Source: Exiguobacterium antarcticum DSM 14480 (GTDB lineage: Bacteria; Bacillota; Bacilli; Exiguobacteriales; Exiguobacteriaceae). Taken from it: a stretch of DNA of 64,000 nt. Where the stretch lies: NCBI RefSeq assembly GCF_000685865.1, contig NZ_JMKS01000005.1:558001-622000 (forward strand), given 5' to 3'. The translations under genes were made by a program, and so were the position numbers. Shown here piece by piece: positions 1 to 64,000 of this stretch (the first letter of the stretch is position 1; every line of letters begins with the position of its first letter). Under the pieces are notes generated by a model. It saw only the letters and a program-made list of their open reading frames with translations. It made no database searches and was not told the DNA's origin.

Positions 1-569
1 ATGACATGTGTCGTGACGAGTACCGTTACACCGGACTGGCGCAGTTGTTCAAACTCATGCCAAAATGTTTTCTTAAGCGCGGGATCAATCCCGACCGTCG
101 GTTCATCGAGCAACAGAAGACTCGGTTCGTGGATCAAGGCGATGGCCAGACTGAGCCGCCGTTTCATTCCACCGGAAAATTGATGGATCGGACGATCGGC
201 ATCTTTCTTCAAATCGACGAATTCAAGGACGGTTTCGATGCGCGCTCGAAGACGTGCTTTTTTTAAACCGTATAGTTTTCCGAAATACCGCAGATTTCCG
301 CGCGCCGTTAAGTCTTCGTAAAGCGCATCCGACTGCGCCATGTAGCCGATGTTCTCCGCTTGGGCGAGCGAGGGTTGTTTTGTGCCGAGAACCATGATCG
401 TTCCGGTCGTTGGTTGTTGCAGACCAATTAACGACTTAATTAAAGTCGTTTTTCCGGAACCACTCGGACCAATTAAACCGACAATTTCACCTTGACCAAT
501 CGAAAACTGGACATCGCTCAAGACCGTGCGTTTCCCGAACGTTTGGGAGTAATGGGTTACGTCAATCAT
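1..569 (-). CDS. ABC transporter ATP-binding protein, C-terminus outside window
   Basis: Reads leftwards from an ATG at 569 and runs off the window edge, so only about 189 N-terminal residues are visible. Walker A GPSGSGKT lies at residues 34-41, an ABC signature FSGGMKRR near 131-138, and Walker B LLLLDEP near 151-157, followed by TVGIDP and the start of the switch region (VTTHV). This order and the GMKRR signature are typical of ATPases paired with ABC-2 type export permeases (drug, antibiotic or NatA-like), which would power transport at the inner face of the membrane. The partner permease would be expected further left, outside the window. It follows the half-size MFS gene by 15 bp and is probably the distal visible gene of the minus-strand operon. 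Family is secure; substrate is unknown. Confidence 0.9.
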   Translation of the reverse strand, partial: MIDVTHYSQTFGKRTVLSDVQFSIGQGEIVGLIGPSGSGKTTLIKSLIGLQQPTTGTIMVLGTKQPSLAQAENIGYMAQSDALYEDLTARGNLRYFGKLYGLKKARLRARIETVLEFVDLKKDADRPIHQFSGGMKRRLSLAIALIHEPSLLLLDEPTVGIDPALKKTFWHEFEQLRQSGVTVLVTTHV

Positions 570-584
570 ACGATCACATCCCTT

Positions 585-1184
585 CTACTTCTTTATACCC
601 GCTTCGACACCCGATGATGAATCTTCCGCATGTTTTTTTCCTGAACGTGGACGGTCCCACAGTAAACGCACCGTTACATAAAAATAGACGGCAGAGATGA
701 TGTAAAACAGACTGCCGATCGTTAAAAAATCAATCAGATAACCGGCAGCGATGATTCCAAGTGCCGACCATAAGGATGTCTTGAAATGATAGCGTCCGAT
801 TGTCCGGCCAATCGTCGTCAAGGCAAGTTCCTGCCGGGCCAGGATTGTTTTTTCCGTGTTCTTTTGCAACGCACCAAGTATCCCCATGATGATTTGAATC
901 AGGTAGACGTGGCTGATGGACGTCACAATCGGTACGCACAATAAAACCAGTGCCATGCCAAACGTGTGGGTGACAAGCAACGACCGGTCGCCGAACCAGT
1001 CACTCAGACGACCGATTCCGAGGTAAGCGAACGCTGAAGTCAGCGTGAAGAGACCGTAGGCCAGACCAAACTGAGCATAGGAATCGCCAATTTGCCGGAC
1101 AAGCAATAAATAAAACGGAAAAATGATACTGCTGCTCATTAAAATCATGCTTTGAATACGAACAAAAAGTGAATAGTTCATCAT
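585..1184 (-). CDS. Half-size MFS-type membrane protein (six predicted TM segments)
   Basis: A 199-residue hydrophobic protein that resembles only the N-terminal half of a major facilitator superfamily transporter. About six membrane segments can be placed (roughly residues 8-30, 40-60, 68-88, 92-112, 134-152 and 155-175). The loop after the second has GRLSDWFGDR, the MFS motif A. A normal MFS protein has twelve segments and about 400 residues, so this is either a half-transporter that dimerises, a truncated gene, or a specialised membrane protein. The tail after about residue 178 is polar. An AAGGAG ribosome site overlaps the stop of the upstream FAD oxidoreductase gene, and two adjacent ATG codons follow (1184 or 1181). 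Tight spacing to both neighbours indicates co-transcription. Substrate unknown. Confidence 0.75.
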   Translation of the reverse strand: MMNYSLFVRIQSMILMSSSIIFPFYLLLVRQIGDSYAQFGLAYGLFTLTSAFAYLGIGRLSDWFGDRSLLVTHTFGMALVLLCVPIVTSISHVYLIQIIMGILGALQKNTEKTILARQELALTTIGRTIGRYHFKTSLWSALGIIAAGYLIDFLTIGSLFYIISAVYFYVTVRLLWDRPRSGKKHAEDSSSGVEAGIKK

Positions 1185-1191
1185 CGTCTCC

Positions 1192-2619
1192 TTACTTAAA
1201 ATAGTCGAGATAAAATTGATTCATGAAAAGTCCATCGGGATCCTGCTGTTGTTTGGCTTCTTTGAAAGAAGCAGCATTCGGATACGCGTCATGGAACTGC
1301 TTGCGTGTTGCGAACGGATAGTACGGCAGGTAGTAACTGCCCTGATGTGCGAGTGTCGCATCAATCAACTTTTGGACAATCCGTTTCGTTTCGTTGATCG
1401 ATACCGGATCCGTTTCCGTATTGATCAGCCAGACGAGGGCAAACATATCCTGTTTCGCATAGGACAAGGCAGCTGTTTCATCCTGCTCGACATACCGGAT
1501 CGTGATATTCAAGACATTCAGTTCCTCGGCTGTCAAAATCGACCGCAATTGATCGATGTACGAGACAAACGAATCAACCGGCACGAAGTATTCCTGGAGT
1601 AATTCGGTTCGACCCGGACTCGTATATTCCATAAACGCACTGTCGGAACGCATGACATTGTTACGGGATTCGAACGTTCCACTCTGCTTCAGGAAATACG
1701 ATTTCTGAAATGACCAAAGCTGATTTTTTCCGAAGTCGCTGTACCGGGAGATGCCGAGTAATGCTTTCGGCAAAGCGATGATGGTTTCTTGCTTGAGCGG
1801 TTCCTCTTCAATCGGAGTTGTCCGCTCTGTTTTACGATAGTTCGTGACATACATGTCTTTGAAAAATCCGTCCGGCGCGACAGAAATACGTCCGATGTGC
1901 ATACGGACGTCATCGTCACCGAGGACATGTTGCCGGAAATAAGCCGGATAATCCTGATAATTCAAGGCAACAGTTTGCTCGGCGTACCATTCATCGTTTG
2001 TCAGTTTCAAAGTAACGTCCAAAATGATACCGAAGAGACCATATCCGCCGGGGACCAGGCGGAATAAATCCGCATGTTCCGTCCGGCTGACGTTGACGAC
2101 GGAACCGTCCGCTTGCAACAGTCGAAACGAATCGACCGTATCAAGCAGGGAACCGTAACGGATATCCCGGCCGTGGACATTGACGCTGAGTGCGCCGCCG
2201 ACTGTAAAGATATTCTGCGACTGCATGACTTGAATTGCCAGACCGTCCGGCTGAATCCGGTCTTGAATTTCACCCCAGGTGGCGCCGCTTTGGACGGTAA
2301 TCCGTTTCGTTCTGGGAGTATAGTCTAGAATCTGATCGTACTTGGTCATATCAAGGACTGTCGTGTCCGGCAGATATGTCTGCCCGCCTTGACTGTGTTG
2401 CATACCGGCAATCGACACCGTCTCCTGGCGTTGTTTTGCTTGCTCAATCCAGGACTTCAGGTCATCCGTCGAAGTTGCCGACCGAATCTGTTTGACACGG
2501 GTCGGGAGTAATTTCGACTGGTCGGAACTGGTCAGGACCGGATGTTGATAGGCCCAAAGTGAAAAACTAAAAACCGTCATATAAACTACCATGACGGTAC
2601 CAACAGCTATTCGTTTCAT
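1192..2619 (-). CDS. FAD-binding oxidoreductase (FAD_binding_4 / GlcD-like)
   Basis: A 475-residue protein with an N-terminal membrane anchor or signal segment (about residues 5-23), so it probably works at or outside the membrane. The next 200 residues form a PCMH-type FAD-binding domain: SIAGMQHSQGGQ, VQSGATWGEI, FTVGGALSVNVHGRD and PGGYGLFGI are recognisable in order. The rest is a substrate-binding half like sugar-lactone or glycolate-type oxidases; the substrate cannot be named. The start codon ATGA at 2619 directly abuts the right edge of the IscB element. No Shine-Dalgarno lies within 15 bases upstream. The only good candidates are an AGGAGG across a terminal hairpin (2675-2680), or the ancestral one now about 1.5 kb away at the end of the permease gene. 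The mfs and ABC ATPase genes follow closely, so all three were probably in the permease operon before the insertion. Confidence 0.85.
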   Translation of the reverse strand: MKRIAVGTVMVVYMTVFSFSLWAYQHPVLTSSDQSKLLPTRVKQIRSATSTDDLKSWIEQAKQRQETVSIAGMQHSQGGQTYLPDTTVLDMTKYDQILDYTPRTKRITVQSGATWGEIQDRIQPDGLAIQVMQSQNIFTVGGALSVNVHGRDIRYGSLLDTVDSFRLLQADGSVVNVSRTEHADLFRLVPGGYGLFGIILDVTLKLTNDEWYAEQTVALNYQDYPAYFRQHVLGDDDVRMHIGRISVAPDGFFKDMYVTNYRKTERTTPIEEEPLKQETIIALPKALLGISRYSDFGKNQLWSFQKSYFLKQSGTFESRNNVMRSDSAFMEYTSPGRTELLQEYFVPVDSFVSYIDQLRSILTAEELNVLNITIRYVEQDETAALSYAKQDMFALVWLINTETDPVSINETKRIVQKLIDATLAHQGSYYLPYYPFATRKQFHDAYPNAASFKEAKQQQDPDGLFMNQFYLDYFK

Positions 2620-2627
2620 TGTTTATA

Positions 2628-2680
2628 GGTCGGCGGAGACCTGTGACTTCAGTCATGTGAGGAGCCGACCTCCACCTCCT
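2628..2680 (-). repeat. Right-end hairpin of the IscB element with preceding AGGAGG
   Basis: On the minus strand, GGTCGGC (2670-2664) pairs perfectly with GCCGACC (2634-2628). Inside it a second stem TGACT/AGTCA forms around 2643-2654. This is the subterminal imperfect hairpin expected at the end of an IS605-type element. Immediately before it is AGGAGGTGGA (2680-2671). Only eight bases (2627-2620) separate the hairpin from the start codon of the FAD oxidoreductase gene. If the hairpin forms in the mRNA it would bring this Shine-Dalgarno-like sequence to about 12 nt from the ATG. Confidence 0.65.
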
Positions 2681-2726
2681 TCTAGTTGGATGTCGACGAG
2701 CCATGTCGTCGCTCTTTCAAGTAGTG

Positions 2727-3908
2727 TCAGTTTCTTATGGAAGCGGATTTATGAACACGGACTCCTTGTAGCGTCCTAAGATCGAAATAGCCGGTCTTAC
2801 GTCTTCCGAAAACGAAACACGTCTGTCCCTCGTAGTGTACCTTGTCGAACAGTTGATAACCGTGGACAAAACGCTCCGCTTTGTTCGCCTTTCTCTTACC
2901 CTTTTTACCGATGGTCATCTTATGCAGTTGACGGTTGTTCGCGCGTACCTGTCGGAAAAGATACGACACCTTCGGTTCTTCCGGTAATGGATTCCCGCTG
3001 ATGCAACGTGCGTCGACAGCATGACGCTTCTCGAGTCCATTTTGAATGCGTATGTTCTTCGTGAGGAAGCCATAGGTCAGTTTGACGTAAGGATACGTTT
3101 CTTTGACAGCATTGTAGATGAACCAACGCATGACTGTCATCTGCGAGGCATCACGGAAAGAACGTGATTTACGTTGGAAAAGATGCTCCAGTTTTTCCTT
3201 GTGAATCTTCTTGTGGCACGTCTCACAGAGTGTGAGGAGATTATCTGGTGCATCCCCACCAGTGCGACGGCTTTCGATATGATGGACGTTCAAGATCTTG
3301 TCCTTCGATTTTCCTTTGCAGTGCTGACAGATGTGCTTGTCTCGGAAGAAGACATATTCCCGGACGTTCCAAAAACCGAGTTGGTCTCCCTTCTGATACA
3401 GATCACCCGATATGTCAGGACTCTTGATCTTTTGGATGTCGAACTGAGCGACTTCAATCGTTAGATGTTTGATCGGCAACAGACGATGAATCATCCGGAT
3501 GAGTTTCAGATGGGCATCGACTTTATGCTGAACGGATGGCGCAAGCCACCCTTTGGGTTTCTTACGATTAAGAAAACGCGCTTGACGGTAACGTGTCTTC
3601 CGGCTTCTTCTTGCGCTTCGCATGGCACGTCGTGTCGCCAATAGGTCTTGGATGTCGGTACGCAGTTGTACTTCTCCTTCGAGCAATACCTTAGTGGATG
3701 TTGTCGCTGAGAAACCGATATGTTTCGTTCCGGCATCAACGCCCAGTGAAATTTCTTGCTTATATCCACTTGATCCGAACAATAGCTGAATGGTGAATGG
3801 AGTTTGTTTGACCAACTTCGCTTTGCTATTGTGTAATAATTTTCGTGCTTTACTTGGTTTGCATGGCATCAATGGTTCACCATGATGGTTTAGTACGAAA
3901 ACGAACAT
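2727..3908 (-). CDS. iscB: RNA-guided endonuclease IscB (HNH-RuvC, OMEGA nuclease)
   Basis: IscB proteins are RNA-guided DNA nucleases of IS605-like elements and the presumed ancestors of Cas9. Every expected part is visible (numbers count from ATG 3908): N-terminal PLMP domain (PLMPCKPSKARKLL, residues 12-25); RuvC-I LGVDAGTKHIGFS with D58; arginine-rich bridge helix about 92-115; RuvC-II LTIEVAQFD with E152; HNH domain about 190-236 with H209/H210 and a CxxC...CxxC pair (C194, C197, C228, C231); RuvC-III KRHAVDA with H296 and D299; and a C-terminal TAM-interaction-like region. At 393 residues it is ordinary for IscB. Nothing catalytic is missing, so it is probably active. AGGAGG at 3916-3921 precedes either a GTG at 3911 or the ATG at 3908; the ATG matches the family start. 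The HNH insert and PLMP domain exclude TnpB. No cas genes or CRISPR array are present, which excludes Cas9. Confidence 0.93.
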   Translation of the reverse strand: MFVFVLNHHGEPLMPCKPSKARKLLHNSKAKLVKQTPFTIQLLFGSSGYKQEISLGVDAGTKHIGFSATTSTKVLLEGEVQLRTDIQDLLATRRAMRSARRSRKTRYRQARFLNRKKPKGWLAPSVQHKVDAHLKLIRMIHRLLPIKHLTIEVAQFDIQKIKSPDISGDLYQKGDQLGFWNVREYVFFRDKHICQHCKGKSKDKILNVHHIESRRTGGDAPDNLLTLCETCHKKIHKEKLEHLFQRKSRSFRDASQMTVMRWFIYNAVKETYPYVKLTYGFLTKNIRIQNGLEKRHAVDARCISGNPLPEEPKVSYLFRQVRANNRQLHKMTIGKKGKRKANKAERFVHGYQLFDKVHYEGQTCFVFGRRKTGYFDLRTLQGVRVHKSASIRN

Positions 3909-3924
3909 CACGTTTTCCTCCTAC

Positions 3925-4140
3925 GAGTTTATTGTTCTTCGTCAATGTTGGAAGGGCTTTTTCCATCTGCAACACCGTCCCGACCCAACAGGACTTTTAA
4001 TTACAGACGACAGAGCAAACGGCTAGAACGGGCACCGAGAGGTGTCATGACCCAACCAACGGAGTTCGTGAGAACTGAGACTAGTCATTTTCAGGCTTTC
4101 ACAAGCCCGTCACTTTAGTGATGGGTAATTGACACATCCT
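3925..4140 (-). ncRNA. HEARO / omega RNA upstream of iscB
   Basis: The 230-bp gap 5' of iscB is not coding, and on the minus strand it has the sequence and hairpin order of HEARO RNAs, the guide RNAs of IscB. Reading 5' to 3': GTGTCAATTACCC (4137-4125); the hairpin CCCATCACT...AGTGACGGG (4127-4107); GGCTT/AAGCC (4107-4094); AGTTC...GAACT (4075-4062); ACACC/GGTGC (4044-4032); and GTCC...GGGAC (3993-3978). The scaffold ends shortly before the iscB ribosome site. By analogy with characterised IscB systems the guide is the roughly 16 nt directly 5' of the scaffold. Here that would be read from the flank at about 4131-4156, covering the end of the permease gene. Ends are approximate. Confidence 0.8.
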
Positions 4141-4141
4141 C

Positions 4142-5161
4142 CTAGGATTTGATTGAAATGTCGACCGGATCAAATGGGTGAGACAAATGGGCTGTCGCGG
4201 CTTCCGCTTCAGCGAGGGATGGAGTTGAACTACTTATTTGTTGGCGGCGCAAGCGGTAAGCACGCTCGAGGCGGCTGGTCAGTAAGTTGGCAAAGAACAC
4301 GAGCAAAGCCAAAGCGATTGCCGGAACTAAAAACAGATGGTTGATCCAGGAGACAGCAGTGAACTGAAAGAAATAATAACCGAACTGGGAAGCCCATTCA
4401 AAAATCGTTGGGGCAGCATTGCCTTCAAACAAGACAAGTGTTCCACCGAAAAATAAGCCGAACAACGAGAGGTGGATTAAGACCATCAATGTCTGGACAA
4501 ACTGTTGCATGAAGACAATCGTCAAGGTCGGCAACAGGTGCGGCCAAATATGTATCCGGAATTGATAGTCCGGACGCCCACCGAGTGTTCGGGCGACAAG
4601 CATGAACTCTTGAGCGAGCAGTTGCCGGGTTTCACCGATGAAATACAGAACGAGAGCCGGTAAACCGAGTAACGTCAAGACACTGATTTCAAGGAAGACA
4701 CGGGAGAGCGTAGACGGAATCTGTGCAGGATCGATGAACTGGAAAGCCGGTAACAGAACAAATAACGCAATCAGCGAAATCGGGATGATCAAGAAACCGT
4801 CTAACAGAAGTCGTAATACCGTATACAGCCGTTTCTTCCGAAAAGCGAGCGGAATGCCAATCAGCAGCGCGAGAGCGATTCGGGCAAAGGCGATGCTGAC
4901 GCAAATACCGATCGTCCACTTGGCACCTTCAATCATCACTTGAAACAAATCATTCCCGGAACGATCCGTCCCGAGCCACCGCTCCGCAGACGGTTCAAGC
5001 GGCGAGGTGGCGATAAATGTTCCATCCTTCGAATAGAGGTTCTGAATTTGATCGACCTGTCCATCACGAAATACAGAATTGGCAAAACTGAGTATCAGTA
5101 AGGTCCCGAAGAACAGCAGACACATCCAAAAGACGGGGTCACGCAATAAAACACGTCTCAT
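4142..5161 (-). CDS. DppC/OppC-type ABC transporter permease
   Basis: Inner-membrane subunit of a peptide/nickel-type ABC importer, about 339 residues. It opens with one membrane segment, then a large external loop containing ERWLGTDRSGNDLFQ, a block seen in nearly all DppC/OppC proteins. Further segments and an EAA-like loop (EFMLVARTLGG, followed by WPHLLPTL) precede the last two helices. The start is taken at 5161, where ATG overlaps the stop of the upstream permease gene (ATGA) after GGAAAGGAGA; a longer frame to 5194 has no ribosome site. Its TAG stop (4144-4142) is embedded in CCTAGGAGG. The AGGAGG there was probably the ribosome site of the FAD oxidoreductase gene before the IscB element arrived. 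No solute-binding protein or Dpp-type ATPase is nearby. Confidence 0.85.
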   Translation of the reverse strand: MRRVLLRDPVFWMCLLFFGTLLILSFANSVFRDGQVDQIQNLYSKDGTFIATSPLEPSAERWLGTDRSGNDLFQVMIEGAKWTIGICVSIAFARIALALLIGIPLAFRKKRLYTVLRLLLDGFLIIPISLIALFVLLPAFQFIDPAQIPSTLSRVFLEISVLTLLGLPALVLYFIGETRQLLAQEFMLVARTLGGRPDYQFRIHIWPHLLPTLTIVFMQQFVQTLMVLIHLSLFGLFFGGTLVLFEGNAAPTIFEWASQFGYYFFQFTAVSWINHLFLVPAIALALLVFFANLLTSRLERAYRLRRQQISSSTPSLAEAEAATAHLSHPFDPVDISIKS

Positions 5162-6024
5162 GAAATCTCTCCTTTCCACGAGCGGGGGATACAAAGTTCT
5201 GCCACTGTATCCAAAATGAAAAAGGGTACATATATGAGGAGCAACAAGACGAGTAATACCGAAAAATCTTGATTGATCAAGATAAAACGGAACAGTCCCT
5301 GAACGTTAAAAGCATATTCGATGACGACCAGGCTCGACATAATCGTAATGGTGTTGGTCCGGAAAAACAGATAAAACCGATAAAACAGATTGGGCATCAA
5401 TTGTTGCCAAAATAGTCGGGACGAGTGGATGCCTTTAGCACGGGCCAACTCCAGGTAGCTTGCGCTCTGTTCTTCCTGAATCCGACCGGTCAGCCACTTG
5501 ATGAAGAAAAAGACGGTCGTCAATGATAAGGTCAAAATCGGCAGGAAACGGATCGAGTCTGCGAATCCGCCGGCAATTTCAATTTTATTAAATCCGGTCG
5601 TCTTAAATAAAAAAACGATGATGGACTGGGAAACAATGATCCAAAATAAATCGGGAATCATTTCAAGGAGCCGGGCGGATTGTGTCAGGATGGATCGGGT
5701 TTTGGACCCGGTCCGGTAAAACAAAAAGGCATAAAGCAACGCCACGACCGATGAACAGATCAGCGCACTGGTGAAGATGACGAGCGTTTCCTGAATGAAC
5801 GGCTGGAGATCAGGCATCAGCGGTCTTTTTTCGGAAGCGGTGACATTGTAATATGTCAACGGGGCGGAAGTCGTCAACAGACCGAGCTGTTGTTGGACCA
5901 TTTTGAAATAGCCCGGAAAATCCGGTCGCATCTGAACGATTAAACCCGGCAGAGCACTGATACCGACTAAAACAAGAAAAGCAAATACAAGTTGAATGGT
6001 TTTACGAATGATAAACGACGACAT
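5158..6024 (-). CDS. DppB-type ABC transporter permease
   Basis: Second membrane subunit of the same importer-like pair, 288 residues. The first membrane helix is at about 8-28, followed by an external region and four or five further helices. The cytoplasmic EAA loop, which contacts the ATPase, reads YLELARAKGIHSSRLFW. A GTTCCTCCTAC complement gives a clear ribosome site for the ATG at 6024. It overlaps the next permease by four bases, so the two are translationally coupled, and it follows the DUF58 gene by 23 bp. The pair lacks the usual binding protein and ATPases, and lies behind moxR-DUF58. It could use a distant ATPase or have taken on another envelope role. Confidence 0.83.
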   Translation of the reverse strand: MSSFIIRKTIQLVFAFLVLVGISALPGLIVQMRPDFPGYFKMVQQQLGLLTTSAPLTYYNVTASEKRPLMPDLQPFIQETLVIFTSALICSSVVALLYAFLFYRTGSKTRSILTQSARLLEMIPDLFWIIVSQSIIVFLFKTTGFNKIEIAGGFADSIRFLPILTLSLTTVFFFIKWLTGRIQEEQSASYLELARAKGIHSSRLFWQQLMPNLFYRFYLFFRTNTITIMSSLVVIEYAFNVQGLFRFILINQDFSVLLVLLLLIYVPFFILDTVAELCIPRSWKGEIS

Positions 6025-6047
6025 GTTGTTCCTCCTACACTAGCAGT

Positions 6048-7115
6048 TTAACCGATAGCCTGAATGAGATCATTGCCAATTTGAATCAATTGACTGTTGC
6101 GGTGTTTCCGGCGTGTGACATACCGCTCGAATTGTCCGGTCGGAATATAGGTATCCCGCGTCGACAGTGTCGAAAGCGTCAACAGGATTTGTTTCAGTTG
6201 AGGCTGCCCTTCCTGAAGCTTCAAATGGGACATCCGGTTGTTTACGTCGAGATGGTTTAAAAACAATTCAACTTTACAGCCTTCTTTAATCAGCTCACTT
6301 GCGAGAAATGCTGTCTGATCAATGAACGTCTCAAAGTTCGTATGCAGTCCGTAACCGCTTGGTCCGGACAGATTCAAGGCGAGCGTGAACGTATCCTGAT
6401 TGCTCGTCTCAAAGACCTTGGCCTGCAACCGGCCGGTTTTCGCTGTCGCATACCAATCAATTTCCTTGGATGGTTCTGACGTATACGGTTTAGCGCCCAG
6501 TTGAACCAGTTTGTTTTTCAGCGGTGAGTAGCGATCCGCGCGGTCCCCGATCCGCAGACGGTTTAACAGGAGCGGTGTCGCCTGTGCCGTCAACGAAGGA
6601 AGGACCGTAAATTGAGGAAAGTCATCAAAGGTAAATAGATAGACTCCCATCCGCCAAGGCAGCCGGATCGTTAAGATCAGTTCGTCAAAATGGGCCGGTC
6701 CACGCCGCATCACCTGAATCGGAATCTCGAGTTGTTCGTCCGATTCAATGACCGCGTGATAGGTGTGCGGGTGAAGCGGATCCATTTCGGGAAAGATCAG
6801 ACCATCTTCCGTATGCAGCCGAAGTGTGGTTTTTAAACCTAGCTTTTGCAGGGCTTCGAGACCAAAGAGTTGTAAGCGTAATGAGGTGGATTCCTGATTA
6901 AACATCAACGGTTCGTAATGTTTCCACTCTAAGGCAATGTCCCGCCTTAATTGTTTTTCGGTCTGACCGACGACATAGTGAATGGTCCCAAGGGTGGCAA
7001 ACAAAAAACCGAGCAACGATAGTCCCGGGATGAATAAGAAGACGAACGTCAAAATGATATAGACGGAAAAGAGCCGGCGCTCGAGCCAAAAGGGAACCGA
7101 ACGTTCGATGTGCAT
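6048..7115 (-). CDS. DUF58 domain protein (MoxR partner)
   Basis: 355 residues with two close membrane segments near the N-terminus (about residues 20-50) and a cytoplasmic or extracytoplasmic body. The conserved DUF58 block is visible around SKEIDWYATAKTGRLQAKVF, followed by a von Willebrand-like stretch (FTLALNLSG). DUF58 proteins nearly always travel with MoxR AAA+ ATPases and are thought to be their substrates or adaptors; no enzymatic activity is established. The start at 7115 (ATG after GGGGTGATGTC) is preferred over a longer frame to 7202 that would overlap moxR deeply without a ribosome site. The moxR stop is only four bases upstream, so the genes are coupled. Confidence 0.85.
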   Translation of the reverse strand: MHIERSVPFWLERRLFSVYIILTFVFLFIPGLSLLGFLFATLGTIHYVVGQTEKQLRRDIALEWKHYEPLMFNQESTSLRLQLFGLEALQKLGLKTTLRLHTEDGLIFPEMDPLHPHTYHAVIESDEQLEIPIQVMRRGPAHFDELILTIRLPWRMGVYLFTFDDFPQFTVLPSLTAQATPLLLNRLRIGDRADRYSPLKNKLVQLGAKPYTSEPSKEIDWYATAKTGRLQAKVFETSNQDTFTLALNLSGPSGYGLHTNFETFIDQTAFLASELIKEGCKVELFLNHLDVNNRMSHLKLQEGQPQLKQILLTLSTLSTRDTYIPTGQFERYVTRRKHRNSQLIQIGNDLIQAIG

Positions 7116-7119
7116 GACA

Positions 7120-8043
7120 TCACCCCATTTCAACCGGGACCGGGATGTCGTCAAGCAGATGCAGTAACAAATCAGCTTTCGTCGTTTTGATGCCGCCTTC
7201 AAGCGTCAGCATCAAACGGTGAGACAAGACATGCTTCGCCAAGTATTTGACGTCTTCCGGAATGATGAAATCGCGTCCGTTGAGGAAGGCATAACTTTGT
7301 GATGCCCGAAGTAAAGCAATCGCACCACGGGGACTGACCCCGACTTCGACGAGAGCATGGTGACGGGTTGCCTGGACGATCGACAATAGATAATCGAGTA
7401 CATCCTGAGACGCATGAACGCGCCGTGCTTCTTCCTGCCATGTAATCAAGTCGCCGCCCGTCGCGATACCAATAGCCTGTTTACGGACATTAGCCAATAC
7501 TTCGTTCAACAGTTGCCGTTCATGTTCAAGATTCGGATACCCGACTTCGATTGCCACCATAAAGCGGTCAAGCTGGGCGTCTGGAAGTGGGAACGTTCCG
7601 GCAGATTCAATCGGATTCTGCGTGGCAATGACAAAAAACGGAGCCGGCATCTGATAGGTCGTCCCGCCAATCGAGACTTGCCGCTCTTCCATCGCTTCAA
7701 GCAGAGCGGACTGGGTCCGCGGAACAGCCCGGTTGATTTCATCGATTAACACGACATTCGCAAACAGGGGACCCCGTTTGTTCTCAAATTCCTGTGTTTT
7801 CATGTTAAAGAAGTCGGAGCCGATGACGTCAGACGGCAGGAGATCAGCCGTGAACTGAATTCGGGAAAAGGCGCTGTCAAAACTGTTGGCGAGTGCCTTA
7901 GCGAGCATCGTCTTCCCGGTCCCCGGCACATCTTCAAGCAGAATATGCCCTTCGGCGATCAAGGCCGTTAAACACAAATCGATGACATCGGATTTCCCAA
8001 GATAAATCGTATTGAGCTGGTCTTTTAATTGGTGTAGTTTCAC
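7120..8043 (-). CDS. MoxR family AAA+ ATPase
   Basis: About 307 residues. Walker A is EDVPGTGKTMLAKAL (near residue 36-50) and Walker B VVLIDEINRA with the following R finger region; sensor 1 is FFVIATQNPIE. The C-terminal helical lid contains SPRGAIALLRASQSYAFL, a MoxR hallmark. MoxR proteins act as chaperone-like ATPases for assembling or activating envelope and metal-dependent proteins. The ATG at 8058 overlaps the GGAGGT ribosome site, so the GTG at 8043, seven bases after it, is the more credible start. First gene of the minus-strand run. An ISL3 element sits about 70 bp upstream of the start and may have displaced the native promoter. Confidence 0.9.
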   Translation of the reverse strand: MKLHQLKDQLNTIYLGKSDVIDLCLTALIAEGHILLEDVPGTGKTMLAKALANSFDSAFSRIQFTADLLPSDVIGSDFFNMKTQEFENKRGPLFANVVLIDEINRAVPRTQSALLEAMEERQVSIGGTTYQMPAPFFVIATQNPIESAGTFPLPDAQLDRFMVAIEVGYPNLEHERQLLNEVLANVRKQAIGIATGGDLITWQEEARRVHASQDVLDYLLSIVQATRHHALVEVGVSPRGAIALLRASQSYAFLNGRDFIIPEDVKYLAKHVLSHRLMLTLEGGIKTTKADLLLHLLDDIPVPVEMG

Positions 8044-8102
8044 TATGTACACCTCCATATCATGAAATGAAATTCAAACAGCTGTTTTGACAAAGATTTA
8101 GG

Positions 8103-8110
8103 AAGTAAAG
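8103..8110. repeat. Target-site duplication, left copy (AAGTAAAG)
   Basis: Eight bases AAGTAAAG directly outside the left inverted repeat of the ISL3 element, repeated identically at 9421-9428. An 8-bp duplication is standard for the ISL3 family and shows that this copy arrived by transposition and has not been rearranged since. Confidence 0.95.
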
Positions 8111-8135
8111 GGCTCATCACCATAAGGTGTGGTTG
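8111..8135 (+). repeat. ISL3 element left inverted repeat
   Basis: Begins GGCTCATCACCATAAGGTGT and ends GGTTG. It matches the reverse complement of 9396-9420 at 22 of 25 positions. Transposase binding and cleavage end. Confidence 0.93.
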
Positions 8136-8235
8136 ACACATAAAATCCATCGGATTTTAAATCGAACATAGAAAAAAAGCGAAAACCCCGGTATCGTAAT
8201 TGTTGTCTAGACAAACCACGATTGGAGTTTTCGCC

Positions 8236-9390
8236 TTGTCCCAACAGTTTATCAAATTAATTCTTCCGCTTCCAGCCCTTTTTCAAATCCAGATGTCGTC
8301 CGATGAAGAACCGCACGTATTTCCTGTCATTCCTGATACACATGAAATCCCTTGTCCGCTATGCGAAAAAAAGACCATCCTGCATTCGAAAAAACGTCGT
8401 CGTTTTCGACACGGTCATGCGTGGGGAGTCGGTGCCTTGTGGATCGAACTGGATGTCCCACGTCAAAGATGCCTCTCTTGTGATTTGACGTTCGTATATG
8501 ACTACGGTCTCGGACTCGTCCGTACTTCTACCGAAGTGTTCCGAAAAGGCATCACAGAACGGTGCCATGGCCGGACAATTTCAGATGTTGCGCATGAATA
8601 TGAACTTCCTTATACGACTGTGGAACGGTGGTTTTATCAGTACGCTTCAGTGGATACAGTGGGACAGGCGACACACATCCTCGTCGATGAGTTCGCCACG
8701 AGAAAAGGACACCACTATGCGACGATCGTTCTTGATGCCAAGACTGGACGTCTTCTGTCTATCGTCCCGGGCCGGGACGTATCGGCGATTACGGCTGCGC
8801 TTCAAGGTGTACTGGGAGATGTTCGTTCTGTCGTCAGTGATTTTGCACCTGCGATGGCGAAGGCAACTACTCGTGTCTTCCCGAATGCAGCGCATGTGCT
8901 GGATCGTTTTCATCTCATCCAGTTCTTTACGGATGCTCTTCGCCGCCGGCGTCGTTTTTTGAACGAGGCAAGACGCCATCATCATGTTCGTGTGATTGAT
9001 CGTGCTCTCGCTTGTCGTCCGGAAGCATTGGCTCTTGAAGATCGAGAGGTCGCCCATTCTTGTATTCTAGAAGACTCGTTTACCCGGGATCTTTATCAAG
9101 GACTCCAACATATTCGATATGTGTTGAAAGCAACGTGCGACGGGCAGGCATGCCGAAGACTGAAAGACTGGCTGGAACGTTATCAATTTCATCCATGCGG
9201 ACCTCTTGCGAAAATCGCGAAAGCGATTCGTGGCCGTGAAGAAGCGATGCGTCAAACCATTGTATCGACACTATCGAATGGGAAAATGGAAGGGACGAAC
9301 AATAAGATTAAGCTCATTAAACGTCGTGGTTATGGCTACCGAAACCTCGAACGATTCTTTTTGAGATTGCGCCTTGAGCTTGGTCGTTAA
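8236..9390 (+). CDS. ISL3 family transposase
   Basis: About 384 residues of a DDE-type transposase. The N-terminal zinc-ribbon has CPLCEKK near residue 40 and CLSCDLTFVYDY near 80; a helix-turn-helix-like region follows (ISDVAHEYELPYTTVERW). The catalytic core shows HILVDEFATRKGHHYATIV (first Asp), VVSDFAPAMAKATTRVFPNA (second Asp) followed by VLDRFHLIQ, and the last acidic residue in SNGKMEGTNNKIKLIKRRGYGY. This is the typical DDE_Tnp_ISL3 layout. The start is placed at TTG 8236, eight bases after GGAG; an upstream TTG at 8200 has no ribosome site. The frame is uninterrupted. Confidence 0.93.
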   Translation: MSQQFIKLILPLPALFQIQMSSDEEPHVFPVIPDTHEIPCPLCEKKTILHSKKRRRFRHGHAWGVGALWIELDVPRQRCLSCDLTFVYDYGLGLVRTSTEVFRKGITERCHGRTISDVAHEYELPYTTVERWFYQYASVDTVGQATHILVDEFATRKGHHYATIVLDAKTGRLLSIVPGRDVSAITAALQGVLGDVRSVVSDFAPAMAKATTRVFPNAAHVLDRFHLIQFFTDALRRRRRFLNEARRHHHVRVIDRALACRPEALALEDREVAHSCILEDSFTRDLYQGLQHIRYVLKATCDGQACRRLKDWLERYQFHPCGPLAKIAKAIRGREEAMRQTIVSTLSNGKMEGTNNKIKLIKRRGYGYRNLERFFLRLRLELGR

Positions 9391-9395
9391 AATAG

Positions 9396-9420
9396 CAACC
9401 ACGTGTTATGGTGATGAGCC
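9396..9420 (-). repeat. ISL3 element right inverted repeat
   Basis: Reverse complement begins GGCTCATCACCATAACACGT and ends GGTTG, matching the left repeat at 22 of 25 positions. It starts five bases after the transposase stop codon. Confidence 0.93.
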
Positions 9421-9428
9421 AAGTAAAG
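9421..9428. repeat. Target-site duplication, right copy (AAGTAAAG)
   Basis: AAGTAAAG directly outside the right inverted repeat, identical to 8103-8110. Confidence 0.95.
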
Positions 9429-9585
9429 TAACTTAAGGGAAAAATACCCAATAATATTAACTGAATTTTAGCACAAATCGAAAGCGAGAAAAAACTATTT
9501 TCTGATTCACGATAAAATGCTGGACGGTTACTGACCGAAAGGGAAGGGTACATAAGTAAAAGAATGAATAAGGGAGGCAGTTTTC

Positions 9586-10200
9586 ATGAAACTGATTATT
9601 TTCGGAGCGACCGGACAAACTGGGCAGGAGTTGGTCAAACAGGCAATTGCCCACGGACATACGGTGACGGCATTCGTCCGCAATCCAAGTAAACTTGAGT
9701 TGACGGACGAGAAACTGCATGTAATTGAAGGAGACGTACTTAACCAAGACGCAGTGAATCAAGCGATGCAGGGACAAGAGGCAGTATTGACGGCCCTTGG
9801 GACCGAGAGTCTGGCATACAGCGGGTTTTTAGAACGGAGTCTCTTGCGAATCGTCAACGCGATGAAGGTGAACGGAGTCGAACGAATCGGCTACGTCGCT
9901 TCGGCTGGTGTCGATCAGGAACTGCCAGGAGCTCAAGGGTTACTTGCACAACAGATTCTTAAAAATCCCTTAAAGGATCACCGGCAGGCGATTGAACTGT
10001 TGAAGCAGGCGGACATCGCCTATACGGTCGCCCGACCGCTACGTCTCATGAACGGTCCGTTGACGGGTTTGTATCGACAAGCGGATATCGGTGTACCCGA
10101 ACAAGCAAAACAAATCAATCGGGCCGATGTTGCCCACTTTTTACTCGAAGCAATCGAGCAGGAGGAATATGTGAAAAGCAGCATCGGACTTGCCGAATAA
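9586..10200 (+). CDS. NAD(P)-binding oxidoreductase, NmrA/BLVRB-like
   Basis: 204 residues of an atypical short-chain dehydrogenase fold. The nucleotide-binding glycine motif GATGQTGQEL lies at residues 6-15, FVRNPSKL marks the NADP-preferring arginine after strand two, and SAGVD follows strand five. The usual YxxxK catalytic pair of classical SDRs is not evident, as in NmrA-like and flavin-reductase-like members. These proteins reduce flavins or quinones or act as redox sensors; the substrate cannot be named here. A strong AGGGAGGC precedes the ATG. Monocistronic, ending in a terminator shared with the convergent amylase gene. Confidence 0.82.
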   Translation: MKLIIFGATGQTGQELVKQAIAHGHTVTAFVRNPSKLELTDEKLHVIEGDVLNQDAVNQAMQGQEAVLTALGTESLAYSGFLERSLLRIVNAMKVNGVERIGYVASAGVDQELPGAQGLLAQQILKNPLKDHRQAIELLKQADIAYTVARPLRLMNGPLTGLYRQADIGVPEQAKQINRADVAHFLLEAIEQEEYVKSSIGLAE

Positions 10201-10213
10201 TCGATCGAAAGCG

Positions 10214-10262
10214 AAAAGCCGATTTTCAAGGACACCGTGAAGGTCCTGAGAAATCGGCTTTT
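10214..10262. terminator. Bidirectional terminator between oxidoreductase and amylase genes
   Basis: AAAGCCGATTT pairs with AAATCGGCTTT, and an inner AGGACACC/GGTCCT stem closes the loop. T-runs occur on the exit side of both strands, so it can serve both convergent genes. Confidence 0.85.
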
Positions 10263-10269
10263 GTTGTGC

Positions 10270-11850
<1,581 letters not shown>

Positions 11851-11852
11851 TT

Positions 11853-11861
11853 AGTATAGCA
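11853..11861 (-). promoter_or_regulatory. Extended -10 promoter box of the amylase gene
   Basis: TGCTATACT on the minus strand is an extended -10 (TGnTATACT). No good -35 is found at 16-18 bases, which is common when TGn is present. Confidence 0.6.
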
Positions 11862-12079
11862 AGTCAAAACAATTGCTGTATCATCCGCTTCGATTATTTG
11901 CGAATGTCTTATTTTCGTGACTTTTGGACCTAGAATATTTTTTGGCAGGAACAATTGTCAGTCTATTGATTGGATATGAAAAAAAAAACAGGACCTTCCG
12001 ACTCTTGAACAATAAGGTGAATTCTGATTCAGTTTGACACTGTGAATTTTAAGGTCTTTTGTCCAGCTTCTCAGATGCG

Positions 12080-12106
12080 AAAGGAGGTGTGAAAATGAGG
12101 AGGTAA
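12080..12106 (+). other. Three-codon mini-ORF (Met-Arg-Arg) with full Shine-Dalgarno
   Basis: In the 334-bp gap between amylase and nuclease starts, AAAGGAGGTG (12080-12089) is followed after five bases by ATG AGG AGG TAA (12095-12106). The nuclease ATG is 40 bases further on with its own AAGGGGGA. The rest of the gap holds the amylase promoter region and an A-tract (about 11980-11990) but no other gene. It may be a leader peptide or chance. Confidence 0.35.
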
Positions 12107-12145
12107 GACCAGCACGTACATATGTAACCAAGGGGGAAACACAGT

Positions 12146-12967
12146 ATGAATTGGAAGTCGAAAATCAGCGGGGCGCTTGTCGCGGCACTTGCACTTGGGT
12201 CAATTTCGTTTACACCAGTCATCGCTAAAACAGCACCAACTCAAATCGTTGCCGGACCTCAGCAGGTCACGTCACAATCCACAATCGATGCGTATTATCT
12301 AACGGCATCCGGAAAAAGTGGAGCAACGTTAAAAGCAGCATTACACGATATCATCGATAACCATACACAGGTGTCATATGATACGGTCTGGACGGCACTG
12401 AAAGAAACCGATCAAGATCCAAATAATGCGAATAACGTCATCGAACTCTATACCGGTAAATCGATTGCCAAGAGCAGTAACGGCGGGAACGTCGGTCAAT
12501 GGAACCGCGAGCACGTCTGGGCAAAGTCGCACGGTGATTTTGGAACAAGTAACGGACCAGGGACAGACCTGCACCATCTCCGGGCTGAGGATGTCGTCGT
12601 CAACAGTGCACGGGGAAATCTTGACTTTGATAACGGTGGAACGAAGTATGCCGGTTGTGACTGTTACCGCGACGGCGATTCATGGGAACCTCCGACACGT
12701 GTTAAAGGAGATATCGCACGAATGATCTTCTATATGGCAGTCCGGTATGAGGGTGGCGGTGAAATTGATTTAGAAGCATCAGAAAACGTCAGCAACGGTG
12801 CGAACCCGCTTCATGGTAAGTTATCAACGCTAAAAGCGTGGAACAAGTTAGACCCGGTCGATGCGACTGAAATCAGACGGAACGACATCATCTTTGAAAA
12901 ATGGCAAAAAAACCGGAATCCATTCATTGATCATCCGGAGTACGTGACAGCAATTTGGGGAAATTGA
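12146..12967 (+). CDS. Secreted endonuclease I family nuclease
   Basis: 273 residues with a Sec signal peptide (positive MNWKSK start, hydrophobic 10-25, AKTA near 27-30). The Endonuclease_1 domain has its two hallmark blocks: WNREHVWAKSHGDF (catalytic His of the beta-beta-alpha-metal fold) and GTDLHHLRAEDVVVNSARGN. Family members, including Bacillus secreted RNase Bsn and YurI and bacterial endonuclease I, cleave RNA and/or DNA outside the cell, usually with Mg2+. A DCYRDGD segment holds a CxC pair (GCDCY). Monocistronic, with a strong ribosome site and a terminator behind it. Likely a nutrient-scavenging nuclease like the neighbouring amylase. Confidence 0.92.
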   Translation: MNWKSKISGALVAALALGSISFTPVIAKTAPTQIVAGPQQVTSQSTIDAYYLTASGKSGATLKAALHDIIDNHTQVSYDTVWTALKETDQDPNNANNVIELYTGKSIAKSSNGGNVGQWNREHVWAKSHGDFGTSNGPGTDLHHLRAEDVVVNSARGNLDFDNGGTKYAGCDCYRDGDSWEPPTRVKGDIARMIFYMAVRYEGGGEIDLEASENVSNGANPLHGKLSTLKAWNKLDPVDATEIRRNDIIFEKWQKNRNPFIDHPEYVTAIWGN

Positions 12968-12985
12968 TGTGACATAAAGCAGTAT

Positions 12986-13023
12986 GAGGTACATTCCGAC
13001 TTGCATCGGGTGTGCCTCTTTTG
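12986..13023 (+). terminator. Terminator of the secreted nuclease gene
   Basis: GAGGTACA and CCGA pair with TCGG and TGTGCCTC around a short loop, followed by TTTTG. Confidence 0.75.
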
Positions 13024-13154
13024 TCGCTGAAAAAGACAGGGACGAGGAGCATGATATGGAAAAACCGGTGAAACCTTTATCTTAAGCAGACGTAATGAAA
13101 GAAGTAACAAAACCTACGTTTAAATGGAGAATCACTGAGAGGGACATAATTACT

Positions 13155-13739
13155 ATGAAACCAATAAAACATACTGTACGACGTTTTTATAAGATTGGAC
13201 TGGGTATGATCACGATGCTTGTCATCTTTTGGTTTAGTATCGGACTGTTCGTCGCAAAGGGCGAACGACCGTTAGCAAACGGAAAGTTTCCCTACGTAAT
13301 TGTACTGGGAGCCGGTGTCAAAGGAGAAACACCATCCTTGATCTTAAAGTATCGAATTGAGGCAGCAGCCCGGTACGGGAAACAGTTTCCGGAAACGACT
13401 TTCATTTTAAGTGGCGGACAAGGAAAAGGGGAGGCGATCACGGAGGCGGAAGCGATGCGTCGAGGTATGAGGGCAGCAGGCATTGCTGCGGATCGATTAT
13501 TACTTGAAGATCAATCGACATCAACTACTGAAAATCTGGCGTTCTCGAAACGGCTTTTACCGGACAGCGAAAATCAGGTTTCGATTGTTACATCAGACTT
13601 TCACCTGTACAGAGCACGAAAAGAGGCGGAGCAGTTGAACCTACGGTCAGACGCGATTCCGGCTGAAACGCCACTTTCCGGTGTATTACGGTACGGGATG
13701 CGCGAGCGTGTCGCCATCATCGTAAAATATTTACAATAA
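13155..13739 (+). CDS. DUF218 / YdcF-like membrane-anchored protein
   Basis: About 194 residues. One N-terminal membrane anchor (about 15-37) places the DUF218 domain outside the membrane. Conserved DUF218 positions are visible: VILGAGVKGETPSLILKYRIE, FILSGGQGKGEAITEAEAM, LEDQSTSTTEN and VTSDFHLYRARKEA. SanA, ElyC and YdcF are relatives linked to envelope polymer metabolism; the reaction is not established. The ATG at 13155 follows GAGAGGGAC at acceptable spacing and starts a normal-length protein; a frame extension to 13095 lacks a ribosome site. Confidence 0.85.
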   Translation: MKPIKHTVRRFYKIGLGMITMLVIFWFSIGLFVAKGERPLANGKFPYVIVLGAGVKGETPSLILKYRIEAAARYGKQFPETTFILSGGQGKGEAITEAEAMRRGMRAAGIAADRLLLEDQSTSTTENLAFSKRLLPDSENQVSIVTSDFHLYRARKEAEQLNLRSDAIPAETPLSGVLRYGMRERVAIIVKYLQ

Positions 13740-13768
13740 AAAACACCTTCACGCATGCATGAAGGTGT
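13735..13768 (-). terminator. Terminator of the YtxH-like gene
   Basis: ACACCTTCA/TGAAGGTGT with an eight-base loop; on the minus strand it is followed by a run of six T. It lies between convergent genes, so it may also help the DUF218 gene. Confidence 0.8.
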
Positions 13769-13775
13769 CATCTGC

Positions 13776-14303
13776 TTATTTGTTCTGTTGTGAACCGTTT
13801 GATGAATCATTTTTTGGTTGATGTTCAGCAGGTGCTTCTTCATTTCCAAGCGCAACGTCTTTTGCTTCGACAACCTTGTTGGAAATCGAGTTGAGATCAC
13901 CTTTTGCTTCGTTTACCGTATCTTTTACAGATGAAGCATCGGTTTTTACCGTCTCAAGTTCGGTGTTGACTTTATCGTAGACGTTTTGAACGTCTGATGC
14001 GACTTCTTGAATGATACTTGACGCACTTTTGACTTGGTTGATGACTTGTGACGCTTTACCTGACGGATCTTCTTTGATGGTAGAGGCGAGTGTTGAGACA
14101 GAATCTTTTGCCCCACGAAGACTTTGTTTCGTATTTTGACGACTAGATGAGCTCAGTAATGTCAGGAGACCGCCTATAGCTGCTCCAAGCAACATTCCTG
14201 TAAGTAAGCTGACCTGACGACCAGATGAAGTTTCCTGATCGAACTGGCGATTTGGATGTTCAGCGTGCACGGCATGTGGATCGTTTGGTAAATTTGGTTG
14301 CAT
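13776..14303 (-). CDS. YtxH-like general stress family protein
   Basis: 175 residues from ATG 14303, which follows AAGGGAG; the longer frame to 14363 has no ribosome site. A hydrophobic glycine-rich segment (LLTGMLLGAAIGGLLTLLSS, about 33-52) is the YtxH signature. The remainder is a long amphipathic region rich in K, E, S, V and D with a heptad pattern (about 60-150), likely coiled coil or apolipoprotein-like, and a polar tail ending GSQQNK. Relatives are membrane-anchored stress or desiccation proteins of unknown mechanism, often under SigB. Monocistronic. Confidence 0.75.
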   Translation of the reverse strand: MQPNLPNDPHAVHAEHPNRQFDQETSSGRQVSLLTGMLLGAAIGGLLTLLSSSSRQNTKQSLRGAKDSVSTLASTIKEDPSGKASQVINQVKSASSIIQEVASDVQNVYDKVNTELETVKTDASSVKDTVNEAKGDLNSISNKVVEAKDVALGNEEAPAEHQPKNDSSNGSQQNK

Positions 14304-14435
14304 GAATAGACACTCCCTTAAGATATTATTTGACCATGATATTGATATACCCTTATCTGACAAGTGGAAACATGCATTTTTAATACAACAAAAAGACCAT
14401 CCGATGATATGATGGTCTGAGACGGTCCAATAGTC

Positions 14436-14606
14436 TTACGGTCGAGGCTCGTCTTTATGTTTTTCAGTCAGTTTACGGTTGATTTCATCGTAGTCGATTT
14501 CGATGTCATCCTTATTGCCTTTATAGCCGTAGCCTTTTGAAATCACGAGAATTGAAGCGACCAAGACGAAAACGATGATTAGAATGGAGATGACATACAG
14601 CCACAT
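14436..14606 (-). CDS. YtzI-like small membrane protein
   Basis: 56 residues, missed by length cut-offs. ATG 14606 follows AAAGGGGG. One membrane helix (about 4-22: VISILIIVFVLVASILVIS) is followed by KGYGYKG and a charged tail. The helix-then-SKxYxYK arrangement resembles B. subtilis YtzI. Function unknown. It is divergent from the receiver-phosphatase gene and independent of the YtxH-like gene. Confidence 0.7.
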   Translation of the reverse strand: MWLYVISILIIVFVLVASILVISKGYGYKGNKDDIEIDYDEINRKLTEKHKDEPRP

Positions 14607-14730
14607 GATCCATTCCCCCTTTCATTCTTCTTTAGTATGACGGAAAAAGAGCCGTCCGTCTAAACGAAAATGTAAATTATGTGCTAAACTATTTTAAAAT
14701 GAATATGTTGATGGAACGAGGTGAGACGAC

Positions 14731-15834
14731 ATGAGTATATTAGTCGTAGATGACGAATTTACGAATTTGATGATTTTGGAACGGTTGCTTGAAAATGAAG
14801 GATATGATGTGGTCAAAGCGATGAGTGGTGAAGAAGCGATGGAGTTAATGGAAGATCCGTTGTTCATCGAAACGCTTGACGTCGTATTACTGGATGTCGA
14901 GATGCCGGGAATCAGTGGAATCGATGCGACACGTTTGATTCGTAAGCGGTTTGGGTTAGATGAACTGCCGATTGTCATCGTGTCAGGACGATCGAATGAA
15001 GAGGATATTGCCGATGGACTGGACGCTGGGGCATCCGACTATACGACAAAACCGATTCGGAAAACAGAATTGCTTGCACGTGTCCGCAACGCGATGTCGC
15101 TCAAACAAGCGATTGATGCGCGGAAACGGTATGAAAAAGTCTTGCAGGAAGACTTTGACTTGGCACAAAAACTACAACAAAGTGTTTTAAGTGCCAATAT
15201 CGAGGACGAAGACATCCGGATCATGGCAACGTACATTCCCTCTAAGAAATTAGCGGGAGACATGTATGCCTGGTACCGAATCTCACCACAAAAATACGGC
15301 ATCATCTTGTTTGACGTGATGGGGCATGGTGTGTCGTCTGCCCTAATCACGATGGGAATGAGCTCGATTTTATTTGAACTCGTCCACCGGATTGGTGATC
15401 CGGCAAAGGTGCTCGAGGAATTAAATAAACAAATGAGCCGCCTGTTTCCGGGAGATGAAACAGAGATTTATTTTACAGCTGTCTATCTGTATATCGAACT
15501 AGACAAGATGAAGCTCAGTTATGCCAATGCCGGACATCCACCAGGATTGTTGCGGATGGGGAATCAAATCATTGCCCTTGAAAATACGGGACTGCCGGTC
15601 GGGATGTTTGAAGATTCCGAATACACGAGTCAGACGATTGATCTTGTTTCGCCTGGGTGTGTCTACTTGTATACCGATGGATTCATGGAGTTGTACAGCA
15701 AAGGGATTGACGAAGGAATCAATGCGATTCGTGAATTGATTCATGAGCAAGGACCGGGCATTCACCAACTGATTCAACCGGATCAAAGCGATGATGCCGA
15801 CGACTTATGTCTCGTTACCATTGAAATCAATTGA
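14731..15834 (+). CDS. Response regulator with SpoIIE/RsbU-type PP2C phosphatase domain
   Basis: 367 residues. A receiver domain (1-120) has acidic D7/D8, phospho-acceptor D55 (VVLLDVEMPG) and K107 (TTKP). A linker coiled coil (125-150) leads to a PP2C_SIG domain with metal-binding Asp in KKLAGDMYAW (D177) and LFDVMGHGVSSAL (D195), NAGHPPGLL, YLYTDGFME and a C-terminal DDADDLCLV. Such proteins dephosphorylate an anti-anti-sigma factor of the RsbV type, releasing SigB when the receiver is phosphorylated. A GAGGTGAGA ribosome site precedes the start. The sensor kinase and rsb genes are not in the window. Monocistronic, closed by a terminator. Confidence 0.9.
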   Translation: MSILVVDDEFTNLMILERLLENEGYDVVKAMSGEEAMELMEDPLFIETLDVVLLDVEMPGISGIDATRLIRKRFGLDELPIVIVSGRSNEEDIADGLDAGASDYTTKPIRKTELLARVRNAMSLKQAIDARKRYEKVLQEDFDLAQKLQQSVLSANIEDEDIRIMATYIPSKKLAGDMYAWYRISPQKYGIILFDVMGHGVSSALITMGMSSILFELVHRIGDPAKVLEELNKQMSRLFPGDETEIYFTAVYLYIELDKMKLSYANAGHPPGLLRMGNQIIALENTGLPVGMFEDSEYTSQTIDLVSPGCVYLYTDGFMELYSKGIDEGINAIRELIHEQGPGIHQLIQPDQSDDADDLCLVTIEIN

Positions 15835-15838
15835 ACAA

Positions 15839-15931
15839 CAAAAAACCACTCACCTTTGCGAGACGTTTAGATTAAAAAAGATGGCACATCTTTTTCCGCT
15901 AACGTACGTAAAAGTGAGTGGTTTTTTGTTT
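15839..15931. terminator. Long-loop bidirectional terminator
   Basis: AAAAACCACTCAC pairs with GTGAGTGGTTTTT across roughly 60 bases that contain a second small stem (GATG/CATC with A and T tracts). T-runs on both exit sides serve the convergent phosphatase and CorA genes. Confidence 0.75.
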
Positions 15932-15944
15932 TACTGGAGTTTTT

Positions 15945-16880
15945 CTAGAAAAATCGACGACGCCATAAAATAAAGGCAGCTAGTCCCGAGAAGAAAATCA
16001 TCATTCCGAAGACAATCCAGAAGCCGATGACTTCCCCTTCCCAGGGGACGTGAACATTCATTCCGAACATCCCGGAAATCATCGTCGGAATCGAGATGAC
16101 GATCGTGATCGACGCGAGAAACTTCATGACGAAGTTGACATTGTTTGAGATGACAGAACCAAATGTGTCCATCGTCGAACTGATGATATCTTTATAGATT
16201 TGGGCCATCTCCATCGCCTGACGGTGTTCGACGAAAACATCCTCGAGCAAGTCTTCATCATCTTCATGTTTTTCGAGACTGGGTGTTTTGATGATGCGGT
16301 CGAGAACACCATCGTTCGATTTTAAGGATGTCATGAAATAGACAAGTGATTTTTGTAAGTTCATCAGTTGGAAGATTTCTTGATTTCGCATCGAACGTTG
16401 TAATTCTTCTTCGAGTTCATCCATCCGGCGGTCGATTTGCCGCAGGAAACGAAGATAGGACGAACTGACTTTATATAAGATTTGGAAGACGAATCGCGAA
16501 CGGTAATTCGTCCGGAAAGCGCGGAGCTTTCCGCTTGAGAACAATGTCAATACATCGAGCTGTTGCGAACAGACGGTGATGAAATGTCTCGAAGTTACGA
16601 TGATACCAAGTGGGATCGTATTGTAACGCCGTCCGGACGATTCTTCTTCAATATAGGGTACATCGACGATCATCAATAACCCTTCATCATCTTTCTCGAA
16701 ACGAGGTTTTTCCTCGACATCCAGAGGATCATAAATGAAATCCTCAGGAATTTTTGTAGCAGCGATGACTTGGTCAGCTTCGTCTTTTGTCGGATTGACA
16801 AGATGAATCCAAGAACCTTTCGTGAATTCTTGAATCTCGTTGACTGCCCCCGTCACATCACTTCGATAAATCGTCAACAT
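15945..16880 (-). CDS. CorA-family divalent cation transporter
   Basis: 311 residues. A large soluble N-terminal domain and a long helix lead to two C-terminal membrane helices. The pore signature GMN is present after the first of them (MISGMFGMNVHVPWEGE), and the protein ends in a basic WRRRFF tail. CorA proteins form pentameric Mg2+ or Co2+ channels in the cytoplasmic membrane; some relatives with the same motif export Zn2+. AGGAGGGATAG precedes the ATG. Monocistronic between two convergent and divergent signalling genes. Confidence 0.9.
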   Translation of the reverse strand: MLTIYRSDVTGAVNEIQEFTKGSWIHLVNPTKDEADQVIAATKIPEDFIYDPLDVEEKPRFEKDDEGLLMIVDVPYIEEESSGRRYNTIPLGIIVTSRHFITVCSQQLDVLTLFSSGKLRAFRTNYRSRFVFQILYKVSSSYLRFLRQIDRRMDELEEELQRSMRNQEIFQLMNLQKSLVYFMTSLKSNDGVLDRIIKTPSLEKHEDDEDLLEDVFVEHRQAMEMAQIYKDIISSTMDTFGSVISNNVNFVMKFLASITIVISIPTMISGMFGMNVHVPWEGEVIGFWIVFGMMIFFSGLAAFILWRRRFF

Positions 16881-17000
16881 TGTCTATCCCTCCTGCTCTT
16901 CACTTTTTCATTATAGAAATACTTTAGAGGACGTGTAAATGATTCTCAGATTTTTTTTTGAAACAATTAATGATAAAATACAGATGAGGGAGGGAAGAAG

Positions 17001-17366
17001 ATGCCTTTTTTTAATGAAAAGAAGTTGGATGAACTACGTGTGATTGCCGGTGGCGATGACGTATTTTTACAGAAAATTGGTGAGACGTACATTGCTCAGT
17101 TCGACCGGAAGTTTCCGGAACTCAAGGATGCGGTCGAAGCAGAGGATGCGGTACAGACTGAGAAATTAGCTCACTTACTTAAAGGTGCCTCCTATTCCGT
17201 AGCGGCGGATGACTTAGCAGATGATTTTGAAATCCTCGAAAAAGAGGCGGAAACGGGTTCGGTCACGAATGCCCCGGAAGTCCTGATTCGGATTGAAGAA
17301 TGTATGGTCGGTTTCAGAAAAAGTTGGTTAGATGTGTTTCTTGGTAAAAATACGGATTTCGTCTGA
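17001..17366 (+). CDS. Stand-alone Hpt (histidine phosphotransfer) protein
   Basis: 121 residues forming a single four-helix Hpt domain. The phospho-histidine motif is AHLLKGASYSV, with H58, K61 and G62 in the canonical HxxKG[AS] arrangement. Hpt proteins shuttle phosphate between hybrid kinases and receivers. No kinase, catalytic or receiver part is fused, and no hybrid kinase is adjacent; the nearest receivers are in CheV (convergent) and the PP2C regulator two genes upstream. GGGAGGGAAG gives a strong ribosome site. The family assignment is firm; partners are inference. Confidence 0.85.
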   Translation: MPFFNEKKLDELRVIAGGDDVFLQKIGETYIAQFDRKFPELKDAVEAEDAVQTEKLAHLLKGASYSVAADDLADDFEILEKEAETGSVTNAPEVLIRIEECMVGFRKSWLDVFLGKNTDFV

Positions 17367-17421
17367 GGCGAAAGATTGGATACCGTTGACACGACTTCTG
17401 TCGCAATCATGCCTATATTAA

Positions 17422-17459
17422 AAATATCCGTCTCCTGAAAATCAGGGGACGGATATTTG
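17422..17459. terminator. Bidirectional terminator between hpt and cheV
   Basis: ATATCCGTC-CCTGA pairs with TCAGG-GACGGATAT around AAA, flanked by A and T tracts on both sides. Confidence 0.8.
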
Positions 17460-17476
17460 TGTACGGCAATAACGAT

Positions 17477-18355
17477 TCAGAGCACGTATGTATCGACCGT
17501 TTCGATCAATCGACCGATTTCCGGTTTCGTGATTTGAGCGTTGACACCAACGGATTCTCCTTTATGTCGAAGATCGTTAGAGATCAATGAGGAGAAGACG
17601 ACGATTGGCAAATCGGTATAACGATCATCTTCACGCAGGCGTTTCGTCAAATGCAATCCATCCATTTTCGGCATCTCGATGTCCGTGATCAACAGATCAC
17701 AATCACTGCCTGCTTCAAAAGCATCAAAGGCATCTTTTCCGTTGATGAACCATTTCAAACTATCGTAACCAGCTTCTTCGAGTGTTTCGATGATAAGTGT
17801 CCGTAACATTTCCGAGTCTTCTGCAATCCAAATGGTTTTATTCGACCGGTTCCGTGGCAGGACGCGACGACCTTCTTCCCGGGCGAAGATGTCTTTACGT
17901 GAAAGTTCAAGCGCGATTTTTTCATAATCAAGTAAGATGATCATCTTGTCACCGGTCTTGACGACGCCGTTCGTCAAACCTTCGATCCCTCGTGCGAGTT
18001 CATTTGGTGTATCGATCTGTTCCCACGAAATACGCCGGATTTCAGTCACGGCATCGACACGTAAGACACTTTTCTCGCCATTGAACTCACAGATGATCAA
18101 CCGGTCGTCGGTTGTTTCATCGTGGGCAACTCCGATGACAGTCGGTAAATCGATGACGGTCATCACTTCGCCCCGTAGTTCGATTAATCCTTTGACGGCG
18201 TCGGGTGTACCGGGTAACGGCGTCATCGGTAAGGGGACGATGATTTCGCGGACTTTCATGACATTGATTCCAAATGTGTAGGGACCACAATGGAAAATGA
18301 CGATTTCTAATTCGTTTGTTCCAGCTTCTAATAAAATATCGTGTTGATTGTACAC
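17477..18355 (-). CDS. cheV: Chemotaxis protein CheV
   Basis: 292 residues. A CheW-like coupling domain (about 12-155: VIFHCGPYTFGINVMKVREII, LRGEVMTVIDL) is followed by a receiver (about 175-292) with E179-D180, phospho-acceptor D225 in LLITDIEMPKMDG, and K near the end. CheV links chemoreceptors to CheA and takes part in adaptation through phosphorylation of its receiver. The start is GTG 18355 after AAAGGAGCTCG. It stands alone with its own terminator, as is usual for cheV in Bacillales. Confidence 0.93.
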   Translation of the reverse strand: MYNQHDILLEAGTNELEIVIFHCGPYTFGINVMKVREIIVPLPMTPLPGTPDAVKGLIELRGEVMTVIDLPTVIGVAHDETTDDRLIICEFNGEKSVLRVDAVTEIRRISWEQIDTPNELARGIEGLTNGVVKTGDKMIILLDYEKIALELSRKDIFAREEGRRVLPRNRSNKTIWIAEDSEMLRTLIIETLEEAGYDSLKWFINGKDAFDAFEAGSDCDLLITDIEMPKMDGLHLTKRLREDDRYTDLPIVVFSSLISNDLRHKGESVGVNAQITKPEIGRLIETVDTYVL

Positions 18356-18449
18356 GTTATCGAGCTCCTTTCAATCCTACACTGCACTTCTGACTAGTTA
18401 TCGGCAGAAAGCAGAAAACATTCCATATAAAAAATGATAAAAAAGTTAT

Positions 18450-18463
18450 TGAAATCGCTTTCA
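18450..18463 (+). promoter_or_regulatory. Perfect cre site upstream of the gapN promoter
   Basis: TGAAATCGCTTTCA matches the CcpA consensus TGWAANCGNTNWCA at every defined position. It lies 20 bases upstream of the -35 box, centred about 63 bases before the expected start point. Sites in this position usually activate rather than repress. Confidence 0.8.
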
Positions 18464-18483
18464 TTTTATGTTAAGCAAAAAGT

Positions 18484-18513
18484 TTGGCATTTGTCTGACC
18501 AATTGATTACAAT
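18484..18513 (+). promoter_or_regulatory. Candidate SigA promoter of gapN
   Basis: TTGGCA (18484-18489), an 18-base spacer and TACAAT (18508-18513), about 57 bases before the start codon. Confidence 0.6.
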
Positions 18514-18570
18514 AAGCTATGCAGCCACACACTGAAGTGAGAGAGAAAAAATAAATGGAGGTCGAGTGGA

Positions 18571-20010
18571 ATGACTACAGCAACAACATACACATACTTA
18601 TTAGATGGGCAATGGCATGAAAGCGAATCAAACGAAACGATCGAAATTTCGTCACCTTATAAAGAAGACCTCGTCGGTCGGGTACAAGCGATGACCAAAC
18701 CGGAAGTCGATCAGGCAATTGCGTCGGCGAAAGTAGCACAAGTGGAATGGGCGAAGGTTCCAGCCAATAAACGGGCGGAATTGCTGCATGCTTGGGCAAC
18801 GGAGCTCGAGAAGCGTGCGGAAGAAATCGGCGAAGTCATCATGCGCGAAGTCGGTAAGGGACGTGCGGATGGGATTAAGGAAGTCAAACGGACGGCAGAA
18901 ATCATTCGTTATACAGCGGAAGAGGGTCTTCGGTTTGACGGTCAGATGATGCAAGGGGATTCGTTCCCAGGCGGAAGTGCAAACAAGATTGCCATCATCA
19001 AAAAAGCACCACTCGGTGTCGTCCTTGCGATTTCACCGTTTAACTACCCAGTCAATTTAGCGGCAGCGAAACTCGCACCCGCCTTGATGACAGGGAACGC
19101 TGTTGTCTTCAAACCGGCGACACAAGGTTCGATCAGCGGCATCTTGATGGTCGAAGCGCTCGTCGCGGCAGGTCTTCCGGCCGGCCTCGTCAATCTTGTG
19201 ACAGGACGCGGTTCTGTCATCGGGGATTATTTAACGGCACATGCGGGCATTGATATGATCACCTTTACAGGTGGTACAGGAACGGGACAACACTTATCAC
19301 GTCAATCGGCGATGATTCCACTTGTTTTGGAACTGGGTGGCAAAGACCCGGCGCTCGTCTTAGAAGATGCGAATCTTTCCCTTGCAGCGGATCAGATCAT
19401 CAGCGGTGCGTTTTCATACTCCGGTCAACGGTGTACGGCCATCAAACGTGTATTCGTTCTTGAACCTCAGGCAGATGCGCTCGTCGCAGAATTGTCTGCT
19501 CGAATCGCGAAATTGACAGTCGGTTCACCGGAAGATGAAAGTGTTGTTGTGCCTTTGATCGATGCGAAGTCAGCTGATTTCGTCGAAGGACTGATCACGG
19601 ATGCGACGGAAAAAGGGGCAACACTCGTCACAGGCGGTAAACGAACAGCCAACTTGATTGAGCCAACGTTGTTTGATCATGTGACACGCGACATGCGGAT
19701 TGCATGGGAAGAACCGTTCGGACCTGTCCTACCGGTCATTCGTGTCAGCTCGGTCGAAGAGATGATCGCCTATGCGAACGAATCGGAATACGGTCTTCAG
19801 GCGAGTGTCTTTACGGAAAACATCGACGCGGCGTTCCATGTCGCGGATGCGCTCGAAACCGGCTCGGTTCAAATCAACGGACGGACGGAACGTGGTCCTG
19901 ACCACTTCCCATTCATCGGCGTGAAGTCTTCTGGTCTTGGGGTACAAGGTGTCGGACGAAGTCTTGCTTCGATGACTCGCGATAAATTAACAGTGCTCAA
20001 TTTAAAATAA
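18571..20010 (+). CDS. gapN: NADP-dependent non-phosphorylating glyceraldehyde-3-phosphate dehydrogenase
   Basis: 479 residues, aldehyde dehydrogenase superfamily. It oxidises glyceraldehyde-3-phosphate directly to 3-phosphoglycerate with NADP, giving NADPH at the cost of one ATP. The cofactor region has AISPFNYPVNLAAAKLAPAL and FTGGTGTGQ; the catalytic Glu is in LELGGKDPALVLED and the Cys in YSGQRCTAIKRV, the latter diagnostic for GapN rather than general ALDH. RGPDHFPFIGVKSSG near the C-terminus is also GapN-like. Single gene with its own promoter and terminator; ATGGAGGTCGAG gives the ribosome site. An upstream cre suggests CcpA control. Confidence 0.93.
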   Translation: MTTATTYTYLLDGQWHESESNETIEISSPYKEDLVGRVQAMTKPEVDQAIASAKVAQVEWAKVPANKRAELLHAWATELEKRAEEIGEVIMREVGKGRADGIKEVKRTAEIIRYTAEEGLRFDGQMMQGDSFPGGSANKIAIIKKAPLGVVLAISPFNYPVNLAAAKLAPALMTGNAVVFKPATQGSISGILMVEALVAAGLPAGLVNLVTGRGSVIGDYLTAHAGIDMITFTGGTGTGQHLSRQSAMIPLVLELGGKDPALVLEDANLSLAADQIISGAFSYSGQRCTAIKRVFVLEPQADALVAELSARIAKLTVGSPEDESVVVPLIDAKSADFVEGLITDATEKGATLVTGGKRTANLIEPTLFDHVTRDMRIAWEEPFGPVLPVIRVSSVEEMIAYANESEYGLQASVFTENIDAAFHVADALETGSVQINGRTERGPDHFPFIGVKSSGLGVQGVGRSLASMTRDKLTVLNLK

Positions 20011-20021
20011 TTTTTTTACGG

Positions 20022-20059
20022 AAGCGACCTTTCAATCTGCGGAAGGGTCGCTTTTTTTT
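20022..20059 (+). terminator. gapN terminator
   Basis: AAGCGACC with TTC pairs with GAA and GGTCGCTT, followed by eight T. Confidence 0.9.
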
Positions 20060-20181
20060 GCATCCAACGGGCATCCACCGACGTATGCTTCTTATCTAAT
20101 ATAGGAGAGAGTCGTCCCACGTCCAGGCTTAGCGCAGGTGGGGGGGAATTCATTAATTTGTCTTGCGGACGTAGACAAAGT

Positions 20182-20211
20182 TTGCCGCTGTCGCTTCTTT
20201 CTCTCTATAAT
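20182..20211 (+). promoter_or_regulatory. Candidate promoter of the MBL-SDR-ynj-like operon
   Basis: TTGCCG, an 18-base spacer and a perfect TATAAT (20206-20211), 35 bases before the start codon of the metallo-hydrolase gene. Confidence 0.65.
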
Positions 20212-20246
20212 GAAGGAAACCATCTAGAGAAAAGAGGGGCTTATCG

Positions 20247-21221
20247 ATGCAACGAGAAGATGAAATCTTCACCTTACCGATTCCGACACCATTTCCTGTC
20301 GGAGACGTCAACTGTTATGTGTTACGAACGGAAACAGAAACGATCTTGATTGATTGTGGTCCGGATACGGAAGAAGCATGGCAAGCGATGCAGCACGGAC
20401 TTCTTAATATTGGGCTAACGGTCTCGATGCTCGATAAAGTAATCGTCACCCATCACCACGCGGACCATGCAGGGCTCGCCTACCGGTTTTCTGAGCAGGG
20501 CATCCCGGTTTATGGACACGCCCGGCTACGCCCTTACTTAGAACAAGATCAATCCTTTTTGAGTCAAGGCGATGCGTTTTTACAGCGGCTCGCCCTCTCG
20601 TTTGGTGTACCGGAAGAAATCCGAGCCCTTTTGCCGAGTTATATATCGGCGTTGAAGTGGCTTGGGAAAGGGCAACTCGACCATCTTTTACAAGAAGGCG
20701 ATTCGATTTCCGCGTCCGGCCGGTATCGGGTAATCGAACTACCGGGGCATGCGAGCGACCAAATCGGAATTCTTAGCCAGTCGGGTGTTTTATTTGCGGC
20801 GGATCATCTGTTAGCGCGAGTCGAACCGAATCCGTTACTGGAACAACCGCAGCCGGGAGATACGTCGGATACGAAACGACCGGTCCTCGCCTATATGCGT
20901 TCCCTTCGTAAACTCCAAGGGGAACAGATCCAGATAGCGTATACAGGTCACGGAGAGGCCATTCGTGACGTCCCCTCTTTGATTGAAGAACGACTCTTAC
21001 AACGAAAAGCACGGGGCGAACAATTATTGAAACACATCACGGGGGAGCAAACGTTGTTTGAACTCGCACAACTGACGTATGGCAACCGCTTAAAAAAATC
21101 CTTCCCGCTCGTCATGAGCGAGATGAAGGCACGACTCGATTATCTGGTCGCGAGTGGACAGATCACAGTCATCAAACGTGACAATGTCTTGCGCTATACG
21201 AGAAAAGGAGCGTTGACATGA
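20247..21221 (+). CDS. MBL-fold metallo-hydrolase (YqjP-like)
   Basis: 324 residues. The metallo-beta-lactamase metal motif VTHHHADHAG is at about residues 71-80, with further ligands in ELPGHASDQIG and FAADHLL. The C-terminal 70 residues form a winged-helix-like tail found in LACTB2-type relatives. Substrate unknown; glyoxalase II-like or nucleolytic activity is possible. It overlaps the next SDR gene by four bases (ATGA), and this MBL-SDR pair matches B. subtilis yqjP-yqjQ. First gene of a run that continues to 26,714. Confidence 0.85.
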   Translation: MQREDEIFTLPIPTPFPVGDVNCYVLRTETETILIDCGPDTEEAWQAMQHGLLNIGLTVSMLDKVIVTHHHADHAGLAYRFSEQGIPVYGHARLRPYLEQDQSFLSQGDAFLQRLALSFGVPEEIRALLPSYISALKWLGKGQLDHLLQEGDSISASGRYRVIELPGHASDQIGILSQSGVLFAADHLLARVEPNPLLEQPQPGDTSDTKRPVLAYMRSLRKLQGEQIQIAYTGHGEAIRDVPSLIEERLLQRKARGEQLLKHITGEQTLFELAQLTYGNRLKKSFPLVMSEMKARLDYLVASGQITVIKRDNVLRYTRKGALT

Positions 21222-21976
21222 ATCTGATCAATAAAACGGTTGTTTTGACTGGTGCGTCAAGTGGTCTTGGAGAAGCGCTTGCCCGAGAATTAAATCGCCA
21301 TGGTGCGCTCTTGATCTTAGTCGCACGACGGGAAGACCGGTTACGCCAAGTAGCGGAGCACTTACATGCTGAATACCTGGTCTACGACTTAGAACATTCA
21401 CCGGAGCGTCTAGTAGACCAAATCGAAGAACAATATGGCATGATTGATGTATTAATCAACAATGCGGGGTTCGGAGAGTTTAGTTTTTTGGAAGACACGA
21501 CGATTGAGACGATTGAATCGATGAACCGGGTTAACGTCCTCAGTCCAATCCGCTTGACGAAAGCCTGTTTACGTCTGCTTCGTCCGCAGGGGATGATCAT
21601 CAACGTGGCCAGTCAAGCAGGAAAGTTACCGACACCGAAGTCGACAATCTATTGTATGACCAAAGCAGCCTTGTATCAATTTTCGAATGCGTTACGTCTC
21701 GAACTGAAGCCAAAAGGCATTCATGTGATGACCGTCAATCCGGGACCAATCGCAACGGAATTCTTCATTCGGGCTGATCTGAGTCGGAAATATGAAAAAA
21801 ATGTCGCGAACATCGTCTTGTCAAAAGACAAGTTGGCACAAACGATCGTCCGCGCGATCATCAAGGAGAAACGGGAAGTCAATGCGCCGTTTTGGATGGA
21901 AGGTTCTGCTAAAGCCTATGCCGTATTTCCGAGAGTGATCGAATGGTTCGGCAAGTCAGGATTTGATAAAAAATAA
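21218..21976 (+). CDS. Short-chain dehydrogenase/reductase (YqjQ/DltE-like)
   Basis: 252 residues. Classical SDR signatures are present: cofactor motif TGASSGLGEAL, NNAG (INNAGFGEF), active-site Ser in NVASQAGKLP and YxxxK in YCMTKAAL. VNPGPIATEFF follows. A C-terminal extension after about residue 205 is basic and amphipathic, as in the DltE/YqjQ subgroup that may sit at the membrane. Substrate unknown. Coupled to the upstream metallo-hydrolase gene; only 15 bp separate it from the lipoprotein gene downstream. Confidence 0.88.
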   Translation: MNLINKTVVLTGASSGLGEALARELNRHGALLILVARREDRLRQVAEHLHAEYLVYDLEHSPERLVDQIEEQYGMIDVLINNAGFGEFSFLEDTTIETIESMNRVNVLSPIRLTKACLRLLRPQGMIINVASQAGKLPTPKSTIYCMTKAALYQFSNALRLELKPKGIHVMTVNPGPIATEFFIRADLSRKYEKNVANIVLSKDKLAQTIVRAIIKEKREVNAPFWMEGSAKAYAVFPRVIEWFGKSGFDKK

Positions 21977-21991
21977 AGGGGAATTTTACGG

Positions 21992-23185
21992 ATGATGAAA
22001 CCAATGATTGGACTCGCAGCAATGGGCATGCTCCTTGCAGGATGTGCTTCTCCGGCAGCGCCGGTACAGGAAAAAGTGCTGGGTTCTTCCTACACGTCGA
22101 TTGAAAAAGAAGCGAACGCGACAACCGTTCGGATGTATATGTGGGGAGGCGACGAGGGCATCAACGCCTATATCGATGAGTATGTGACACCGAAGTTAAA
22201 AAAAGAACATCAGATTACGTTGGAACGTGTCCCGATCGAAACGGCGGACCTTATCCAAAAGCTCCGGGCTGAAAAAAAGGCAGGTAAAAAGACCGGTGTC
22301 ATCGATGTCGTCTGGATCAACGGCGATAATTTCCGGAATGCTAAAAAAGATGGCTTGTTGTATGGCGAGATCACCAAAGTCTTACCGAACATGAAGTATG
22401 TGGACCCGCAAGCACAGGGGTCAGACAGCGGGACAGCGACAGACGAGCTGGAAGCCGCGTGGGGGAAAGTCCAGTATACGTTCCACTACGATCAGGGAAG
22501 TGTCGCGAATCCACCAAAAGATCTCCAGGCGTTAAAAAGCTGGGTCAAACAAAATCCGGGGAAATTCACTTATCCGGAAGTGACCGACTTCACGGGAAAT
22601 GCGTTTGTCCGTCACGTCATGTATGGTGTCGAGTCGAAAGAAACGTTAAAGAACCCGAAAGCCGACTTTAAGAAAACATGGGCTTATCTGAATGAATTGA
22701 AGCCTTATTTATGGAAAGAAGGCAAGACGTATCCGAAGACATTGGCACAACTCGATCAGTTGTACGCAAAAGGGACCGTCTCGTTTACGATGGGTTTCAA
22801 CGAGCGTCGGGCAGAACAAGAAGTGAAATCAGGAACGTTCCCGAAAGAGACACGCCCGTTGATTTTAGACGATGGTTCGATCGCATCGACTCATTTTTTA
22901 TCGATTCCGTTTAATGCCCCGAATCCCAATGGGGCACTCGTCACGATCAATACGTTGTTATCAGCTGAGGCACAGCTGAAGAAATTTGATGCGACCTATT
23001 GGGGCGATGGAACAAGTCTCGATCTCGCGACCTTAGGTTCTGACGCGCAAATGGCGTTCGAAAATGTCCCGGCCGCGGATTCGACACCTAAACCAACCGA
23101 ATTCAAAGGGAAAGTCCGGGCAGAACTCGATCCGGAACTGTTTGATGTCATTCGGAAGGAATGGCCGGAACGTGTGGCGAGGTAA
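21992..23185 (+). CDS. ABC transporter substrate-binding lipoprotein (YnjB-like)
   Basis: 397 residues. A lipoprotein signal (MIGLAAMGMLLAGCAS) gives an acylated Cys near residue 19. The mature protein has a periplasmic-binding-protein fold with YMWGGDEGINAYIDEYV and VVWINGDNFRNAK, both resembling E. coli YnjB, a class distantly related to thiamine and iron binders. The ligand is not established. The two following permeases and ATPase complete an importer. AAGGGGAATTTTACGG precedes the start, and the stop overlaps the next gene by 14 bases. Confidence 0.83.
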   Translation: MMKPMIGLAAMGMLLAGCASPAAPVQEKVLGSSYTSIEKEANATTVRMYMWGGDEGINAYIDEYVTPKLKKEHQITLERVPIETADLIQKLRAEKKAGKKTGVIDVVWINGDNFRNAKKDGLLYGEITKVLPNMKYVDPQAQGSDSGTATDELEAAWGKVQYTFHYDQGSVANPPKDLQALKSWVKQNPGKFTYPEVTDFTGNAFVRHVMYGVESKETLKNPKADFKKTWAYLNELKPYLWKEGKTYPKTLAQLDQLYAKGTVSFTMGFNERRAEQEVKSGTFPKETRPLILDDGSIASTHFLSIPFNAPNPNGALVTINTLLSAEAQLKKFDATYWGDGTSLDLATLGSDAQMAFENVPAADSTPKPTEFKGKVRAELDPELFDVIRKEWPERVAR

Positions 23186-23936
23186 CGCCTGGCCCGCCAC
23201 GTTGTTGATTGCTGGTATGGTCGGCTACGGTCTGTTCGTCAGTCTGTCGATGACGACATGGACCGATTATCGTCAGCTGCTGTCTGACTCCGTGTTTTTA
23301 GAAAGTGTCGGACTGAGCTTATATGTCGCCGTCAGCAGTACCGGATTATCGGTAATGATTGGTGCATTGTTGGCCGCATTTTTTGCCAAACAAACGGGTT
23401 GGACAGCGCAACTCCTGGCAATTCCTTTATTCATCCCGCACCTCGGTGCTGCCTACTTGTCGTTGCTCTATTTAAGTGACCTGCCCGTCATCGGTCCGCA
23501 TGAAGGGAATCACTTCAGCATCATCTTGACGTATCTCTATAAAGAAATCCCGTTTGTCTTCTTTTATCTGTTGCCGGTTTACCGGCGTCTTGATCATCGG
23601 TATGAAGAACTTGGTTTGATGTTAGGTTTATCCCATCTGCGGCGTTTTTGGCATGGGAAAGGTGTTTTTTTACTGTTTCCCGTCCTGGAAGCGGCGTTCA
23701 TCGTCTTTGCCTTTACGTTGTTTGCCTATGAGGTTCCTGCGCTACTCGGAGTGACGTATCCGAAGATGATCGGCGTCTACGCGTTTGATTTATATACGCA
23801 AGGTGATTTATCAAGCCAACCGACGGCTTTTGCGATCAGTGTCGTCTTGACCGGGATGTTGTTTGTCTTGTTACTGCTATTTACACGATTGATCCGACCG
23901 TTGACGGACCGAATCAGTAAGGGGCGATCAGAATGA
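23172..23936 (+). CDS. ABC transporter permease 1 (YnjC-like, first half)
   Basis: About 254 residues with six membrane segments and a permease EAA loop near 165-185 (EELGLMLGLSHLRRFWHGKG). The start is uncertain. GTG 23172 after GGAAGGA is preferred; ATG 23145 and a far upstream ATG at 23064 also lie in frame but overlap the binding-protein gene deeply. In E. coli YnjC both permease halves are one protein of about 510 residues; here they are two genes that overlap by four bases (ATGA at 23933-23936). Confidence 0.82.
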   Translation: MWRGNAWPATLLIAGMVGYGLFVSLSMTTWTDYRQLLSDSVFLESVGLSLYVAVSSTGLSVMIGALLAAFFAKQTGWTAQLLAIPLFIPHLGAAYLSLLYLSDLPVIGPHEGNHFSIILTYLYKEIPFVFFYLLPVYRRLDHRYEELGLMLGLSHLRRFWHGKGVFLLFPVLEAAFIVFAFTLFAYEVPALLGVTYPKMIGVYAFDLYTQGDLSSQPTAFAISVVLTGMLFVLLLLFTRLIRPLTDRISKGRSE

Positions 23937-24679
23937 AGCCGATATTCGTGAAAGGACTAGTAGGTCTTGTTGTCCTCCTTCCTTTGATCGGGCTCCTTCC
24001 GTCGACGTCCGCATTTAATCCGCGTCTGCTCGATACGTTGACGACGACGATCACGATGATTGTCGCGGCGACGTTCCTCAATCATCTGATTGGTTATGGA
24101 GCGGGTAAAGCGATTGCTTTTAAAACAGGACGAACGACTCGACTGATGGAATTACTGATCAGCTTACCGCTCTTTTTGCCGGTCTTGTTGCTGTCGTTTG
24201 GATTGTATCTGACGTGGATCCGGCTAGGACTCGCTGATCAATTCCTCGGCGTCTTGCTTGTGTTGTTATTGCCGACACTGCCGTATACGATCCGGATTTA
24301 CACAAATGGATTTCAGACATTAGGCGAGCAGATGATGGAACAGATGGTCTTAATTGAGCCGAATCGCTTCAAACGGTTCTTTTTCTTGACGGGACCGATG
24401 ATGCGTTCGTCTTTACAATCGGTCACGTTACTTGTGACGGTGATTGCCTTGAGCCAGTATGCACTCGTCACCTTGATTGGCGGGGGTGTCGTCCGGATGA
24501 TCGCGCTCGAAGCGTTTCCGCTGTATAGCGGGAATTCGTTGGCAGCAGCAAAAGAAGCGACGCTCTGGCTGATTGCCTTACCTTTTTTGATTTATTTTGT
24601 TCAACTCATTCTTTTTTTTATATGGGTTCAACTAGTTCGGAGGCTGTTAGATGGACGTTACGATCCAGCACGTAAATAA
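23933..24679 (+). CDS. ABC transporter permease 2 (YnjC-like, second half)
   Basis: 248 residues, about six membrane segments, with a degenerate EAA loop (EQMMEQMVLIEPNRFKRFFF). It pairs with the preceding permease to form the channel of the YnjBCD-like importer. Coupled to the upstream gene by ATGA, and its 3' end overlaps the ATPase gene by 29 bases, unusually long for this operon but with a clear CGGAGG ribosome site for the ATPase inside the overlap. Confidence 0.82.
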   Translation: MKPIFVKGLVGLVVLLPLIGLLPSTSAFNPRLLDTLTTTITMIVAATFLNHLIGYGAGKAIAFKTGRTTRLMELLISLPLFLPVLLLSFGLYLTWIRLGLADQFLGVLLVLLLPTLPYTIRIYTNGFQTLGEQMMEQMVLIEPNRFKRFFFLTGPMMRSSLQSVTLLVTVIALSQYALVTLIGGGVVRMIALEAFPLYSGNSLAAAKEATLWLIALPFLIYFVQLILFFIWVQLVRRLLDGRYDPARK

Positions 24680-25541
24680 AACATTTGGTCAAAAAAAAGT
24701 CTTACATGAGATTGATTTAACGATTCCATCGGGCCGTTGTGTAGCACTCGTCGGTCCTAGTGGGAGCGGGAAAACGACCTTATTACGACTGATTGCCGGA
24801 TTGGAGAAGGTCTCGAGTGGGGCGATCCATTTCGGAGCGACAGAGATGACACGGGTCGCACCGAACCAGCGGGGGGTGACGATGCTGTTTCAGCGTCCGT
24901 TATTGTTTCCGCATCTGACGGTCGGACAAAACGTCCGGCTTGGAATGAAAGCTGGTCACAAGCAGGAGGTAGAGCAGTGGTTGGACCGGGTCGGGTTAAG
25001 CGGACGAGCGGACGCCTTTGTCCATGAATTGTCCGGTGGTGAACAGCAACGGGCGAGCTTGGCCCGTGCGTTGGCAAGCCGACCGAATTTTTTATTGCTC
25101 GACGAACCGTTCTCAAGTCTCGATTTACCACGGCGACGTGAACTGCGGACATTGATCCGACGTTTGACAGAGGCGCAAGGCGTGACGACCTTGCTCGTGA
25201 CACATGACCGGGAAGAAGCGATGGCAATGGCGGATTATGTCTACGTCATGGAACAGGGGCATATCATCGATCAGGGAAATCCGGTTCAACTGGCAGAAAA
25301 AAGTCCGTTTTTTGGAGACGGTGTTCATTTGAGCGGCGAATGGTATCCCTTGTCGGGAGTAAAGTTAGCCTTAAGACCGACGAATGACTTACAAGAACGT
25401 GTTACGATTACGAAAGAGCTGATCCAGTATGGCGTTCGTTTTTATGAAGTCGAACGCGACACGGGAGAACGTCTTGTCGTGCAGACGATGGAGACGTTCC
25501 AGGAAACGACGACAGCTTATATCGTCAGGAAGGAGGGGTAG
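24651..25541 (+). CDS. ABC transporter ATP-binding protein (YnjD-like)
   Basis: 296 residues. Walker A GPSGSGKTTLL is at about 37-47, Q-loop LFQRPLLFPHLTVGQN, signature LSGGEQQRASLARAL, Walker B LLLDEPFSSLD, and H-loop VTHDREEAMAMA. A C-terminal 80-residue extension resembles the regulatory OB-type region of MalK/thiamine-type ATPases. It energises the two preceding permeases. Only one base separates its TAG from the next gene's ATG. Confidence 0.9.
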   Translation: MDVTIQHVNKTFGQKKVLHEIDLTIPSGRCVALVGPSGSGKTTLLRLIAGLEKVSSGAIHFGATEMTRVAPNQRGVTMLFQRPLLFPHLTVGQNVRLGMKAGHKQEVEQWLDRVGLSGRADAFVHELSGGEQQRASLARALASRPNFLLLDEPFSSLDLPRRRELRTLIRRLTEAQGVTTLLVTHDREEAMAMADYVYVMEQGHIIDQGNPVQLAEKSPFFGDGVHLSGEWYPLSGVKLALRPTNDLQERVTITKELIQYGVRFYEVERDTGERLVVQTMETFQETTTAYIVRKEG

Positions 25542-25542
25542 T

Positions 25543-26124
25543 ATGTTAGATACACGGGCCAGAAAATTCGTCCAGCCCCTTTTTGAGCAAATTGCGACAT
25601 TATTGAAGAAGATGGGACTTTCGGCGAATCAAGTGACCATCATTTCCGGAATCATTGGCGCCTCGACCGGTTTTTTTGTTTATAACGATATGATGGGAAT
25701 TGCAATCTTACTATTATGGATTTCCGGGATGCTTGACGTCGTGGACGGAACAATGGCACGGCGTGAAAAGACGACACCGATCGGGACGATCCTTGATTTA
25801 GTCCTGGATCGTATCGTCGAATTGTCCGTTTTGATTGGGATTGCCCTTCGTTTTCCGGAGACACAGGTCGTCATCTTGTTTTTGATTGCTTCGTTTGTGA
25901 TCGGTATGACGATGTTTCTTGCCATCGGTGCAGTCAGTGACAATTATGGATTTAAATCGTTCCAGTACCAACCGGGTCTTGTCGAACGGACGGAAGGTTT
26001 CCTTTTTCTAACCGCGATGTTATTGTTTCCGAGTGCCATCATTTGGATTGCGATCGTCTTCTTGATTGCTGAACTGTATACGGTCGGAGAACGGTTTTAT
26101 CAAGCTTCGAAGGTATTACGATGA
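25543..26124 (+). CDS. CDP-alcohol phosphatidyltransferase family membrane protein (YnjF-like)
   Basis: 193 residues from ATG 25543, which follows GGAAGGAGGGG; the frame extends further upstream but without need. The family signature D(x)2DG(x)2AR(x)8G(x)3D(x)3D is complete: DVVDGTMARREKT, then GTILDLVLDR. Several membrane helices surround it. These enzymes transfer a phospho-alcohol from a CDP-lipid or to an alcohol in the membrane; the substrate cannot be deduced. Its place after an YnjBCD-like importer matches the E. coli ynjBCD-ynjF neighbourhood, which suggests a shared role. Confidence 0.85.
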   Translation: MLDTRARKFVQPLFEQIATLLKKMGLSANQVTIISGIIGASTGFFVYNDMMGIAILLLWISGMLDVVDGTMARREKTTPIGTILDLVLDRIVELSVLIGIALRFPETQVVILFLIASFVIGMTMFLAIGAVSDNYGFKSFQYQPGLVERTEGFLFLTAMLLFPSAIIWIAIVFLIAELYTVGERFYQASKVLR

Positions 26125-26714
26125 GTGAATCGGAACAACTGATGGTGGTCGATGTATCCGGTCGTCCGCTTTACCGGGCTACCCGACAAACGGTGCATAC
26201 GAAAGGGCTGTGGCACGAGACGTTTCACTGTTTTGTCGTTGATCTTGAAAAGGGATATGTTCTTTTACAGCAACGGGCAAAACAGAAAAAAGATTTTCCC
26301 GAGTTACTCGATATCACGGCAGCAGGACATCTGCTGGCAGGCGAGACACCGGCAGAGGGGGTCCGAGAACTCGAAGAAGAGATCGGTCTCGTCCGGGCGT
26401 TCGAAGACTTGTATCCGATCGGCGTCTTTTTGGAAGAGTTGATTTTCCCTGATTTGCTGGATCGTGAACGGGTTCATTTGTTCATCACGGATTCATCGGA
26501 GCCGTTGCATCGTTATGTCTTGCAGTCGACGGAAGTCAGTCGATTGGTAGCTTTTTCTTTTTCTGAATTCGCCCGACTAACAGAAGACGGGACGGACGAA
26601 TTGGTCACGGTCGGTCAAGAAATCATCCGCCGGGAACAATTTGTGCCCCACCCGGTGCGTTACTGGAGAAAAGTCAACGAAGGGATTCGCGCCTATCGTG
26701 CACGAAAAACTTAA
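26121..26714 (+). CDS. NUDIX hydrolase (isopentenyl-diphosphate isomerase-like, YfcD type)
   Basis: 197 residues. The Nudix box GHLLAGETPAEGVRELEEEIGL contains the GxxxxxExxxxxxxREUxEExGU pattern exactly. The region before it (HETFHCFVVD, LLQQRAKQKKDFPELLDITAAG) is like the IPP-isomerase-type NUDIX group that also includes E. coli YfcD. It would hydrolyse a nucleoside-diphosphate-linked substrate; which one is unknown. Coupled by ATGA to the phosphatidyltransferase gene and last in the operon, ahead of a terminator. Confidence 0.88.
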   Translation: MSESEQLMVVDVSGRPLYRATRQTVHTKGLWHETFHCFVVDLEKGYVLLQQRAKQKKDFPELLDITAAGHLLAGETPAEGVRELEEEIGLVRAFEDLYPIGVFLEELIFPDLLDRERVHLFITDSSEPLHRYVLQSTEVSRLVAFSFSEFARLTEDGTDELVTVGQEIIRREQFVPHPVRYWRKVNEGIRAYRARKT

Positions 26715-26718
26715 CATG

Positions 26719-26760
26719 AGGGCTGCGGCGCAAATCAATGCGGCAGTCCTTTTTTCTTTT
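26719..26760 (+). terminator. Terminator after the NUDIX gene
   Basis: GGGCTGC pairs with GCAGTCC, inner CGCA/TGCG, followed by a run of six T and a second T-run. Confidence 0.9.
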
Positions 26761-26847
26761 TAGAGGCAAAGCTAGGCAGAAAGTAGCATATTGGTCTATT
26801 CTTTGAGATAATTAACAATATATATATGATGAAAGAAGGTGCAGCCA

Positions 26848-27384
26848 GTGGCGTTACGATTTGCATTGCTCGGACTGCTAACTCAAGGAGAAGCGACCGG
26901 ATATGATTTAAGTACGACGTTCAAAAAACAGATGACTCATTTTTGGACGGCACATCATACACAAATTTACCGAGAATTACTGAAAATGGAAGAAGATCAA
27001 CTCGTGACGAGTGTCTATATCGTGCAAGAAGACCTACCGGATAAAAAGGTATATTCCATCACAGAAGACGGACAAACGGCACTCGTCGCCTGGCTTCGCG
27101 CACCGAGTGAATTCAAACCGAAAATGAAAGATGAAAACTTGATGCGGGTGTCCTTGTTACACCTCTTACCACCGGATGAGGCGATTTTGTACCTAGCCGA
27201 GTCCAAACGGCACCATCAGTTTGCCGTCGATATGATGCAAATCTGGCGGAAAGACCATCTGGAAAACGGGGCGACCCTGGGTGAAACGTTGACGAGTGAA
27301 TACGGGTTACGGATGATGTTGAATTATCTCGATTGGTGTGACTGGGCGATGGAAGAAATCAAAAAAAGTCAGACGAATGTCTAA
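26848..27384 (+). CDS. PadR family transcriptional regulator
   Basis: About 178 residues. The N-terminal winged helix (MALRFALLGLLTQGEATGYDL, HTQIYRELLKMEEDQLV, KKVYSITEDGQTAL) is the PadR signature; the C-terminal half is helical and forms the dimerisation domain (PadR_C, Vir_act_alpha). PadR proteins repress detoxification or efflux genes. Two GTG starts are possible: 26848 lies eight bases after AGAAGG and matches the family, 26839 is too close to it. No obvious target gene is adjacent. Confidence 0.88.
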   Translation: MALRFALLGLLTQGEATGYDLSTTFKKQMTHFWTAHHTQIYRELLKMEEDQLVTSVYIVQEDLPDKKVYSITEDGQTALVAWLRAPSEFKPKMKDENLMRVSLLHLLPPDEAILYLAESKRHHQFAVDMMQIWRKDHLENGATLGETLTSEYGLRMMLNYLDWCDWAMEEIKKSQTNV

Positions 27385-27400
27385 GCAATGTATCGATTGG

Positions 27401-27437
27401 ATCAATCCTTCTGTTAGAACAGGGGATTGATTTTTTT
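27401..27437 (+). terminator. Terminator of the PadR gene
   Basis: ATCAATCC pairs with GGATTGAT, inner CTGT/ACAG, followed by seven T. Confidence 0.9.
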
Positions 27438-27517
27438 GCGTCGTCAACATCGCATTCGAAGGAGACGTTGTGGTACAGTAAATGAATTGTATTGGCATTA
27501 GAGGAGGCATACAGAAC

Positions 27518-28141
27518 GTGAGTGTATTTACAGATTATGAAGAGTGGTTGGATGAAGTGACGGACGAGATGATTGAACATCAAGTGCATTATGCCGTCGC
27601 GGAATTAAAATTAGGTGGAGAAATCAGTGACTATTATGAAGAGTCCGGACTGATTGACCGGTTCGTCACGCAACAGATGGTCTGGTTATCGTTTGAAGAA
27701 ATGGAGCAGATCTTAGACGAAGCAGGAGATCTTGATCTTGAGATCGTAGCGGACGAAGCGGAATCAGATGTGCAACGGTCACAAGTCAAACAAATTCTGA
27801 AGCAGTCGATCAAACAGCAGCTGGTGCTGAAGTCGCAACCGTTCGTCGCGATTCGTCTCGAACAATTGCGTCAGGAGCATCCGTCTGTCAAAGATCAGTT
27901 TGAAGAAGTCCAGGCGGCGTATGAGCAAGTCGACCATCTCTTGAAGTCGGGTCCGGAACCGACGATTATTCCGAAACGGTGGTACCGGCGGGAAAGGGTT
28001 GTTCCCCGTGCCTTTACCCCGGCAGAACAAACGAGTTTGGAGCAGCAACATCTCCACCTGACACCGCACTATGAAACACAAAAACAGAAGTTAGAGGAAC
28101 TGAGTCGTGAAATCGCAGCGTATGAGCGGGTTTTGTCGTAA
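27518..28141 (+). CDS. Hypothetical protein, acidic with C-terminal coiled coil
   Basis: Not recognised. About 207 residues from GTG 27518, which follows AGAGGAGGC; an in-frame ATG at 27482 has no ribosome site. The first 80 residues are strongly acidic and helical (VFTDYEEWLDEVTDEMIEHQ, EEMEQILDEAGDLDLEIVAD). A basic proline-containing middle (IPKRWYRRERVVPRAF) follows, and the last 35 residues have a coiled-coil pattern. No membrane segment or signal peptide, no conserved catalytic motif. Codon use resembles its neighbours. A gene on its own, convergent with the DJ-1-like gene. Confidence 0.6.
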   Translation: MSVFTDYEEWLDEVTDEMIEHQVHYAVAELKLGGEISDYYEESGLIDRFVTQQMVWLSFEEMEQILDEAGDLDLEIVADEAESDVQRSQVKQILKQSIKQQLVLKSQPFVAIRLEQLRQEHPSVKDQFEEVQAAYEQVDHLLKSGPEPTIIPKRWYRRERVVPRAFTPAEQTSLEQQHLHLTPHYETQKQKLEELSREIAAYERVLS

Positions 28142-28167
28142 ATCGGACCTTTCAGCATGACAACACA

Positions 28168-28206
28168 AAAATCCCCTTTTCGATGTGGACATCGGAAAGG
28201 GGATTT
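28168..28206. terminator. Terminator between hypothetical and DJ-1-like genes
   Basis: AAATCCCCTTT-CGATG pairs with CATCG-AAAGGGGATTT; a T-run on the minus-strand exit favours the DJ-1-like gene. Confidence 0.85.
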
Positions 28207-28222
28207 GGTTTCTGGTATTTGT

Positions 28223-28879
28223 TTAGACAGTTGCAAGTTTAGCAAGAACGAGTTTAGCGACAGCTTCGCTTGAAGCAGGGTTTTGACCCGTGATGACATT
28301 GCCGTCGATGACAGCAAATTCTTTTCCGGCATCTGACGTCAGGAAGGTTGCGCCTTCACCACGTAATGTCGTTTCAAGCAAGAACGGGACTTTGTCTTCA
28401 AGACCTGTTGATTTTTCTTCTTCGTCTGTGAAGCCGTTGATTTGGCGACCTGAGACGAATGGTTTGCCGTCAATCGTGACATGCGCAAAAGCAGCTGGCC
28501 CGTGACAAACTGAAGCCACGATGCCGTCTTTTTTGACCATCGCTTCGATTGCACCAGCGACAAGCGGATTGTTCGGGAAATCGACGACCGCTCCGTGACC
28601 ACCTGGGAAGTAGACGGCATCAAACGACGCCGGATCAACTTCAGAAAGGGGTGTCGTATCATGAAGGGCACGGCGTGCATCTTGGAATTTCGGTAAGATT
28701 TCTTTGACCATCGAAGCTTTATCGATCGGCACGTCGCCACCTTTGACCGAAACGACCGTCACGTCATGACCTGCTTCGTGGAACAAGTTAAACGGGGCAG
28801 CAAACTCCTCGAACCATAATCCAGTTTTGTGACCATTCATTTCGTCAGCACTTGTTGAAACGATTAAAATTTTTGACAT
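28223..28879 (-). CDS. DJ-1/PfpI family protein, Hsp31-like
   Basis: 218 residues. The nucleophile elbow is VASVCHGPAAF with Cys near 126 and adjacent His, preceded by YFPGGHGAVVDFPN and an acidic residue in SADEMNGHKTGLWFEEF. This is the Hsp31/YhbO-like class, reported as glyoxalase III or protein chaperone active against methylglyoxal stress. It is a single gene with GAGGAGGAG as ribosome site and its own terminator. The aldo/keto reductase upstream on the same strand could act on related carbonyls. Confidence 0.9.
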   Translation of the reverse strand: MSKILIVSTSADEMNGHKTGLWFEEFAAPFNLFHEAGHDVTVVSVKGGDVPIDKASMVKEILPKFQDARRALHDTTPLSEVDPASFDAVYFPGGHGAVVDFPNNPLVAGAIEAMVKKDGIVASVCHGPAAFAHVTIDGKPFVSGRQINGFTDEEEKSTGLEDKVPFLLETTLRGEGATFLTSDAGKEFAVIDGNVITGQNPASSEAVAKLVLAKLATV

Positions 28880-28947
28880 GATAAAAACTCCTCCTCTGTA
28901 ATAACGTTACAAAGAAGAAGTTTCCCTTGTCTGAAAAAATTCAAACC

Positions 28948-29802
28948 TTAGCGATGGTCCGTGTAGGTGTGGACGGGAAGGAGAGACAGGACGTGAGTAA
29001 TCTGTTCTGCGGTCAACGGTTCCCGCATGGCTTGAAGGTTGGATTGTAATTGGGACACGCTGGAGGCGCCGGGCAAGACGATTTCTGCTTGCTGATCAAT
29101 TGCTTGAAGAGCCATCGCCGGAAGCGGATAATCCTGTAGTGTCGCGAGAATCTGTTCAAGCTGCTCCTTGTCATACTGTTCGAAACGTTCGACCGACTGC
29201 AGACGAGACATACTTTCCGTCGTCAAGAGACCTTTCGCGAGTGGTCCCCGGGCGACAAGTTTAATGTTGCGCTCTTGAAGACGAGGCAATAATTCTTCGA
29301 TCCGGCGATCGAGTAAAGAGTAAGGTGTCATCAAATAACTAAAGTCACTGTTGTCGAGCCAGTAGTTGATGACGTTCGGACGAAGGGAGGATAATCCGTA
29401 TTCCTTGATCCGTCCTTCCTGCTGAAGATCCTTCATCGCGCGGATCGAGGCATCGAGATCGTCGTCCATCGTTCCGCCGTGGACGTAATACAAATCGAGA
29501 TACGGTGTCTCGAGTCGGTTCAGGCTTTCGAAACAAGCTTGCTTCAAGTAGTCGTAACTTGGATCCCATGTCCACCCGGTTCCCGTGTCATTCATCCGGT
29601 TACCGCCTTTTGAAGCGAGAAACAGCCGGCTTCGATCTTCAGGCGAAAACGTTTGCCCGATCAGTGATTCGACGGCACCATTCGCATAGACATCCGCCGT
29701 GTCGAAATGAATGATTCCTTCGTCGAGCGCAGTCCGGAGAATTTCAGTGGCTTCCTCTTGACCCCGCTTTAAAATCGTCATCGTACCTAATCCAAGTGTC
29801 AT
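28948..29802 (-). CDS. Aldo/keto reductase
   Basis: 284 residues of the NADPH-dependent (beta/alpha)8 AKR fold. Asp and Tyr of the catalytic tetrad are in FDTADVYANGAVE, Lys in LFLASKGGNR, and His in LYYVHGGTMD. The C-terminal cofactor region has VLPGASSVSQLQSN. Reduces small aldehydes or ketones; substrate unknown. AGAGGGATTG precedes the ATG. Only 68 bp separate it from the DJ-1-like start, so the pair could be co-transcribed. Confidence 0.9.
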   Translation of the reverse strand: MTLGLGTMTILKRGQEEATEILRTALDEGIIHFDTADVYANGAVESLIGQTFSPEDRSRLFLASKGGNRMNDTGTGWTWDPSYDYLKQACFESLNRLETPYLDLYYVHGGTMDDDLDASIRAMKDLQQEGRIKEYGLSSLRPNVINYWLDNSDFSYLMTPYSLLDRRIEELLPRLQERNIKLVARGPLAKGLLTTESMSRLQSVERFEQYDKEQLEQILATLQDYPLPAMALQAIDQQAEIVLPGASSVSQLQSNLQAMREPLTAEQITHVLSLLPVHTYTDHR

Positions 29803-29984
29803 ATCAATCCCTCTTTTCTTTCAACTAATGCTACTGTGTATCAGTTTAGCATATTTGTGTATGGATGTTCCGGAGTGGATTTGCACGAACCGGTCATCTT
29901 CTGGCAAAATGAAACAGACTTGCATCAAGAATCCGAAAACAGGCATACTGAGAAAAAGACGAAATTTGATTAGAAGAGGTGTCT

Positions 29985-30524
29985 ATGATGGAAGAAAAAA
30001 CAGTAGAGCGGGAAATCATTTACGAGGGAAAAGTATTTAACGTCGAAAAACATGTCGTCAGTTTACCAAACGGCAACACATCGATTCGGGAACTGGTCTA
30101 TCATAACGGGGCCGTCGCCATCATCGCCTTTGATGAAAAAGGTGATTTGTTGGTTGTCGAGCAGTACCGGAAAGCTTTTGAACAATTATCGATTGAAATT
30201 CCGGCAGGGAAACTTGAAAAAGACGAAGATCCGATTGCTTGCGCAGGACGGGAATTAAAGGAAGAAACGGGTTATACAGCGAATGAATTGACACATGTCT
30301 TTGATTTTTATGGTGCCCCCGGCTTTTGCAGTGAACGGGTACATATTTATGAAGCAACCGGTTTGACGGCAGGACAACGTCAGCTGGATGCCGATGAGTT
30401 TTTAGAGAACCGGACATTGACGCTCGAACAAGCAATTGAATTAGTGGAGAATGGGACGATTGTCGATGCCAAAACCATCATGGCGATTCAGCATTGGCAC
30501 ATCCGTACATTAAAATCATTCTAA
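29985..30524 (+). CDS. nudF: ADP-ribose pyrophosphatase
   Basis: About 179 residues. The Nudix box is GKLEKDEDPIACAGRELKEE followed by TGY, and EYRKAFEQLSIEIPAG and FYGAPGFCSERVHIY match ADP-ribose pyrophosphatases. It splits ADP-ribose to AMP and ribose-5-phosphate, which fits the downstream pentose and nucleoside salvage genes. The start is ATG 29985 or 29988 after AAGAGG; GTG 29979 overlaps that site. The order nudF-fur-xerD-deoB-pupG is that of B. subtilis. Confidence 0.92.
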   Translation: MMEEKTVEREIIYEGKVFNVEKHVVSLPNGNTSIRELVYHNGAVAIIAFDEKGDLLVVEQYRKAFEQLSIEIPAGKLEKDEDPIACAGRELKEETGYTANELTHVFDFYGAPGFCSERVHIYEATGLTAGQRQLDADEFLENRTLTLEQAIELVENGTIVDAKTIMAIQHWHIRTLKSF

Positions 30525-30541
30525 ATTAAATGATTTTCAGT

Positions 30542-30586
30542 TGATAATCATTTTAATTTGAAAAAGGACTGATTATCAGCTATGAT
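30542..30586 (+). promoter_or_regulatory. fur promoter with overlapping Fur-box-like repeats
   Basis: TTGAAA (30558-30563), a 17-base spacer and TATGAT (30581-30586) form a good SigA promoter. TGATAATCATTTTAA (30542-30556) matches the 7-1-7 Fur-type box TGATAATNATTATCA at 12 of 14 defined positions just upstream of -35. CTGATTATCAG (30569-30579) is a second palindrome in the spacer. Suggests autoregulation or PerR-type control. Confidence 0.6.
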
Positions 30587-30617
30587 AAAATCATCAGTTT
30601 CGACCAAAGGGGGCGCT

Positions 30618-31103
30618 ATGATGGAAAGTCGTGTGGAACGTATAAAAAAACAGCTGAGCGGTAAAGGATATAAGCTGACTCCCCAACGTGAAGCGACCGT
30701 GCGGATCTTACTTGAACATGAGTCGGACCACCTCAGTGCGGAGAATGTCTTTTTATTGGTCAAAGAAAAAAACTCAGACATTGGATTGGCGACGGTTTAC
30801 CGGACGCTTGAGCTATTGACGGAGCTAGAAGTCGTTGATAAAGTCAATTTCGGAGATGGCGTATCTCGATTTGATTTACGGCAAGAGGGCGCGAGTCATT
30901 CGCATCACCATCTCGTCTGTATCGAATGCGGATCCGTCGAAGAGATCTTAGATGATATGTTAGAAGACGTGGAAAAAGAAATCGTCTCCCGTTTCCAGTT
31001 TAAGATCAAGGATCACCGGTTGACGTTTCATGGTGTGTGCCGGGTCTGCCAAGAGCGTCACGCACGGGAAGCACTAGAACAATCGCAAACGCAAACCGTC
31101 TGA
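30618..31103 (+). CDS. fur: Ferric uptake regulator Fur
   Basis: About 161 residues. Winged helix with LTPQREATVRILLEHESDHLSAENVFLL and IGLATVYRTLELL, then the dimer and metal domain with SHSHHHLVCIECG and a later CRVC, giving the paired CxxC structural zinc site. Gene position between nudF and xerD is that of B. subtilis fur rather than perR or zur, which is why Fur is preferred. It represses iron acquisition when loaded with Fe2+. AAAGGGGGC precedes two ATG codons (30618, 30621). Confidence 0.9.
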   Translation: MMESRVERIKKQLSGKGYKLTPQREATVRILLEHESDHLSAENVFLLVKEKNSDIGLATVYRTLELLTELEVVDKVNFGDGVSRFDLRQEGASHSHHHLVCIECGSVEEILDDMLEDVEKEIVSRFQFKIKDHRLTFHGVCRVCQERHAREALEQSQTQTV

Positions 31104-31139
31104 CTGTCCTCGAAAAATTGAGGACGGTTTTTCTTTTTG
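31104..31139 (+). terminator. fur terminator
   Basis: GTCCTC pairs with GAGGAC around an A/T loop, followed by TTTTTCTTTTT. Confidence 0.85.
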
Positions 31140-31228
31140 AAAAATATAGGTCAGACCTCTTCACAACGGTTTACACCTTTGATATGATGGGAAAGTAAGC
31201 GATTTCTTAATGATAGAGGATGAGTTCA

Positions 31229-32113
31229 GTGAGGGAACAACTGGAGACATTTATCGACTATTTAGTGATTGAACGGCAGATGTCGGCGAATACGGCAGCT
31301 GCGTATCGAAATGATTTGAACCAGTACTTGACGACATTGGAGCGGGAAGGGATTTCTTCTGCGGAAGACGTCACGCGACACCATATCGTCCTTCACATCG
31401 AATCTCTGTTAGACGCACAAAAGTCGCGCTCGACCGTTCGACGATCAACGAGTTCGATTCGGTCGTTTCATCAGTTTTTAGTGGAACGGCAAATCGTCCG
31501 CCACGATCCGTCGCGGCATTTAGATTTACCGAAACCGGATAAAAAACTGCCGGTCGTCTGGAGTCAAACGGATATCGTTCGTCTGCTCGATTCAGTCGTC
31601 GGAAATGATCCACTCGTCCGGCGCGATGCAGCGATGCTTGAGTTGTTGTACGGCACAGGCATGCGTGTCAGTGAACTGTTACAACTGACGCTGAATGACT
31701 TGCAGCTCGAACTGGGTTATTTATCTTGTCTTGGAAAAGGAAATAAAACACGGATTATCCCGATTAGTCAGACGGCAATTGACAGTGTCTCGACCTATCT
31801 CGAGTTAGCACGGAATAGTTTAGGGGGACAACAGACCGACTATGTCTTCCTGAACAGCCGGGGCAATCGTTTATCGCGGCAAGGCTTTTGGAAGATGATT
31901 AAACGTCGTGCCAAAGAAGCAGGGATTGAAAAAGAAATCACCCCCCATGTCTTGCGGCACTCGTTTGCGACCCACCTTCTTGAGAACGGAGCCGATTTAC
32001 GGGTCGTCCAGGAAATGTTGGGTCACGCGGATTTGTCGACGACCCAAATGTATACGCATGTCAACAAGGCAAGACTTCACGATGTCTATAAGAACCATCA
32101 TCCACGTGCGTGA
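31229..32113 (+). CDS. xerD: Site-specific tyrosine recombinase XerD
   Basis: About 294 residues. N-terminal core-binding domain (FIDYLVIERQMSANTAAAYR) and catalytic domain with all active residues: Arg in GTGMRVSELLQL, Lys in LGKGNKTR, HxxR in HVLRHSFATHLL, His in LGHADLSTTQMYTH with the Tyr nucleophile. It resolves chromosome dimers at dif together with XerC. GTG 31229 lies nine bases after AGAGG and gives the usual length; an ATG at 31220 directly abuts that site. A strong inverted repeat (GAACCATCA/TGATGGTTC) overlaps the stop codon. Confidence 0.94.
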   Translation: MREQLETFIDYLVIERQMSANTAAAYRNDLNQYLTTLEREGISSAEDVTRHHIVLHIESLLDAQKSRSTVRRSTSSIRSFHQFLVERQIVRHDPSRHLDLPKPDKKLPVVWSQTDIVRLLDSVVGNDPLVRRDAAMLELLYGTGMRVSELLQLTLNDLQLELGYLSCLGKGNKTRIIPISQTAIDSVSTYLELARNSLGGQQTDYVFLNSRGNRLSRQGFWKMIKRRAKEAGIEKEITPHVLRHSFATHLLENGADLRVVQEMLGHADLSTTQMYTHVNKARLHDVYKNHHPRA

Positions 32114-32246
32114 TGGTTCTGCATTAAAAAGGTCTGACTTCAGACAAATAGAGGGTTTGGTCTAGCCTGTTTGCGGGAAAAATCGTAACGGGATTTGTCT
32201 TGTATTTGTATTTAGTAAGAATTATGTATTTAGGAGGAATTTTAAC

Positions 32247-33419
32247 ATGGCTCAATCATTTAAACGGATTTTTTTAGTCGTCATGGATTCAGTGGGAATC
32301 GGCGAAGCGCCGGATGCAGAACAATTTGGTGATGTAGGTGCACATACGCTTGGTCACATCGCACAAGAGCGTAATGGACTCAATATGCCACATCTGGCAA
32401 AACTGGGCCTGTCGCATATCGAACCGGTTCAAGGTGTATCAGCAGAACTTGCACCGCTTGCTTCCTATGGAAAGATGGAGGAAGTGTCTGCCGGAAAAGA
32501 TACGATGACGGGACACTGGGAAATCATGGGCTTACGGATTGATACGCCATTCCGCGTCTTCGAAAAATTCCCGGAAGATTTGATTGGTCGTCTTGAAACG
32601 TTTTCTGGTCGCAAAATCATTGGGAACAAACCGGCTTCTGGTACGGAGATTTTGGACGAGCTCGGTCAAGAACATGTTGAGACAGGCGCCTTGATCGTCT
32701 ATACGTCTGCCGATTCCGTGCTTCAAATCGCGGCACACGAAGAAGTCGTACCGCTCGAAGAATTGTACCGGATTTGCGAATATGCGCGTGACATCACTCG
32801 TGATGATCCATACATGCTCGGTCGAATCATTGCCCGCCCGTTTCTCGGCGAACAAGGGGCTTGGGTCCGGACGTCGAATCGTCACGACTATGCCTTGAAG
32901 CCGTTTGACCGGACTGTCATGAACGAACTCGAAACAGCAGGACTCGACGTCATTTCGCTTGGGAAAATCGCGGATATCTTTGACGGTGAAGGCGTGACGG
33001 ATGCCATCCGGACAAAGTCGAACATGGATGGAATGGATCAGCTCGTCAACCAACTGGATCGTGATTTTACAGGACTCTGCTTCTTGAACCTCGTCGATTT
33101 TGATGCCTTGTTCGGTCACCGTCGTGATCCACAAGGATACGGTCAGGCGCTCGAAGAATTTGATGCCCGTCTGCCGGAAGTTTTTGATCGTCTTCAGGAA
33201 GATGATTTGTTGATCATCACAGCCGATCATGGAAATGATCCGGTTCACCCGGGAACGGACCACACACGTGAGTATGTGCCACTCCTTGCCTACCGGAAAA
33301 ATGGTGTCGCAAATGATTTAGGTATTCGTTCGACGTTCGCGGATCTTGGTGCGACGGTTGCTGATAACTTCAACGTGAAGATGCCGGCACACGGTAAGAG
33401 TTTCTTAACAGAACTTTAA
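32247..33419 (+). CDS. deoB: Phosphopentomutase
   Basis: 390 residues, alkaline-phosphatase-superfamily enzyme converting ribose-1- or deoxyribose-1-phosphate to the 5-phosphate with Mn2+. Metal and phospho-threonine sites are clear: [36 protein letters not shown] and ITADHGNDP with [14 protein letters not shown]. Strong AGGAGGAATT. First of three closely spaced genes that complete nucleoside breakdown: nucleoside phosphorylases supply the pentose-1-phosphate it uses. Confidence 0.96.
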
Positions 33420-33438
33420 TTTTAAGGGAGCGATTCAG

Positions 33439-34251
33439 ATGACAGTCAATTGGAATGAAACACGTTCGTATTTAGAAAGCAAGATGCAAGCGAAACCGGA
33501 AATCGGTTTGATTCTCGGGTCAGGACTCGGTGTCCTTGCGGATGACATCGAAAATCCGATTGCGATTCCTTACAGCGATATCCCGAACTTCCCGGTGTCG
33601 ACGGTCGAAGGCCATGCCGGGCAACTCGTCTTCGGGACACTCGAAGGCAAACAAGTCGTCGCGATGCAAGGACGTTTCCACTTCTACGAAGGCTACTCGA
33701 TGGAAATGGTCACATTCCCGGTCCGTGTCATGAAAGCGATTGGTGTCGAAACACTGATCGTCACGAATGCAGCCGGTGCCTGTAACGAAGCATTCGAACC
33801 GGGCGATTTGATGTTGATCACAGATCATATCAACTTCTTCGGCACAAACCCGTTGATCGGCAAAAACGTCGATGAGATGGGACCACGTTTCCCGGACATG
33901 TCAAAACCGTATGATGCAGAGTTGTTGCGTCTTGCGCAAGACACGGCAGATGAACTGGGCATTACAGTCCGTCAAGGTGTCTACTTCGGGAATACAGGAC
34001 CGACATATGAAACACCGGCTGAAGTCAAACTCGCCCGGTTACTCGGCGGAGATGTCGTCGGGATGTCGACGGTTCCGGAAGTCATCGTCGCCCGTCACGC
34101 GGATATGCGTGTCCTTGGAATTTCATGTGTCTCGAACATGGCAGCAGGGATTCTCGATCAACCACTCCATCATGATGAAGTCATGGAAACAACAGAACGT
34201 GTCCGAGCCCATTTCTTGTCGCTCGTCCGTGGTTCAATTAAAAAAATGTAA
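33439..34251 (+). CDS. pupG: Purine nucleoside phosphorylase (trimeric, PNP-I type)
   Basis: 270 residues of the PNP/MTAP family. GSGLGVLADDIENP near the N-terminus binds phosphate, with HAGQLVFGTLEGK, AMQGRFHFYEGYS and TNAAGACNEAFEPGDLMLI in the expected order, and GVYFGNTGPTYETPAEV and GMSTVPEVIVARH later. Cleaves guanosine and inosine type nucleosides with phosphate. 19 bp after deoB and 30 bp before pdp, with good ribosome sites, so the three form one unit. Confidence 0.95.
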   Translation: MTVNWNETRSYLESKMQAKPEIGLILGSGLGVLADDIENPIAIPYSDIPNFPVSTVEGHAGQLVFGTLEGKQVVAMQGRFHFYEGYSMEMVTFPVRVMKAIGVETLIVTNAAGACNEAFEPGDLMLITDHINFFGTNPLIGKNVDEMGPRFPDMSKPYDAELLRLAQDTADELGITVRQGVYFGNTGPTYETPAEVKLARLLGGDVVGMSTVPEVIVARHADMRVLGISCVSNMAAGILDQPLHHDEVMETTERVRAHFLSLVRGSIKKM

Positions 34252-34281
34252 GCACGAATTATTCTAGAGGAGGAACTTATT

Positions 34282-35583
34282 ATGCGTATGGTAGATTTGA
34301 TTGCAACAAAACGAGACGGCGGCGAGTTATCAACAGCCGATATTAAAGCGATGGTCGAAGGATTCACGAATGGTGACATTCCTGACTATCAAATGTCAGC
34401 GATGTCGATGGCGATTTTTTATCAAGGGATGTCGGATCGTGAAATCGCGGATTTGACGATGGCGATGGTCGAATCAGGTGACGTGATTGATTTATCACGG
34501 ATCCACGGTAAAAAAGTCGACAAACACTCAACAGGCGGCGTTGGCGATAAAATCAGTCTGATCGTCGCACCACTTGTCGCGTCAATCGGGATTCCGGTTG
34601 CGAAGATGAGCGGACGTGGTCTTGGTCACACCGGCGGAACAATCGACAAACTCGAAGCATTCCCAGGATTTGATGTTGAATTGTCGGAAGAAGCATTCGT
34701 TTCGCAAGTCAACGACATCAAAATGGCGATCATCGGTCAAACCGGTAACCTGACACCGGCCGATAAAAAATTGTATGCCTTACGTGACGTGACGGCGACG
34801 GTCAACTCGATTCCATTGATCGCAAGCTCAATCATGTCGAAAAAAATCGCAGCTGGTGCCGACAGTATCGTCCTCGACGTCAAAACGGGTTCTGGTGCCT
34901 TCATGAAATCGTTAGACGATGCCAAAGCCCTCGCAACAGAGATGGTCTCGATCGGGAAAAGCGTCAACCGGAAGACGATTGCCGTCATCACGGACATGGA
35001 TCAGCCGCTTGGAAACGAAATCGGAAATGCGAACGAAGTCAAGGAAGCGATCGAAGTCCTTCAAGGGAAAGATGTTCGTGATTTGAAAGTCATCGCCTTG
35101 ACGATTGCTTCACATATGGCAGTTCTCGGTGAGTTCTACCCGACGTTTGACGAAGCGTATGCGGATCTCGAGACACGTCTTGCGAACGGAGCAGCGCTCG
35201 ACGTCTTCAAGAAATTCATCGCAGCGCAAGGCGGCGACGCGTCGCTCGTCGACGATATGTCGAAAGCACTCGAAACGAAATTCGAAAAAGATTTCGTCGC
35301 GTCTAAAGCAGGATACGTCTCGGAAATCATCGCGGATGAAGTCGGTGTCGCAGCCATGATTCTTGGTGCCGGTCGTGCAACGAAGACTGATGTCATCGAC
35401 CATGCAGCAAGCGTCACTTTGTTCAAGAAAGTCGGAGACTATGTTGAAGTCGGTGATGTCATCGCTACACTCCGTTCGAACAAAGAAACACTCGATCAAG
35501 CCATCGAAAAAATGGATCATGCGTACCATATCAGTGAGACGAAGCCAGAAGCACGTCCACTCGTTCACGCGGTCATCCAATAA
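34282..35583 (+). CDS. pdp: Pyrimidine-nucleoside phosphorylase
   Basis: 433 residues. The family signature is complete: KVDKHSTGGVGDKISLIVAP and KMSGRGLGHTGGTIDKLEA; a C-terminal biotinyl-like PYNP domain follows (about 345-433). Phosphorolysis of uridine, thymidine and deoxyuridine; the length and domain set fit the dual-specific Bacillus enzyme. Last gene of the deoB-pupG-pdp unit, ahead of a strong terminator. Confidence 0.95.
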   Translation: MRMVDLIATKRDGGELSTADIKAMVEGFTNGDIPDYQMSAMSMAIFYQGMSDREIADLTMAMVESGDVIDLSRIHGKKVDKHSTGGVGDKISLIVAPLVASIGIPVAKMSGRGLGHTGGTIDKLEAFPGFDVELSEEAFVSQVNDIKMAIIGQTGNLTPADKKLYALRDVTATVNSIPLIASSIMSKKIAAGADSIVLDVKTGSGAFMKSLDDAKALATEMVSIGKSVNRKTIAVITDMDQPLGNEIGNANEVKEAIEVLQGKDVRDLKVIALTIASHMAVLGEFYPTFDEAYADLETRLANGAALDVFKKFIAAQGGDASLVDDMSKALETKFEKDFVASKAGYVSEIIADEVGVAAMILGAGRATKTDVIDHAASVTLFKKVGDYVEVGDVIATLRSNKETLDQAIEKMDHAYHISETKPEARPLVHAVIQ

Positions 35584-35594
35584 GTCGTTTTTTG

Positions 35595-35634
35595 ACAACC
35601 GTCTGGGTTTCTTTCCCAGTCGGTTGTTTTTTGT
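35595..35634 (+). terminator. pdp terminator
   Basis: ACAACCG-CTGGG pairs with CCCAG-CGGTTGT, followed by six T. Confidence 0.92.
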
Positions 35635-35668
35635 TATAGTAAAATGAATGACGTAAGGGGGAATACAG

Positions 35669-36673
35669 ATGAAACCAAAAAAACTAACTGTCGGCGATAC
35701 GATTGCAATCCTCTCACCGGCATCCGCGGTCGCAGCATACGTACCCCGTCGTCTGCAACGGGGAATCGAGACGCTCGAACGGATGGGCTTTCAAGTCCTC
35801 GTGATGCCAAATACGACGGCTGTCCACAGCCACACGGCAGGGACAATCGGCGAGCGGATCCAGGATTTACATATGGCATTTGCTGACCCATCGATCAAGG
35901 CGATCATTACGACGATTGGCGGCTTCAACTCGCATCAACTGCTCGATGAATTGGATTATGATCTGATTCGGAACAATCCAAAAATCTTCATGGGCTATAG
36001 CGACATCACGGCGCTTCATGCCGGTATCTATGCGAAGACCGGTTTGACGACGTTCATCGGACCGGCGATTTTACCGCAGTTCGGTCAGCTGCAAGGACTC
36101 GACGAGTATACGCAAAAGTGGTTTGAAAAAACGCTGATGCAGACCGGACCGATTGGTCAAATCGAAGCGTCAGACGAGTGGACGGATGAAGTCTTACGCT
36201 GGGACGTCGCGGACGACCGGAAACGGACACATGTCGTCAATGACGGATACATCGTCGCCCGGGAAGGAAAGGGAACGGGTCCGATCCTCGCGGGTAACCT
36301 CGGAACACTGTTATTGCTTGCTGGTACACCGTACATGCCGTCATTCGACGGTGTCGTCCTGATGCTTGAAGACGATGAAAGTGAGACGCCGGAAACGATC
36401 GACCGGTACTTCACACAACTGCGGCATCTCGGGGCCTATGACAAGATTTCGGCGCTCGTCGTCGGACGATTTTCCCGCAAAGTCGATTTTGATCCGGACT
36501 TCCCGCTGAAGGACATCATCTTACGGGCAACACGCGGCTATGACTTCCCGGTCGTGCTCGACGCAGACTTCGGGCACACCGATCCGGTCCTGACGTTACC
36601 GAACGGGATTCGGGCGACCGTCGAGGCAAATGAAACGGTTATACTCGAAATTCTTGAATCTGCGGTCGAGTGA
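35669..36673 (+). CDS. S66 family peptidase (LD-carboxypeptidase / MccF-like)
   Basis: 334 residues. The Ser nucleophile sits in FMGYSDITALHAGIYAKTG, Glu in LMLEDDESETPETIDRYF, and His in DADFGHTDPVLTLPNG, the S66 triad. Relatives either trim the D-Ala of muropeptides for wall recycling (LdcA) or inactivate microcin C-like peptides (MccF); the sequence alone does not decide. AAGGGGGAATAC precedes the start. Monocistronic. Confidence 0.88.
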   Translation: MKPKKLTVGDTIAILSPASAVAAYVPRRLQRGIETLERMGFQVLVMPNTTAVHSHTAGTIGERIQDLHMAFADPSIKAIITTIGGFNSHQLLDELDYDLIRNNPKIFMGYSDITALHAGIYAKTGLTTFIGPAILPQFGQLQGLDEYTQKWFEKTLMQTGPIGQIEASDEWTDEVLRWDVADDRKRTHVVNDGYIVAREGKGTGPILAGNLGTLLLLAGTPYMPSFDGVVLMLEDDESETPETIDRYFTQLRHLGAYDKISALVVGRFSRKVDFDPDFPLKDIILRATRGYDFPVVLDADFGHTDPVLTLPNGIRATVEANETVILEILESAVE

Positions 36674-36780
36674 GTAAAAAACCTGCGTTTTGAGTAAAGG
36701 TTTGATACACTAGATAACGGAGCCATGATAGATGTCGTGGCGAACACCATTAGCTGAAAAGCGCGAAAGGTTGGTATACG

Positions 36781-37218
36781 ATGCAAAAAACTGGATATAT
36801 CTTATTAGAAGACGGAAATAAAATTGAGTTTGAATTGTTTAATGACGACGCACCGATCACAACAGAAAACTTCGAGAACCTTGCAAACTCGAACTTCTAC
36901 GATGGATTGAACTTCCACCGTGTCATCCCGGGCTTTGTCTCACAAGGCGGTTGCCCGATCGGAAACGGAACGGGTGGTTCTGGTAAGACGATTCCATGTG
37001 AAACGTCAACATCATACCCGCACAAACACAAAGCCGGTTCGCTTTCAATGGCGCACGCAGGCCGTAACACAGGATCAAGCCAATTCTTCGTCGTCCACGA
37101 GCCACAGCCGCATCTCGACGGCGTGCATACGGTCTTCGGACAAGTGACATCCGGTCTTGAACATGCTCAAAAAATGAAGCAAGGCGCCGGCATTAAAGAA
37201 ATTCGCGTCGAAGCGTAA
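36781..37218 (+). CDS. ppiB: Cyclophilin-type peptidyl-prolyl cis-trans isomerase
   Basis: 145 residues, a single cyclophilin domain without signal peptide, so cytoplasmic. NFHRVIPGFVSQGGCPIGNGTGGSG contains the catalytic Arg and neighbouring Phe, then SMAHAGRNTGSSQFFV and HTVFGQV. Accelerates proline isomerisation during folding. Length is minimal but complete for bacterial PpiB. GAAAGG precedes the ATG, and a terminator follows. Confidence 0.93.
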   Translation: MQKTGYILLEDGNKIEFELFNDDAPITTENFENLANSNFYDGLNFHRVIPGFVSQGGCPIGNGTGGSGKTIPCETSTSYPHKHKAGSLSMAHAGRNTGSSQFFVVHEPQPHLDGVHTVFGQVTSGLEHAQKMKQGAGIKEIRVEA

Positions 37219-37225
37219 GTCATTC

Positions 37226-37261
37226 CTCTCCTTCTTTGATGAAAGAAGGGGAGTTTTTTTT
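37226..37261 (+). terminator. ppiB terminator
   Basis: CTC-CCTTCTTT pairs with AAAGAAGG-GAG, followed by eight T. Confidence 0.93.
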
Positions 37262-37312
37262 CGGTTGATTACGGGAAGTGACAAAAAGAATCCAAAAATG
37301 AAGGAGCGATCC

Positions 37313-37849
37313 ATGATGCGTTTAGCAGGAAAAAAAATCATCCAACTTGTCAGTAATGATTTTGAAGATTTAGAGCTGTGGTACCCGGTCCACCGATTAC
37401 GGGAAGAAGGGGCCGTCGTTGAGATCGTCGGTGAAAAGGCCGATGAAAAATACATCGGAAAATACGGTGTCCCGATTGTGTCAGACAAAACGTTTGACGA
37501 GATCAATCCGGCAGATTACGATGCGATTTTAGTACCGGGCGGCTGGTCACCAGATTTATTACGCCGGTTTGATTCCGTCCTTGCCATGGTCCGCCACTTT
37601 GATCAAACGAAACAACCGATCGGTCAGATCTGTCATGCCGGTTGGGTCTTGATTTCAGCAGGTGTTTTAGACGGAGTCAACGTCACGAGTACACCGGGGA
37701 TCAAGGATGATATGACGAATGCCGGGGCGATTTGGCACGATGAAGCCGTTGTCGTCGACGGACATATCGTTTCGAGCCGTCGTCCGCCCGATTTACCAGA
37801 TTATATGCGTGAATTCATCACGGTGCTTGAGGCTTCGAAAAAAGCGTAA
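37313..37849 (+). CDS. DJ-1/PfpI family protein (YraA/PfpI-like deglycase class)
   Basis: About 178 residues. Nucleophile elbow IGQICHAGWVLISAG with Cys near 107 and His after it, acidic partner in SNDFEDLELWYPVHRL, and LVPGGWSPDLLRR. Matches the PfpI/YhbO/YraA group described as stress-induced protease or glycation-repair proteins. AAGGAGCG precedes two ATG codons (37313, 37316). The 282-bp gap that follows contains no gene or recognisable site except the ribT upstream region. Confidence 0.88.
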   Translation: MMRLAGKKIIQLVSNDFEDLELWYPVHRLREEGAVVEIVGEKADEKYIGKYGVPIVSDKTFDEINPADYDAILVPGGWSPDLLRRFDSVLAMVRHFDQTKQPIGQICHAGWVLISAGVLDGVNVTSTPGIKDDMTNAGAIWHDEAVVVDGHIVSSRRPPDLPDYMREFITVLEASKKA

Positions 37850-38131
37850 ACAGCCGTCGAAGAATACGCAAAAATTGATCTTTAAGCGGAACGTGGGGGC
37901 GGATTTCCTAATCCAGCCCCTGTTCTTGTCTAGACACAATCACGCGCCGGCGGAAAAAAATATCTCCTGAGAAAAGCATGGCAAGCGAACGATGATCCAC
38001 CGGATTTCAACTTGATTTTTGTGTGAATGGACAAAAAAGTGAGGTAATTTGAGTCGAGAAGGTGTAGAATAAACAAGTCTCAGTCGATCATACTCCTGAG
38101 AGTTGTTGAAACTAGGAAGGTGTAGAATCAG

Positions 38132-38479
38132 ATGCTAGTAAAATATAAAAAGTTGAATGAACGGACCGCGATGGGGTTAATCGCTTTTTCGTGTGAAGTG
38201 AAGGATCCAAAGTATTTGCTTGAAACGGTTCAAACCTATGAACAAGATGAAAATCAACAGTTGTATCTCTATAAACAAGATGAAGACTTTATCGGAATCA
38301 TCGGGTTTCAATTAGTGGATGGCCACGCTGAATTGAAACATATCGCCTTGTCCCCGTCATTCCGGGGAGAACGGATGTCTTACATGTTGCTTGATGCGGC
38401 AGAAAAGATGATCCGAATGGAGATTACGGGGGCAACGGAAGAAACCAGTCGGCTTGTTGAAAAGTGGAAAACCCAATAA
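38132..38479 (+). CDS. ribT: RibT-like GNAT N-acetyltransferase
   Basis: 115 residues of a GNAT fold: LYLYKQDEDFIGIIGFQL and ELKHIALSPSFRGERMSYMLLD (acetyl-CoA loop, here RGERM instead of the usual QxxGxG/A). The start MLVKYKKLNERTAMGLIAF and the position directly before ypuF, scpA and scpB are as in B. subtilis ribT. There it ends the riboflavin operon; here no other rib gene and no FMN riboswitch is present. Acetylation target unknown. Confidence 0.85.
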   Translation: MLVKYKKLNERTAMGLIAFSCEVKDPKYLLETVQTYEQDENQQLYLYKQDEDFIGIIGFQLVDGHAELKHIALSPSFRGERMSYMLLDAAEKMIRMEITGATEETSRLVEKWKTQ

Positions 38480-38512
38480 AAACCGGTCCATGTATTTTCG
38501 GACCGGTTTTTT
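38478..38512. terminator. Bidirectional terminator between ribT and ypuF
   Basis: AAAACCGGTCC pairs with GGACCGGTTTT, T-runs on both exits. Confidence 0.92.
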
Positions 38513-38976
38513 CATTTCCTTGCCCGTGCAGCTAGAGCAATCTGTCTCGCCGTGATGACATCTTGTCGATCACGCAACACATGTTTATGCAGTAAAAAGG
38601 ACGGGTCGTGCCGATATTCAATCGGAAGTTGTTGGACACGTCGCGTCAAGTCTTCCGTTAACGGTAACGGCAAGTGCTGATAGTCGGGCTGAGTGAACAG
38701 CGGTTGTAACGCGAGTAGACGGTCGACGTCGATGCCGTGACCCGTCAACGAGCCTTTGTGACGTGTGATTTTTTGAAAGGCTTTCGGATAGGTCCGCATG
38801 GCACCGGGTAAGTTCCCCCGGCGATGATGGTACCGCGCGACCGCAAGCTGGATCAAGGCGACGAGGGCCTCATCTTGTCGATGACCTGCTTGCCACAGTT
38901 CTTCAAGCACTTCGTGGCACTCGAAATAGTCCTGTTGCACATTAAATTCGAAAGCGAATTGTTCGATTGGATGCAT
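38512..38976 (-). CDS. DUF309 protein (YpuF-like)
   Basis: 154 residues from ATG 38976 after GGAGGTGCACC; a longer frame to 39072 lacks a ribosome site. DUF309 motif: FNVQQDYFECHEVLEELWQAG near residues 10-30 and LIQLAVARYHHRRGN, an all-helical fold with conserved acidic and His residues, possibly metal-binding. Function unknown. In B. subtilis the gene lies before scpA in the same direction; here it is inverted and divergent from scpA. Confidence 0.8.
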   Translation of the reverse strand: MHPIEQFAFEFNVQQDYFECHEVLEELWQAGHRQDEALVALIQLAVARYHHRRGNLPGAMRTYPKAFQKITRHKGSLTGHGIDVDRLLALQPLFTQPDYQHLPLPLTEDLTRRVQQLPIEYRHDPSFLLHKHVLRDRQDVITARQIALAARARK

Positions 38977-39070
38977 CGGTGCACCTCCTTTCCTTTTAAT
39001 ATAGCATAGTCGAAGTAGCGTGATGTGTGGTATACTAAGGCGCAAAAAACGTTGATGGGCAGGGAGAATC

Positions 39071-39826
39071 ATGGAATCATACAGTGTGAAGATGGATGCG
39101 TTTGAAGGCCCGTTGGATTTGTTGTTACATTTGATTGGTAAACTAGAGATTGACCTGTATGATATTTCCGTATCGATCGTGACGGATCAATATGTGTCCT
39201 ATATTCGAGCGATGCAACATCTGGAACTGGATGTTGCAAGTGAATATCTTGTCATGGCAGCAACGCTCTTGCAATTAAAAAGTAAACAACTGTTACCTGT
39301 CGAACAGACAGATTTCGAAGAAGTTCCTGATTTTGAGGAGGATCCGACACGAGAAGGGTTGATTCAGCAACTGATTGAATATAAAGCATACAAGGAAGCG
39401 GCACTTGTCCTGAAAGAAAAAGAAGAAGCCCGACTTGAACTTTTTTCAAAACAGCCGGAAGACTTGATGGCGTATCTCGATGCGGACTCACAGGATTATA
39501 GCGGTAACCTGTCCTTTAGTGACTTGTTGCGTGCTTATGAAAAGATGCGTCAACGTGTCGCCTGGAAGGTACGTCGTTCCAAAACCGTCAAACGGGAAGA
39601 ACGGACGCTTGAGCAACAGATGGTTCATGTTTCGGAATATGTCTTCGCGAATGACGGGACGACCTTTTTTGGTTTCTTTACGGAGCAACCGACCGTCGAA
39701 GAGTTGGTCGTCAGTTTCTTGGCGGTGCTCGAACTCGTAAAACAACGTGTCGTCGCCTGCGAACAGATGAATGACGACATCTTGTTGCGTGCCTTAGTGA
39801 AGGAGGAGAATCAGATTGGCGTATGA
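39071..39826 (+). CDS. scpA: Segregation and condensation protein A
   Basis: 251 residues, kleisin subunit of the Smc-ScpAB condensin. The N-terminal Smc-neck-binding region reads [44 protein letters not shown] follows, then an acidic linker and C-terminal winged helix ([18 protein letters not shown]). GGCAGGGAG precedes the ATG. Overlaps scpB by 11 bases. Confidence 0.95.
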
Positions 39827-40388
39827 TCGTATCATTGAAAGTTTATTGTTTGTCGTCGGAGACGACGGCATTGATCCACGTGGTCTGAGTCAAGTCCTTG
39901 AAATCAGCGAGGCAGCCGCTCGAGAACAGTTGCATGCCCTTCAAGCGACGTTTGAAGCTGACGGACGAGTGTTACAAATCGTCGAATCGGGTGGAGTCTT
40001 TAAGATGGTCACTCGAAAAGAGATGTCACCGTATGTGCAGGCGTATGCCGGTTCGCTTGCGGAAGACAGTCTGTCCCGCGCTGCGATGGAGACCCTGGTC
40101 ATCATCGCGTACAAACAGCCGGTCACACGGGCCGATATCGAAGTCATCCGTGGGGTCAAGACGGAACGTGTCATTCATACGTTGAGTGCAAAAGGATTAA
40201 TTGATGAAGCCGGGCGGGCTAAAGGCGTCGGGCGTGCAAAATTGTATAAGACGACGGATCATTTTTTGGATCACTTCGGACTGAACAGTATCGAAGAGTT
40301 ACCACCGCTTGAGTTTGAAGAAACACTGGAAGCGGATGGAGACCTATTTTTCCGGAATGAGTCGTCACTAGAGGAGAGAATAAATTAA
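39816..40388 (+). CDS. scpB: Segregation and condensation protein B
   Basis: 190 residues, two winged-helix domains that bind Scp[16 protein letters not shown] and the conserved block [29 protein letters not shown] are present, with [18 protein letters not shown] near the end. Start overlaps scpA; the stop overlaps the rluB start by one base. The three genes form a tight unit. Confidence 0.95.
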
Positions 40389-41149
40389 TGGAACGTCTAC
40401 AAAAAATTATCGCCCAAGCTGGTGTCGCATCGCGACGTAAAGCAGAAGAACTGATTACAGAAGGTCGTGTCAAAGTCAACGGGAAAATCATTACCGAACT
40501 TGGGACGAAAGTCGGAGGCCGTGCGGAAGTAGAGGTCGACGGTGTCAAACTGGAACGTGAAGAACACGTCTACTACATGTTGTACAAACCAACAGGTGTC
40601 GTCTCGACGGTAGAAGATGACAAAGGACGTAAGACAGTCGTCGATTTGGTTCCGCCTGGGCACCGTGTGTTCCCGGTCGGTCGTCTCGATTACAATACAA
40701 GCGGTTTGTTACTGTTGACGAACGACGGTGAATTTTCAAACCTCTTGCTTCACCCGAAATACAAAGTTCCGAAACGGTATATCGTTAAGATCAAAGGGGT
40801 GCCGGATTATTATCATGTCAAAGGTCTTGAAAAAGGTGTCGTCTTACCGGACGGATTCAAGACAGGCAAGGCACGTGTCGAGATGCGTGACGTCGATAAG
40901 AAAAAGAACACAGCCATTTTAGAAATGGTCATCTATGAAGGTCATAACCGTCAAGTCCGTCAAATGGTTGAAACACTCGGTGCGGAAGTCATCAAGCTGA
41001 AACGTGAACAGTTTGGTTTCTTGACACTGGCTGGATTGACATCAGGCGACTGGCGTGAACTTTCGAAAAAAGAAGTCAATCAATTGCGTGAGCTGGCGGA
41101 TCCGGTTGCTCCCCCTACGAAAAGACGTAAGAACACAAAAAAACGTTAA
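40388..41149 (+). CDS. rluB: 23S rRNA pseudouridine synthase RluB
   Basis: 253 residues. N-terminal S4 RNA-binding domain ([21 protein letters not shown]) and RsuA-type catalytic domain with Asp in VGRLDYNTSGLLLLTNDG. EGHNRQVRQMVETLG is the family's later block. The last 15 residues are a basic tail (KRRKNTKKR). Modifies U2605 (E. coli numbering) of 23S rRNA by family knowledge. In B. subtilis dacB, spmA and spmB stand between scpB and rluB; none is present here. Confidence 0.93.
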   Translation: MERLQKIIAQAGVASRRKAEELITEGRVKVNGKIITELGTKVGGRAEVEVDGVKLEREEHVYYMLYKPTGVVSTVEDDKGRKTVVDLVPPGHRVFPVGRLDYNTSGLLLLTNDGEFSNLLLHPKYKVPKRYIVKIKGVPDYYHVKGLEKGVVLPDGFKTGKARVEMRDVDKKKNTAILEMVIYEGHNRQVRQMVETLGAEVIKLKREQFGFLTLAGLTSGDWRELSKKEVNQLRELADPVAPPTKRRKNTKKR

Positions 41150-41163
41150 TTTGTAAAGCGAGA

Positions 41164-41193
41164 AGCTCAGCCTGCGGGTTGAGTTTTCTTTGT
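41164..41193 (+). terminator. Weak terminator after rluB
   Basis: CTCAGCC pairs with GGTTGAG around TGCG, followed by TTTTCTTTG. Confidence 0.6.
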
Positions 41194-41275
41194 TTGTGAC
41201 AAAACGATTAACGTATTTCACATTCTGTCAACATTTAAGCGATTTCAAGTACAATATGGGTGGAGGCGGTGCAAC

Positions 41276-41866
41276 ATGAAAAAAACGAATCAAAACCCGG
41301 ATGAGCGGCTAGCAGCCGCGAAGCAAAAGAAGAAAAAACGTTCATTTTGGCGGTTAATGATCATGACGATGGTATTATTCGCCGGTGCGGTCGTCATCAT
41401 GCAATTTGTCGATCAAGCGACACGAGACAAGGACGGTCGAGTCCTTGCCGGTGATGATGCCCCAGGATTTGCACTTGTTGATCTGTATGGAGAAAAACAG
41501 CATACGATGGATGAGTACAAAGGAAAAGGACTGCTGCTTAATTTTTGGGGTACGTTCTGTGAACCATGTAAAAAAGAAATGCCATTGATTAATGACAACT
41601 ATGACATGATGCAAAAAGCAGGCGTCAATTTCGCTGCGGTCAATGTCGGTGAAACACCGGTCCGTGTCTCAAGTTTCATCAAAGAGATTGGCGGGACGGA
41701 GTATCCAATTTTGATGGATACGAACAGCTCGGTCGAAAAAGCCTATGGGATCTACAATTTGCCGGTGACCTTCATCATCAATAAAGAAGGTAAAGTCGTC
41801 GAAAAGTATGAAGGTGAAATCGATCAGGCAAAACTGGAAGAAATGATTAAAAAAGCAAACGAGTAA
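41276..41866 (+). CDS. resA: Thiol-disulfide oxidoreductase ResA
   Basis: 196 residues, membrane-anchored (about 25-45) thioredoxin-like domain facing outward. The active site is FWGTFCEPCKKEMP, CEPC with the Glu typical of ResA. VTFIINKEGKVVEKYEG follows the cis-Pro. It reduces the haem-binding cysteines of apocytochrome c before ligation by ResBC. TGGAGGCGGTG gives the ribosome site. Heads resABC. Confidence 0.95.
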   Translation: MKKTNQNPDERLAAAKQKKKKRSFWRLMIMTMVLFAGAVVIMQFVDQATRDKDGRVLAGDDAPGFALVDLYGEKQHTMDEYKGKGLLLNFWGTFCEPCKKEMPLINDNYDMMQKAGVNFAAVNVGETPVRVSSFIKEIGGTEYPILMDTNSSVEKAYGIYNLPVTFIINKEGKVVEKYEGEIDQAKLEEMIKKANE

Positions 41867-41884
41867 CGCATCGAGGGGGAATTT

Positions 41885-43429
41885 ATGATGCAGCAGGAAT
41901 ATAAGCAACTGGATATGCGTTATGAGGAAGCCGAGCTTCGTTCGAAACGGAAAAATCAGTCATGGATTGACCGGACATGGACGTTCTTTTCATCCGTCAA
42001 GGTCGGGCTTTGGCTGATCGGCTTAATCATCATCGCAAGTGGGGTCGGAACGATCTTCCCGCAAGAGATGTACATTCCACAAGCGATCCCACCGGAAGAG
42101 TTTTACGGTAAAGAATATGGTACGGCCGGCGATATGTATTATGCGTTAGGATTCCACAACCTATTCGAATCATGGTGGTACATCGGACTGATTACACTAT
42201 TGTTACTTTCGATCATCATCGTGTCGATCGACCGTTTCTTCCCGCTTTATCGCGCGTTGAAGAAACAACCGGTCATCCAGTCCGACCGTTTTATGGGCGG
42301 TCAGCGATTTGGCGCTGAAGCGACTGGAACGGTAAACCAGATTGATGCCATCGAACCGTTATTAAAGAAAAAAGGCTACAAGATCCGTCGGCAAGACGGT
42401 GCCCTCTTGGCAGAAAAACAACGATTCGGTCGTTGGGGTCCGTATATCAACCATATCGGATTAGTCCTATTTTTTGGTGGCGCGATGTTACGAATCGTTC
42501 CTGGCATGCATGAAGATGAACTGTTGTGGATTCGTGAAGGGGAGACGTTACCGGTCGAGGCGACAGATAACGAGTACTACCTCGAGAACAACGCCTTTAA
42601 CATCGAATTCTACGATCCGGCAAAAGAGGATGAGAAATTCAGTGAGGCTTTAAAACGAGCCGGCGGAAGTGTTCCGAAAAACTATGATACGCAAATGACC
42701 CTTTACAAAAAAGACGGGATGACGGATGACTTTAAGCCGAAACTCGAAAAAATCAAGACAGGTGAAACGGCCGTCAACCAACCGTTTGAATTCGGAAATT
42801 ATCAAGTCTTCCAAGAACAATATGCGGCAGACCCGGAATTCAAGACGATGTCCTTTAACATCGAAAATCAAAAAACGGGCAAAGTTGTCGATACGATCAA
42901 AGTCGATTTACGCAACCCACAAGAAACATATCCATTAAAAGATGGGTATGAAGTGGAACTAAAAGACTTCTTACCGGACTTTGTCGTCAAAGACGGAAAA
43001 CCGACGACGAACTCATCCCGTCCAGTCAATCCAGCATTTGTCTTTACGATTAAATCACCAGAACATCCAGAAGGTGAACGAAGCCTGATCGGCATCAAAC
43101 TCAATGTCGGGGGTGATGAGAATCAGTACAAGATGGGCTTCGCGGGAACGGAACTCTCGAATATCTCAGGTGTCCGGATCAAAAAAGATTTGACGTTGCC
43201 CTTCTTGTTTGCGGGCGGAATGATCTTCATGTTTGGTCTGTTGCTTGGTATGTACTGGCCACACCGGAGATTATGGTTAAAAGAAACGAACGGGCAAATC
43301 AACATCGCTGGTTTTACGAACAAAAACGCACTTGGGCTTCAAAAAGAGGCCAATCTCGCACTGACTGAAGTGGGACTTCCATCATTAGAAGACCGGCAGA
43401 AGTTGCGAGAAGAGGGGGAATCGAAATGA
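41885..43429 (+). CDS. resB: Cytochrome c biogenesis protein ResB
   Basis: 514 residues. Three membrane helices near the N-terminus (about 35-55, 90-115, 185-205) and one before the C-terminus (about 435-455) bracket a large extracytoplasmic domain, the CcsB/ResB layout. WGPYINHIGLVLFFGGAMLR carries a conserved His. With ResC it transports and ligates haem to c-type cytochromes. Its stop overlaps resC by four bases. Confidence 0.93.
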   Translation: MMQQEYKQLDMRYEEAELRSKRKNQSWIDRTWTFFSSVKVGLWLIGLIIIASGVGTIFPQEMYIPQAIPPEEFYGKEYGTAGDMYYALGFHNLFESWWYIGLITLLLLSIIIVSIDRFFPLYRALKKQPVIQSDRFMGGQRFGAEATGTVNQIDAIEPLLKKKGYKIRRQDGALLAEKQRFGRWGPYINHIGLVLFFGGAMLRIVPGMHEDELLWIREGETLPVEATDNEYYLENNAFNIEFYDPAKEDEKFSEALKRAGGSVPKNYDTQMTLYKKDGMTDDFKPKLEKIKTGETAVNQPFEFGNYQVFQEQYAADPEFKTMSFNIENQKTGKVVDTIKVDLRNPQETYPLKDGYEVELKDFLPDFVVKDGKPTTNSSRPVNPAFVFTIKSPEHPEGERSLIGIKLNVGGDENQYKMGFAGTELSNISGVRIKKDLTLPFLFAGGMIFMFGLLLGMYWPHRRLWLKETNGQINIAGFTNKNALGLQKEANLALTEVGLPSLEDRQKLREEGESK

Positions 43430-44592
43430 ATCTGCTTAGCTTGAGTAGCAACTTATTGCTCGCATCTTTTATCTTATATCTGATCAGTACCGGTTTCTTT
43501 GCCGTTGCGACGAGCGGTAAGAAGGGACCAACACGTTCCGGAAAAATCGCTTTTTCACTCGCGATTCTTGGGTTTGCTGCCCAACTGGGTTACTTCTTTA
43601 CACGCTGGGCGGGGGCGGGTCACGTTCCGGTCTCGAACTTATATGAATATACGACATTCTTCGGCATGATGATGGTCCTTGGTTTCCTGATCGTGTACGG
43701 GATTTATCGCAACAACGTCCTTGGACTTGTCGCGATGCCGGTAGCCTTACTCGTCATCGCCTACGCGTCGATGTTCCCGGATGAAGTGCAACCGTTGATT
43801 CCAGCCTTACAAAGTGTTTGGCTGAAAATTCACGTCACGACAGCAGCACTCGGAGAAGGAATTCTTGCCGTCAGTTTTGCGACGGGCTTGTTGTATCTGA
43901 TCCACGCGACGGACTTTAGTAAAGAATCGAAAACACGGACGTGGCTCGAAGTCGTCATGTTTTCACTTGCATGTGTCGTCGGTTATATCGTCGTTGGTCT
44001 ATTGTTCAACGCACTTGGCACAAACTCAACGATTGAATATGTCGCGAAAAATGGTGCGACGATGCAACATGAGTACACGATGCCGGTCTTAACGGGTCCT
44101 GAAAACGGGAAAATCATCTCCGGTTCAGGTGCTGTCGCTGAATTACCGAACTTCCTCAATGCCAATAAAGTCAATACGGTCTTATGGTCATTGATTGGTG
44201 GGGTAGTCTTGTACGCCTTACTCCGGTTCGTCATTTTACGGAAACGTCTCGCAGAGAGCTTAAAGCCGATTGCGCGCAAAATCGATCTTGAGACAGCGGA
44301 TGAAATCAGTTACCGCGCGATTGCAATCGGATTACCAATCTTCATTCTTGGTGGTTTGATCTTCGCGATGATTTGGGCACAGATGGCATGGAGCCGTTAC
44401 TGGGGCTGGGATCCAAAAGAAGTATGGGCACTGATTACGATGCTCTTCTACGTCTTTTATCTGCACATGCGCATACAGCGTGGTTGGATTGGCAAAAAAT
44501 CAGCCTGGTTATGTGTCGGCGGATTCGCGGTCATCATGTTTAACCTCGTCTTCGTCAATCTGGTGGTAGCCGGTCTTCACTCGTACGCTTAA
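43426..44592 (+). CDS. resC: Cytochrome c biogenesis protein ResC (CcsA)
   Basis: 388 residues, about eight membrane helices. The haem-handling tryptophan-rich motif MAWSRYWGWDPKEVWALITM is complete, with conserved His in VWLKIHVTTAALGEG and VVAGLHSYA and in VPVSNLYEYTTFFG. Partner of ResB in the system II cytochrome c synthetase. A structured terminator follows, separating it from resDE. Confidence 0.94.
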   Translation: MNLLSLSSNLLLASFILYLISTGFFAVATSGKKGPTRSGKIAFSLAILGFAAQLGYFFTRWAGAGHVPVSNLYEYTTFFGMMMVLGFLIVYGIYRNNVLGLVAMPVALLVIAYASMFPDEVQPLIPALQSVWLKIHVTTAALGEGILAVSFATGLLYLIHATDFSKESKTRTWLEVVMFSLACVVGYIVVGLLFNALGTNSTIEYVAKNGATMQHEYTMPVLTGPENGKIISGSGAVAELPNFLNANKVNTVLWSLIGGVVLYALLRFVILRKRLAESLKPIARKIDLETADEISYRAIAIGLPIFILGGLIFAMIWAQMAWSRYWGWDPKEVWALITMLFYVFYLHMRIQRGWIGKKSAWLCVGGFAVIMFNLVFVNLVVAGLHSYA

Positions 44593-44602
44593 TGAGTGAG
44601 GA

Positions 44603-44709
44603 AGAAATAGCAGCATCATCCAGGATGGGTGACGGAAGAACATTTCCGTTTCTCATCCTTTTTGGTGAGGTCAATTGGAATTCCAAGGTCGAAGACGCTA
44701 TTTCTTTTT
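44603..44709 (+). terminator. Nested hairpin/terminator region between resC and resD
   Basis: GAAATAGC (44604-44611) pairs with GCTATTTC (44697-44704) across 85 bases. Inside, AGGATG...CATCCT with ACGGAA/TTCCGT and a TTTTT exit (44622-44664) is a terminator on its own, and TTGGAATTCCAA (44675-44686) is a perfect palindrome. The outer stem is followed by TTTTTG. Confidence 0.7.
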
Positions 44710-44777
44710 GTTTCATAGTATACTAGAAGAGTAGTAGGATAGAGCTAGATAGATTAGTTTATGGGAGGAATCAACTG

Positions 44778-45494
44778 ATGTCAGAAGAAGCGCGTATTTT
44801 AGTCGTCGATGACGAGGAACGGATTCGACGTTTATTAAAAATGTATCTCGAACGTGAGAATTTTACGATTGAAGAAGCGGATAACGGAGAAACAGCTCTC
44901 GAGATGGCGCTTGAGACAGAATATGATGTGATTCTACTTGATTTGATGATGCCGAAGCTTGATGGGATGCAGGTCTGTGAAGAACTACGGAAGACAAAAG
45001 CGACACCAATCGTCATGCTGACGGCAAAAGGGGAAGAGACGAACCGCGTCCACGGCTTTGAGATGGGGGCGGACGATTATATCGTCAAACCGTTCAGTCC
45101 ACGCGAAGTCGTCTTACGGGTCAAGGCCATCTTGCGTCGTGCGAGTGCGACGAAGTTTTTACACACGGACGCGAAAACAAAAGATGTCATCGTCTTCCCG
45201 CATTTGACGATCGACAATGATGCTCACCGTGTCACGGTCGAGTCACAGGAAGTCAACTTGACACCAAAAGAATACGAATTGCTATATTTCCTTGCGAAAC
45301 AGACGGACAAAGTCTTTTCACGTGAGCAATTGTTAAAAGAAGTTTGGAATTACGAGTTTTTCGGCGACTTACGGACAGTCGATACCCATGTCAAACGGTT
45401 ACGTGAAAAATTGAACCGCCTGTCACCAAGTGCGGCTCAGATGATTACGACAGTTTGGGGTGTCGGCTATAAGTTCGAGAACCATCCTGCTTGA
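44778..45494 (+). CDS. resD: Response regulator ResD
   Basis: 238 residues, OmpR/PhoB type. Receiver with D11/D12, phospho-acceptor D55 (VILLDLMMPKLDG) and K in YIVKPFSPREVV, then a winged-helix DNA-binding domain (LTPKEYELLYFLAKQ, VDTHVKRLREKL). ResDE controls aerobic and anaerobic respiration genes, including resABC, in Bacillus. GGGAGGAATC precedes the start. Overlap of frames with resE indicates translational coupling. Confidence 0.94.
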   Translation: MSEEARILVVDDEERIRRLLKMYLERENFTIEEADNGETALEMALETEYDVILLDLMMPKLDGMQVCEELRKTKATPIVMLTAKGEETNRVHGFEMGADDYIVKPFSPREVVLRVKAILRRASATKFLHTDAKTKDVIVFPHLTIDNDAHRVTVESQEVNLTPKEYELLYFLAKQTDKVFSREQLLKEVWNYEFFGDLRTVDTHVKRLREKLNRLSPSAAQMITTVWGVGYKFENHPA

Positions 45495-45496
45495 CG

Positions 45497-47224
45497 ATGA
45501 AATGGCTACAGAGTGTCGTCATCAAACTATGGGGAACGATTTTATTACTTGTTTCCGTCGTCTTGATTGCCTTGACGATTTTGTTACTCGAATTCTTTAA
45601 TTCGTTTCATATCGAACAAGAACGGGGTCATCTGGCGAAACTCGGTCAGCAGGTCGAAACCGTTATTCAAGCCCACAGTGGTCTGGAGGAAGGTTCGGCG
45701 ACCGCAATCGAAATTACCGATATCTATGGCGCGACATTGATTGCGACAACGAAGGAAGATACGGTCGAAACGAACATCTCGGAAGAGAAGGCAACGCGAA
45801 TCATCAAGGAACTGGAACGGCAAAACTGGAAAGCCGTTGATGGTGAAGAAGGGGAGACGGCGATCGGGAACTATGAGACGTTTGACGGAAAAGCAGCACT
45901 GGCTTACCGGGCGCCCTTCATCACCGAAAGTGGCAGCGGAACGATGTATCTGATTGAACAGTTGACGAACATCGAACAGGCAAACGAAGGGGCGCGTCAG
46001 ATCATTCAACTCTGTGTGTTGCTTGCCATCATCGGCACGACGGTGTTTGCCTTTTTCCTTTCCACCCGCATTACAGCGCCGCTCCGAACGATTCGGCAAG
46101 CGGTCGTCGAAGCCGGCGAAGGGAAATTCGATCAGAGTCTGACGCAACGATCCCGTGATGAGATCGGTGATTTGGCGTTAGCCTTCAATGAAATGAGCAG
46201 TCAGCTCAATCAATATGTCACGGATCTCGACAAAGAGCGGCATTTGTTATCGTCGATCTTAAAATGTATGGCGGACGGTGTCCTGACCTTCTCTGACTCG
46301 GGCGAGTTGCTCGCGACCAACCCACCAGCAGAGGCATTCCTCGCGGGAGCACCGGTTCCGGATGAATTGATTGAACTGTTTCAGACGGTCATGCGTAAAG
46401 AAACGGAGATGACGGTTTCTTTCGAACGCGAAGGTCGGTACTACATCATCATCGTCAGTCCGTTGCTTGAGCAGGAAGAACAGATCGGTGCCGTCGCCGT
46501 CTTACGGGACATGACGGAAGCGCAGCAACTTGAGAAGATGCGCGCCGATTTTGTCGCCAACGTCAGTCATGAGTTACGGACACCTCTCGTCATGTTACAG
46601 GGCTACTCGGAAGCAATCGTCGATGGAATGACAGAAAGTGACGAGGCCACAAAAGAGTTCGCCTCGATCATCTATGACGAATCGCAACGGCTGTCGCGTC
46701 TCGTCAACGACCTGCTTGACCTTGCCCGGATGGAAGCCGGATATCAGGAACAACGGGTGGAATTAATCGAAGCTGTTCCATTTGCCAAACGAATGATTAA
46801 AAAATTCAAGCAGATGGGTCTGGAAAAACGGGTGTCCTTTGAAGTCGTCGGACCGAATGTCCAATTTGAAGCCGATCCGGATCAAATGGATCAGGTGATG
46901 ACGAATTTACTTGGAAATGCGTTACGTTATACGGAAGATGGTCAAATCAAGATTGAAATCGTGGAAGATAGGGAAACTATATCTTTATCTGTAATTGATT
47001 CGGGAGACGGGATTCCGGAAGAAGATGTCCCGTTTGTGTTTGACCGTTTTTATAAAGCGGATAAAGCACGGACACGTGGCAAAACAGGGACGGGGATTGG
47101 TCTTGCGATCGTCGCTAACGTCGTTCGGTCACACGATGGTGAAGTCCAAGTCGAAAGTGAACTTGGAAAAGGCTCTGTGTTCCGAATTCAATTACCAAAA
47201 AAACAAAGGAAGCGAACTTTATGA
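45497..47224 (+). CDS. resE: Sensor histidine kinase ResE
   Basis: About 575 residues. Two membrane helices (about 10-30 and 170-190) enclose an extracytoplasmic sensor; then HAMP, a PAS domain (HLLSSILKCMADGVLTFSDS), HisKA with NVSHELRTPLVMLQGYSE, and HATPase with NLLGNALRY, DSGDGIPEED and GTGIGLAIV. The ATG at 45497 (MKWLQSVVIKLW) matches B. subtilis ResE better than a TTG at 45491 overlapping the resD stop. Autophosphorylates and controls ResD. Confidence 0.93.
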   Translation: MKWLQSVVIKLWGTILLLVSVVLIALTILLLEFFNSFHIEQERGHLAKLGQQVETVIQAHSGLEEGSATAIEITDIYGATLIATTKEDTVETNISEEKATRIIKELERQNWKAVDGEEGETAIGNYETFDGKAALAYRAPFITESGSGTMYLIEQLTNIEQANEGARQIIQLCVLLAIIGTTVFAFFLSTRITAPLRTIRQAVVEAGEGKFDQSLTQRSRDEIGDLALAFNEMSSQLNQYVTDLDKERHLLSSILKCMADGVLTFSDSGELLATNPPAEAFLAGAPVPDELIELFQTVMRKETEMTVSFEREGRYYIIIVSPLLEQEEQIGAVAVLRDMTEAQQLEKMRADFVANVSHELRTPLVMLQGYSEAIVDGMTESDEATKEFASIIYDESQRLSRLVNDLLDLARMEAGYQEQRVELIEAVPFAKRMIKKFKQMGLEKRVSFEVVGPNVQFEADPDQMDQVMTNLLGNALRYTEDGQIKIEIVEDRETISLSVIDSGDGIPEEDVPFVFDRFYKADKARTRGKTGTGIGLAIVANVVRSHDGEVQVESELGKGSVFRIQLPKKQRKRTL

Positions 47225-47237
47225 TTCGCTTCCTTTC
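47205..47237 (+). terminator. Hairpin overlapping the resE stop codon
   Basis: AAAGGAAGCGAA pairs with TTCGCTTCCTTT; the last four resE codons lie inside. There is no T-run behind it, so it may attenuate or stabilise the message rather than terminate fully. Confidence 0.6.
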
Positions 47238-47255
47238 GCTATAGGAGTGAGTCGT

Positions 47256-47807
47256 TTGAAAATTTATACTAAATCAGGTGATGATGGGGATACATCGCTC
47301 GTCGGCGGACGGGTCAAAAAAAATGACGTCCGGATCACATTGATGGGAGAGCTCGACGAATTAAATAGTTTTGTCGGTCTAGCCCGGACGAAAGCAACTT
47401 CGATTGAAGTGAAGGAACAACTGACGGTCATTCAGCACGTCTTATTTGATTGTGGCAGTGACCTGATGTACGTCGAACAAAAACCATCTCGTCTCAGCGC
47501 AACGGCAACGGATGATCTTGAAAGTTGGATTGACAGCTTGACCGTCTTGTCCCCCCCGCTCGATAAGTTCATTTTACCCGGAGGAACTGAAGCAGCAGCT
47601 TGTCTCCATGTCGCACGGACGGTTTGTCGACGGGTCGAGCGAGCGATGATTGACGTCGAACAGGCGCATCATCTGTTACCGTTCATCAATCGGTTAAGTG
47701 ATTTCTTCTTTACGGCAGCGCGGTATGAAAATGCCGTCAATCAAAAAGCAGACATCGAATACTTGCGAAGCGCACATGTATTCAAACGAAAGGGTGGAGA
47801 AGCATGA
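47256..47807 (+). CDS. Cob(I)alamin adenosyltransferase, PduO/YvqK type
   Basis: 183 residues from TTG 47256 after AGGAGTGAG. The frame extends far upstream inside resE but MKIYTKSGDDGDTSLVGGRV is the family start. Other hallmarks are LSATATDDLESWIDSL, FILPGGTEAAACLHVARTVCRRVERAM and INRLSDFFFTAARY. Transfers the adenosyl group of ATP to cob(I)alamin. No cobalamin pathway or B12 enzyme is near. The stop overlaps the next gene by four bases, so it is coupled to the ymfF-ymfH pair. Confidence 0.93.
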   Translation: MKIYTKSGDDGDTSLVGGRVKKNDVRITLMGELDELNSFVGLARTKATSIEVKEQLTVIQHVLFDCGSDLMYVEQKPSRLSATATDDLESWIDSLTVLSPPLDKFILPGGTEAAACLHVARTVCRRVERAMIDVEQAHHLLPFINRLSDFFFTAARYENAVNQKADIEYLRSAHVFKRKGGEA

Positions 47808-49057
47808 GTCAGTCATTTCAAACCTGGAAAAAACAAGGAACGACGTTTCATCTCGTTCCGACCGAAAAATTCAAGACGACGACGGTCCTCGTCACGTTTT
47901 CCGCACCACTTGAAGAACAGACCTTGACGAGCCGGGCATTGCTGCCTTATATCATGGAGAAATCGACAGCGGCCTATCCGTCGATGAAAGCCTTACGCGA
48001 ACCGCTCGAAACATTGTATGATGCCGGGTTATACGCGGATGCCTCGAAGTTTGGAGAAGAACATGTCATCTCCTTCCAACTCGATATCGTACGCGGCGAC
48101 CTTGTCCGTCATGAGACACTTCTCGAAGAAGCCCTTGATCTACTTGAACAGATGATCTTTTATCCCGACTTGACGGAAGGCGGTTTCCGCGAACAGTTCG
48201 TCAAACAGGAAAAACGGTTGCATGCGTTACGGATCAGTTCGTTGTATGACGATAAGATGCGTTTTGCGCAACAGCGTCTACTCGAATTGATGGCACCAGG
48301 AGAAGCCGTGTCCCTGCCGTCACTCGGGACGTTAGAAGCACTTGAACAGATCACACCGGCTTCGTTACGCGATACATACCGCTCGATGGTCGAAGAAGAC
48401 CGAATCGACGTTTTTGTCGTCGGTCATGTCACGCAAGACGAGATGGAAGATGCCTTGTCGTTCTTACCATCACATGCTGAAAAGGTCAGCCATTACATTC
48501 CGGCTCAAAAACAAGTCGCGGGTGTCAAACGATCGTCTGAGACCCAACCGATCAAACAGGGGAAATTACACTTAGGCTACCGGGTAGCGGTTGATCCGAC
48601 GTCAGTTGATTCGATTCGGATGCAAATCGTCAACGGTTTATTTGGTGGATTCCCCCACTCGAAGCTGTTTATGAATGTCCGTGAAAAAGAGAGTTTGGCC
48701 TATTATGCGGCGTCGCGGTATGCGGCTCTGAATGGTGCCTTATATGTGTATGCTGGTGTCGAGACGAAACAGGCGGAGCGAGCAGAAACGATCATCGCTG
48801 AACAGTTGACGGATTTGAAAGCCGGAGTGTTCACGGATGAAGAGTTGACGCAAACAAAAGCGATGCTGATCAATGCACGTCGTCAGATTCTCGATCAGCC
48901 CGGTCAATTGATCGGGTGGTTAAATGGATCAAAAATGCGTGGACTGACACTGGAAGACGAGATTCATATCATTGAGACGGCGACCCGGGAAGATGTCGTC
49001 CGGTTGGCAGCGACAATCGAACTGGAAGCCGTTTATCTATTGCGAGGTGAAGAATAA
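47804..49057 (+). CDS. M16-family peptidase-like protein, non-catalytic (YmfF-like)
   Basis: 417 residues with the two-lobed M16 peptidase fold (AYPSMKALREPLETLYDAGLYAD early; KLFMNVREKESLAYYAASR late), but no HxxEH zinc motif is present. It should form the inactive partner of the following gene product, as in other paired M16 systems. One base overlap with ymfH. Function in Bacillales is not firmly known. Confidence 0.9.
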   Translation: MSQSFQTWKKQGTTFHLVPTEKFKTTTVLVTFSAPLEEQTLTSRALLPYIMEKSTAAYPSMKALREPLETLYDAGLYADASKFGEEHVISFQLDIVRGDLVRHETLLEEALDLLEQMIFYPDLTEGGFREQFVKQEKRLHALRISSLYDDKMRFAQQRLLELMAPGEAVSLPSLGTLEALEQITPASLRDTYRSMVEEDRIDVFVVGHVTQDEMEDALSFLPSHAEKVSHYIPAQKQVAGVKRSSETQPIKQGKLHLGYRVAVDPTSVDSIRMQIVNGLFGGFPHSKLFMNVREKESLAYYAASRYAALNGALYVYAGVETKQAERAETIIAEQLTDLKAGVFTDEELTQTKAMLINARRQILDQPGQLIGWLNGSKMRGLTLEDEIHIIETATREDVVRLAATIELEAVYLLRGEE

Positions 49058-50325
49058 TGGAACAGGTAACGTATCACGATACAGACGAAACCGTTTTTTT
49101 TGAACAGCTCGATAACGGACTAACCGTTTATCTTCTTCAGAAAAAAGGTTATGAAAAAACATATGCGACGTTCACGACCCGGTACGGATCGATTGATAAT
49201 CGCTTTAAAAAAGATGGCGATTGGGTCAATGTACCGGACGGGATTGCTCATTTCCTCGAGCACAAGATGTTTGAGTCGGAGCAAGGTGACGTCTTCCAAC
49301 AGTTTGGCCGGCTCGGTGCTTCGGCCAATGCCTTTACGTCGTTTTCCCGGACCGCCTATCTGTTCTCGGCGACTTCATTGATTGAGCAAAATCTCGAAAC
49401 GTTGATTGATTTCGTCCAAGATCCGTACTTTACGGCAGAAAGTGTGGAAAAGGAAAAAGGAATCATCACCCAAGAAATTCAGATGTATCAAGATAATCCG
49501 GGATGGCGTCTGTTCTTTGGTCTGATTGAATCGATGTACGCCAAACATCCGGTCCGGATCGACATCGCGGGAACACCGGAATCAATCAATCAAATCACGG
49601 CGGAAGACCTCTACACGTGTTACCAGACGTTTTACCACCCGTCGAACATGGTTCTGTTCGTCGTCGGAAATATCGACCCGGCAGAAACATTAGATCTGAT
49701 CAAAGCAAATCAGGCGAAAAAGAATTATGCGGATCGTCCGGCAATCGAACGGGATTACGGCGTTGAACCCAAAGCCGTTGCCCGGAAACGAGTGGAGCTG
49801 GAACTCGACGTCAAGACACCTAAAGTGTTGATTGGTTATAAAGATACGTCACTTGGTGGCGAAGAGCAGCTGCGTCGTGAACTGACGAGCGAACTGTTGT
49901 TACATCTGTTGTTCGATCAGACGTCTTCGACGTACCTTGCGTTGTACGAAGATGGTTTGATTGACGATACATTCAGCTTCGATTACTCGAGTGAAGAAGA
50001 ATTCGCCTTTGCGACATTCGGGATGGAAACGGAAGATCCGGATCGTTTCATTACAGCGTATGAAAAATTATTAGCGGCCCGTCCAGCGTTCGAAGAGACG
50101 GAAGTCGTTCGCAAACGAAACATGATGCAAGGAAAATTCCTCCGGGCACTTAATTCACCGGAATTCATTGCGAATCAGTTTTCGCGTCATGCGTTAGCCG
50201 GGACGAACTTGTTTACGTTACCGACGTTGATCGCATCCATTACAAAAGAAGAAATCGAAGCCCGTTTTGACGAATTGTTTGCGCTTGAAAATCGTGCGAT
50301 TTCAATCGTCAAACCGTATGCTTGA
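49057..50325 (+). CDS. M16-family zinc peptidase (YmfH-like)
   Basis: 422 residues. The inverted zinc motif HFLEH is intact in DGIAHFLEHKMFES, with the distal Glu in EKGIITQEIQMYQDN. C-terminal lobe is present. Cytoplasmic, no signal peptide. Catalytic partner of the preceding YmfF-like protein. Starts on the last base of that gene. Substrate unknown; the pair may process a secreted peptide or factor. Confidence 0.91.
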   Translation: MEQVTYHDTDETVFFEQLDNGLTVYLLQKKGYEKTYATFTTRYGSIDNRFKKDGDWVNVPDGIAHFLEHKMFESEQGDVFQQFGRLGASANAFTSFSRTAYLFSATSLIEQNLETLIDFVQDPYFTAESVEKEKGIITQEIQMYQDNPGWRLFFGLIESMYAKHPVRIDIAGTPESINQITAEDLYTCYQTFYHPSNMVLFVVGNIDPAETLDLIKANQAKKNYADRPAIERDYGVEPKAVARKRVELELDVKTPKVLIGYKDTSLGGEEQLRRELTSELLLHLLFDQTSSTYLALYEDGLIDDTFSFDYSSEEEFAFATFGMETEDPDRFITAYEKLLAARPAFEETEVVRKRNMMQGKFLRALNSPEFIANQFSRHALAGTNLFTLPTLIASITKEEIEARFDELFALENRAISIVKPYA

Positions 50326-50328
50326 CCG

Positions 50329-51033
50329 ATGCGGATTTTAATTACGGGAGCGAGTGGCGCAATTGGTTGGGCGACCGTCTTACGTTTGGCGGCAGACGGG
50401 CATGAGCTGGTCTTGCACACCCACCAACGGCGACACGAACTCGAACAGATGGTAAAGCAATTGCCTGTGACGACAAAAATCGTCGCAGGCGATCTGTCTG
50501 ACCGGGAAAAATTGACAGCGTTTTGTGAAGCGTTGCCTGCAGTCGACGGATTCGTTCATATCGCCGGGACTAGTTTCAGTGGTCTGCTTGTCGATCAAGC
50601 GACACGCTCAATCGAAGCGATGATGACATTACACGTCGAGTCACTGATTCGTATTTCTCAGGCATTGACGAAAAAAAAAGCTTTTTCCGTACCGTTGTCC
50701 ATCGTCGTCGTCAGCAGTGTGTTAGGTGAGTTTGGTGCTGCCGGAGAAGTCGTCTATTCGACATGTAAGGCGGCACAACTTGGTTTCGTCAAGTCGTATA
50801 GTAAAGAGCTTGGCGCGATGAACGGACGTGTGAACGGCGTCACACCAGGGTGGATCGAGACACCGATGAACGCTGTTTTTTCAGAAGAAGACCGTCAACA
50901 GGCGATCGCAGAAATCCCGGCCGGTCGTTTCGGACAGGTCGAGGAAGTTGCATCAGCGATTACATATTTAATCCGTCAAGAGTCCGCCTATATGAATGGT
51001 GCCGTCCTCAAAATTGACGGTGGTTGGATGTAA
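50329..51033 (+). CDS. SDR family oxidoreductase (YmfI-like)
   Basis: 234 residues. Cofactor motif ITGASGAIGWATVLRL, HIAGTSFSG in place of NNAG, Ser in VVVSSVLGEFGAAGE and YxxxK in YSTCKAAQLG; GWIETPMN and NGAVLKIDGGWM end the classic SDR. FabG-like reductase with unknown substrate. Lies three bases after ymfH without a clear ribosome site, so translation is probably coupled. Confidence 0.9.
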   Translation: MRILITGASGAIGWATVLRLAADGHELVLHTHQRRHELEQMVKQLPVTTKIVAGDLSDREKLTAFCEALPAVDGFVHIAGTSFSGLLVDQATRSIEAMMTLHVESLIRISQALTKKKAFSVPLSIVVVSSVLGEFGAAGEVVYSTCKAAQLGFVKSYSKELGAMNGRVNGVTPGWIETPMNAVFSEEDRQQAIAEIPAGRFGQVEEVASAITYLIRQESAYMNGAVLKIDGGWM

Positions 51034-51126
51034 TCCGCTGAAATTTGGCAGGGGAATGCTTTTCATTTTTCAAAAAATCATTTAACATGAGGGATGGATA
51101 ACCGATTTTAAAGGGAGGCTTTGCGC

Positions 51127-51909
51127 GTGAGTGAATTCGAACAGTGGTATCTAGAGTACGAACTGAACGTCAATCGTCCCGGTATTTTAGGGGACATCGC
51201 GTCACTCATGGGGATGCTACATATCTCGATTGTCACGATCAATGGTGTCGATCACCAGCGGCGCGGCATGTTGTTGCAAACGAAGCAACCGGATCAGATC
51301 CCGCGACTCGCAGCCATCTTGAAGACGATGTCGACCATCGATGTGATCAAATTGCGTAAACCAAAATTACGCGACCGGATTGCGATTCGTCATGGACGTT
51401 ATATCGATCACAGTAGCGGCGAAATCAAAACGTTCCGATTCGTCCGGGAAGATTTGGGGATTCTCGTCGATTTCATGGCAGAGTTATGCAAACAGGATGG
51501 GCATCTGTTGATTGGAGTCCGAGGCATGCCACGGGTAGGGAAAACGGAATCGATTGTTGCCGCCAGTGTCAGTGCCAACAAAAAGTGGTTGTTCCTCTCG
51601 TCGACGTTGATCAAACAGACCGTTCGGACGTCACTGTTTGATGATGAACGGACAGGTGATTATGTTTATATCATCGATGCCCTCGTCTCCCAACGACACT
51701 TTGATGAACGACATTGGCAAATCTTACGTGAAGTCATGCGGTTACCCGCCACGAAAATCGTCGAACACCCGGACGCTTTTGTTAAATCAAGCGAATATAC
51801 GTGGGATGATTTTGATTACATCATTGAACTACGCAACACGACCGAAGAAATCATTGTCACCGAACCACCGCGGGCCCATGGAGGGAACGATTGGTTCAAT
51901 TTCGAATAA
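51127..51909 (+). CDS. DUF3388 protein (YmfK-like), ACT-like plus P-loop
   Basis: 260 residues from GTG 51127, eight bases after GGAGG; a TTG at 51121 is too close. N-terminal part resembles an ACT-like domain (YELNVNRPGILGDIASLMGML). A Walker-A-like GVRGMPRVGKTES lies near 140-152. DUF3388 is confined to Bacillales and has no known function; the position between ymfI and rodZ is conserved. The B. subtilis ymfJ gene normally in between is missing. Confidence 0.85.
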   Translation: MSEFEQWYLEYELNVNRPGILGDIASLMGMLHISIVTINGVDHQRRGMLLQTKQPDQIPRLAAILKTMSTIDVIKLRKPKLRDRIAIRHGRYIDHSSGEIKTFRFVREDLGILVDFMAELCKQDGHLLIGVRGMPRVGKTESIVAASVSANKKWLFLSSTLIKQTVRTSLFDDERTGDYVYIIDALVSQRHFDERHWQILREVMRLPATKIVEHPDAFVKSSEYTWDDFDYIIELRNTTEEIIVTEPPRAHGGNDWFNFE

Positions 51910-51936
51910 GTATTGAAAATGGAAGGTGTGTTACCG

Positions 51937-52830
51937 ATGACCGAGCTCGGAACCTACTTAAAGGAGCAGCGGGAGACATTAGGTATCTCTCTCGAACAAA
52001 TCCAAAGTACAACTAAAATTCAAAAACGTTACATCACTGCGATTGAAGAAGGCGATTATAAACAATTGCCAGGTGCCTTTTATGCACGGGCATTCATCAA
52101 AACGTATGCAGAAGCACTTGGGCTGGATGTCGATGAAGTGTTTGCCACGTATAAACGTGATTTACCGGAACCAGAAACACAGCCGGTCGTCGAATTGTCT
52201 CGCCGAGCGACCTATTCGAAATCGACGGCGCCGAAGAAAAGTGTCGCCAAACGCTGGATTCCGAATATCATCATCATTGCCTTGATTTTTGCGATCGGAG
52301 TCGCCCTGTACTACGGATTCCAGGCATTCCGTGATGGCGATGATACGACGACGTCTACACCTCCACAAAGTGAAGTCACGATTGATGAAGGGGACGCACC
52401 AAGCGAGGAAGCCAACACCCCGGTAGCGGAGGAGCCGAAGGAAGAACCGGCGAAAGAAGAAACCGTGCCTGTCAAAAAAGAAGAGAAAAAACCATTGCCT
52501 GTCAAAACGACGGTTGGTCAAGATATCACCTATGAAGTGCCGGCGGATGATACAATGAGTGTAACGATCCGCATCAAAAAAGATGCCTCACCGTCTCCGT
52601 TTGTCGGTGTTCGTGATACGTCGCTAGAAGGGGAGGCACTTGCCCCAGACCACATCAATGCGTCCGATCCGAACCCGATTGTCGTCAAAAACGCCAAAAC
52701 GGATGTGATTCGGATTCGGGTTGGTTCCATCAAAGGGATTGATCGGATTCTCGTTAATGATCAGGAGCTTAAGCTTAACCGCTCCCTCCTCGTTCAGAAC
52801 ATTTATTTAAAGAAAGTAGCCACGCCGTAA
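51937..52830 (+). CDS. rodZ: RodZ-like cytoskeletal/HTH membrane protein (YmfM)
   Basis: About 297 residues. Cro/CI-type helix-turn-helix (LGTYLKEQRETLGISLEQIQ, AIEEGDYKQLPGAFYARAF) at 1-75, a single membrane helix (about 115-135), a Pro/Glu/Lys-rich extracellular linker, and a C-terminal DUF4115 beta domain. RodZ binds MreB and helps maintain rod shape. The ATG at 51937 after GGAAGGTG fits the family; upstream ATG codons at 51913 and 51919 are less likely. Confidence 0.88.
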   Translation: MTELGTYLKEQRETLGISLEQIQSTTKIQKRYITAIEEGDYKQLPGAFYARAFIKTYAEALGLDVDEVFATYKRDLPEPETQPVVELSRRATYSKSTAPKKSVAKRWIPNIIIIALIFAIGVALYYGFQAFRDGDDTTTSTPPQSEVTIDEGDAPSEEANTPVAEEPKEEPAKEETVPVKKEEKKPLPVKTTVGQDITYEVPADDTMSVTIRIKKDASPSPFVGVRDTSLEGEALAPDHINASDPNPIVVKNAKTDVIRIRVGSIKGIDRILVNDQELKLNRSLLVQNIYLKKVATP

Positions 52831-52865
52831 GGCGTGTCTTCTTCATGTCAGCAGGATGCTGGCAT
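52821..52865 (+). other. Two consecutive hairpins between rodZ and pgsA
   Basis: CACGCC/GGCGTG around GTAA (52821-52836), which contains the rodZ stop, is followed by ATGTCAGCA/TGCTGGCAT around GGA (52845-52865). The first has a weak TCTTCTTC exit. The pgsA ribosome site AAGGAGGG starts 12 bases after the second. Confidence 0.55.
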
Positions 52866-52893
52866 ACATAACTCGAAAAGGAGGGATACGAGA

Positions 52894-53472
52894 ATGAACT
52901 TACCCAATCAATTGACGGTCTTACGCGTCTTATTAATTCCCGTGTTCGTAGCTGTCTTAGCAATCAACCCAGACTGGGGACAGTGGGATGTATTAGGGGC
53001 GGAACTCCCTGTTGCTCACTTCGTCGCCGCGATGATTTTCTCAGTCGCCGCCATTACCGATTGGCTTGACGGGTATCTGGCACGAAAAAACAAATTGGTC
53101 ACAAACTTCGGCAAATTCATGGATCCTCTCGCCGACAAGATGCTTGTCGCAGCGGCACTGGTCTACCTCGTCGAGCTGGACTTCGTCGCCGCCTGGGTCG
53201 TCGTCATCATCTTATGCCGTGAATTTGCCGTGACAGGTCTACGTCTCGTCGCATCCGATGAAGGAATCGTGCTTGCTGCCGGAAACTCAGGTAAAGCAAA
53301 AACGTGGGTTCAGCTCACGTCGATCATCGCCTTTTTATTACACGACATCGGATTTGCTTTACTCAACATCCCGTTTGCGGAAATTACGATGTGGCTTGCG
53401 TTAGTCTTGACGATTTATTCAGGTCTTGAGTATTTTTCGAAAAACATCAAGTTAATTACGAAATCGATGTAA
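52894..53472 (+). CDS. pgsA: CDP-diacylglycerol-glycerol-3-phosphate 3-phosphatidyltransferase
   Basis: 192 residues, about four to six membrane helices. NLPNQLTVLRVLLIPVF is the usual start; the CDP-alcohol phosphatidyltransferase signature reads TDWLDGYLARKNKL and FGKFMDPLADK, complete. Makes phosphatidylglycerophosphate, the precursor of phosphatidylglycerol and cardiolipin. ATG 52894 follows AAGGAGGGA; a longer frame from 52834 runs through the hairpins. Order rodZ-pgsA-cinA-recA is conserved in Bacillales. Confidence 0.95.
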   Translation: MNLPNQLTVLRVLLIPVFVAVLAINPDWGQWDVLGAELPVAHFVAAMIFSVAAITDWLDGYLARKNKLVTNFGKFMDPLADKMLVAAALVYLVELDFVAAWVVVIILCREFAVTGLRLVASDEGIVLAAGNSGKAKTWVQLTSIIAFLLHDIGFALLNIPFAEITMWLALVLTIYSGLEYFSKNIKLITKSM

Positions 53473-53484
53473 GTTATCTCAAAC

Positions 53485-53517
53485 AAGGCTGTTCGCCAAA
53501 CCGAACAGTCTTTTCTT
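53485..53517 (+). terminator. pgsA terminator
   Basis: GGCTGTTCG pairs with CGAACAGTC around CCAAAC, followed by TTTTCTT. Confidence 0.8.
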
Positions 53518-53542
53518 ATAGTTAGGAAAGCGGGGAATCAGG

Positions 53543-54787
53543 ATGAAAGCAGAAATCATTGCCGTTGGAAGTGAGTTATTGTTAGGGGAAATTGCCAACA
53601 CGAACGCTCAGTATCTATCGGAGTGGCTGGCGACGTGTGGCATTGACGTGTATTACCATACGGTCGTCGGTGATAATCGGGAACGGATGACCGACGTCAT
53701 CAGACGAGCGCAGGGGCGGGTCGACCTTTTGGTGATCACCGGTGGACTCGGACCAACGGAAGACGATTTGACGAAAGAAGTCGTGGCGGAATTATTAGAA
53801 CGCTCGTTACAGATCGACCAACCGGCGTATGATCGAATCGAAGCGTTCTTGAAAACACGGGGACGAACGATGACGAACAACGAGAAAAAACAAGCGCTTA
53901 TCATCGAAGGGGCCGATGTGTTGACGAACAATGCGGGACTTGCACCCGGTATGTCCGTTCATACGTCGGACCATCAGTACATCTTGTTACCGGGTGTACC
54001 AAGGGAAATGAAACGGATCATCGCAGATCATTTCGATCATTTGTTAGGTAAAGAAACCATCAAATCAAGAACACTCCGTTTTTTTGGAATCGGAGAATCT
54101 GCCTTAAATGACCGGTTGGCGGATTTGATTCGGACGGCGCGTAATCCGTCCGTTGCGCCCTATGCGGAACTGGCGGAAGTCCGTTTACGTTTGACGGCGA
54201 AGGCACTTGACGAACAAACAGCCCTCGAGATGCTTGATCGACTCGAACGTCAAATACGTGATGAAGTCGGTACTTATTTTTATGGATATGGTGAGACAAG
54301 TTTACCGGAAGTCGTGCTTGATGACTGCCGGAAAGCCGGTTTGACCTTGTCCGCAGCGGAGTCCTTGACAGGTGGTGCTTTTGCGAGCGGGTTGACCGAC
54401 ATCAAGGGGGCGAGTGACGTCTTCCGCGGGAGTGCCGTCGTCTACTCAGACGTCGCAAAAGTCAACGTCTTAGGAGTCGCACAAACGTTACTCGATCAAC
54501 AAACGGCAGTCAGCCGGGAGGTCGCCATTGCGATGGCGGAAGGAGCGCGAGCACTCTATCAGACGGATCTTGCGATTGCCTTGACAGGGGAAGCTGGACC
54601 AACGAGCAATAGTGGTCAAACCGTTGGCACGGTCTATTGTGCCTTGGCGCAAGCGAGTGGGACGGAAGTGCTTGAACTGACATATCCGGCCTTCGACCGT
54701 GGTATGATTAGGTTGCGATCGGTTAAGGATGCGTACTTCATGCTGATTAAAAATATCAACCACTCAGACAAACGTATTCAAAAATGA
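53543..54787 (+). CDS. cinA: CinA family protein (nicotinamide-nucleotide amidase)
   Basis: 414 residues, two domains. The N-terminal MoCF/COG1058 part has [19 protein letters not shown] and [22 protein letters not shown]; the C-terminal CinA domain (about 255-414) has [22 protein letters not shown] and [10 protein letters not shown], with SVKDAYFML at the end. Hydrolyses ADP-ribose and NMN in related proteins; in streptococci linked to competence through RecA. Here it is 101 bp before recA, which has its own SOS-type promoter. Confidence 0.93.
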
Positions 54788-54802
54788 ATTTTTTCAAGTA
54801 TA

Positions 54803-54816
54803 CGAATAAATGTTCG
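54803..54816 (+). promoter_or_regulatory. LexA/SOS box upstream of recA
   Basis: CGAATAAATGTTCG fits the Gram-positive LexA site CGAACnnnnGTTCG with one mismatch. It lies nine bases upstream of the -35 box. Confidence 0.75.
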
Positions 54817-54824
54817 TGAAATGC

Positions 54825-54854
54825 TTGTTATTCGGTCTCAAAAGAAGTACAATA
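54825..54854 (+). promoter_or_regulatory. recA promoter
   Basis: TTGTTA (54825-54830), an 18-base spacer and TACAAT (54849-54854), 34 bases before the GTG start. Confidence 0.65.
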
Positions 54855-54888
54855 ATCTCAGTAAGATAAATAAAAGGAGGCCTGCTAC

Positions 54889-55932
54889 GTGAGTGATCGT
54901 AAAGCAGCACTTGAGATGGCGTTACGTCAGATTGAGAAACAATTTGGTAAAGGTTCAATCATGAGACTTGGTGAGAATGCAGATCAGAGAGTATCCGTTA
55001 TCTCGTCTGGATCAATCACATTAGATATCGCACTTGGTGCAGGTGGATACCCACGTGGACGGGTAATTGAAGTCTATGGTCCAGAGTCTTCTGGTAAAAC
55101 GACTGTAGCGCTTCACGCGATTGCAGAAGTACAAAAACAAGGTGGTCAGGCCGCCTTCATCGATGCCGAGCATGCACTCGATCCAGCATATGCAAGTAAA
55201 CTTGGTGTCAATATTGACGAGTTATTATTATCACAACCAGATACAGGAGAACAGGCACTTGAAATCGCTGAAGCGCTTGTCCGTTCAGGTGCTGTTGATA
55301 TCTTAGTCGTCGACTCCGTTGCTGCACTTGTACCAAAAGCTGAGATTGAAGGCGAAATGGGTGACTCACATATGGGGCTACAAGCTCGTTTAATGAGTCA
55401 AGCTTTACGTAAACTTTCTGGTGCGACAAATAAATCCAAAACGATCGTCATCTTCATCAACCAGATTCGTGAAAAAATTGGTGTCATGTTCGGTAACCCG
55501 GAAACGACTCCAGGTGGACGTGCCTTGAAATTCTACTCGTCTGTTCGTCTAGAAGTTCGTCGTGCGGAAGCTCTTAAAAACGGAACAGACATCGTCGGAA
55601 ACCGGACGAAACTGAAAGTCGTTAAAAATAAGATTGCACCACCATTCAAACAAGCCGAAGTCGATATCATGTATGGTCAAGGTATCTCGAAATTCGGTGA
55701 GTTGATTGATCTTGGGACGGATCTTGATATCGTTCAAAAAAGCGGAGCCTGGTATTCATACAATTCGGAACGTCTCGGTCAAGGACGTGAGAATGCGAAA
55801 CAATATATGATCGAACATCCGGAAGTCGCGGATGAAGTTGAACGGTTGATTCGTGAGCATCACGGTTTGGTTGATCGGAAAGATCCAGTCGATTTCGAAG
55901 AAGGTCAAGCGGAAGATATGTTCGCGGAATAA
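54889..55932 (+). CDS. recA: Recombinase RecA
   Basis: 347 residues from GTG 54889 after AAAGGAGGCC. Walker [10 protein letters not shown] is near 66-74, Walker [12 protein letters not shown] near 139, loop L1 and L2 regions as [19 protein letters not shown] and [20 protein letters not shown]. Acidic C-terminal tail. Central strand-exchange protein and activator of LexA cleavage. Codon use is noticeably more A/T-ending than in neighbours, as for a highly expressed core gene. SOS box upstream. Confidence 0.98.
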
Positions 55933-55935
55933 GTT

Positions 55936-55974
55936 GAAAAAGAGTGGAATCGATTCAGATTCTGCTCTTTTTTA
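55936..55974 (+). terminator. recA terminator
   Basis: AAAAGAG-GAATC pairs with GATTC-CTCTTTT, followed by TTTTTT. Confidence 0.88.
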
Positions 55975-56016
55975 ATGGAAAAGAGGAAAAGATAGGAATT
56001 CTTTCCCGCCCGTTCG

Positions 56017-56046
56017 TTGACAATGAACGAGTGCTATCCTTACAAT
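56017..56046 (+). promoter_or_regulatory. rny promoter
   Basis: A consensus TTGACA (56017-56022), an 18-base spacer and TACAAT (56041-56046), 80 bases before the rny start. An inverted repeat CGTTC...GAACG (56011-56029) overlaps the -35. Confidence 0.75.
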
Positions 56047-56125
56047 ATAGATGTACGTTTTTTAGACAGCTTCGATGAATAACCGAAATGAACTAAGAAA
56101 CACCTTGCAAAGGGGAGGTGAACCC

Positions 56126-57688
56126 ATGGATACAACAACTTGGATTGTCATACTTCTCCTCACATTACTGATCGCATTCATCGTAGGCTACTTCTTGCGG
56201 AAATCGATTGCAGAAGCGAAGATTCAAGGTGCGGAAACAGAGGCGACGAAAATCGTGGAACGTGCACAAGTATCAGCGGAAGCAACGAAAAAAGAAGCAT
56301 TACTCGAAGCGAAAGATGAAGCTTTCAAACTTCGGACAGAAGTGGAAAAAGAACTTCGTGAACGTCGTCAAGAGCTAACGAAACAAGAAGGACGATTGCT
56401 CCAGAAAGAAGAGACACTCGATCGCCGTGTTGATTCCATCGACCGTAAGGAAGAGCAGATCAATACACGTGATGCAGAGATCACGAAACGGAAGCATCAA
56501 GCTGAAGAGTTAGAACGAAAAGTAGAGGACCTGTATGAACAGGGACGCCAAGAGCTCGTACGTGTTGCGAATCTTTCGCAGGACGATGCTAGAGCTATCA
56601 TCATGGATGAGACAAAACAAGCTGCCATGCACGACGCAGCAATTCTTCAAAAAGAAATCGAACAAAAAGCAAAAGAAGAAGCAGACAAAAAAGCACGAAA
56701 CATTCTTTCACTTGCGATTCAACGGTTCGCCGCTGAACATATCGCAGAGACGACGGTTTCCGTCGTCAACTTACCGAATGACGAGATGAAGGGCCGGATC
56801 ATCGGTCGTGAAGGGCGAAACATTCGGACGCTTGAAACATTGACGGGTATCGATTTAATCATCGATGATACACCAGAAGCCGTCATTTTATCCGGATTCG
56901 ATCCGATTCGCCGTGAAGTGGCGAAGATGGCACTTGAAAAGCTTGTTCAAGACGGTCGGATTCACCCGGCTCGGATTGAAGAGATGGTCGACAAGTCACG
57001 CCGGGAAGTCGATGAACGAATCCGTGAAATCGGTGAAGAAGCGACGTATGACGTTGGCATTCACGGGATTCATCCGGATCTCGTTAAAATCCTCGGTCGC
57101 TTGAAGTACCGGACGAGTTATGGGCAGAACGTTCTTTTCCACTCACTTGAGGTGGCTCACCTTGCCGGCATGATGGCAGCTGAGCTTGGAGAAGATGTGA
57201 CGCTTGCGAAACGGGCAGGTCTCCTGCACGATATCGGAAAAGCCGTTGACCATGAGGTCGAAGGAAGTCACGTGGAGATCGGGGTTGAACTTGGTACGAA
57301 GTACAAAGAACATCCGACCGTCATCAACGCGATTGCTTCTCACCACGGGGACACGGAAGCGACATCTGTCATTTCTGTTCTGGTCGCAGCAGCCGATGCT
57401 TTATCTGCAGCACGCCCAGGAGCACGTCAAGAAACACTCGAAAGTTATATCCGACGTCTTGAACGTCTGGAAGAAATCTCAGAATCATTTGACGGTGTCG
57501 AGAAGTCCTTCGCGATCCAAGCAGGTCGTGAAGTACGAATCATCGTTCGTCCTGATGTCGTCGACGATGTTCTTGCGCATAAAATGGCAAGTGATATCCG
57601 GAAAAAAATCGAAGAAGAACTCGATTATCCGGGTCATATCAAAGTCACGGTCATTCGGGAAACACGGGCAGTCGAATACGCAAAATAA
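56126..57688 (+). CDS. rny: Ribonuclease Y
   Basis: 520 residues from ATG 56126 after GGGAGGTGAACCC; a longer frame from 56075 has no ribosome site and the chosen length equals that of B. subtilis RNase Y. One N-terminal membrane helix (about 5-25), a long coiled coil (30-200), a KH domain ([19 protein letters not shown]) and an HD nuclease domain with [10 protein letters not shown] and [12 protein letters not shown]. Endonuclease that starts decay of many mRNAs and controls operon processing. pbpX, found before rny in B. subtilis, is absent. Confidence 0.97.
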
Positions 57689-57692
57689 GCAG

Positions 57693-57718
57693 AGTGGCGG
57701 GCGACCGCCACTTTTTTT
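57693..57718 (+). terminator. rny terminator
   Basis: AGTGGCGG pairs with CCGCCACT around GCGA, followed by six T. Confidence 0.88.
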
Positions 57719-57738
57719 AATGATTGGAGGAAATTTTT

Positions 57739-58533
57739 TTGAAAATCTTATTTATTGGTGACGTTGTCGGGGCACCGGGTCGGCATATCCTGCAACAGTT
57801 CACAGCACGAATCAAATCGAGGTACAACCCGACGGTCATGCTGGTGAATGGAGAAAACGCGGCACATGGTCGTGGGATCACAAAGGCAATTTATCATCAG
57901 TTGCTCGAGCTTGGTTTCCATGGCGTGACGATGGGCAATCATACGTTTGACAATCGAGATATCTTTGATTGGATTGATGATGCGGACCGGATCGTCCGTC
58001 CGGCGAACTATCCGGAAGGTACACCGGGACGCGGCATGATGGTCTTAAAAGTCGGCAACAAAAAGATTGCTGTCATCAACGTCCAGGGAACAGTCTTCTT
58101 GCCAGCACTCGGTGATCCATTCCGGACCGTCGATCAGTTGATTGCGGAAGTCGAAGGGGAAGTCGATGCGATTTTCGTTGACGTCCATGCAGAAGCAACA
58201 AGTGAAAAAATCGCGATGGGCTATCATTTAGCAGGGCGTGTCCAAGCAGTCGTCGGAACACATACCCACGTCCAGACAGCGGATGAACGGATTTTGGAAG
58301 GCGGAACGGCTTACATCACGGATGTTGGCATGACGGGTCCTCTTGATGGTGTGCTCGGTATGCGAAAAGAAGATGTTTTACGGAAATTTAAAACACAGCT
58401 CCCAACCCGGTTTGAAGTTGCGGAAGGACGGGAACAGTTAAATGGAGTCTTGATTCATATTGATGATGTATCGAAAAAAGCAACGAAGATTGAACGGATT
58501 CATTTGACGGATCAATCGATTTTCTTTGATTAA
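57739..58533 (+). CDS. ymdB: YmdB-type metallophosphoesterase
   Basis: 264 residues from TTG 57739, eight bases after GGAGG. Metallophosphoesterase ligands: FIGDVVGAPGR, VNGENAAHGRG, GNHTFDNRDI, DVHAEATSEKIAMGYHL, VVGTHTHVQTAD. Known in B. subtilis as a cyclic nucleotide phosphodiesterase needed for biofilm and motility switching. Pairs with rny in many Firmicutes. Separated from rny by a terminator, so it depends on readthrough or an unseen promoter. Confidence 0.95.
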   Translation: MKILFIGDVVGAPGRHILQQFTARIKSRYNPTVMLVNGENAAHGRGITKAIYHQLLELGFHGVTMGNHTFDNRDIFDWIDDADRIVRPANYPEGTPGRGMMVLKVGNKKIAVINVQGTVFLPALGDPFRTVDQLIAEVEGEVDAIFVDVHAEATSEKIAMGYHLAGRVQAVVGTHTHVQTADERILEGGTAYITDVGMTGPLDGVLGMRKEDVLRKFKTQLPTRFEVAEGREQLNGVLIHIDDVSKKATKIERIHLTDQSIFFD

Positions 58534-58562
58534 GTGTTGATTTTTGATTGGGAGGTACATGC

Positions 58563-58823
58563 ATGGACGTCCTGAAAGTATCAGCTAAATCGAATCCGAA
58601 CGCGGTCGCAGGAGCGCTCGCAGGTGTACTTCGAGAGAAAGGTTCTGTCGAAATTCAGGCAATCGGTGCAGGTGCACTCAATCAATCCGTCAAAGCGGTT
58701 GCGATCGCGAGAGGATTTGTCGCACCGGCAGGGATGGATCTGATCTGTATTCCGGCATTTACCGACATCATGATTGATGGTGAGGAACGGACGGCAATCA
58801 AACTAATCATTGAACCACGATGA
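58563..58823 (+). CDS. spoVS: Stage V sporulation protein S family regulator
   Basis: 86 residues, the exact family length, from ATG 58563 after GGGAGGTAC. VSAKSNPNAVAGALAGVLRE and IGAGALNQSVKAVAIARGFV are near-invariant SpoVS blocks. An Alba-like nucleic-acid-binding fold is known. SpoVS occurs in non-sporulating bacteria too, where its role is unclear. Conserved downstream neighbour of ymdB. Confidence 0.95.
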   Translation: MDVLKVSAKSNPNAVAGALAGVLREKGSVEIQAIGAGALNQSVKAVAIARGFVAPAGMDLICIPAFTDIMIDGEERTAIKLIIEPR

Positions 58824-58855
58824 TGCATCATTGGACATAGGTCCTACGTTAAGCT

Positions 58856-58890
58856 AGACCATTTACTCGCTGGAGTAGATGGTCTTATTT
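58856..58890 (+). terminator. spoVS terminator
   Basis: AGACCAT-TACTC pairs with GAGTA-ATGGTCT around GCTG, followed by a short T-rich stretch. The remaining 133 bp before korA show nothing else certain. Confidence 0.75.
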
Positions 58891-59023
58891 GTGTACTATC
58901 CAGGATATTTTCAATCGATTCGTTTGAGGAGGATTGTACAACTATCCGGAAATCGGTATCATGAGGGAGGACAGTGAAGCAGACAGCTTCAATCATTTCA
59001 GGGGATAGAAGGAGCGAACGTCG

Positions 59024-60775
59024 ATGTACAATCAATTGTCATGGAAAGTAGGCGGTCAGCAGGGGGAAGGGATCGAATCAACAGGTGAGATCTTTGCCAT
59101 TGCCCTGAACCGCTTAGGTTATTACTTATATGGATACCGCCATTTTTCTTCACGGATCAAAGGGGGTCACACGAACAATAAGATTCGTGTCGCAACACAC
59201 GAAGTCCGGACCGTTGCCGACGATCTGGATATTTTAGTCGCCTTTGACCAAGAAACGATCGACGTCAATTTCCATGAATTGCGTCAAGGGGCGATCATCA
59301 TCGCCGATGCGAAATTTAATCCGACCAATCCCGATCAGACGCGGGCCGTGCTCTATCCGATTCCCTTTACGGAAATTGCGGCAGGACTTGGGACGTCACT
59401 GATGAAGAACATGGTCGCAATCGGAGCATCGAGTGCGATTCTCGGCATCGATCCGGAACGTTTCCAAGCGGTCGTCGAACAGATTTTTGGTCGGAAAGGA
59501 CCCGAGATGGTCGAAAAGAACTTATCCGCGATCCGAGAAGGCGCAGCTGCGTTTGAAGCGATGGCAGCGACGTCCGAACGCTTTATTTTAGATCCGGCCG
59601 ATGGACAGCAACGGATGTTCATGATTGGCAACGATGCGATTGCGCTTGGTGCGGTTGCAGGCGGGGCTCGTCTGATGGCAGCGTATCCGATTACCCCATC
59701 GTCTGAAATCATGGAGTACTTAATCAAAAAATTACCACAATTCGGCGGGACCGTCGTTCAGACGGAAGACGAACTCGCAGCTGTCACGATGGCGATCGGG
59801 GCCAACTATGCCGGCGTCCGTGCCTTGACGGCGTCGGCTGGACCAGGACTGTCCTTGATGGCAGAAGCAATCGGATTGTCCGGGATGACGGAGACACCAC
59901 TCGTCATCATCGACACACAACGCGGAGGACCATCGACAGGACTACCGACGAAACAGGAACAATCGGATTTGATGGCGATGATTTATAGTACGCACGGGGA
60001 GATTCCGAAAGTCGTCCTGGCGCCGTCGACGGTCGAGGAGGCATTTTATGATGCGGCGGAAGCCTTCAACATCGCGGAAGAGTATCAATGCCCGGTCATT
60101 CTCTTGACGGACTTGATGTTGTCGCTCGGTAAACAATCCGTCGAACCGCTTGATGTCAATCGGGTCGAAATCCGGCGCGGGAAGTTGATTTCAGGCGAGC
60201 TGCCGGAACTTGAAGGCAAAGCCTATTTCAAACGGTATGAAGTGACGGAAGACGGAATCAGTCCGCGCGTCGTACCGGGAACGAAACACGGGATTCATCA
60301 CGTGACCGGTGTCGAACATAACGAAGAAGGTCGTCCGTCGGAAGCGACGAAAAACCGAGTCGATCAGATGACGAAACGTCTTCGGAAGTTGAATCAGTTC
60401 CGCCTGAAGGATGCGGTACTCGTGACCGAGCAACATGCGAAGCCGGATATCCTGTTCGTCGGCTTCAACTCGACACGTGGAACGATCGAGGAAGTGATGC
60501 CGCGTCTGGAAGAACAAGGTGTTCATGTCGATCATCTGCATATCCGTCAGATGCATCCGTTCCCAAGTGAACTGGTCCGTCCGCATCTTGAACGGGCCAA
60601 ACAAGTCGTCGTCGTCGAATATAATGCGACGGGACAACTCGCGAAATTAATCCAGATGAACTGTGGGTTTGCAGAAAAGATCGAACATATTTTAAAATTC
60701 AACGGCGATCCGTTCTATCCGGCAGAAGTGGTCGAACAAGTCGTCGCAGGAGGGATTTTCCATGGCAACATTTAA
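59024..60775 (+). CDS. korA: 2-oxoacid:ferredoxin oxidoreductase, alpha subunit (gamma-alpha fusion)
   Basis: 583 residues. The first 180 form the gamma domain (KVGGQQGEGIESTGEIFAIA, HTNNKIRV). The pyrimidine-binding alpha domain begins about 200 (AYPITPSSEIMEYL, ALTASAGPGLSLMAEAIGL, PSTGLPTKQEQSDL), with the transketolase C-terminal domain (VVVEYNATGQLAKLI). Oxidative decarboxylation of 2-oxoglutarate or another 2-oxoacid to acyl-CoA with reduction of ferredoxin. Overlaps korB by 14 bases. GAAGGAGCG precedes the start. Confidence 0.93.
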   Translation: MYNQLSWKVGGQQGEGIESTGEIFAIALNRLGYYLYGYRHFSSRIKGGHTNNKIRVATHEVRTVADDLDILVAFDQETIDVNFHELRQGAIIIADAKFNPTNPDQTRAVLYPIPFTEIAAGLGTSLMKNMVAIGASSAILGIDPERFQAVVEQIFGRKGPEMVEKNLSAIREGAAAFEAMAATSERFILDPADGQQRMFMIGNDAIALGAVAGGARLMAAYPITPSSEIMEYLIKKLPQFGGTVVQTEDELAAVTMAIGANYAGVRALTASAGPGLSLMAEAIGLSGMTETPLVIIDTQRGGPSTGLPTKQEQSDLMAMIYSTHGEIPKVVLAPSTVEEAFYDAAEAFNIAEEYQCPVILLTDLMLSLGKQSVEPLDVNRVEIRRGKLISGELPELEGKAYFKRYEVTEDGISPRVVPGTKHGIHHVTGVEHNEEGRPSEATKNRVDQMTKRLRKLNQFRLKDAVLVTEQHAKPDILFVGFNSTRGTIEEVMPRLEEQGVHVDHLHIRQMHPFPSELVRPHLERAKQVVVVEYNATGQLAKLIQMNCGFAEKIEHILKFNGDPFYPAEVVEQVVAGGIFHGNI

Positions 60776-61628
60776 AGACTTCAGAAACGATGTCAAACCA
60801 AACTGGTGTCCCGGTTGTGGCGACTTTTCAATTCAGGCGGCGATTCAGCGGGCTGTCGCGAACGTCGGGCTCGAACCGGAGGAACTGGCCTTGATTTCCG
60901 GAATCGGCTGTTCTGGACGGATTTCCGGCTACATCAACACATATGGTTTTCATGGTGTTCACGGTCGGTCGTTACCAATCGCCCAAGGAGTCAAGATGGC
61001 CAACCGTGAATTGACGGTGATTGCTTCCGGTGGAGATGGAGATGGTTTTGCGATCGGGATGGGACATACGATCCATGCCTTTAAACGAAATGTCGATATG
61101 ACGTATATCGTGATGGACAACCAAATCTACGGTTTGACGAAGGGGCAGACGTCACCAACGTCTGCACTGGGATTCAAGACGAAATCGACACCAAAAGGAT
61201 CGATTGAAAAAAGTGTCTCACCGGTCGAGCTTGCTTTGACGGCAGGCGCGACGTTTGTCGCCCAAAGTTTTTCAAATGACTTAAAAGGGCTGACGAGCTT
61301 GATCGAACAGGCGACGCAACATAAAGGATTTGCTTTCATCAACGTGTTTAGTCCGTGTGTCACGTTTAATAAAGTCAATACGTACGACTGGTTCAAACAG
61401 AATTTGACGAAACTGGATGATCTTGAAAACTATGACGCAACTGATCTCGATCTCGCGAAACGGGTTGTCCATGAGCACAATGGTCTTGTCATGGGACTGA
61501 TTTACCAGGATGATTCACGTCCAGATTATCAGTCGCAAATCGATGGATACGCGGATCAGGGGCTGACATTTGCCGATCTTGACATGAATGAAGAAACATT
61601 TGGTAAACTTGCCGCCGAATTCATGTAA
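60762..61628 (+). CDS. korB: 2-oxoacid:ferredoxin oxidoreductase, beta subunit
   Basis: 288 residues. The iron-sulfur and TPP parts are visible: NWCPGCGDFS with CxxC near 18-21, ISGIGCSGRISGYINTYGFH, and the TPP motif GGDGDGFAIGMGHTIHAFKR followed by MDNQIYGLTKGQTSPTS. Specificity (2-oxoglutarate or pyruvate) cannot be fixed from sequence alone; KorB is the closest type. Forms the enzyme with KorA. Confidence 0.93.
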   Translation: MATFKDFRNDVKPNWCPGCGDFSIQAAIQRAVANVGLEPEELALISGIGCSGRISGYINTYGFHGVHGRSLPIAQGVKMANRELTVIASGGDGDGFAIGMGHTIHAFKRNVDMTYIVMDNQIYGLTKGQTSPTSALGFKTKSTPKGSIEKSVSPVELALTAGATFVAQSFSNDLKGLTSLIEQATQHKGFAFINVFSPCVTFNKVNTYDWFKQNLTKLDDLENYDATDLDLAKRVVHEHNGLVMGLIYQDDSRPDYQSQIDGYADQGLTFADLDMNEETFGKLAAEFM

Positions 61629-61723
61629 ACTAGAGTGGAATGATTGTTTGGTTATTTGGGGATGCTCAATACTTGGTCATTACCGATCAGAGAAACAGGT
61701 AAGGCCTACGAAGGAGTCGGGGA

Positions 61724-62815
61724 ATGATGACAAAATTAGTGACAGCTGTAGAGGATACGACGAAGGTGAAAACGATGCGGGCGCTTGTGAAGGAAGAACG
61801 TGGGTTTGGCGCCGTCTTAAAAGAAGTCGCCGTCCCAACACCGAACCGGGGCGAAGTGTTGATCCGGGTCGAAGCGACATCAATCTGCGGGACGGATGTC
61901 CACATCTACGAATGGGATGCTTGGGCGGCGTCACGCGTCAATCCGCCCTATGTCTTCGGACATGAGTTTTCAGGCGAAGTCGTGGAGCTGGGGGAAGGGA
62001 CAAAACGTCTGAAACTCGGTGACCGGGTCTCGGCTGAGACGCATATCGTCTGTCATCAATGTAAACAATGTTTACGCGGGCAATACCATATTTGTAAAAA
62101 CACAAAAATTATCGGCGTCGATACGCAAGGCTGTTTCGCCGAGTACGTCGTCATGCCGGAAGAAAACCTCTGGGTCAATCCGGAAGATATGCCAGCCGGC
62201 ATCGCGTCGATTCAAGAGCCGATGGGCAATGCCGTCCATACGGTGCTCGCCAGTGACGTCAGTGCCAAGACGGTGGCAATCGTTGGTTGCGGTCCAATCG
62301 GGTTGATGGCAGTATCCGTCGCAAAAGCGGCAGGGGCGGCAGAAGTCGTGGCGATTGATGTCAATCCATACCGACTCGAACTTGCGAAGACGATGGGGGC
62401 AGATGTCGTCATCGACTCACGTCATGAAGATGTTCTTGAACGCGTCCGGATGATGACCGACGGCGACGGCATTGATGTCGTCTGCGAAATGAGCGGTCAT
62501 CCGGTCGCCATCGGTCAAGCATTCGAGATGGTGACGGCAGGCGGAGATGTCAATATCTTGAGTCTGCCGGTCAAACCGGTCGAAATCGATTTGACGAACC
62601 ATGTCGTTTTCAAAGGAGTCCGCGTTCAGGGGATTACCGGACGGAAGATGTATGAGACATGGAGTCAGGTGTCTGCCTTCTTGTCGAGCGGAAAAGTCGA
62701 TGTGAAGCCGTTGATCACTCATACGTTACCACTCGAACGGTTTGAAGAAGGATTCGAATTGATGCGACAAGGGAAATGTGGAAAGGTCGTACTACAACCA
62801 AGGGGGACGAATTGA
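61724..62815 (+). CDS. tdh: L-threonine 3-dehydrogenase
   Basis: 363 residues, zinc-dependent MDR enzyme. Catalytic zinc ligands are in SICGTDVHIYEWD and FGHEFSGEVVELGEG; structural-zinc cysteines in CHQCKQCLRGQYHICKN; nucleotide fold VGCGPIGLMAVSVAKAAG. VFKGVRVQGITGRKMYETW is the Tdh hallmark. Oxidises threonine to 2-amino-3-oxobutyrate for Kbl. ATG 61724 has AAGGAG at seven bases; an internal ATG at 61775 after GAAGGTG gives the more usual 346 residues. Confidence 0.94.
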   Translation: MMTKLVTAVEDTTKVKTMRALVKEERGFGAVLKEVAVPTPNRGEVLIRVEATSICGTDVHIYEWDAWAASRVNPPYVFGHEFSGEVVELGEGTKRLKLGDRVSAETHIVCHQCKQCLRGQYHICKNTKIIGVDTQGCFAEYVVMPEENLWVNPEDMPAGIASIQEPMGNAVHTVLASDVSAKTVAIVGCGPIGLMAVSVAKAAGAAEVVAIDVNPYRLELAKTMGADVVIDSRHEDVLERVRMMTDGDGIDVVCEMSGHPVAIGQAFEMVTAGGDVNILSLPVKPVEIDLTNHVVFKGVRVQGITGRKMYETWSQVSAFLSSGKVDVKPLITHTLPLERFEEGFELMRQGKCGKVVLQPRGTN

Positions 62816-63987
62816 TGGGTTTTGAGCATTTACGGACAGAATTAGAAGAAATGAAACAAGCGGGGACGTTCCGCGAACTCGTGGCGCTTGAAAGTGCCCA
62901 GCATAACCGGGTGACGGTAAACGGGAAAGAATTGATTCAATTGTCGTCAAATAACTATCTCGGACTGGCAGCGCATCCGCGTCTCGCTAAGCGGGCTGCC
63001 GACGCAGCACTGGAATTTGGTGCCGGTACGGGATCGGTCCGGACGATTGCCGGAACACTCGAGATGCACCAAGCGTTCGAACGGGAGCTTGCGACGTTCA
63101 AACATACGGAAGCAGCGCTCGTCTTCCAATCGGGATTCGCGACGAATCTCGGTGTGTTGTCTGCCTTGCTCGGACCGGAGGATGTCGTCATTTCCGACGC
63201 CTTGAATCATGCCTCAATCATCGACGGAATCCGTCTGACGAAAGCGAAACGCCGTATCTATAATCATGTGGATCTTGCGGACTTGGAAGCGGCTCTGCAG
63301 GAAACACAGGACGCGCGGACACGTCTCGTCGTAACGGACGGTGTCTTCTCGATGGACGGTAACATTGCACCACTCCCGGAAATCGTTGAACTGGCTGAAA
63401 AATATGATGCCCTCGTCATGGTCGATGATGCCCATGCATCTGGCGTTCTCGGAAAAAGTGGTCGCGGAACCGTCAATCACTTCGGACTCGACGGACGGGT
63501 CGCGTTGCAAGTCGGGACGCTTTCAAAAGCGATTGGTGTTCTCGGCGGATATGTCGCGTGCGAACAGCATGTCAAAGACTATCTGATCCATAAAGGCCGT
63601 CCGTTCCTCTTCTCGACGTCCCATCCACCGGCTGTCGTCGAAGCGAACCGCGAAGCACTCCGCGTCATGGAAGAAGAAACGGAACTGTTTGACCGTCTCT
63701 GGGAAAACACGGAATTCTTCAAGCACGGATTACGGGAACTCGGTTTTAATATCGGCACATCCACGACGCCGATCACACCGGTCATCGTCGGTGACGAAGC
63801 ATTATGCCATCAGCTGTCAGACCGTCTGCGTCAACACGGTGTCTTTGCGCAAGGGATTGCCTTCCCGACGGTCGCAAAAGGAAAAGCACGTGTCCGGACA
63901 ATCGTCACGGCGGAACACACACGCGAGGACTTGGAACAAGCGCTTGAAGCCTTTAAGCAAGTGGGCCAAGAGTTGAAGTTGATTTAA
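62815..63987 (+). CDS. kbl: 2-amino-3-ketobutyrate CoA ligase (glycine C-acetyltransferase)
   Basis: 390 residues, PLP enzyme of the alpha-oxoamine synthase family. The PLP lysine is in VGTLSKAIGVLGGY, with VDDAHASGVLGKSGRGTVNHF and SNNYLGLAAHPRL as family blocks. Splits 2-amino-3-oxobutyrate with CoA into glycine and acetyl-CoA. The ATG overlaps the tdh stop (TGATG), so the two pathway enzymes are translationally coupled. A longer frame from 62776 is inside tdh and rejected. The gene ends 13 bases before the window edge. Confidence 0.95.
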   Translation: MGFEHLRTELEEMKQAGTFRELVALESAQHNRVTVNGKELIQLSSNNYLGLAAHPRLAKRAADAALEFGAGTGSVRTIAGTLEMHQAFERELATFKHTEAALVFQSGFATNLGVLSALLGPEDVVISDALNHASIIDGIRLTKAKRRIYNHVDLADLEAALQETQDARTRLVVTDGVFSMDGNIAPLPEIVELAEKYDALVMVDDAHASGVLGKSGRGTVNHFGLDGRVALQVGTLSKAIGVLGGYVACEQHVKDYLIHKGRPFLFSTSHPPAVVEANREALRVMEEETELFDRLWENTEFFKHGLRELGFNIGTSTTPITPVIVGDEALCHQLSDRLRQHGVFAQGIAFPTVAKGKARVRTIVTAEHTREDLEQALEAFKQVGQELKLI

Positions 63988-64000
63988 CAAAAACGAATCA

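Follow-up and report, generated by a model that had tools for sequence, protein, structure and literature searches.

The closest described counterpart of the locus analyzed here is the ynj cluster of Escherichia coli K-12, in which ynjA-B-C-D-E lie on one strand and ynjF, on the opposite strand, is followed by nudG. The transporter YnjBCD corresponds to COG4134/4135/4136 in the available text of PMC9207381, and the annotation of K-12 YnjBCD and YnjF is still putative or at the domain level only. In the portions of the literature accessible to our search, no defined YnjBCD transport substrate was found. The window is a stretch of 64,000 nucleotides from Exiguobacterium antarcticum DSM 14480. 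An earlier note had read from it ynjB, two permease genes, a ynjD-like gene and ynjF in the enterobacterial order, followed by a NUDIX gene. The five genes and their identities hold; the order does not, since the window does not share the opposite-strand ynjF that follows ynjE in E. coli. Neither the role given to the NUDIX gene nor the split permease as a peculiarity stood, and the interpretation is partly supported. Of the two outcomes that the note had named as refuting it, a lipoprotein of another family and a phosphatidyltransferase away from YnjF, neither was observed.

The gene run in Exiguobacterium

The five genes occupy positions 21992-26124, all on one strand and overlapping or nearly so. 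The run is longer than noted before: metallo-beta-lactamase-fold (MBL) hydrolase and short-chain dehydrogenase/reductase (SDR) genes precede ynjB, and a terminator-like hairpin ends it. Its features are as follows:

20182-20211, + strand: promoter-like site TTGCCG-18-TATAAT, 5' of the first gene of the run (consensus match only)
20247-21221, + strand: MBL hydrolase, first gene of the run (PF00753, E 3.7e-20)
21218-21976, + strand: SDR (PF00106, E 1.6e-46)
21992-23185, + strand: YnjB solute-binding lipoprotein, lipobox LAGC (NF008633, 418.7 bits)
23172-23936, + strand: PermA permease, the N-terminal half of YnjC (split-gene profiles; no Pfam match at 0.001)
23933-24679, + strand: PermB permease, the C-terminal half of YnjC (PF00528, E 1.7e-6)
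24651-25541, + strand: YnjD-like ABC ATPase, 296 aa (PF00005, E 1.8e-36)
25543-26124, + strand: YnjF CDP-alcohol phosphatidyltransferase, 193 aa from ATG 25543 (PF01066; clade with E. coli YnjF)
26121-26714, + strand: NUDIX hydrolase, IPP-isomerase/YfcD-like (PF00293, E 2.7e-12)
26718-26751, + strand: intrinsic-terminator-like hairpin, then a T run (folding energy versus shuffles)

Promoter-like consensus sites number nine in the region versus 7.8 expected from shuffles. The stop of the MBL gene overlaps the start of the SDR gene, which ends 15 bases before ynjB; among the surveyed loci, an MBL gene opens the run only in the window's family. The PermA frame is open from an ATG at 23064, and its start was placed at GTG 23172 because GGAAGG stands 12 bases upstream. 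For ynjF, we take the start at 25429 in the list of open reading frames to be too early. The hairpin region (26712-26768) has a minimum free energy of -20.2 kcal/mol (z -2.83, 4 of 200 shuffles equally low), and the hairpin is absent from the 15 sites listed by a separate scan of the region for sites. A riboswitch that could identify the cargo was sought with Rfam at gathering scores in the window and 16 related loci, and none was found: the window gave a single match, a HEARO RNA far from the locus, and the related loci nothing beyond two T-box leaders and nine tRNAs. A defence library gave no match for the YnjB and YnjF proteins and two marginal matches for the MBL gene.

The lipoprotein, previously called YnjB-like, exceeds the cut-off of the YnjB profile (203 bits) over model positions 10-395 of 397, and the profile comparison thus leaves it in this family. 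It is 35% identical to E. coli K-12 YnjB over 374 aa (E 5e-65). Its AlphaFold2 model (mean pLDDT 92.9) has the fold of a solute-binding protein which, with the LAGC lipobox, agrees with membership in YnjB. In the window's family, each of the 37 genomes sampled, that of the window among them, has a receptor over the same cut-off. When the receptor was used as a single sequence to search the PDB, no relative was found among 20 matches, the best being an antibody chain (E 0.018).

The two permeases correspond to the halves of YnjC, as had been proposed. The PermA profile scores 94.8 bits on YnjC residues 30-267 and at best 23.7 on the other half, and the PermB profile 89.9 bits on residues 304-503 and 22.0 on the other half, both profiles being built from the split genes found in the survey, with 98 rows for PermA and 92 for PermB that include those of the window. 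Each half is present and matches its own part of YnjC, and the one-chain fusion of E. coli is not found in the window. Although the earlier note took the split for a peculiarity of a Firmicute, it is a widespread family trait: the permease is split in 93 of 103 classified rows and fused in 10; the remaining 19 of 122 rows were unclassified and omitted, and may include fused ones. The permease tree contains at least two fusion events, the Klebsiella permease being called fused because its incomplete gene table leaves a gap of 1.5 kb. The conservation across a large distance is real. The ATPase is, as claimed, YnjD-like: it shares 33% identity with YnjD over 198 aa (E 1e-30) and has a homologous ABC ATPase domain in the same operon place, at 296 aa versus 217 aa for E. 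coli YnjD. No YnjD-named model was present among the 25 listed of 191 NCBIfam rows. The matches listed for permeases and ATPase are to polyamine, thiamine, sulfate, tungstate and AEP systems, and none reaches its cut-off.

YnjF and its association with YnjB

The assignment of the phosphatidyltransferase to YnjF is borne out by 29% identity to E. coli YnjF over 181 aa (E 6e-17) and by its position in the same supported clade, apart from PgsA. This clade of 59 rows (support 99/99, stem 2.71) contains all 50 ynjB-linked rows supplied, as well as the unlinked E. coli YnbA on a branch of 4.42; long-branch warnings apply to the tree and its bootstrap had not settled. Of 33 CDP-alcohol genes matched in 10 background genomes, 30 could be placed, three being dropped for want of a locus; seven fall into the YnjF clade, and all seven are ynjB-linked. 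The window genome's own YnjF copy is also ynjB-linked. This genome has two more CDP-alcohol enzymes, one a PgsA and the other presumably of PssA type, its tree group containing no named reference.

The catalytic motif D-x2-DG-x2-AR ... G-x3-D-x3-D is intact in 77 of 77 YnjF rows, with eight of eight residues in the window protein, and is the same eight-residue motif as in PIP synthase and archaetidylinositol-phosphate synthase. The closest solved structure by profile is Mycobacterium tuberculosis PgsA1 (PDB 6h53, E 6.5e-17). In the accessible parts of PMC6506517 and PMC4634129, the inositol-phosphate residues of MtPgsA1 are chiefly R155 and R195, together with R94, S132, K135, R137 and R152. 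YnjF keeps R94 and R152 in 69 of 77 rows and R195 in 76, and is basic at R137 in 63. By contrast, no row of the 77 has a basic residue at the position of R155 or K135, and S132 is kept in three, a pattern that is not that of a PIP synthase. The window protein scores 92.2 bits against the archaetidylinositol model (cut-off 180) and 61.8 bits against the PIP model (cut-off 170). Judged by these residues, an acceptor that carries a phosphate, as inositol phosphate does, appears less likely for YnjF; a charged acceptor is possible, because several basic positions of the PIP-synthase acceptor site are kept.

YnjF is encoded within eight genes of ynjB at 72 of 113 surveyed loci, at 60 of them within the same-strand run, and is not near ynjB at 41. 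The background is 33 CDP-alcohol genes, whatever their kind, in about 36 Mb, or approximately 0.015 expected per 17 kb. The 113 loci remain from 122 after removal of nine, which either duplicated another row over the C-terminal 200 residues or had no called SBP frame; they include receptors below the NF008633 cut-off (L088, L089) and contigs ending near the gene, and one locus scan took the best 80 matches by similarity to the query, which tilts the sample to Bacillota. Locus genes were the longest open reading frames and gene clusters came from BLAST and community detection; remote cluster members and genes hidden by an antisense frame are therefore possible.

Co-occurrence extends beyond the surveyed loci. 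Among 398 Bacillota genomes, evenly drawn from a larger group, 30 encode YnjB over cut-off and 25 match the YnjF profile at E 1e-15. In 23 of these the match is strong, at E 8e-44 or below; the other two, at about 1e-17 to 1e-16, were left out as weak. YnjB over cut-off is present in 21 of the 23 strong genomes (hypergeometric p 8e-26); by genus, 16 of 17 YnjF genera are among the 24 YnjB genera of 267 (p 6e-19), the species tree being ignored in both tests. Of the two exceptions, one (G119) has YnjB fragments with stop codons about 2 kb from a partial YnjF, and the other (G296) has a partial YnjF. Nine of the 30 YnjB genomes are without a strong YnjF, including one in which ynjB is cut at a contig end (G142). 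In a plasmid collection, from which 10 of 134 matching records were taken, a CDP-alcohol gene lies near ynjB in seven neighbourhoods and a TVP38 gene in six (Fusobacteriota, Gamma- and Alphaproteobacteria, Bacillota); the three without a CDP-alcohol gene are from Deinococcus, Sinorhizobium and Peptoclostridium. This linkage and co-occurrence of YnjB and YnjF are the new evidence.

The occurrence of the pump with a lipid-alcohol enzyme family across several phyla suggests that the pump feeds the enzyme. We therefore propose, as a reading with about an even chance of being right, that a small alcohol, or a precursor of it, enters through YnjBCD and is joined to CDP-diacylglycerol by YnjF. Lipoprotein receptor, two permeases and one ATPase would form the ABC importer, and the cargo, probably not a phosphorylated polyol, would be the acceptor alcohol of YnjF or be made into it. 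YnjF would attach it to CDP-diacylglycerol, yielding a phospholipid unlike those of the genome's two further CDP-alcohol enzymes. In many lineages TVP38/DedA, which may flip this product, and one or two flavin disulfide-reductase-like enzymes would round out the set. Two observations from E. coli count for the model: ynjABCDEFI form a group in genetic interactions, and a ynjC allele alters colistin fitness (available texts of PMC3930520 and PMC9184624, respectively). Against it, the same group sits with Suf iron-sulfur assembly and not with lipid synthesis, as far as the accessible part of PMC3930520 goes. The YnjB genomes, loci and plasmid neighbourhoods that lack YnjF also count against it, as do the sulfur genes that recur near ynjB and the location of the TVP38 and reductase relatives away from the locus in the window genome.

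Partner genes and alternative cargoes

TVP38/DedA genes are found within eight genes of ynjB at 62 of 113 loci, versus a background of 44 in 10 genomes; in two genomes (G208, G456) the sole DedA gene, and in a third (G330) both DedA genes, lie within about 12 kb of ynjB. These proteins are thought to move phospholipids between membrane leaflets. A disulfide-reductase-like flavoenzyme with a C-x4-C redox pair is within the same distance at 32 of 113 loci. In the window genome, relatives of both partners are located elsewhere and not at the ynj locus. Identification of the reductase as MerA was rejected: the representative scored 364.4 bits against a cut-off of 454.45, and the C-terminal cysteine pair, which we take to be a MerA feature, is not visible in the family consensus. 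It is a long shot that YnjBCD-YnjF, TVP38, the flavoenzyme, an AhpD-like protein and rhodanese/TusA make up a system, so far unrecognised, for building, flipping and reducing a phospholipid that bears a thiol or persulfide and has an imported head group; the product would be a redox-active membrane lipid.

Sulfur partners recur near ynjB, namely rhodanese (21 of 113 loci), YeeE/YedE-like (10) and TusA/YedF-like (8) proteins, alongside CCG/Fe-S proteins (16). NCBIfam matches to YedE/FdhT, YedF, ExtH and Nterm_to_SelD, from one representative each, are all below cut-off. These partners are consistent with a pump for a compound of sulfur or selenium, or for some other redox-active ion, that would serve sulfur relay or the metabolism of Fe-S or selenium, with YnjF and TVP38 as separate envelope genes of the island. 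So are the E. coli sulfurtransferase gene ynjE and the grouping of ynjABCDEFI with suf (PMC3930520), an annotation of ynjC quoted as sulfate, thiosulfate or thiamine transport (PMC9184624) and activation of the ynj operon by FNR (PMC3688515), each in the available portion of the source. However, the sulfur partners occur unevenly, in contrast to the presence of YnjB in 21 of 23 YnjF genomes, and the window locus has none of them; we consider this reading unlikely. The receptor fold is neutral here because it is common to receptors of organic ligands and ions.

Of the 41 loci without YnjF, 16 have a kinase, nucleoside hydrolase or glycosyltransferase in its stead. Over the 113 loci, 70 have YnjF only, 16 the APH/nucleoside hydrolase/TIGR04282/TIGR04283 group only, two both and 25 neither (Fisher p 8e-7); this split follows lineages, and the test therefore overstates independence. 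One of the two loci with both (L069) rests on a single GT2-cluster gene, a point against the nucleoside reading. The mutual avoidance would fit a nucleoside or ribose-like cargo that is processed by these enzymes in some lineages and attached to lipid by YnjF in others. TIGR04283 (244.3, cut-off 182) and TIGR04282 (170.1, cut-off 134), whose NCBI names refer to arsenosugar biosynthesis, exceed their cut-offs in the representative scanned. The nucleoside hydrolase and APH partners were identified by Pfam, and in Peptoclostridium the hydrolase adjoins ynjB. Given the lineage-bound split and the lack of any nucleoside-related riboswitch in 16 loci, such a cargo seems rather improbable.

A polyamine- or thiamine-like cation importer, its link to YnjF being hitch-hiking in a mobile island, is suggested by the best PDB matches of the YnjB profile, which are SpuD, PotD, a putrescine/spermidine receptor and a Clostridium receptor (E about 3e-4 to 5e-4), and by the sub-threshold matches of permeases and ATPase. 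Yet Trp255 and Asp257, which we take to be the ligand residues of PotD, correspond in a profile-only alignment of 65 YnjB rows to Asn (59), Ser (5) or Gly (1) and to His (58) or Asn (7), respectively, so YnjB does not carry the ligand residues of this polyamine receptor. In favour of a cation importer, deletion of ynjC cut uptake of one of two cationic dyes, according to the accessible text of PMC9184624. The association of YnjB and YnjF by co-occurrence and in distant phyla, beyond adjacency, makes this explanation quite improbable.

The gene at 26121-26714 does follow the set, as the earlier note had it; it is lineage-specific and no NudG match. It scores 52.8 bits against NF002995 (cut-off 127), is under every NCBIfam cut-off among the matches listed, and aligns with NudG over 47 aa only (E 0.31), short of whole-protein homology. 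Its cluster is found at seven of 113 loci, all in the window's genus, and an FAD oxidoreductase occupies its place in the sister genus; a NUDIX role in the conserved system was rejected on this distribution. At one locus (L087) the NUDIX gene may have been missed, the caller having taken an opposite-strand frame. In E. coli, nudG also adjoins ynjF, which the earlier note did not mention. That note's full proposal, in which the compound is linked to a head group activated by a nucleotide and the NUDIX enzyme takes part in the pathway, is very improbable. For it speak the overlap of the NUDIX start with the ynjF stop, the E. coli nudG and a pyrimidine triphosphate diphosphatase gene adjoining Klebsiella ynjF; against it, the one-genus distribution and the short NudG match. 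The head-group link is strengthened by the 21 of 23 genomes; the nucleotide half is unsupported because the NUDIX gene is seen only in the window's genus.

Comparison with known systems

If the pump cargo is the YnjF acceptor, one enzyme assay and one lipid comparison would identify both substrates, and a phospholipid head group not now listed for these bacteria may emerge. With the linkage present in Bacillota, Fusobacteriota, Spirochaetota and Pseudomonadota alike, such an answer would reach far beyond one lineage. Among characterized receptors, YnjB has the same fold as PotD/PotF/SpuD, the hexose-phosphate receptor AfuA, UgpB and SmoF (Foldseek E down to 6e-17, VIA Z up to 28.9), but shares only 8-20% identity with them in the rows listed. 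Sugar, sugar-phosphate, polyamine, iron and thiamine receptors rank close together among its structural neighbours; we therefore claim no ligand and favour no ligand class. With E. coli K-12 ydjXYZ-ynjABCD, ynjE and ynjF, the homology extends to YnjB, both halves of YnjC, YnjD and YnjF, and the E. coli TVP38 proteins YdjX/YdjZ belong to the same cluster as the TVP38 neighbours at other ynjB loci. In E. coli, however, the permease is fused, ynjF lies behind ynjE on the other strand, NudG is of a different NUDIX kind and no lipobox is read in YnjB, whereas the window locus has a receptor with LAGC and the MBL and SDR genes, and has neither TVP38 nor rhodanese.

Linkage of the importer to the phosphatidyltransferase

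The lipoprotein receptor YnjB scores above the cut-off in 30 of 398 sampled Bacillota and in 40 of 61 relatives of the window's genome, including all 37 sampled genomes of its family (G000-G036). A named scan also places it, among the best 80 matches, in Desulfobacterota, Spirochaetota, Chloroflexota, Rhodobacteraceae and Rubrobacter, and the plasmid collection extends it to Fusobacteriota, Deinococcota, Rhizobiales, Alteromonadales and Enterobacterales. When the same 398 Bacillota genomes were searched with the YnjF profile at an E-value of 1e-15, 25 were positive, 23 of them strongly, and YnjB is present in 21 of the 23 (p 8e-26 by genome and 6e-19 by genus, both uncorrected for the species tree). 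Of the remaining two, one has only a partial YnjF and the other, G119, has a fragmented YnjB. In G119, at C1:1258539-1261578, the decaying ynjB is broken into four pieces, two of which contain a stop codon, and a partial ynjF lies about 2 kb away. Nine genomes carry YnjB without strong YnjF: in eight of them, ynjB has a neighbour from the APH kinase, nucleoside hydrolase or TIGR04282/TIGR04283 clusters, whereas the ynjB of the ninth (G142) is truncated at the end of a contig.

The neighbourhood survey gathered 122 ynjB loci, of which 113 were kept, with a radius of eight genes; neighbour clusters were named from one or two representatives each (YdjY after its E. coli member). YnjF is found at 72 of the 113 loci and TVP38/DedA at 62, followed by a flavin disulfide-reductase-like protein (32), a TIGR03169-like flavoprotein (26), rhodanese (21), a CCG Fe-S protein (16), APH kinase (13), nucleoside hydrolase and YeeE/YedE-like proteins (10 each), and YdjY and TusA-like proteins (8 each). 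As background, ten genomes of about 36 Mb contain 33 CDP-alcohol and 44 DedA genes, so that a 17 kb stretch would be expected to contain roughly 0.015 and 0.02 of them, respectively; two of the ten have a single DedA gene and a third has two, all of them no more than about 12 kb from ynjB. Ten plasmid-collection neighbourhoods, with incomplete gene tables, include a CDP-alcohol gene in seven and a TVP38 gene in six; within these tables, no CDP-alcohol gene is seen near ynjB in Deinococcus, Sinorhizobium and Peptoclostridium. Across the 113 loci, 70 have only YnjF, 16 only the APH/nucleoside hydrolase/TIGR group, two both and 25 neither (p 8e-7). This mutual avoidance tracks lineages and is taken as a lead. 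The useful result is that importer and phosphatidyltransferase are strongly linked; what we say of the cargo, of the lipid and of the part played by the redox partners is inference.

A longer reductase ORF, of 627 to 713 residues, is found at eight Planococcus/Planomicrobium loci and one Desulfofustis locus. Pseudoalteromonas and Catenovulum records annotate, upstream of ynjB, a fusion of TVP38 with an FAD oxidoreductase; they also list a fused ynjC, then ynjD, ynjF and a protein of the sterol desaturase family (Pfam FA_hydroxylase in Pseudoalteromonas). TVP38-reductase fusions were described in a survey whose available text does not mention ynjBCD (PMC10127716). In two Halodesulfovibrio loci (L137, L139), ynjB is followed by a nucleoside hydrolase, and no ynj-cluster permease is recognised beside it.

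The window locus and its genome

All genes of the locus lie on the + strand, in the order MBL hydrolase, SDR, ynjB, permease A, permease B, ATPase, CDP-alcohol enzyme and NUDIX. Neighbouring genes overlap or are separated by short gaps, and the run is presumably a single transcription unit. Its signal-like features are:

20182-20211, promoter-like site, a consensus match only, with no clear excess over shuffles
26718-26751, hairpin with a T run, absent from the terminator scan's list

Among the best 80 matches, the receptors of Exiguobacterium sp. RIT594 and E. sibiricum share 89% and 88% identity, respectively, with the window's YnjB. The 3.2 Mb host genome has relatives of the partner proteins at other sites: one of the reductase at C3:1237561 (50% identity) and two of TVP38 at C3:1144284 (60%) and C3:666711 (49%). 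The locus thus resembles a pared-down version of the island, plus its own MBL and SDR genes. In the sister genus within the same family (L082, L083, L085, L094, L095, L127), an FAD oxidoreductase occupies the NUDIX position; its Pfam domain, Pyr_redox_2, was read on L092, a duplicate left out of the locus counts.

Elsewhere in the window, a unit at 2727-4133 on the - strand encodes an IscB-like protein (394 aa, RRXRR and HNH domains) directly behind a HEARO RNA (3927-4133; 126.6 bits, gathering 83). We take this pair to be a likely RNA-guided nuclease unit of the OMEGA type.

Receptor, permease and acceptor residues

The AlphaFold2 model of YnjB is confident (pLDDT 92.9), and its fold is shared by a large family whose members bind many different ligands. 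Residues invariant in 65 rows include Gly52, Gly53, Asn58, Trp108, Asn110, Asn113, Phe114, Asp199, Phe200 and Trp241. The ligand residues of PotD were looked for in the YnjB rows by alignment and are not kept.

The permease is encoded by two genes in 93 of 103 classified receptor rows and by one in 10, with 19 unclassifiable rows left out. A tree obtained by a quick method requires two changes of state, one in Proteobacteria and one in a group of Bacillaceae. The split permease is thus the usual state in our sample, and fusion occurred at least twice. At L061, L053, L163 and L164, two half-length Sulf_transp (YeeE/YedE-like) proteins flank a TusA/YedF-like protein beside ynjBCD (domain scan on L061 only), so splitting may also affect this second transporter, which is usually longer.

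The CDP-alcohol tree contains 85 rows, 50 of which are the window protein, E. coli YnjF and a selection of other ynjB-linked enzymes. The expectation that the phosphatidyltransferase groups with E. coli YnjF is borne out: all 50 fall in one 59-row clade (99/99, stem 2.71), in a tree where long branches meet and the bootstrap had not settled. The clade also includes E. coli YnbA, which is not ynjB-linked (branch 4.42), and eight further rows, namely seven copies from genome-wide searches of ten genomes and one from the window's genome, all ynjB-linked. A Rhodobacter enzyme not beside ynjB (L221) is its sister with weak support. PgsA (15 rows) and a 10-row group without a named reference, presumably PssA-type, are separate.

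The closest solved relatives of YnjF are PIP synthases (E 6.5e-17). Their inositol-phosphate residues, taken from the available text of PMC6506517 and PMC4634129, were mapped onto 77 YnjF sequences via the printed alignment. All 77 preserve the catalytic motif. R155 is replaced by Gly, Thr, Cys or Ala in every sequence, the K135 equivalent is basic in none and S132 is retained in three; judged from these residues, an inositol-phosphate enzyme is unlikely. On the other side, R94 and R152 are retained in 69 (Phe and Gly in the five proteobacterial rows shown), R195 in 76, and the R137 equivalent is basic in 63. A charged acceptor is conceivable on this sequence evidence.

Comparison with the ynj cluster of E. 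coli

The E. coli literature, as far as the available text of each source goes, describes activation of the ydjXYZ-ynjABCD operon and ynjE by FNR (PMC3688515), a slight rise of ynjA (1.6 fold) and ynjB (1.4 fold) in a BaeR study (PMC2731931), a genetic interaction network in which ynjABCDEFI cluster with the suf genes (PMC3930520) and an effect of a ynjC allele on colistin fitness (PMC9184624). According to the last source, the substrate has not been studied directly, and it quotes the annotation sulfate, thiosulfate or thiamine transport; under gene and operon names, no YnjBCD substrate was found in the open PMC literature available to us.

The lipoprotein is YnjB, as the earlier note proposed, matching the curated profile with 418.7 bits against a cut-off of 203. 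Its reading of the two permeases as halves of YnjC also stands, since permease A and permease B profiles, made from 98 and 92 proteins of the surveyed loci, respectively, align with the two halves in order. The window proteins are 35% (YnjB), 33% (YnjD) and 29% (YnjF) identical to those of E. coli K-12. The claim of the same gene set and order as in enterobacteria holds in part: the K-12 record and the homology comparisons indicate that the core gene content is shared and the arrangement is not. In K-12, ynjE sits between ynjD and ynjF, and ynjF lies on the opposite strand with nudG adjoining, whereas in the window locus no gene separates the ATPase gene from ynjF and both are on the + strand. 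The window locus is a genuine YnjBCD-YnjF system, of a type that is known though still uncharacterised.
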